Shown here piece by piece: positions 1 to 23,313 of a stretch of 23,313 bases of DNA (its first letter is position 1; each line of letters opens with the position of its first letter). The notes under the pieces were generated by a model. It did no database searches. It was given only the letters and a program-made list of their open reading frames with translations, and was not told where the DNA came from. The translations under genes were made by a program, and so were the position numbers. Where the stretch lies: IMG/VR virus record IMGVR_UViG_3300047562_001320, positions 1-23,313 of that record; one strand, given 5' to 3'. Origin of the DNA: a virus.

Positions 1-485
1 TCTTCCATGTCTTCGTCGCCTTCTGGCTTGTCTTCGCCTTTTAGTTCGTCAAATTTTGCTTGAAGTTCGTCAACAATAGATTCTAGGTCAGTAAATAATT
101 CTTCTTCAGATTTTTCACCTTCTTCGCCACCTTCTAAATCTTTTTCAAGATCGTCAGTAGCGTCGCCGCCCATTGCGTCCATTTCATCGTCGCCTTCTAC
201 GGCAACTTCTTCAAATTCTTCGTCAACTTCTTCATCATCTGATGATTCGTCAACTTTATCTTCTTCTGCGTCATCATCCTTAGATGCTTCATCAACTGCT
301 TCGTCTTCGTCTTTTTCCGCAGTTTCATCGACTTCTTCGTCGTCAGTCATCTCTTCTTGGATTAAATTTTCGTAAATTTCTCTTGATTTTTCTACAACGT
401 ATTCGTGGAAAAGCTCTTCCGCTTTACCTTGCTCGTCGTTGACCAAATGCTCTAACATTTGCTCTAATTTAGTCTTGTCGGCCAT
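1..485 (-). CDS. Acidic prohead core (scaffold) protein, gp67-like, partial
   Basis: The frame starts at the ATG at 485 and runs off the left edge, so the C-terminus is missing. The first ~45 residues are predicted helical and mixed in charge; the rest is dominated by Asp and Glu with few hydrophobic residues. A strong Shine-Dalgarno (AAGGAG, 8 bases before the ATG) fixes the start. T4 gp67 has the same plan, a short helical N-terminus followed by an acidic tail, and lies just downstream of gene 20 as a prohead core component degraded by the gp21 protease. This gene is likewise downstream of gp20 on the same strand. The role is inferred from composition and position, not a catalytic motif; any acidic scaffold protein (gp68-like) is an alternative. 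A late-promoter-like box lies at 527-534. Confidence 0.55.
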   Translation of the reverse strand, partial: MADKTKLEQMLEHLVNDEQGKAEELFHEYVVEKSREIYENLIQEEMTDDEEVDETAEKDEDEAVDEASKDDDAEEDKVDESSDDEEVDEEFEEVAVEGDDEMDAMGGDATDDLEKDLEGGEEGEKSEEELFTDLESIVDELQAKFDELKGEDKPEGDEDME

Positions 486-526
486 GTTATAATCTCCTTT
501 TTAATTGGTAAGGCTGTTTCGTTATG

Positions 527-534
527 TATTTACA
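527..534 (-). promoter_or_regulatory. Candidate late promoter box TGTAAATA
   Basis: On the minus strand TGTAAATA matches 6 of 8 bases of the T4 late consensus TATAAATA. It lies about 42 bases before the ATG of the acidic prohead-core gene, within the 69-base gap between that gene and the one upstream. The spacing agrees with the other boxes in the window, but the match is weaker. Confidence 0.4.
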
Positions 535-554
535 TTATTGTTATAAAATCAGGG

Positions 555-1199
555 TTAAATGGTACTTTTTTGAGCCATTTTATCAATATTCACAGCATTT
601 TGGAATGTATTTTCAAAATCCTGTGCTGATATGTGTTTGAGATTGCCCTGTTGGGGTCCTAGTTTGTCCGGTATAAATCCGCCCGGTTCTATGATTCTGT
701 AGAATCTAGTATGGGCAAATTCCTTGATAACCTTCTCTGTTTGGCTCAACCAATTGCCAAAATAGGTAGCAGCATCTCCCGATTTCTTGTAGTTAAATGT
801 GTCAGCATACACATTATTAAATTTACCATTCAATCCCTGGTAATCAAAACCCAATATATAAATGTCCTTGTGTCCGTTGGACGCTGCGAACCATAGTGCT
901 GTTGGTCCGCTTGACCAACCCTTGTGTGGGCTAAAAAAGTTAATTCCGTTCTTGGTTTTTATGCCCTTGTTGGGATTGGTCCATATATTTCCTTTTTGAT
1001 TGTATCCAGCATCAATGATTTCGTTTACCATCTTTACATCAACTGCTACTAGATAATGGGGATCAAATTCTCTATAGACTGCGTTACAGGCATATACCAC
1101 GCCCTTATCCATCAGTGTTTTTGTGTCAAATTGAAGCCTGCTAGTACCATTGCCTAGCACGAATGCGGGTTGACTGTGTGATTTATTCTGCTGCTTCAA
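555..1199 (-). CDS. MptE/DUF115-like or sialyltransferase-like protein
   Basis: A 214-residue protein with an N-terminal GNGTSR glycine motif (residues 16-21) after a beta strand, a CNAVYREF...YLVAVD segment (38-54) and a SSGPTALWFAA..G..DIYILGFDY segment (96-120). This combination (GNG loop, Cys-Asn before a strand ending in Asp, then SG..A......G...I...G.D) is typical of the MptE-like/DUF115 and bacterial sialyltransferase-like fold, which binds nucleotide or nucleotide-sugar substrates. The substrate cannot be told. It sits in the head operon between gp20 and the prohead-core gene, overlapping the upstream gene by 17 bases. The start used is TTG at 1199; no in-frame ATG precedes the conserved core and no clear Shine-Dalgarno is seen, so translational coupling is likely. 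A glycosyltransferase that modifies a virion component is one possibility. Confidence 0.6.
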   Translation of the reverse strand: MKQQNKSHSQPAFVLGNGTSRLQFDTKTLMDKGVVYACNAVYREFDPHYLVAVDVKMVNEIIDAGYNQKGNIWTNPNKGIKTKNGINFFSPHKGWSSGPTALWFAASNGHKDIYILGFDYQGLNGKFNNVYADTFNYKKSGDAATYFGNWLSQTEKVIKEFAHTRFYRIIEPGGFIPDKLGPQQGNLKHISAQDFENTFQNAVNIDKMAQKSTI

Positions 1200-1422
1200 C
1201 TGGAGTACCGTACATTTGTCTAATGAAGCCCATTTCTGACTGTTTTTCAGCCTCGTGTGCTTCTGCTTGTAATCTCAGTTGATTGATTTGGCGCAAGGTT
1301 AGTTTGATCTTCCTAGTGTCATCCAAATTCAATACAGAACTGTCATTGCTATTGTCGTATCTACGATCAACAGCAAAGTCATTGATTTGGTCATTAAAAT
1401 ATAAAAATTCTCTAAGAAGCAT
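1183..1422 (-). CDS. Conserved small protein downstream of the portal gene
   Basis: A 79-residue protein starting at an ATG 11 bases after the gp20 stop. The second half (about residues 36-72) is a charged amphipathic helix with a DTRK..LTLRQINQL core and an EAHEAEKQSE..FIRQMYG tail. From memory, small proteins with this LT-x-x-QIN-x-L / FI-x-QMYG pattern follow gene 20 in marine T4-like phages; I could not verify this. No enzymatic motif is present. Position suggests a head or neck assembly role. It could be a short scaffold or chaperone-type protein, but the function is unknown. Confidence 0.7.
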   Translation of the reverse strand: MLLREFLYFNDQINDFAVDRRYDNSNDSSVLNLDDTRKIKLTLRQINQLRLQAEAHEAEKQSEMGFIRQMYGTPVEAAE

Positions 1423-1433
1423 ACTACTATTTA

Positions 1434-3119
1434 TTATTGAGGTTCAGTTTCTGCCGGAGGTTGCTCTGCCGCGGCTGCTGCTTCCGGAGACGTTTCTGCT
1501 GTTTGTGCTGCTGCGTCTGCCTGAATTGCCGCTGGAGTTATTCCCGCCCCTCTCAATTCTCCCGCTGCGTCGGTACCGCTTGGAACTCCAGTTGTGTTTT
1601 CTTCTCTCCACAATCTTTCGTTTTCTGCGATCTCCTCCTGAGATAAACCTAGGTATCTCTTCATGGCAAATCTCTTGCTTAGATGAGGAACTGCCTGAAG
1701 TACCTGGAATATGTTTGCTCTGGTTGTGTCTAGCTCTGCCTGTCTGTAAGCAGCAAAGTTTTGAGGTGGATTAAATTTAAGTTCAAATAGGCTTGAATCT
1801 ATGTTATATCCGGCACCACTTAACCAATATTTAAATTCTTTATCAAACGTTTCAACTATAATGCTCTGTAATCTTTCACAATATTTGTTGAATCTTAATT
1901 CTTGAATGTATGCTGTACCCACTTTACCATCGCTGATCGTGTTTGGTTGTTCATCAATTGCTGTTGGCAAGTAAGAAGCAGGAATCCTTAAAGCACGGAA
2001 TAGTTTGTTTGTAAAATAACGTAGGTCTGTAATTTCGCCTAGGTTAGTACCACCCGGTAATGTTTCAACTTTAGATCCACGCCCTTCTGCTGTTTGTGGG
2101 AAGAAGTAATCCTCGTTAGTCGACAGCGGATTGTATGAAGCATCAATTACGCTTGTGCCTCCACCCGTTGAACTTGGAATACGTCTCTGTTGAATTTCGT
2201 TCTTGACCTTTTCAACGAATGACATTGCCATGTGTGCTGGCATGTTACCCACGTCAACGTAAAAAATTCTACGTTCCGGAGCACGCTGGATACGATAGAT
2301 AATAATCGCATCTTCTAATAATTCTTTTTGTTTGTATACCTTGAATACACTTTCCAACAATGAATTACCAAAAGGATAATTGTTATCCAATCCTTCTGAC
2401 AATGAAACGTGTACCACGTTATTGGCATCAATGGTCACTTCATTCTGAGCATTTTGAAATCTTGTTCCAGGAGTTTGGGCAACGTTTCCAACCATGCCTC
2501 TACCAAATCCGCCACCGCTGGTGTATGAACTTGTTCCGCTAGGAGATGTGTTTGTTGTTCCGTGTGGTGTTGTAGCAACTAAGTTTTTAAAATTGAAATT
2601 GATGTCCTTGATAACATACTGTTCAGGGATCTTTCCTTCACTTTCATTAACAATAATTTTTGAAACTTTGGCAGCATCAACAAATAATAATTTCTTGGTT
2701 TCGGGATCCCTAACAAAGAAACAATCTCCGTATTTGAATGTGTTTCGAACAATTCTAAAAATTCTATTTTCAAATTGCTGTTGCTTGGTCCATTTTTGTA
2801 ATGCTTCTTTTAATAGTTTTGTTTCAGTATTGGTTGGGGCACCCCTAAAATAAAAATGGAAGGGTGTTGAGTTTTCCTTGTCCTTGCCAGTACAAAACTC
2901 AGCCAAAATGTCTAGAGCAGCATTAACCTCAGAATCCATGTCCATTGTATCATACTGCATGTATCTTTCTATTCTGTTTGGAGCACCAGCATATACATCA
3001 GGAAGATAGGATGAATAATTGGATCTAGCAGGGCCGGCTCTGCCGCCTCCGCTAATTGGGCTAAAACTTCCTCCCTTGTTATCTATTTGAACGGGTGTAA
3101 AATATTTTTTCCAACTCAT
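1434..3119 (-). CDS. gp20: Portal vertex protein gp20
   Basis: At 561 residues it is slightly longer than T4 gp20 (524). It would form the dodecameric ring at the unique head vertex, through which DNA is packaged and to which the neck attaches. Family hallmarks are an N-terminal MDMDSEVNAALDILAEF segment (about residues 57-73), the central IYRIQRAPERRIFYVDVGNM core followed by a long helix, and a SYLPTAIDEQ...ISDGKVGTAYIQELRF block in the second half. The C-terminal ~40 residues are Ala/Pro/Glu-rich low complexity. A Gly/Thr/Ser-rich stretch around residues 190-212 looks like a flexible insertion. It follows the tape-measure-like gene by 12 bases and precedes further head genes, so it belongs to the long minus-strand late operon. 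Confidence 0.95.
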   Translation of the reverse strand: MSWKKYFTPVQIDNKGGSFSPISGGGRAGPARSNYSSYLPDVYAGAPNRIERYMQYDTMDMDSEVNAALDILAEFCTGKDKENSTPFHFYFRGAPTNTETKLLKEALQKWTKQQQFENRIFRIVRNTFKYGDCFFVRDPETKKLLFVDAAKVSKIIVNESEGKIPEQYVIKDINFNFKNLVATTPHGTTNTSPSGTSSYTSGGGFGRGMVGNVAQTPGTRFQNAQNEVTIDANNVVHVSLSEGLDNNYPFGNSLLESVFKVYKQKELLEDAIIIYRIQRAPERRIFYVDVGNMPAHMAMSFVEKVKNEIQQRRIPSSTGGGTSVIDASYNPLSTNEDYFFPQTAEGRGSKVETLPGGTNLGEITDLRYFTNKLFRALRIPASYLPTAIDEQPNTISDGKVGTAYIQELRFNKYCERLQSIIVETFDKEFKYWLSGAGYNIDSSLFELKFNPPQNFAAYRQAELDTTRANIFQVLQAVPHLSKRFAMKRYLGLSQEEIAENERLWREENTTGVPSGTDAAGELRGAGITPAAIQADAAAQTAETSPEAAAAAEQPPAETEPQ

Positions 3120-3131
3120 TTATTTTTCCTA

Positions 3132-5792
3132 TTAGTACGAATGAACGTTACTCTTATCTCTAGCAGTATTTGTTGCTATTTTCCTTGATATATCTACTTC
3201 GGCCGCAGCCAATTGTACCAATCTTACCATGTTACTATTTAATTCAACTAGCATATCCTTGCTTGAAGAAGTGGTTTGGACTGCGGTGCTGCCTGTGGAT
3301 GTGACTGCGGTACCGCCACCACCGGCGGCAGGTGCTGCTGCTTTGTCCGGTGTAACAGCAGACACTACCTGGCTCTGTGTTGGAACAAAGGCGCTCTTTT
3401 GTTGTGCCGCTTCCTGTTTGAGAAGTGCTATGGCATCACCGTAGTTTTTAGTTCCGCCCAATTGATCTTTGGTTATGTTGTTTAATTGGTTAACATTATC
3501 TCCCAACAAAGTGGTAGCCTGACCAATTGGTTGTAGGTTCATTGTTCCAATGTCGAACAATTTTCTCTGTAACTTTAATGCGTTTTTCTTATCTTCTTTT
3601 AGTTTTTCTTCTTTTGCGTCAAATTCGTCAACGTAGCCCTGAAGTATCAGTTCGGATTTTCTAATTCTTTCCTTCTTGATTTCTTCAGCCTGTTTTCTTT
3701 CATCATCAATTCTTTTTCTATTTTCTTCTTTCTGAGCATCGCTGAATCCTCCCATCCATCCCGGAATGGCAGATAGAATTTTGTGCCACAACTCCTGGAA
3801 GCCAAAATAGAAGAAATTGGATATGTCATCAACTAGATTAAGGAAACCAGTTTTCACTGATTCGTAGAGATATTTTACTCCCTCCACGCTAAATGCAAAC
3901 TTAAAGGACTTCCAAAGTTTTGGTAGATTCTCCTTGAGAGTATCTAGTGCTTTTGACACGCCTGGTATTTTAAGCAATAGGCCAACGGTATGATCATACA
4001 ACCACACAAATCCATCTATGACCTTTCCTATGGCCCATCCCAAGAGCTCAAACACGTTGCCCATGAATGATCCCACCTCTATCAGGACGTTTCTAATCCA
4101 ACCAAATCCTCCTATGGCGTCACTAATTCTAGTCCATAGATTTTTCAAAGGAACCAACAGGTGATCAACACCTCTCATCAGCCCTTCAAATGCTACCTTG
4201 ACTCCAAATATTGCTCCCGAAAGCACATTTGAAATTATGTCAATGAGCGTGGTATAAACTGTCTTTAGGGTATTACCAGCATCGGTCATGCCCAGTATGC
4301 TTCCTAACAGGAGATTGCCAACGTCGACCATCATGTAGAAGAATGGCACCACATAGTTCATTACTAGATTGGCCATGACCTTGAACGCTTGCATCATGAT
4401 TGGTAGAACGTTACTGCTGGCCAGTGCTAATAAAAACTGATTGCTAAGGGCTGCTAAATCTGCCTTGGCCTTGTTGACCATTTTGTTATAGTTGTCAGTT
4501 GCCTCTGCGGCCTTGTCCTGTGCCTTGGCACCGCTTTCCATGGCGCCGGATTGTAATTCTCCCATAGTGGCGATAGGCTGTAGAGCCTCGGCTAAATCAC
4601 CGCTTGCCATGATTGCGCTGCCGGTTGTATCTAGCAATCTTTTCCTATCGTTCATGCTGGCTTGACGTATAACATCCATTTCCCTATTACTAATTGCTTC
4701 CCCTTTATTAAATGCTGTTCTAGCATTGTTCAGGTTAGCCATGGTATCTCCCATCGCAAAACCCATTTTTCTGTTTGCGTCTGTGGTCAACGTGGAGTTC
4801 ATTATGTAATCTTTTATGAATGGCTGCATTTGCTTGGGATAGCTCTGAACCAAGTTCATGGCAGAGGCACCAGCAATCGGTCCAACCTTGTTTAGGTAGG
4901 CCTGCCATTGAATATTAAGAAGCATTTGTTTTCTTTCTTCTTCTTTTTCTTTTCTGCTTTCTCCTGTTACCTTGGCAAGTAGGTCTATCTCTTTAAGATA
5001 CTTTTGCGATCCCTGAATTAGTTGTTGGTCGGTCATATTCTGCGCATTGCCAAGTATACGTTGGTTACGAGCGTAATTTAATAATCCTTCGTTGAGCGTT
5101 TCGGTTGAATATCCCAATGCGTAAAGATCTCTGCTGCTATCTCTCAGTGACTTGGACAGCCTTCCAAATCTCTGTGCGCCAGTATCTGTGTTCACTCCCA
5201 ATGCTGCCAATGCTGCGCCATTGTTTGCCATCAAACCAGCAAACTTGTCTAGTTCCATTCCAGCGCCAGCCGCTGCTCTAACCATGTTATTAATACTACC
5301 GCCAAAGGAAGCACCTGATTGTGCTGCCGTTGCTATGGAAGACACCATCTTTTCTGCGGCTCCGGCAACTGCTCCAAACACATCTGCCAGCACGCCACCA
5401 ACTATCGGAATCTTTCTAAAAATTTCTGCTGCGGATGTAAGGCTGTCTCCAACGTTGGCAAAGTCTGCTATAAGTTTTGCCGCGCTGCCTGCCAGATTCA
5501 TAAACGTTTTGGCTATTTTTACCGCTCCGGTTATGGCCAATCCAATTCCTTTGCCTAGAATGCCAAAAGAAAATCCCAGTGCTTTACTAGCAATGCGCAT
5601 GACATTAAAATTTTTGGCTAGAGATAGCGGTCCATTTCCACCTGACCCGCCACCAGAACCGCCACCAGAACCGCTACCACCACCACCACGACCTTTCATT
5701 AGATTAACTAATTCTCTCAAGGTGGATTCAGTAGCCGCATTTTTGGCTTCAACTAGTCCAATACCTGGTATATCTACTTGTACGGTTGCCAT
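3132..5792 (-). CDS. Tail tape-measure-like protein
   Basis: An 886-residue protein with a tape-measure layout: a short N-terminal domain, a Gly/Ser linker (residues 34-54), an Ala/Gly-rich hydrophobic region (about 60-165), a helical middle, a strongly hydrophobic stretch in the centre, a Lys/Glu-rich coiled coil (about 700-760) and an Ala/Thr/Ser-rich C-terminal part. Such proteins set tail length and may enter the host membrane during DNA ejection. T4 gp29 (590 residues) is the expected counterpart, though sequence similarity is not evident to me. If the whole protein spans the tube at ~1.5 angstroms per residue, the tail would be near 130 nm. It is first in the minus-strand late operon, preceded by AATAAATA (5843-5850), and sits next to the portal, unlike T4 gene order. 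A large structural protein of another kind is the main alternative. Confidence 0.7.
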   Translation of the reverse strand: MATVQVDIPGIGLVEAKNAATESTLRELVNLMKGRGGGGSGSGGGSGGGSGGNGPLSLAKNFNVMRIASKALGFSFGILGKGIGLAITGAVKIAKTFMNLAGSAAKLIADFANVGDSLTSAAEIFRKIPIVGGVLADVFGAVAGAAEKMVSSIATAAQSGASFGGSINNMVRAAAGAGMELDKFAGLMANNGAALAALGVNTDTGAQRFGRLSKSLRDSSRDLYALGYSTETLNEGLLNYARNQRILGNAQNMTDQQLIQGSQKYLKEIDLLAKVTGESRKEKEEERKQMLLNIQWQAYLNKVGPIAGASAMNLVQSYPKQMQPFIKDYIMNSTLTTDANRKMGFAMGDTMANLNNARTAFNKGEAISNREMDVIRQASMNDRKRLLDTTGSAIMASGDLAEALQPIATMGELQSGAMESGAKAQDKAAEATDNYNKMVNKAKADLAALSNQFLLALASSNVLPIMMQAFKVMANLVMNYVVPFFYMMVDVGNLLLGSILGMTDAGNTLKTVYTTLIDIISNVLSGAIFGVKVAFEGLMRGVDHLLVPLKNLWTRISDAIGGFGWIRNVLIEVGSFMGNVFELLGWAIGKVIDGFVWLYDHTVGLLLKIPGVSKALDTLKENLPKLWKSFKFAFSVEGVKYLYESVKTGFLNLVDDISNFFYFGFQELWHKILSAIPGWMGGFSDAQKEENRKRIDDERKQAEEIKKERIRKSELILQGYVDEFDAKEEKLKEDKKNALKLQRKLFDIGTMNLQPIGQATTLLGDNVNQLNNITKDQLGGTKNYGDAIALLKQEAAQQKSAFVPTQSQVVSAVTPDKAAAPAAGGGGTAVTSTGSTAVQTTSSSKDMLVELNSNMVRLVQLAAAEVDISRKIATNTARDKSNVHSY

Positions 5793-5818
5793 TCTTTATT
5801 TTCCCTGAAAACTGCGCA

Positions 5819-5826
5819 TATAAATA
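5819..5826 (+). promoter_or_regulatory. Late promoter box TATAAATA for the gp26-like operon
   Basis: A perfect match to the T4 late promoter consensus recognised by the gp55-type sigma factor, 34 bases before the ATG at 5860. The leader then carries a good Shine-Dalgarno (GGAG, 5 bases before the ATG). It faces the minus-strand box at 5843-5850. Confidence 0.75.
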
Positions 5827-5842
5827 CAGTTACTATATAATG

Positions 5843-5850
5843 TATTTATT
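5843..5850 (-). promoter_or_regulatory. Late promoter box AATAAATA for the tape-measure/portal operon
   Basis: On the minus strand AATAAATA matches 7 of 8 bases of TATAAATA and lies about 51 bases before the ATG at 5792. It is the only such box before the long minus-strand head/tail operon. It points toward the plus-strand box at 5819-5826, so their predicted start sites (near 5837 and 5832) nearly coincide. Confidence 0.65.
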
Positions 5851-5859
5851 GGAGATAAA

Positions 5860-6747
5860 ATGGACGAAAAACAAACAGAAGTTGCTACTGAACAAATAGC
5901 TCAGCCAACGGTTAAAAAGAACCCTTTAGCAGGCTATTACAGGCAACCTAAAGTATATGTAAAATTACCTTCAAACGGAAAATTTTACGCCAAAGGTTCA
6001 TTGGATGTTAGCTCTAACGGCGAATATGCTGTGTATGCTATGACAGCCAAGGACGAATTGATGTTCAAGACTCCAGATGCTCTGTTATCGGGTCAAAGCA
6101 CTGTGGAAGTTATTAAGAGTTGTGTTCCTTCTATACTTGATCCGTGGGTAATGCCCTCAATAGATTTAGATTTTTTATTGGTTGCTATTAGGGTAGCAAC
6201 GTATGGTTCAAAAATGGAAGTTAATTCCAAGTGTCCTAAGTGCGATGAAGAATCAAAATATGATGTTGATCTTAGTTCGTGGATTGGACAGGTTGGCACC
6301 TTTGCTTATGAAGAACAGATTGAAACTGGAGATTTGAAATTTTATGTTAGACCTTATACCTATAAGGAGATGACAAAAACTCAAATTAAAACCTTGGAGC
6401 AGCAGAAAATTTTTAATATCGTGGGAGATGAAAAACTTTCCGATGAGGAAAAAATTAGACTCTTTAATGAGAGTTTCGTTAAGTTAACTTCGTTGACTGT
6501 TGAAATTATTGCTGACTGTGTTATAAAAATTGTAACACCTGACGGTGAAACGGAAGACAAGGACCAAATTAAAGAGTTCGTAATGACTGCCGGTAAGGAA
6601 CATTTTGATTCTATAAGCAACCATCTTGCCAAGATGAAAAATGAAATAGAATTCAAAGCACAACACGTACAATGTGGTTCATGTAAGCATGAATTCGAAA
6701 TGCCAATTACCCTTGATCAATCAAATTTTTTCGCAGCAAGATCTTAA
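5860..6747 (+). CDS. gp26: Baseplate hub protein, gp26 type
   Basis: A 295-residue protein beginning with a disordered ~25 residues, then a VYVKLPSNGKFY segment (32-43) and a region resembling the gp26/gp51-type baseplate hub proteins of T4-like phages. Two CxxC knuckles (C125/C128 and C272/C275) can form one zinc ribbon. The chain ends in NFF, as such proteins typically do. T4 gp26 is shorter (208 residues) and is needed for assembly of the central hub. GGAG lies 5 bases before the ATG and a perfect late box precedes it. The next small gene begins just after the stop. Assignment rests on pattern recognition of the family, so gp26 versus gp51 is not certain. Confidence 0.65.
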   Translation: MDEKQTEVATEQIAQPTVKKNPLAGYYRQPKVYVKLPSNGKFYAKGSLDVSSNGEYAVYAMTAKDELMFKTPDALLSGQSTVEVIKSCVPSILDPWVMPSIDLDFLLVAIRVATYGSKMEVNSKCPKCDEESKYDVDLSSWIGQVGTFAYEEQIETGDLKFYVRPYTYKEMTKTQIKTLEQQKIFNIVGDEKLSDEEKIRLFNESFVKLTSLTVEIIADCVIKIVTPDGETEDKDQIKEFVMTAGKEHFDSISNHLAKMKNEIEFKAQHVQCGSCKHEFEMPITLDQSNFFAARS

Positions 6748-6755
6748 CACTATCC

Positions 6756-6959
6756 TTGCCGGAGATCTTGCGCGAAGCAGAGCAAATGGACAAGGAGGTC
6801 AAGGCTATAAAGAAAGAAGCACTTAAAATGTGCTGGTTCATGCGCGGCCTATCCTATGCCGAAGTCATGAATATGAGTTATGATGAACGAGAAGTTGTTG
6901 GAGAAATCATAAAAGAAAACTTGGAAACTACCAAGAAAACCAGTTTACCGTTCTTTTAA
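6756..6959 (+). CDS. Small baseplate-hub-associated protein (gp51-like?)
   Basis: A 67-residue protein if begun at TTG 6756, or 57 residues from the in-frame ATG at 6786. The core MCWFMRGLSYAEVMNMS is followed by a helix and a C-terminal TTKKTSLPFF. Small proteins ending this way follow the gp26-like gene in marine T4-like phages as I recall; some are labelled gp51, although T4 gp51 is much longer (249 residues). Neither start has a clear Shine-Dalgarno, and the frame is open back to 6717 inside the preceding gene, so reinitiation after the gp26-like stop is likely. The N-terminal helix encoded between 6756 and 6786 looks like part of the fold, favouring TTG. Its stop overlaps the convergent minus-strand gene by 4 bases. 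Confidence 0.6.
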   Translation: MPEILREAEQMDKEVKAIKKEALKMCWFMRGLSYAEVMNMSYDEREVVGEIIKENLETTKKTSLPFF

Positions 6960-7273
6960 TATTTTTTTAAATTTTGAAGCAACTGTTTAAGTTGCTTTGA
7001 TTCGTGATCCATTAAAGCCTCACCCGCAATTACCTTTTCCAATCCTTTCTTAAGGTGAGTTGTTTCTATATTTTTCATAACTGGAGAAGGAACAGTAGTG
7101 TGTGTGGGAGTTTCTTTTTTAGATGGTTTCTTTGAAGGCTCGGATCCAATTCCTCCCTTGGCTAATCCCCATCTTACTCCCGATACAAAATCTGAAGCCG
7201 CTGACTTAACGCCCTTTGCTGTTGCCTTGATGGCATCAACTGGGCCTTCTGCTATTATTTGATTAATTTTCAT
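6956..7273 (-). CDS. Candidate internal head protein with cleavable N-terminal leader
   Basis: A 105-residue protein beginning with a nine-residue leader ending IAE, followed by GPVDAIKATAKG. The (I/L)-x-E then G/A pattern is the site of the T4 prohead protease gp21, and T4 internal proteins carry a ten-residue capsid-targeting leader also ending in IAE. The mature part would be basic and Ala/Lys-rich, with a Pro/Ser/Thr linker (residues 45-65) and a C-terminal helix pair. The segment after the leader resembles residues 459-480 of the 794-residue protein encoded next to it. The start overlaps that gene's stop by one base (TAATG), indicating coupling. The packaging role is inferred from the leader and operon; no homologue is recognised. 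Confidence 0.6.
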   Translation of the reverse strand: MKINQIIAEGPVDAIKATAKGVKSAASDFVSGVRWGLAKGGIGSEPSKKPSKKETPTHTTVPSPVMKNIETTHLKKGLEKVIAGEALMDHESKQLKQLLQNLKKY

Positions 7274-9657
7274 TATGCTGCCAACATTTTTTTAACGTTA
7301 TCAACAACCTTTGGACCTCTCTGTTTGATATCGTTAGCCAATGCCTTTATGTCAATTGGTCGATTGCCTGCGCCGCCCTGTTGTGCTTGAGCAGCCTGTT
7401 TAAAATCTGCTGGTGCTCCTGGAGTGTTTGCTGCCTTTTGTACATTGTCGGTTGGCTTGTCGGTGCCGGAGGTTGGAGTACCGGCATCATCAGTTCCACT
7501 CTTATCTGTTGTGGTCGTGGTTGTTGTAGTATCAGTGCTTGTTGAACTATCGCCACCACCTGTTCCACCAGTCGTTGAAGTGGAAGTCGTGGTTGTTGTA
7601 CTTGTAATTGGATTGCCAGTTTTGTCTTTTAATGATGTTTTTGGAACATTGTAAGTTTTATTTTTGGCATCCTTGATGGAAAGTTTATTCTCGTCACCAT
7701 CTTCTGATGGACCAACTATTGTTCCTTTCATTTCTTGGCCTTTCTTCGTGGTGAAACTAATTTCGCTTCCTTTTTCGACACCCTGTTTTTCTAATTCCTT
7801 GGTTGCCGTAAAATCTTTTTCTACCTGCTTTTCTTCTTCAGGTGAAAGTCCTCTTCCCTTTCTCATTGCGGCATTTTGTTTTGCTTTACCAAGATCATCG
7901 GAAGTATCAGTTGCTGCTGGTTGTTTCTGATCAACCTGATCACCTGAATCACCCGCTGTTGTGTTGGCTGGTGCTGTGTCCGCTTTTTCTGCTCCTGGTT
8001 CCAAGTCAGCATCTGGAGCATCAGTCTTTTCTTTGCCCTGTTCCTGATCTGCCTTTGCCGCTACCGGAATCTGCATTGAATCATATGTGCTTTTGATGAC
8101 ATCATCATTAACGCCAAGGCTCTTAATTATGTTGTAAATTTCTTCAGAATCAGTCGGTGATCCTGCTTTTTTCCAAGCAGAGTTTAATTTTTCTGCTGTT
8201 ACTTTTGTGGTAACCTGTTTGGCTGCTCCCTTGATAGCACCACCAACTGCCTTGGCACCTTTCTTGAGTGCATCAAGTGGACCTTCGTTGATCGTTTGTC
8301 TGTTGTAGTGTGCGAGTGCATCAAACACGCTTTCAAACATCAATTTGCTTTCCAGCATGTGTGTGTTTACTTTTTCTAATCGATTAAACAACAGATAAAT
8401 TTGTCCTTCTGAAAGTTTCTGACCTTTGTATGCCTTGCTTTCCTTAGGTGCTTCGCCGCCTTCCAGTTCTGCTTTTTGTTCAGGACTGATTGGTTTAGCC
8501 TTGTGCATGTCCTTGGCATCGTCATCAACAGTTTGCATAGCACCCTGTGCCGCTGCTCCTGCTGCTCCTCCAATGCTTTGTATTGTTTCCATTGCTTCGT
8601 CTGCATTGTCAAGCACGGCAATAACTGCATCTAACTGATCACCTGTTAATGCATCTCTAGGAATGTCTGCTATGGTTCTTGCAAGTGCGGTTAGGTCTGC
8701 GTTTGCTTGTTGTGTTGTTGCTAGCCAGCCGTGTAATTCTCCTGCTGCTTTGTAATACTCCGGACTAAATGCTTTTGCGTTTGACGCCGCTGATGCTAAT
8801 TGTTTATACGTTGCAACCTGATCGGCAGTCATTGTCAAATCGTAATTGTAATAAAATGCATTGATGTTGCCCGACAGTTCTAAATTCTGTGCTCCGTCCA
8901 GCACACCCTTGCCCAATCCTGAATCTGCAACGGCCTTGTCCACGGCAGCCGTAAAGTTTGCCTTTTCAAAACCATTTATCATGGCGTCTGCTTCTGCTTC
9001 ACTGCCAATGACAATGTTGTCAATGATGTTATCAGTTATGCCCTTGATTGCCGCACCAGCAAGAGCACCATAGGCTGCTGTCTTGATTGATTTGCCCACT
9101 GCCGTTGAAAGTTTTTGTCCCTGTAATAAATCCTTGGTTGCTCGTGCAAGGAAACCCGCAATGGCACCGCCCAGTGGTCCACCAGCAACTGCTGCCGCTG
9201 CCGTTAGAATACCAACCGCGATTGAAGCCTTGCCTGGATTTTCTTTTGCCCAGTCCGAAACTGCCTTGACCGCATTAACTACCTTGCTGTCCTTTGAACC
9301 AATCTTTTGTTTTAGTTCCTCAAACTTAGCGTCTGCATTTTTTACTGGACCAGCCTTTTGTACCAATCCACCGAGCTTGTTAATTTGTGTATCAATCCAC
9401 TTGACTGCCTCAACGGGAAGTTTTGCGACATCAACTGCCTTGCCGGCAATGGTTCTGTTTCCGCCTGCGGCAGTTGCTCCCTGTTCAATTCCTGTGAATA
9501 AATTCTTAATTTGGTCCTGAGATAGATTTGCTTCAAACACATACTGTTCAATTCTCGCTACCCAAGGATGAATTTGTTTCTGTTCAAATAGCGTCCATGC
9601 CGGATCGTTCCATCCTTCCGTGATTAATTTTCTGTCCTGTATGTGTCCTAATCTCAT
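7273..9657 (-). CDS. Large candidate internal/ejected virion protein with prohead-protease sites
   Basis: A 794-residue protein of several parts. Residues 1-14 form a leader ending ITE followed by G. A Gly/Ala-rich hydrophobic region (about 143-205) could insert in a membrane. A helical region follows, with LSE-G at 415-418. A second leader-like site, INE-G at 456-459, starts a GPLDALKKGAKA segment, then a compact domain (about 485-532, VTAEKLNSAWKKAGSPTDSE) that I recall from marine phage virion proteins. The C-terminal third is Asp/Lys/Thr-rich, holds a short beta-rich SH3-like stretch (629-677) and a Thr/Ser tract (685-718). It overlaps the upstream gene by ATGA and the downstream one by TAATG. 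Packaging in the head, with processing and possible ejection with DNA, is inferred. A tail-associated structural protein is the alternative. Confidence 0.6.
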   Translation of the reverse strand: MRLGHIQDRKLITEGWNDPAWTLFEQKQIHPWVARIEQYVFEANLSQDQIKNLFTGIEQGATAAGGNRTIAGKAVDVAKLPVEAVKWIDTQINKLGGLVQKAGPVKNADAKFEELKQKIGSKDSKVVNAVKAVSDWAKENPGKASIAVGILTAAAAVAGGPLGGAIAGFLARATKDLLQGQKLSTAVGKSIKTAAYGALAGAAIKGITDNIIDNIVIGSEAEADAMINGFEKANFTAAVDKAVADSGLGKGVLDGAQNLELSGNINAFYYNYDLTMTADQVATYKQLASAASNAKAFSPEYYKAAGELHGWLATTQQANADLTALARTIADIPRDALTGDQLDAVIAVLDNADEAMETIQSIGGAAGAAAQGAMQTVDDDAKDMHKAKPISPEQKAELEGGEAPKESKAYKGQKLSEGQIYLLFNRLEKVNTHMLESKLMFESVFDALAHYNRQTINEGPLDALKKGAKAVGGAIKGAAKQVTTKVTAEKLNSAWKKAGSPTDSEEIYNIIKSLGVNDDVIKSTYDSMQIPVAAKADQEQGKEKTDAPDADLEPGAEKADTAPANTTAGDSGDQVDQKQPAATDTSDDLGKAKQNAAMRKGRGLSPEEEKQVEKDFTATKELEKQGVEKGSEISFTTKKGQEMKGTIVGPSEDGDENKLSIKDAKNKTYNVPKTSLKDKTGNPITSTTTTTSTSTTGGTGGGDSSTSTDTTTTTTTTDKSGTDDAGTPTSGTDKPTDNVQKAANTPGAPADFKQAAQAQQGGAGNRPIDIKALANDIKQRGPKVVDNVKKMLAA
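7504..7605 (-). repeat. Thr/Ser-coding low-complexity tract
   Basis: Encodes residues 685-718 of the 794-residue virion protein, almost all Thr, Ser, Gly and Asp. The DNA is a run of ACN-type codons (GTN on the plus strand). It probably forms a flexible linker and could vary in length by replication slippage. Confidence 0.6.
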
Positions 9658-10388
9658 GATATTAATCCCAGCAGTTGTTGTTTTTGTTTTTGATCTAATT
9701 TTTTAATTTGTGCTTCAATGTCCTTGGGAACTCCGGTAATTCCTAGCCCTGATTTTAATCCTGCCACGAATCCACCCGCTCCTCCCTGGCCCGATACCGC
9801 CGGCGCCTGTCCGGCTCCCTGCTTATCCATTCCGCCGCCCTGTGCGTATTTGTCGGCAACCGCTCTAAGGAAAACGTTATCCAGTTGTCCTCCACTGAGT
9901 GCTTCCATGACGGCTTGCTTGTTGCTCCAATCAATGCTGGCTGCTAGTGCCGTGGTTGCCTTTGGTTGGTCTTTTGCCATGGCCTGATTGTAGCCAGCCT
10001 TTGCTCCTGCTGCCACATCCTTGGCGGTATCCGCCGCCGCGGTAGCGGCTTTGCCCACGCCCTTGGCAACAGCGGCCGCACCAGTCCCTATAGCGCCACC
10101 CACCTTCTGTGCCATGGTAGGCTTTTTCATTTCTTCCTCTGCGCCCTTGGTCGGGTAACCCCGGCTCTTGAGCCATTGTACAACAACTTCTGGATCAGCA
10201 ACCTGTCGGCTCTGTCCAAGATAGCGCATGAATTCTTTCTTGAGATTGTTGGCTTCCTCGCCAGTCTGTAATTTGCCCTGTGCCTTGCTGCTTCCCAACT
10301 TGGCCATTGCCTTGTTGCCCAATTTGCTCAGCATGCCCATGGGTGCTTCATCTAGTTGTTGTTCTATCAGAATTTCGTTTAAACGCAT
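9654..10388 (-). CDS. Candidate internal head protein, first gene of its operon
   Basis: A 244-residue protein with an N-terminal leader ending LDE at residues 12-14, followed by APMGMLSKLGNKAMAKLG. This fits the (I/L)-x-E then A/G rule of the T4-type prohead protease, as in the two genes downstream. After it come a helical domain (about 48-82), an Ala/Gly/Lys-rich helix (90-140), a small domain (152-185), a Gly/Gln-rich linker and a C-terminal helix. A CATAAATA late box lies 31 bases before the ATG. The stop overlaps the next start as ATGA. The Ala/Gly-rich composition and leader suggest a packaged virion protein. No homologue is recognised, so the function is inferred from the shared leader alone. 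Confidence 0.6.
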   Translation of the reverse strand: MRLNEILIEQQLDEAPMGMLSKLGNKAMAKLGSSKAQGKLQTGEEANNLKKEFMRYLGQSRQVADPEVVVQWLKSRGYPTKGAEEEMKKPTMAQKVGGAIGTGAAAVAKGVGKAATAAADTAKDVAAGAKAGYNQAMAKDQPKATTALAASIDWSNKQAVMEALSGGQLDNVFLRAVADKYAQGGGMDKQGAGQAPAVSGQGGAGGFVAGLKSGLGITGVPKDIEAQIKKLDQKQKQQLLGLIS

Positions 10389-10418
10389 TGAAAATTGTCC
10401 ATTACTTTATTAATGTAG

Positions 10419-10426
10419 TATTTATG
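10419..10426 (-). promoter_or_regulatory. Late promoter box CATAAATA for the internal-protein operon
   Basis: On the minus strand CATAAATA matches 7 of 8 bases of TATAAATA and is followed by CTAC, similar to T4 late promoters. It lies 31 bases before the ATG at 10388, the first gene of the three-gene operon. This supports late expression of those genes. Confidence 0.65.
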
Positions 10427-10461
10427 TTCGAAACACTGTTAAGAGAGATCTAAAGATCTCT

Positions 10462-10491
10462 TGCGTTTTCGCTTTCGCTCAACGCATTTTT
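10462..10491 (+). terminator. Hairpin plus T-run, possible plus-strand terminator
   Basis: TGCGTT (10462-10467) pairs perfectly with AACGCA (10481-10486) and is followed by five T on the plus strand. A second perfect hairpin (10444-10461) lies directly before it. On the minus strand no T-run follows, so if it is a terminator it stops plus-strand transcription, such as antisense readthrough from the gp26-like operon. The 13-base loop is large and the stem short, so confidence is low. Confidence 0.3.
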
Positions 10492-10553
10492 CTCCCCATG
10501 AACTTTTGAGACACTTATTATATAGTGGAAGAATAACTGCGAAGCAGTTTTAG

Positions 10554-10642
10554 CATCATCTAGATTGTATGGTCACAATTAGCCCGTTGCCGGGCCAAAG
10601 GTGTGTTTTGAACATCATCTGAGTTCGCACAGTCACAATAGC
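10554..10642. repeat. Two imperfect 30-base direct repeats
   Basis: Copies at 10554-10583 and 10613-10642 share CATCATCT at the start and GTCACAAT followed by AGC at the end, with a diverged centre and one-base offsets. Their starts are 59 bases apart. A GCCCG/CGGGC hairpin (10582-10595) lies between them. They could be protein-binding sites or a duplicated RNA element. Confidence 0.5.
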
Positions 10643-10711
10643 ATTAGAACTACAAGATTGTATAATTTACAATATTTTACACAAAATTCTAATATATTTT
10701 GTATATTGTAC

Positions 10712-11020
10712 AACCTAGCGCAGGCGGTTATCCGGTACCTACTCATTCCGTCTTAGTATCTTACGTACAACGGCAGTTATGTCTTGAAATGCTATCTCCA
10801 AGCATAACCTGTGGGAATGACCCACTCTTTTAGCCTATTCGTTACTTTATTATTACACAGCAAACCGGTTGTTTTAGGCATATCCGATCGTCGTCCTGTT
10901 AAGGATAGTGCTGTTGCCACTCCGCCGTTACCCAGAGAATTCCTTACCGTGCGACATCACCACGGATTTCGGGCACCATATCAGTTGCCGGTGCGGGCTT
11001 AATTAACGGTTTGTACTGCC
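10712..11020. ncRNA. Candidate structured non-coding RNA
   Basis: This stretch is richer in G+C than its flank (33 of 60 bases over 10921-10980) and has no credible reading frame. CCGTTA-CCC (10925-10933) pairs with GGG...TAACGG (10995-10997, 11004-11009), enclosing two perfect 5-bp hairpins (10947-10951 with 10961-10965; 10973-10977 with 10990-10994), a three-way junction. To the left, GTTATG-CTTG with one bulged T (10776-10786) pairs with CAAGCATAAC (10799-10808), next to GTGGG/CCCAC (10811-10825). GGCAGT (10772-10777) could close the whole domain with ACTGCC (11015-11020). The strand is undecided. It lacks the marks of tRNA, tmRNA or RNase P that I know. Large phage RNAs such as GOLLD are a possible comparison, but I cannot show a match. 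Confidence 0.4.
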
Positions 11021-11455
11021 TTAGAGTATTTTTTTGAGGTGTTCTTTTAGAATTTTGGAACCGCCCACTCGCACGTTGATTATTCCATTGTAATAATCGT
11101 CTGTTTCCAGCACCCTGCGATCAAACTGTTCCTTTGCCTCTAGATAACTTAGTACGCCTTTGCTTGGACAATAGTGAAGAATTTCTCTCGTAAACTTTTC
11201 TTCGCCTAGTTTTGCTACGTCTTCCAGTAGATTGTCCGAGGAGCCCCAATAGTCTCTCCAATCGCTTTCAACTGTTGAACGTCTTTTGTTTTTTCTGCCT
11301 TTTAAAGGTGGTCTAGTTTTTTTGAATTGAGCAAGTTTCTTGCCTATGTATTTTCGCCCGTTAGTGAGATTTGTTATCAAATAGACAAAGCCAATGATTC
11401 CTTCCGGTATTTCATCAACAATTTTGTTATTATGTGTCCATTTGTGAGTCGTCAT
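11021..11455 (-). CDS. GIY-YIG endonuclease-like protein
   Basis: About 144 residues from the ATG at 11455; a TTG one codon upstream is less likely. The N-terminal part reads GFVYLITNLTNGRKYIGKK, the GIY-YIG motif (here FVY...YIG) with its conserved spacing. A basic stretch (KKTRPPLKGRKNKRR) and an ESDWRDYWGSS segment follow, and a Glu in SYLEAKEQF may be the metal-binding residue. The family includes the T4 Seg homing endonucleases and other small phage nucleases. It is last in a minus-strand operon, overlaps the preceding gene by 26 bases, and borders the gene-free region. It could be a free-standing homing endonuclease or a nuclease with a role in host DNA breakdown. The nuclease fold is confident, the biological role is not. 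Confidence 0.8.
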   Translation of the reverse strand: MTTHKWTHNNKIVDEIPEGIIGFVYLITNLTNGRKYIGKKLAQFKKTRPPLKGRKNKRRSTVESDWRDYWGSSDNLLEDVAKLGEEKFTREILHYCPSKGVLSYLEAKEQFDRRVLETDDYYNGIINVRVGGSKILKEHLKKIL

Positions 11456-11687
11456 CAATGTTACTTACTTTCGACGGTCGACCCACCATGCCTTTTCTGG
11501 CTTCCTTTCTTTCCTGCCTCTTATCTTGAATTTCTGTGCGCCTTAAACTTGCAAAATTACGTATCTCTGATAGCCAAAAGCGAGCCTTAATTCCGGCTTC
11601 GTCACTTCCCTTGTATTCAAATCTTTCCTGCCATTTGAAATAATTTTGGAATGCCTCTATCATTTTATCGTGATTATCAGTGCTCAT
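11430..11687 (-). CDS. Small basic conserved hypothetical protein
   Basis: An 85-residue protein if begun at ATG 11687, which gives an ATGA overlap with the stop of the dioxygenase gene, the usual pattern in this operon; a TTG two codons upstream is less likely. It contains a predicted helical pair (residues ~8-60) with AGIKARFWLSEIRNFASLRRTEIQDKRQERK, strongly basic at the end, then a polar acidic tail. Small proteins of this kind, in which a Gly-Ala-Arg-rich helix is followed by a basic helix, occur in marine T4-like phages as I recall. A DNA- or RNA-binding role is plausible from charge only. No function is assigned. Confidence 0.6.
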   Translation of the reverse strand: MSTDNHDKMIEAFQNYFKWQERFEYKGSDEAGIKARFWLSEIRNFASLRRTEIQDKRQERKEARKGMVGRPSKVSNIDDDSQMDT

Positions 11688-12232
11688 AACCAATTTGGTC
11701 CTGTGACAAAGTATGCCAGACTGGACCTTGTTCCTTTTGTTACGGGAGTAACTCTATGCGGAACAAAACTTGGAAAAACTATCATAGATCCGATCTTATC
11801 AAACTTATCAATTGGATAAGGACCGTTTAAGAATAATTCAAACTTTCCTCCGTCATAGTCATTCTCGCTTAGATTTAGTAATGCTGTTAATTTTATATCG
11901 TACATTTCTCCACCAACATTATCAGCATGCCATCCATATTCAGCATCATCTTGTGAGTGATAATCTGCATAGTTGACAATATCAAAATCACAGGCAGAAA
12001 ACAAGTTTAAACCGAAAAAATTTTTATTGATATCTTGAATGATTTGCCTAAACTTGTAGAGTTCTCTTGAAACCATTCCATAATCTACAATTTGCACCTT
12101 TGAAGTTTTTGTAACTCCTTGTGCAGGACTGTCAGAGGCTTTACTATTAATATTATTTTTAATCGCATTTCTTATGGCAGAACATTCTTCAACTGTGTGT
12201 GAATTTTCTACGACATAAAAGTGCGATTTCAT
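11684..12232 (-). CDS. 2-oxoglutarate/Fe(II)-dependent dioxygenase (prolyl-4-hydroxylase type)
   Basis: A 182-residue protein with the double-stranded beta-helix signature of the 2OG-Fe(II) oxygenase superfamily. The iron ligands are H102-x-D104 (in YGWHADN) and H159 (in FVPHRV), and R169 (in KGTRSSLAYF) is the expected 2-oxoglutarate anchor. The GGKFELFL segment before the distal histidine is typical of the prolyl hydroxylase/PKHD branch. Length is close to the minimal catalytic domain, so it is a stand-alone enzyme. It overlaps gp46 by ATGA and is cotranscribed with recombination genes. The substrate is unknown: protein proline/lysine residues or modified nucleobases are both conceivable. 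Such enzymes are common in marine T4-like phages. Confidence 0.88.
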   Translation of the reverse strand: MKSHFYVVENSHTVEECSAIRNAIKNNINSKASDSPAQGVTKTSKVQIVDYGMVSRELYKFRQIIQDINKNFFGLNLFSACDFDIVNYADYHSQDDAEYGWHADNVGGEMYDIKLTALLNLSENDYDGGKFELFLNGPYPIDKFDKIGSMIVFPSFVPHRVTPVTKGTRSSLAYFVTGPNWL

Positions 12233-14007
12233 TGCACAATCTCCACATCATTTGAGTATGAAGTAAATCCATTCTCCTTGATAACTTTTAACACGTGGTT
12301 GACACGCCCGGTTAAATCATCTCTGTGCGAAATTAGATACACGTTCTTGTTTCTTTCGCGTGTCATCTTCTTAAGAACACCTATGGCACTTTCAACACCA
12401 GCACTGTCCATGCCGCTATCAACCAATTCGTCAATGAACAATAGATTAATGGGGCTGTATAATGATTCCCAAACGTCACGGAACGCCCAACTTAGTGATA
12501 AAATGAGTCTATTTCGTTCGCCTCTACTGAGGTTATCGAAATCTAAGTCCTGTCCCAGTTGTGTAATAACCACCGTTAAATCGTTCTGAAATTCCACGAT
12601 GTGCGGTAAACCAATCTTAGCCAAGTAGTAGGTTAGGCGCTGATTCAAGTATGCTAGATTCTGCTCAATGATCTTCTTACGAACGAAAGAATCCTTGTTT
12701 GTAAGCAGTTTGTATAGGAAGTCCTGATGATCCTTGACCTTGGCTAATTCGTTCAACTTATCAAAGTTTAATTCCTGAATGGCAGTTGATTTTAATTCTT
12801 CAATTTGCTCGGTGTAAGGATTCTCCTCGTTTTGTTTTTTATCAAGTTCTTTCAGCAAACTCTCAACTGTATTCCTATGGTTGTATGCTTCTTCAACACC
12901 ATCATACTGCGTTACTGGACAATTTTCTAGTTCTCCGATATCCTTTACAACTTTTGAGTGTTCTTCGTATTGTGTTTCGTTAGATAGCAGTTGTAACGCC
13001 GATTCTTGCAACATTTCTTCCTTTTGTTTCTTAATTTCTTCCTGCTTGTTATCATGAATCTCCTGACCACACGCATAACACTCGTGTTTGTTAATGGATT
13101 CTAATTCTTTTTTGAGTTTGGAAATTAGTTTTTCCTGCTTTTCATTATCAGCAGTGATACTTGCCATCCAACGCTGTGCTTCTTCTAACTTTCTTTTCTT
13201 ATCGTTGAAAGTTTCCCAACACTTGTGGGCAGCAATTTCTGCTTCAATGTCAATTTTTTCCAAGACAGCAATATTCTGTTCTAGTTCTTTAACAGATTGC
13301 TGTTTGTTATCTTCCCATAATTTTTGTTTGCGTTCCAGGCTTTCTATGTTTTGTTGTATTCTTTCGTTGGAAACCTTGATTGCTTCCAGTCTAGAGTTTT
13401 CTGCCGTGGCTTCGTCTCGATTGGCACGCATAAACTCTTTTAATTTTTCTGCTTTTTCTGATAGTAAGGTAATTCCTAGCAACTGTTCAATGATCATTCT
13501 TTGATCATTTGGCTTCATGGATAGGAAAGGTTCAGTGTATGTGTTCAACGCCACGAGATGCTTAAACATGTCATGGCTCATTCCAAACAATTCTTCAATG
13601 GCTTTCTGTGTTTCTCTACTGTCACCTTGGCTTTCATCAGTATCTGCCGCTTCCTGTTCAGTACCATTTACGGAAAATTTTAATATGTTTGGTTTTCTTC
13701 CTCTCTGTATGGAATAATCTATGCCATTCTTTTCAAAGTTGATGGTAACAAGCATTCCCTTGTTATTAATTTTGTTTATTAGATTGTCACGCTTAATGTT
13801 TGTAAGCGCATTACCGTATATGACATAACTCAGTGCGTTGACAATAGTTGTCTTACCAGTGCCGTTTCTGGAACCACTATCGTCGCCGCCCAAGTCAAGG
13901 TTTTCACCTAGTACAAGAGTTAGTTCTCCCTTGTCAAAGTCAATGGCTTGGGTTTGATTGCCCACGCTCATAAAATTTTTAACTGTTAAATCTTTTATTT
14001 TTATCAT
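12229..14007 (-). CDS. gp46: Recombination endonuclease subunit gp46 (Rad50/SbcC-like)
   Basis: A 592-residue SMC-type ATPase. With gp47 it forms the nuclease complex that resects DNA ends for recombination-dependent replication and host DNA breakdown. The Walker A lies at residues 46-53 (RNGTGKTT core), preceded by a loop insert (GGDDSGS). Coiled-coil arms (about 185-300 and 320-450) flank a zinc hook C310-x-x-C313. The ABC signature LSRGE is at 493-497, Walker B LLFIDE at 522-527 and the H-loop histidine in LISHRDD. T4 gp46 has a similar length (560). It overlaps gp47 as ATGA (14004-14007), matching the obligate partnership. It is in the operon served by the sigma-70-type promoter at 15032-15060. 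Confidence 0.95.
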   Translation of the reverse strand: MIKIKDLTVKNFMSVGNQTQAIDFDKGELTLVLGENLDLGGDDSGSRNGTGKTTIVNALSYVIYGNALTNIKRDNLINKINNKGMLVTINFEKNGIDYSIQRGRKPNILKFSVNGTEQEAADTDESQGDSRETQKAIEELFGMSHDMFKHLVALNTYTEPFLSMKPNDQRMIIEQLLGITLLSEKAEKLKEFMRANRDEATAENSRLEAIKVSNERIQQNIESLERKQKLWEDNKQQSVKELEQNIAVLEKIDIEAEIAAHKCWETFNDKKRKLEEAQRWMASITADNEKQEKLISKLKKELESINKHECYACGQEIHDNKQEEIKKQKEEMLQESALQLLSNETQYEEHSKVVKDIGELENCPVTQYDGVEEAYNHRNTVESLLKELDKKQNEENPYTEQIEELKSTAIQELNFDKLNELAKVKDHQDFLYKLLTNKDSFVRKKIIEQNLAYLNQRLTYYLAKIGLPHIVEFQNDLTVVITQLGQDLDFDNLSRGERNRLILSLSWAFRDVWESLYSPINLLFIDELVDSGMDSAGVESAIGVLKKMTRERNKNVYLISHRDDLTGRVNHVLKVIKENGFTSYSNDVEIVQ

Positions 14008-15014
14008 AACTCGTTATAAATCTCCACAAGCATTTTTTTATCTATGGTATCACTTTCGATAGAATCGATTTGATTCATAACAATAGTGTCCACACTCTCA
14101 AATGAAAGATCAATCGGATCGATATTTGACTCTACTTCTACTTTTTCTGGTATTAGCATTAATTCTCTTAGATTAAATTGTGGTATAAATTGTTCCTTAA
14201 TAAAATTTGCTTCTTCAAAGGTAATTGGAACATCAATCGTAACTCGAGCATGCATTTTTTCTTTTAGGTGTTCTTCTGGTTTTTCTAGTAGTTGGCTCAA
14301 CTTAAAAGTTCTATAAACAGGTTGCCCTGGCCAAGTCTTGTATTCAGGTTTGCCTCCCCACTCAAGTGTCATCATCCCACGCTCATCATCCCACGCATCT
14401 GCGTAGTTGTGTGGAAATGCGTTACCCATGTAGGTTACATTGCCTTTGGTCTGTCGCTTGTGAAAGTGTCCTGAGAAAACATACTCCTGATTGACAAAAT
14501 GATTTGCCTGTAGTTCACCGTGGTCCGGCATCTCTACCATGGCGTTCATCTTGAAGTAGGGCAGTTCAAAGTGTCCGAACACGTATCTTGATTTAATGTC
14601 CTTGACAGTCTTCCATTCCTCACCAACCAACCACGGAAGCAGTGTTACTTCTCCTTCTGTGAATATTTTAGTGATAGGAACGATGTTAGGAAACAGTCGC
14701 ATGAACTCAATGGAGTTAATTTCACGTTTGTCCTTGTAGAACAAGTCATGGTTACCAACCATGAAGTAGACCTTTTCGAAAGTGTTGTTTAGTCTTTCTA
14801 AATTGGAAACGGTATAGTTCATCGTGCTGACATCAGTGGTCGCACGATTATGGTGCCAATCACCCAAGAAGATACAGGTATCGGCATTATCTTTCTTTGC
14901 CTCTTCACAGAACCAAATGATGAAATCCTCACAATCTATATTGTGAATTCTGCTTCCGGATTTCATGCCAAAGTGTATATCTGTAAAACAGGCTGCTTTT
15001 TTAAATAACGGCAT
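14004..15014 (-). CDS. gp47: Recombination endonuclease subunit gp47 (Mre11/SbcD-like)
   Basis: A 336-residue metallophosphoesterase, close to T4 gp47 (339). Metal-binding motifs appear in order: D12-x-H14 (TDIHFG), GDWHHN (about 41-46), GNHD (about 87-90), GHFE and GHFHKR (the GHxH motif). These coordinate two Mn ions for 3'-5' exonuclease and endonuclease activity, stimulated by the gp46 ATPase. The C-terminal ~100 residues would form the capping and gp46-binding regions. The ATG at 15014 has a good Shine-Dalgarno (GAGGA, 7 bases upstream). A TTGACA-N17-TAAAAT promoter lies immediately before, so the gp47-gp46 pair can be transcribed by unmodified host RNA polymerase before late sigma is made. 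Confidence 0.95.
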   Translation of the reverse strand: MPLFKKAACFTDIHFGMKSGSRIHNIDCEDFIIWFCEEAKKDNADTCIFLGDWHHNRATTDVSTMNYTVSNLERLNNTFEKVYFMVGNHDLFYKDKREINSIEFMRLFPNIVPITKIFTEGEVTLLPWLVGEEWKTVKDIKSRYVFGHFELPYFKMNAMVEMPDHGELQANHFVNQEYVFSGHFHKRQTKGNVTYMGNAFPHNYADAWDDERGMMTLEWGGKPEYKTWPGQPVYRTFKLSQLLEKPEEHLKEKMHARVTIDVPITFEEANFIKEQFIPQFNLRELMLIPEKVEVESNIDPIDLSFESVDTIVMNQIDSIESDTIDKKMLVEIYNEL

Positions 15015-15031
15015 AATAAATTCCTCAGTTT

Positions 15032-15060
15032 ATTTTACAACAATTGAAGTAATTTGTCAA
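15032..15060 (-). promoter_or_regulatory. Host sigma-70-type promoter for the gp47-gp46 operon
   Basis: On the minus strand TTGACA (15055-15060, perfect -35) is separated by exactly 17 bases from TAAAAT (15032-15037, 5 of 6 to TATAAT). It occupies the short gap between the gp55 stop (15064) and the gp47 start (15014). Predicted initiation near 15025 leaves a short leader with the gp47 Shine-Dalgarno. The element has no late TATAAATA box, so expression is likely early or middle. Confidence 0.75.
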
Positions 15061-15063
15061 GTG

Positions 15064-15906
15064 TTAGTCTTCGTTGTTAGTTTTTGTGCTTGGTTCAAAT
15101 GAATGCATTTCACCGGGCTCTTTTCCGGAGTTTTGTCTAGTCCAACTTGGATTCATGCCGTTCATTTCGAGGATGTCGTCTCTAATGTTTTGATTGCGTT
15201 TTTCAATGTTGATAATACGTACAAATGAGTTTGTGACTGCCGCTGTGTAGTAAGCAAACGGGTTGTTTGATTTGCTTTCATCAAACTGTAGACCAATTTG
15301 AGCAAGTTGCAGTATTGCTTGTCCTTTCATTTCGTCATTGTAGGTGTATCCTCTCACGTTACCTCGGGTAGCATAGCGATCGCACAGTTTCATAAACATT
15401 CGAGCAAGATTGTTGGTCATCTGCCCAACCTTGGGATTGAATTGTCCATTTTCCATACCACCTTCCCAATGGCTCTTGCCAACGCATACTAGATTGCCCT
15501 TGGCATCAAATTTCCAATGTTGGAACGGAGGAAAGTTAACCTTGACGTGATGATCTGCTCTGCTTTTTTTGGTTTTTTTGCGTCCGGGCTCTTCCGGAAT
15601 GTGTTCGAAGGTCATTATTCTAAAAATAACGTCTTCCTTATTGATCTTTTTGTAATCTATTTCAAAATTCTTAATTGGTTGCCGTTTTCCTGTTGATTGT
15701 ACTGCTTGTTCGTGTGCCTGTTTTGTTAATCTTAGTGCTCTATTGCGCTTTGCTTCGGCCACGGTTCTTATGTTAATTTTTTCCAAACTTGGTAGTATGA
15801 GGTCATACTGATGGTATTCGGGGTCAACAAAAGAACAAAATGTGTTTTTGCTTAGATGTATTTCAGATAAAAGATCTTTGTTCGTTAGATACTTGATTTT
15901 TTCCAT
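15064..15906 (-). CDS. gp55: Late-transcription sigma factor gp55
   Basis: A 280-residue sigma-70 region-2-type factor. In T4, gp55 (185 residues) replaces the host sigma and recognises TATAAATA late promoters with the sliding clamp and gp33. The C-terminal half holds the diagnostic stretch: MTNNLARMFMKLCDRYATR (163-181), GYTYNDEMKGQAILQLAQIGLQF (186-208), then NPFAYYTAAVTNSFVRIINIEKRNQNIRDDIL. The N-terminus (YLTNKDLLSEIHLSK) also fits. A middle section (about 84-150) rich in basic and aromatic residues is absent from T4 gp55 but, from memory, usual in marine phage versions. The ATG at 15906 follows AGGAG. Gene order 55-47-46 matches T4. Its targets would be the late boxes reported elsewhere in this window. 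Confidence 0.92.
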   Translation of the reverse strand: MEKIKYLTNKDLLSEIHLSKNTFCSFVDPEYHQYDLILPSLEKINIRTVAEAKRNRALRLTKQAHEQAVQSTGKRQPIKNFEIDYKKINKEDVIFRIMTFEHIPEEPGRKKTKKSRADHHVKVNFPPFQHWKFDAKGNLVCVGKSHWEGGMENGQFNPKVGQMTNNLARMFMKLCDRYATRGNVRGYTYNDEMKGQAILQLAQIGLQFDESKSNNPFAYYTAAVTNSFVRIINIEKRNQNIRDDILEMNGMNPSWTRQNSGKEPGEMHSFEPSTKTNNED

Positions 15907-15930
15907 ATGCAGAATTTTCTCCTAATATTT

Positions 15931-15936
15931 ATTATA
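15931..15936 (-). promoter_or_regulatory. Possible -10 element before gp55
   Basis: A perfect TATAAT on the minus strand about 25 bases before the gp55 ATG. There is no convincing -35 at the usual spacing, so it could be a phage middle promoter, an activator-dependent promoter or chance in an AT-rich gap. Confidence 0.3.
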
Positions 15937-15954
15937 ATAGCACATAATGATCAG

Positions 15955-15962
15955 AATAAATA
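15955..15962 (+). promoter_or_regulatory. Late promoter box AATAAATA for the baseplate operon
   Basis: Matches 7 of 8 bases of TATAAATA, 28 bases before the gp48 ATG at 15990. A GGAG Shine-Dalgarno lies between, 13 bases before the ATG. It would drive the gp48-gp53-hub-gp5-gp25-gp6 run, which has no other clear late box. Confidence 0.65.
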
Positions 15963-15989
15963 GAGTAAAGATGGAGAAAATTTACCAAA

Positions 15990-17090
15990 ATGTCTTATAG
16001 TCCGAATCCACAAGCAACATTAGTAGCCAATGTTAGCAACGCACTTCAAACGGCTGCGACAGAGTTAAACAACTCAGCACCGGCCGTTGACTCAGCCTTG
16101 GCCAAAGCACAACTTGATCTTAAGGTTTGGCAGGCCGGCGGAGGCTTTGCTTCAGAAAACTTTTCAGGAGTTCTCGATCAAGTACAAACGGGGATGGGAA
16201 ATGTAAGTGACACAATACAATCGTTGGCACAGGCTGGAAATTTATCAACTGCTTTTGACACCGCAGGCTCAGTGGCAAGATCAGAGTCAAGCCAACTAGG
16301 AGGAGCAGTTTCCTCAACCGCAGCCCTTTCAAGCCTAGCGGAGAAGGTTGGTGGAAATTTAGCGACTGGAGTTAAAAAGGTATCAGGAGCATTAGCCAAA
16401 GGCGCAGGACTTATAAACGACTTTTTGGGGCAAAAGAGAGCAGCAAATTTACCACCAGGTGGAGAACTGATAACACAAACGTCTCCAGGGATAAAAATTA
16501 CAGAAGGTGCCGCCGGCGATTGGAGAGTCAAGATCAATATCGCCGACTGGGGCATATTTGACAGTTACATATTTAAGACATTAGAAGAAACAGGCGGAGT
16601 AGTTTTTCCATACCAACCAACAATTACTTTTTCAACCAAAGCAAATTATGAGATGATTGAACCCATCCATAACAATTATCCTTTCATGGGCTACAAGAAC
16701 AGCCAGGTTGATGAAATTTCGATACAAGGGCAATTTACTGCTGAAACAGAAAAAGATGCCAGTTATTGGATAGCCGCAACCACATTCTTTAGAACCGTGA
16801 CTAAAATGTTTTATGGTAATTCAGATGAAGCAGGCAATCCTCCAATCATTTGTTTGCTCAACGGATATGGTTCAAGCATATTTGAAAACGTTCCGGTCGT
16901 TGTCAAGAATTTTACAATTACATTGCCTGAGGACGTAAACTATGTAAGGTGTGATGCTTTTGGTACTCTTACATGGGTTCCGATTTTAAGTACTATTCAG
17001 ATAGGCGTACAACCTATATACAATAGAAGAGAATTAAGGCAGTTCAGTCTACAAGACTTTGCTCGTGGACGCATGACAGGATACTTATAA
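15990..17090 (+). CDS. gp48: Baseplate tail tube cap protein gp48
   Basis: A 366-residue protein, as long as T4 gp48 (364), which caps the baseplate hub and seeds the tail tube with gp54. The N-terminal ~150 residues are Ala/Ser/Gly-rich and helical. The C-terminal half carries the conserved tube-like fold: VVFPYQPTITFSTKANYE (about 205-222), HNNYPFMGYKNSQVDEISIQGQF, a YWIAATTFFRTVTKMFYG helix, and FENVPVVVKNFTITLPEDVNYVR. The end, RQFSLQDFARGRMTGYL, is family-typical. It opens the plus-strand baseplate operon, after a late box, with gp53 starting 3 bases after its stop. gp54 is a related protein, but length and the C-terminus favour gp48. Confidence 0.88.
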   Translation: MSYSPNPQATLVANVSNALQTAATELNNSAPAVDSALAKAQLDLKVWQAGGGFASENFSGVLDQVQTGMGNVSDTIQSLAQAGNLSTAFDTAGSVARSESSQLGGAVSSTAALSSLAEKVGGNLATGVKKVSGALAKGAGLINDFLGQKRAANLPPGGELITQTSPGIKITEGAAGDWRVKINIADWGIFDSYIFKTLEETGGVVFPYQPTITFSTKANYEMIEPIHNNYPFMGYKNSQVDEISIQGQFTAETEKDASYWIAATTFFRTVTKMFYGNSDEAGNPPIICLLNGYGSSIFENVPVVVKNFTITLPEDVNYVRCDAFGTLTWVPILSTIQIGVQPIYNRRELRQFSLQDFARGRMTGYL

Positions 17091-17092
17091 TC

Positions 17093-17392
17093 ATGGCAAG
17101 ATATAGTTCAGCATCACCTTATTTTAAGACCAAGAATAATAATGTTTACATGGAGTTGTTAAACATTAGGCCCATACCAGCAGAAAAGGATGATTATCTT
17201 TATACCATTGAAGGGCATTACAAACATAGACCAGATCTACTGGCCTATGATTTATATGGAGAATCAAAACTCTGGTGGGTGTTTGTTCAAAGAAATATGG
17301 AAAAGATCAAAGATCCTATTTTTGATTTTGTTCCAGGAACAAAAATATATCTACCAAAGAGGTCAAATTTAAGAAAGTATTTAGGAGTCTAG
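17093..17392 (+). CDS. gp53: Baseplate wedge protein gp53
   Basis: A 99-residue protein with a LysM-like core: YTIEGHYKHRPDLLAYDLYGESKLWWVFVQRN (about 32-63) followed by DFVPGTKIYLP. T4 gp53 (196 residues) contains a LysM-like domain and clamps neighbouring wedges to the hub during baseplate assembly. Here only that minimal region is kept, the short form found in marine phages. It lies between gp48 and the large hub gene with gaps of 2 and 1 bases, so it is translated by tight coupling. The first 25 residues, with YF and a short helix, would dock onto partner proteins. Confidence 0.85.
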   Translation: MARYSSASPYFKTKNNNVYMELLNIRPIPAEKDDYLYTIEGHYKHRPDLLAYDLYGESKLWWVFVQRNMEKIKDPIFDFVPGTKIYLPKRSNLRKYLGV

Positions 17393-17393
17393 G

Positions 17394-19868
17394 ATGGAAG
17401 ATTTTACTAGTAGAAAAGTAGTCGCTATAAATCCCTACGCACTGAGTACTGATCCAATAAAAAATTTTAACGAAGACTTTCTTACTTTAGAAGAATTAGA
17501 ATTTAAAGATCGTGTCAGAGGTATTCTAGAATCTGACCTAAGAGACCCAGAAGGCAGGCTTACCATTAATTTTGATAACAGTCAATATACTGTTGAGGTA
17601 GGAGAAATTGAATTTGTTAGTGGTGATAGTCCTGAAGCGGTTAAATTCAAAGAAACTACAGCCACGCTTGACCCACAGGAAAAGAAAGTGTCAGAAGGTG
17701 GCGGGATTGAATCAAACCTATCAAACATAGTGCAAAACCCACTAGAGCAGTTTGCTTCTTATAACAGCCTGTGGACTTTAGCGGTACTTACTCCACAACA
17801 ATTTAATAATCCAGAACTCTATAGAACAGACGATCTTTCTTTTGCTGGGCAGAGTTATGACATTAAGTCCAAGCCCTTTGGCGATTTTGATGAACCAATA
17901 ACCAGGACCGTCAAATCTTCCATAATTTTTTCATCGGCCGGCAGGGGTGATGAGTATAGACAAAATACCTTTGATACGCCGTTGGGTGCTCCCGAGTATT
18001 ATATTAATAATTTTAATATGAAGTGCGTGATCTCGGCAAATGAGAGCACGGGAAACTCCAACGCCATGGGATTCAAGTTTGAAATTTATGAACCTTACAG
18101 CATGGGATTACTATTACAAACCATGCAAGCAGCAGCCATAAACGCAGGTTACTCAAGTTACCTGGACGATGCTCCGTATGTCTTGAGATTAGACATAACT
18201 GGATTTAATCAGGATGGCGCTGTTCTTAGAACCATGAAGCCTAAGTTTTTTGTGATGAAACTCAGCAAATGTTCATTCAAGGTTGACGAGGGCGGAAGCA
18301 AATATGAAGTTGAAGCAATAGCATATAATCACGTGGGATTCAGTGACACGATTAATAATGCCTTTACAAAAATAAAAATCAAAGCAGCAGAGCAAGGCAC
18401 GGTTGAAGAGATGCTTACAACCGGTCCTGAAAGTTTGGTAGCAGTATTAAACAAGAACGAACAGGATTTGGTCAACAGTAGAGCATATGACATTCCTGAT
18501 CAATATGACATACAGTTTCCACAAGACTCTCAGAGTTTTGTCAGAACTAAAAACCCAGAAACTGATAAGAAGGCAGTAGTATATCCAGGGCAAGCCGGAC
18601 AAAAGTCAATAGTGAGTCAGAAAAAACAAACAGTTTCGTCCTTTGATGCCAACGATATAGGAAAGGCTAGATTCAAGTACGGAGCAAAGACTGGTGGTAA
18701 TTTTGATTTTTCTAAGGAAGGAGATGTTTACAACGAGGAAACTGGATTGGTTGAACGAGATAAAATGACCATCGATCCTAATACCAGAGTATTTCAGTTC
18801 AAGGAAAAGCAACCACTGACAGATATCATTGTTCAGGTAGTACTTAGTTCCAATTATGCCAAGGCAGCACTTGATCCAGCCAACCTTACTCCGGAAGGTT
18901 ACATAAAATGGTTTAGGTTGGATGTACAGATAGAATTTCTTGACTTTGATGTTAGCATAGGTGATTTTGCCAAGAAGTATACCTACAGGGTAGTACCATT
19001 TTTTGTTCACCACACAATTTTTTCAAATGCTGGAACGGTACCAATAGGGTATGATGTTCTCGCAAGTCAAATTACCAAGAAATACGAGTATATCTACACG
19101 GGACAGAATAACGATATTCTAAATTTTGATATTAAGATTGAAAATTTATTTTACAAAGGAGTTGATTCTTCACCTCCACAAATTACCGGAGACGTACAGA
19201 ATTCAAACAACCAAGGAACTGCTGTTGCTAACACTACTAAAGCCAAAAACTCACAACAAGATCCAAAGAAAGATAACGCAGAAGCACAAGCAGCATTTTT
19301 AGGAAAAGCCAAAGTAAAACGTAGTGCTGGGTTGATAAATGATCGAAAAGGTGGCGATGCCTTTAAGGATGTAGAAAGAAAGGTAGCAGAAACATTTCAC
19401 AAGGCATTCATTGACGGAAGTTCTGCTGATATGGTCACTGTTGACCTAGAAGTTCTTGGCGATACCTACTGGTTAATTGACAGCGGTGTATCAAATTATT
19501 TTGCTAAAAAATCTTCTCAAGCGTCAACGATTACTGAAGACGGAACAGCACATTATGAAGGGCAGGATGTCTACATCTACATAAAGTTTGCCACTCCAAC
19601 TGATGTTGATGTTTATGGCGGATTATATGAGTTTTCTAAATCTTGGACGGATAGTCCATTTAGTGGTATATACAGAGTGTCCGAAGTTGAAAACCTCTTT
19701 AATAATGGAATTTTCAAACAAACTTTAAAATGCGTAAGACAACCAGGTCAAGCAACTGACTTCAAAGGAAAACAACTTGACACGACCAAGACCGAGGCGC
19801 TGGCATTGACCCTAGATGAAACGGAAGATTTAGTTAATGATGATGAAGAATTTAATGGAGTCATATAA
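17394..19868 (+). CDS. Large baseplate hub protein, possible gp27 counterpart
   Basis: An 824-residue protein. Residues ~115-400 contain NPLEQFASYNSLWTLAVLTP, then EYYINNFNMKCVISANESTGNSNA, EIYEPYSMGLLLQTMQAAA and a GGSKYEVEAIAYNH block, which look like the hub domains of gp27-type proteins. The C-terminal part has VDLEVLGDTYWLIDSG and a GIYRVSEVENLFNNGIFKQTLKCVRQ strand pair, also typical of contractile-tail hubs. T4 gp27 has 391 residues, so this is twice the size, with an acidic N-terminus (~100 residues) and a polar insert (~620-660). The adjacent gp5, T4 gp27's partner, supports the role. It overlaps gp5 by one base (TAATG). The exact T4 equivalent is uncertain. Confidence 0.6.
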   Translation: MEDFTSRKVVAINPYALSTDPIKNFNEDFLTLEELEFKDRVRGILESDLRDPEGRLTINFDNSQYTVEVGEIEFVSGDSPEAVKFKETTATLDPQEKKVSEGGGIESNLSNIVQNPLEQFASYNSLWTLAVLTPQQFNNPELYRTDDLSFAGQSYDIKSKPFGDFDEPITRTVKSSIIFSSAGRGDEYRQNTFDTPLGAPEYYINNFNMKCVISANESTGNSNAMGFKFEIYEPYSMGLLLQTMQAAAINAGYSSYLDDAPYVLRLDITGFNQDGAVLRTMKPKFFVMKLSKCSFKVDEGGSKYEVEAIAYNHVGFSDTINNAFTKIKIKAAEQGTVEEMLTTGPESLVAVLNKNEQDLVNSRAYDIPDQYDIQFPQDSQSFVRTKNPETDKKAVVYPGQAGQKSIVSQKKQTVSSFDANDIGKARFKYGAKTGGNFDFSKEGDVYNEETGLVERDKMTIDPNTRVFQFKEKQPLTDIIVQVVLSSNYAKAALDPANLTPEGYIKWFRLDVQIEFLDFDVSIGDFAKKYTYRVVPFFVHHTIFSNAGTVPIGYDVLASQITKKYEYIYTGQNNDILNFDIKIENLFYKGVDSSPPQITGDVQNSNNQGTAVANTTKAKNSQQDPKKDNAEAQAAFLGKAKVKRSAGLINDRKGGDAFKDVERKVAETFHKAFIDGSSADMVTVDLEVLGDTYWLIDSGVSNYFAKKSSQASTITEDGTAHYEGQDVYIYIKFATPTDVDVYGGLYEFSKSWTDSPFSGIYRVSEVENLFNNGIFKQTLKCVRQPGQATDFKGKQLDTTKTEALALTLDETEDLVNDDEEFNGVI

Positions 19869-21583
19869 TGCCTATTGAAAGACGATTACCTCAGAGTTTT
19901 ACTGAAAGTGAAAACATGGGGTCTGGCATTAAGTTAGCCAAGGTGGTTAGCGTGTTAGATCCAACATTCAATGGTAGGCTTAAGGTAACCATATTAGACG
20001 TACAAGGAAATCTATACGGAGAGGACAATAAAACATTTATTGTGAGCCCCCTATCTCCTTTCTTTGGTTACACTCCGATATCAGAGTTAGGAAGCAATAA
20101 TCAGGATTTTAACGACACACAAAAATCATACGGTATGTGGTTCGTACCACCCGATGTTGGAATTACAGTTATGGTAGTTTTTGTTGACGGTGACCCAGCC
20201 AAGGGCTATTGGATAGGATGTGTACCTCCTTCGTTTGCTAATCATATGGTTCCGGCAATAGGCGGAACAACACAGGTCGATCTAACAGACGCAGATAAGA
20301 AAAAATATGATACGAAACAGCCGTTACCGGTTGCTGAAATAAACAAATTAACAAATAGGCAAGACTCAGAAATTGACGCTGAAAAAATTAAGAAACCCGT
20401 ACATCCTATAGCAGATGCTTTCTTACAGCAAGGACTTCTTGAAGATGACATTAGGGGAACGGTTACTTCAACAGGAAGAAGACAGGCACCAAACAGTGTG
20501 TTTGGTATATCGACCCCGGGACCACTTGATAAAAGAAATAAGGCAAAGAGAGCCTCTATAGGTATAAACGAATCTAAAACTCCTGATGCTATTTTTGTAA
20601 GCAGATTAGGAGGAACACAATTAGTTTTTGATGACGGTGATGAAAGATACCTTAGAGAAAATCCTCCATCTGTTGGATCGCAACAATACATTGACAAGCT
20701 CAATTCAACCGTGGCAGGAACATCAACAAAAACAAATTCGCCAGGACAAACAACAATACCGTATAATGAATATGCTCGACTAAGAACTAGAACTGGTCAT
20801 CAAATACTTCTTCACAACAGTGAGGATTTAATTTATATTGGTAATTCGAGGGGTACTGCTTGGGTAGAATTAACTTCCAATGGTAAGATTGATATCTATG
20901 CTGCTGATAGCATCAGCATTCATTCTCAAAATGATTTAAACATCAAGGCAGACAGAGATATCAACATTGAGGCTGGTAGAAATATTAACATGAAGGCAAC
21001 GGCCGAATATCAATCACAGTCAGTTCTTCATCGAAAGGACGAAGAAGGTAATCCTATTCCTAAAATAAAAGACGAAGCAGAACTTGAGGCAGGTAGAATT
21101 CAAATTGAAAGTGCCTACAACATGAACATTCTGATAGGAGCAAATGGAAGAATAGAAACAAGAACTTATCAAGATGAACTAGATACACCAACTCCAGGAG
21201 ATCTTGATATTAGTGTAATAGGAAACACAAGAATTAATCAGGCTCTTAATTTAGATGTAAAAACAGGATTAAGGACTTCTCTTACAGCAGGAGCAAACAC
21301 AGAAATTTTAAGCACGGGGCAGCACATAGAAACAGCATCAGAAATACACATGAATGGTCCTGAAGCGAGAACGGCAGACACTGCCTTGGTAATCACAGAT
21401 TTAATTACACACAATACCATAGTAACAAATTCTGCGGTTGGGTGGAATTCAAACAAACGTTACCAAGAAGGAACAATCAAATCAATCATGAAGCGTGTAC
21501 CCATGCATGAACCTTGGGCACTTCATGAAAATTTAGCACCTCTTTTCTTTGCTCCAGACAGCACTGATAGAGAAGTGAGTTAG
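19868..21583 (+). CDS. gp5: Baseplate central spike/hub protein gp5, without lysozyme domain
   Basis: A 571-residue protein. An OB-fold like that of T4 gp5 covers about residues 18-130, with SYGMWFVPPDVGITVMVVFVDGDPAKGYWIG as its signature. The middle (about 135-300) is polar and shows no lysozyme catalytic pattern, whereas T4 gp5 (575 residues) carries a lysozyme there. From residue ~303, RLRTRTGHQILLHNSED leads into a VgrG/gp5-type beta-helix with repeats such as IDIYAADSISIHS and INIEAGRNINMKA. The end has an RVPMHEPWALHEN motif, suggesting a metal-bound tip. It would pierce the outer membrane. gp5 overlaps the hub gene upstream and leads gp25 by 13 bases. Peptidoglycan digestion must come from another protein. 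Confidence 0.9.
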   Translation: MPIERRLPQSFTESENMGSGIKLAKVVSVLDPTFNGRLKVTILDVQGNLYGEDNKTFIVSPLSPFFGYTPISELGSNNQDFNDTQKSYGMWFVPPDVGITVMVVFVDGDPAKGYWIGCVPPSFANHMVPAIGGTTQVDLTDADKKKYDTKQPLPVAEINKLTNRQDSEIDAEKIKKPVHPIADAFLQQGLLEDDIRGTVTSTGRRQAPNSVFGISTPGPLDKRNKAKRASIGINESKTPDAIFVSRLGGTQLVFDDGDERYLRENPPSVGSQQYIDKLNSTVAGTSTKTNSPGQTTIPYNEYARLRTRTGHQILLHNSEDLIYIGNSRGTAWVELTSNGKIDIYAADSISIHSQNDLNIKADRDINIEAGRNINMKATAEYQSQSVLHRKDEEGNPIPKIKDEAELEAGRIQIESAYNMNILIGANGRIETRTYQDELDTPTPGDLDISVIGNTRINQALNLDVKTGLRTSLTAGANTEILSTGQHIETASEIHMNGPEARTADTALVITDLITHNTIVTNSAVGWNSNKRYQEGTIKSIMKRVPMHEPWALHENLAPLFFAPDSTDREVS

Positions 21584-21596
21584 GAGACTATAACAT

Positions 21597-22034
21597 ATGG
21601 CTACAATTTATAATAGAAAAAAGGTTGCAGAAAACTCAGTTACCGCAGGAAATTACACCGCTCCAGCATTTACATACAAAGGGTTTAATTCTCGTCAATT
21701 AGATAAGGGATACAAACAGTATGATATTGATCTTGTAAAACAGGATCTGATCAATCACTTTTATATAAGAAAGGGCGAAAAACTTGAAAATCCAAGTTTT
21801 GGAACCATAATTTGGGATATGATATTTGAACCCTTCACGGATAGTGCTAAAAAGATGATCATAAAAGATGTTGAAACAATTATAAATTATGATCCTAGAA
21901 TTACAGTAAACTCGGTATTAGTTGACGCCACCGAACAGGGGTTGAGAATAGAAGCAGAAGTGACATACCTACCCTTTAATGTGTCTGAGCGTATGACCTT
22001 TAATTTTGATAAAAATCAAAACATAATTAACTGA
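21597..22034 (+). CDS. gp25: Baseplate wedge protein gp25
   Basis: A 145-residue protein of the gp25/GPW family, close to T4 gp25 (132). It joins the wedge to the inner baseplate ring and starts the sheath. Family features are YDIDLVKQDLINHFYIRKGEKLENPSFGT (about 41-69), then IIWDMIFEPFTD with the conserved EPF turn, and a C-terminal strand region ending in VSERMTFNFDK. The first ~35 residues (NRKKVAENS..TAPAFTYKGF) fit the extended arm. A GGAG lies about 11 bases before the ATG. It lies between gp5 and gp6, with a 41-base gap to the latter. Confidence 0.92.
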   Translation: MATIYNRKKVAENSVTAGNYTAPAFTYKGFNSRQLDKGYKQYDIDLVKQDLINHFYIRKGEKLENPSFGTIIWDMIFEPFTDSAKKMIIKDVETIINYDPRITVNSVLVDATEQGLRIEAEVTYLPFNVSERMTFNFDKNQNIIN

Positions 22035-22075
22035 CCACTTTATTAATTATGGTAAATATTATATAGGAAACGGCA

Positions 22076-23313
22076 ATGAGCTCAACATCAAGACAGAACA
22101 ACTTAATACTTACAGAAGACTGGAAACGCATATATCAGACCTTTAAAAATGCGGATTTCAAGTCCTACGACTTTGAGAATCTACGCAGGGTTATCATTAC
22201 ATATCTTAGAGAAAATTATCCTGAAGATTTTAACGATTACATAGAATCCAGTGAGTACATGGCTCTTATTGATGCTGTTGCTTTTCTGGGACAGAGCCTC
22301 TCGTTTAGAATAGATTTAGCCAGCAGAGAAAACTTTATTGAATTGGCAGAACGCAGAGATAGCGTTCTTAGAATAGCCAAGATGCTGAGCTACAACGCCA
22401 AGAGAAATACTTCTGCCAAGGGTCTCCTAAAGTTTAAGTCAGTCAAAACCACCGAACAAATTACAGACAGCAATGGTAGAAATCTAGCACAACAAATTGT
22501 TAGATGGAATGATCCAACCAACAGCAATTGGTCTGAACAATTTTTATTGGTGCTAAATGCTGCCATGTCAGATAACACAGAATTTGGTAGAAGTCAAGGC
22601 GCTGCCGTTATTCAAGGAATTCCTACAGAACAATATAGATTTAGAACCACAAACACAGATGTTCCGATTTACAATTTTTCTAAATCAATTTCAGGACGAT
22701 CAATGGTTTTTGAAATATTGAGTACGGCTTTCAAGAACAGTGAAGAAATATATGAAGAAGATCCAGTTCCAGGAACACAGTTAGGTTTCGTTTATAGACA
22801 GGATGGTCAAGGAGCAGGCAGTGCCAACACTGGTTTCTATTTCATGTTCAAGCAAGGAAGTTTAGAAGTATCTAATTTTAATATTAACGTTCCAACAACA
22901 AATGATTCAGTCGCAGTTGAAACAGACGGAATTAACAATAATGACATTTGGTTGTTTAAGATGAATCCAGATGGAACACAGTCAAACAAATGGACCAAGG
23001 TTAGCAGTCTTGTAGGAAACAACATTGCCTATAACAGCCTTTCCGGAAACCTTAAAAATATATACGCCGTACGAACAAGAAGTAACGACAGAGTTACTTT
23101 AGAATTTGCTGACGGCGTTTATGGAAATCTTCCACAGGGACCTTTCAGACTTTATTATAGAGTATCGAACGGACTTACGTACAGCATATCTCCATCGGAA
23201 GTTAGAGGAGTAGATATTTCTGTACAGTATCTTAGCAAGTCAGGAGCAGTTCAAACATTAACCATTGGTCTTGCTTTAGAATCCACGGTGTTAAATGCTT
23301 CCGCACAGGAAAC
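22076..23313 (+). CDS. gp6: Baseplate wedge protein gp6, partial
   Basis: The ATG at 22076 follows AGGAA and the frame stays open to the right edge (412 codons), so the C-terminus is missing; T4 gp6 has 660 residues. The N-terminal part shows the family signature: YDFENLRRVIITYLRENYPEDFNDYIESS, then MALIDAVAFLGQSLSFRIDLASRENF and ERRDSVLRIAKMLSYNAKRN. Later, LEFADGVYGNLPQGPFRLYYRVSNGL is the J-like wedge domain seen also in P2-type proteins. gp6 dimers form the inner ring linking wedges. Gene order 25-6 and operon placement support the call. Confidence 0.93.
   Translation, partial: MSSTSRQNNLILTEDWKRIYQTFKNADFKSYDFENLRRVIITYLRENYPEDFNDYIESSEYMALIDAVAFLGQSLSFRIDLASRENFIELAERRDSVLRIAKMLSYNAKRNTSAKGLLKFKSVKTTEQITDSNGRNLAQQIVRWNDPTNSNWSEQFLLVLNAAMSDNTEFGRSQGAAVIQGIPTEQYRFRTTNTDVPIYNFSKSISGRSMVFEILSTAFKNSEEIYEEDPVPGTQLGFVYRQDGQGAGSANTGFYFMFKQGSLEVSNFNINVPTTNDSVAVETDGINNNDIWLFKMNPDGTQSNKWTKVSSLVGNNIAYNSLSGNLKNIYAVRTRSNDRVTLEFADGVYGNLPQGPFRLYYRVSNGLTYSISPSEVRGVDISVQYLSKSGAVQTLTIGLALESTVLNASAQE

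Follow-up and report, generated by a model that had tools for sequence, protein, structure and literature searches.

The closest described relative of the RNA analysed here is the Polynucleobacter-1 motif (Rfam RF01718), which was listed as probably RNA, with Burkholderiales and fresh water or estuary samples as its sources (Weinberg et al. 2010, PMC2864571). It was marked 'probably' cis-regulatory in 2010 (PMC2864571), with cis-regulation standing outside the model definition. In the open-access papers searched, both its name and its accession occurred only in that paper, the available main text of which gives no function. Other points of comparison are GOLLD and ROOL, ornate RNAs of phages and prophages (PMC12286853) that are likewise large, pseudoknotted, phage-encoded and without assigned function; T-box riboswitches; and HEARO/OMEGA RNAs and TnpB reRNAs, which were likewise recorded as orphan structured RNAs adjoining a nuclease gene (e.g. 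RAGATH-18-derived RNAs, PMC11061315).

The window, meaning the whole 23,313-nucleotide stretch of viral DNA analysed, is a fragment of a T4-like phage with genes for portal gp20, gp46, gp47, late sigma factor gp55 and the baseplate hub. About 630 bases are free of genes between a GIY-YIG gene and a structural gene (9654-10388, minus strand). In this gap, cmscan matched RF01718 on the minus strand over the full model, the sole Rfam family at E<=1; GOLLD, ROOL and OLE gave no sequence or Rfam model match, and ARAGORN found no tRNA or tmRNA genes in the window. The window RNA is thus a full-length member above the gathering score and has the core CACTATCC...GGACGA in common with the family. RF01718 covers 141 nt of about 475 and is without PK1, the 3' domain, the pseudoknots of that domain and a duplicated 7-mer. 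Its published carriers are Burkholderiales and fresh water or estuary sources (PMC2864571), whereas those found here are T4-like jumbo phages. Unlike GOLLD and ROOL, this RNA lies at the gp46-hub locus and not beside a tRNA island, with tRNAs at least about 75 kb away in two genomes, and the duplicated phage-specific 7-mer is a feature of its own. The locus and the 5' part of the RNA are laid out as follows.

11021-11458, minus: GIY-YIG (SegE-like) nuclease gene, directly upstream of the RNA (Pfam PF19835, E 6e-36; phrog_447)
10535-11009, minus: whole RNA as far as conserved, from the alignment of 78-87 relatives and the Rfam match, running from 11009 (5' end) to a terminal UUCG hairpin
10853-10999, minus: 5' domain, RF01718 model positions 1-141 (64.1 bits, gathering 37, E 9.6e-12)
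11004-11009, minus: PK1 5' strand CCGTTA, outside the Rfam model, pairing with TAACGG (10925-10930) in the P3 loop
10973-10994, minus: P1 hairpin GCACC/GGTGC (4/5 pairs changed on both sides, 98.5% paired)
10947-10965, minus: P2 hairpin CCGTG/CACGG (6/8 family-helix pairs changed on both sides)
10920-10937, minus: P3 hairpin, its loop holding the PK1 partner (4/5 pairs changed on both sides; tree-null E<0.05)
10858-10913, minus: P4 (10913-10909/10862-10858) around the invariant core, from the pair count
10905-10894 and 10889-10884/10868-10863, minus: P5 hairpin and P6, both inside P4, from the pair count
10833-10879, minus: PK3, P6-loop GCCTA (10879-10875) with TAGGC (10837-10833), before a conserved AAAA-GA motif

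Conservation among relatives passed the end of the Rfam model and continued for about 300 nt. RF01718 is therefore only the 5' third of a predicted RNA of about 475 nt; the remainder is absent from Rfam and has, in the aligned sequences, strong covariation and several pseudoknots. A model of the 3' domain, R1, matched 10549-10800 at E 1e-20, with the window row itself part of the model, and the transcript probably extends to about 10444. A sequence-only reading had already proposed a structured RNA of some 300 nt at 10712-11020. The Rfam match (E 1e-11, rounded) and covariation along the whole length bear out that proposal. The G+C content is, as it had noted, above that of the flank (0.52 at 10850-10999 vs 0.34-0.43). 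On its low side the interval fell short, as the RNA runs on to about 10535, and in finding no known RNA to match, the reading missed RF01718, the strand, the full extent and the duplicated 7-mer.

We aligned 78-87 sequences, of which 78 non-redundant ones entered the covariation test against a tree-simulated null. Twenty-two pairs were significant at E<0.05, 18 of them canonical; with 20 simulations, these E-values are coarse. In counts of the stated structure, the family helices P1-P6 of the 5' domain were 92.9% paired across 26 sequences, and 20/38 pairs had changed on both sides; cells with double changes numbered 98, against 26.6±4.2 when shuffled and 10-19 when slid. The 3' domain was 96.6% paired with 18/27 pairs changed on both sides, and its 79 double-change cells compared with 22.5±4.0 shuffled and 4-9 slid. 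Folding energy gave no such signal, being no better than that of shuffled sequence on either strand (z -0.07, +0.48, +0.72, +1.06), and was dropped as a test of structure. The sequence-only reading had named such an outcome as refuting its proposal, but the covariation outweighs this absent signal. No open reading frame was conserved among the relatives, and a protein-coding reading was also dropped. On the evidence of these alignments, everything about the identification as a structured RNA is certain except its transcription.

Four pseudoknots were supported: PK1, PK2, PK3 and P7a/P7. In a swap test, strands were exchanged between RNAs for PK1, P7a, PK3 and a possible closing stem, and three long-range pairings gained support: PK1, P7a, whose loop forms P7, and more weakly PK3. 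For PK1, own stems averaged 4.06 bp vs 3.26±0.08 when swapped (highest of 500 swaps, 3.54). PK3 scored 5.39 against 4.89±0.14 (maximum 5.31), with GCC/GGC, GCT/AGC and CCC/GGG among its pairings; a first, looser test failed because A-T runs dominated, and as only the narrower test passed, this pseudoknot has the weakest support of the four. The remaining elements lie in the 3' domain and beyond it.

10811-10825, minus: hairpin GTGGG-TCATT-CCCAC
10776-10808, minus: P7a hairpin, its loop holding the P7 5' strand
10638-10795, minus: P7, a loop-to-downstream pseudoknot, ATAGCATT (10795-10788) with AATGCTAT (10645-10638)
10727-10771, minus: PK2, GTTGT (10771-10767) with ATAAC (10731-10727), crossing P8 and P9
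10647-10748, minus: P8, GAAT (10748-10745) with GTTC (10650-10647) (4/4 pairs changed on both sides)
10740-10738 and 10724-10722, minus: P9, inside P8, AGG with CCT
10613-10624, minus: copy 1, ACTC + AGATGAT (7-mer 10620-10614) + G, from covariation and copy comparisons
10579-10598, minus: hairpin between the 7-mer copies, TTGGCCCG/CGGGCTAA (93.5% paired)
10554-10565, minus: copy 2, ATCT + AGATGAT (7-mer 10561-10555) + G, from covariation and copy comparisons
10535-10549, minus: hairpin of the type AACTGC-TTCG-CAGTT, aligned by eye, stem letters varying among relatives
10463-10485, minus: GCGTT-GAGCGAAAGCGA-AACGC element, common downstream of the RNA in relatives
10444-10461, minus: hairpin AGAGATCTTTAGATCTCT, a candidate transcript 3' end predicted from sequence

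In P7, 6/6 pairs had changed on both sides and 98.6% were paired; for PK2 the values were 3/5 and 99.1%, with column pair 253-284 significant. The strongest pair in the tree-null test, 266-302, fell in the P8/P9 region. All of the elements listed by the sequence-only reading are present and most are real helices, but in the minus-strand RNA. Its nine-pair stem (10925-11009) includes the PK1 strands, CCGTTA at 11009-11004 with TAACGG at 10930-10925, which recur with other letters in relatives, and the two hairpins enclosed by that stem are P1 and P2, with pairs changed on both sides. Its ten-pair hairpin is P7a, which covaries strongly (own 16.84 vs 11.25±0.25 swapped), and the adjacent GTGGG/CCCAC hairpin covaries at columns 197-210. 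A closing stem (10772-10777/11015-11020) can be formed here but drew no support from relatives (7.94 vs 7.83±0.15).

Between P9 and the 3' strand of P8, the window and its near relatives have an additional AT-rich stretch (about 10656-10715 in the window) with long-hairpin potential; most others are without it. In one member (L078:11170-11581), copy 1 is missing along with a large part of the 3' domain, through natural deletion or assembly error. The GAGCGAAAGCGA motif within its outer stem was found in relatives' loci only 200-400 nt after the core, and the element could be where a protein binds, or could belong to the 3' end. The AGAGATCTTTAGATCTCT hairpin was not flagged as a terminator by a consensus scan.

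Three significant non-canonical column pairs, which beat the tree-based null, link two stretches about 50 nt apart. These are the 7-mers, which stand after constant CTC and TCT and have all seven letters equal between copies. Equal copies occurred in 103/104 main-group loci with both anchors, in nine different 7-mers, and the copies still matched in lineages outside those from which the rule was discovered (ACATGAT, ACATAAA, GCCACAG, AGCACAT, AGTCAAG, GGTCAAG and GTGTCAAG). The longest word common to the copies averaged 7.21 within RNAs vs 5.52±0.12 after copy exchange. A regular-expression survey returned 184 RNA-like sites whose two 7-mers were identical throughout, near-duplicates included, along with about 120 unrelated sites recognised by their mismatching 7-mers; true one-letter differences between copies, in the wider survey, fell at positions 1 or 7. 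In one locus (L448) the copies differ inside the 7-mer.

Pairing of copy 1 with copy 2, suggested by alifold, was rejected, as the letters covary as identities and not as complements. Because the copies are identical rather than complementary, both would meet one partner, whose specificity changes between phages; the 7-mers imply a putative phage-specific partner bound twice. Candidate targets were sought in several ways and none was convincing: around the locus neither the 7-mer nor its complement was convincingly enriched (p 0.04-0.5, at best 0.04-0.07), no long complementary site was found, nor any site shared at orthologous gene starts, and the alignment held no third column that clearly covaried with the copies.

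The core pattern matched more than 119 viral contigs. Each of the 45/45 core-pattern contigs tested whole, including contigs of 343 and 345 kb, had exactly one RF01718 match (62-123 bits), and the RNA was single-copy in each of two genomes of about 345 kb. Gene order was nearly constant in 120 loci: gp55, gp47, gp46, GIY-YIG, RNA, variable gene, hub, structural gene, portal. The nearest upstream gene lay on the RNA strand in 107/107 loci, with a median of 106 nt between its end and the core, and the next downstream gene never started less than 303 nt from the core. To avoid selection by the RNA, contigs were also fetched by gp47 alone, some of which end before the site. The 3'-domain model matched 53/80 of these (weakest E 0.037) and 61/88 in a second set, always on the gp47 strand and downstream of gp47; in the first set, some of the weakest matches (E 0.01-0.04) rest on synteny and the duplicated 7-mer as well as on score. 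The 5' model matched 32 of the same 80 contigs, nearly always just upstream of the 3' match. Some members therefore have a recognisable 3' domain with a diverged 5' part, and of the two halves it is the 3' domain that is conserved more widely.

Carriers of the RNA are uncultured T4-like jumbo phages. When 84,980 bacterial species genomes were scanned with two patterns, four matches came back, none of them an RNA by Rfam. No similar DNA was found in named phages, and the RNA was absent from PA5oct, Atu_ph07, GAP32, Phosso and Vibrio 2.275. Two near-complete genomes of the group carry roughly 27-33 tRNA genes each beside a permuted two-piece tmRNA (L174:7900-8233 in G005 and L183:5048-5526 in G033), with tags ANDEQFALAA and ANDSQFALAA. 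We take permuted tmRNA with these tags to point to betaproteobacterial hosts, which would fit the name Polynucleobacter-1.

Several genes around the RNA deserve mention in their own right. The nuclease family phrog_447, widely annotated as 'NAD synthetase' in cyanophages, corresponds to the SegE-like GIY-YIG nuclease. At its position PA5oct, GAP32 and Phosso carry RusA, EndoVII or another resolvase, so the GIY-YIG protein may be a branched-DNA nuclease. Between gp46 and GIY-YIG lies a cargo zone, which in relatives holds radical SAM-like genes (cluster c4, cysteine motif CTLRCSRC) and in the window a 2OG-Fe(II) oxygenase gene at 11684-12232. After the RNA, the first genes of four loci (L030, L054, L056 and L077) encode unrelated proteins with a common N-terminal leader, M[KR]..EI[IL], which may serve in head targeting.

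On balance, we lean towards a single-copy, phage-encoded, trans-acting 'ornate' non-coding RNA on the minus strand, whose two recognition copies hold one kind of partner. The RNA would come from minus-strand transcription, probably alongside the gp46/gp47/GIY-YIG unit or by processing of that unit's transcript, and both of its domains, the 5' one (RF01718) and the 3' one, would be pseudoknotted. It would then display two identical phage-specific recognition copies, AGATGAT in the window, that jointly hold a protein dimer or an RNA.

The same position would also suit a cis-acting 3' UTR of the GIY-YIG/recombination message that protects its 3' end or regulates the upstream genes. The upstream gene is always on the same strand and close to the core, about 10 nt separate the GIY-YIG stop codon from the beginning of the RNA, a scan of the locus found no separate promoter, and terminal hairpins come after the RNA. 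However, several relatives have another gene between GIY-YIG and the RNA, meaning that its flanking gene is exchangeable, and a stabiliser would need far less than 450 nt, four pseudoknots and a pair of phage-specific 7-mers. We consider a 3' UTR unlikely, while giving it appreciable weight.

Less probable still, and in our view doubtful, is an RNA that uses two codon-like sites to bind a single tRNA species by its anticodon loops, much as a T-box does but in duplicate. The 7-mer can be read as two bases, a codon, A and one base, with the A facing the universal U33, as in a specifier loop. Nearly all variants have A at position 6 and, depending on lineage, ATG, ATA, CAC, TAC, TCA, ACA or GAA at positions 3-5, and the restriction of true copy differences to positions 1 or 7 agrees with such a reading. 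This scheme was formulated post hoc from data already seen, and copy 2 of L448 is an exception to the A at position 6. The sequences flanking the sites fail to pair with the CTCATAA anticodon loops of the Met/Ile tRNAs that these phages encode, and the missing stop triplets are expected by chance with so few lineages. The RNA also differs from T-boxes in having no Rfam T-box match at E<=1, no downstream regulated gene and two specifier-like sites, and in occurring in phages of presumed Gram-negative hosts.

Phage-specific direct repeats around an inverted repeat also resemble iterons bound by a co-evolving protein, which raises a DNA-level element such as a replication origin that has RNA-like structure as well. 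Against this, the compensatory changes include G-U pairs and there are several pseudoknots, as is characteristic of RNA, and GC skew did not turn at the site in two 345-kb genomes, where an origin was rejected; we find a DNA element very unlikely. On the model of the HEARO/OMEGA RNAs encoded beside IscB and TnpB, the RNA could be a guide or scaffold for the adjoining nuclease, given that the GIY-YIG gene (cluster c0) is the nearest upstream gene on the same strand in 93/107 loci and that the variable 7-mers look guide-like. The neighbour here is a GIY-YIG protein of only about 142 aa and not an obligate partner of the IscB/TnpB type, and no target site was found. The family is common without the RNA: it occurs in 455 phage records, and seven carriers that were checked had no copy of the RNA, indicating that the nuclease does not need it. 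A guide role is, if anything, slightly less credible than a DNA element. Finally, a riboswitch-like 5' leader of the structural gene at 9654-10388, in keeping with the 'probably' cis-regulatory mark of 2010 (PMC2864571), has almost nothing left to commend it, because the next gene is, by our count, on the opposite strand in 46/82 relatives (46 minus, 36 plus), which excludes a fixed leader role for most members and fails to give RF01718 a regular place before a gene, and because the late-promoter-like CATAAATA at 10426-10419 lies beyond the terminal hairpin, such matches being no commoner than chance.

As far as the tools used here reach, a phage RNA that carries several pseudoknots and phage-specific 7-mers in twin copies, at about three times the length of the recorded motif, is new. 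What was an orphan motif in 2010 becomes the 5' third of a much larger ornate RNA with a constant genomic site in a wide group of uncultured giant phages, and this RNA joins the few large RNAs of phages. We hold it improbable that the RNA has a programmable address, with codon- or guide-like twin copies capturing, in duplicate, one particular tRNA or another nucleic acid; if it did, the twin address would be re-specified in step as phages diverge, for example to shield or sequester a tRNA during infection. The concerted change of the 7-mers is evidence of a phage-specific partner, and it gives a handle for finding that partner.
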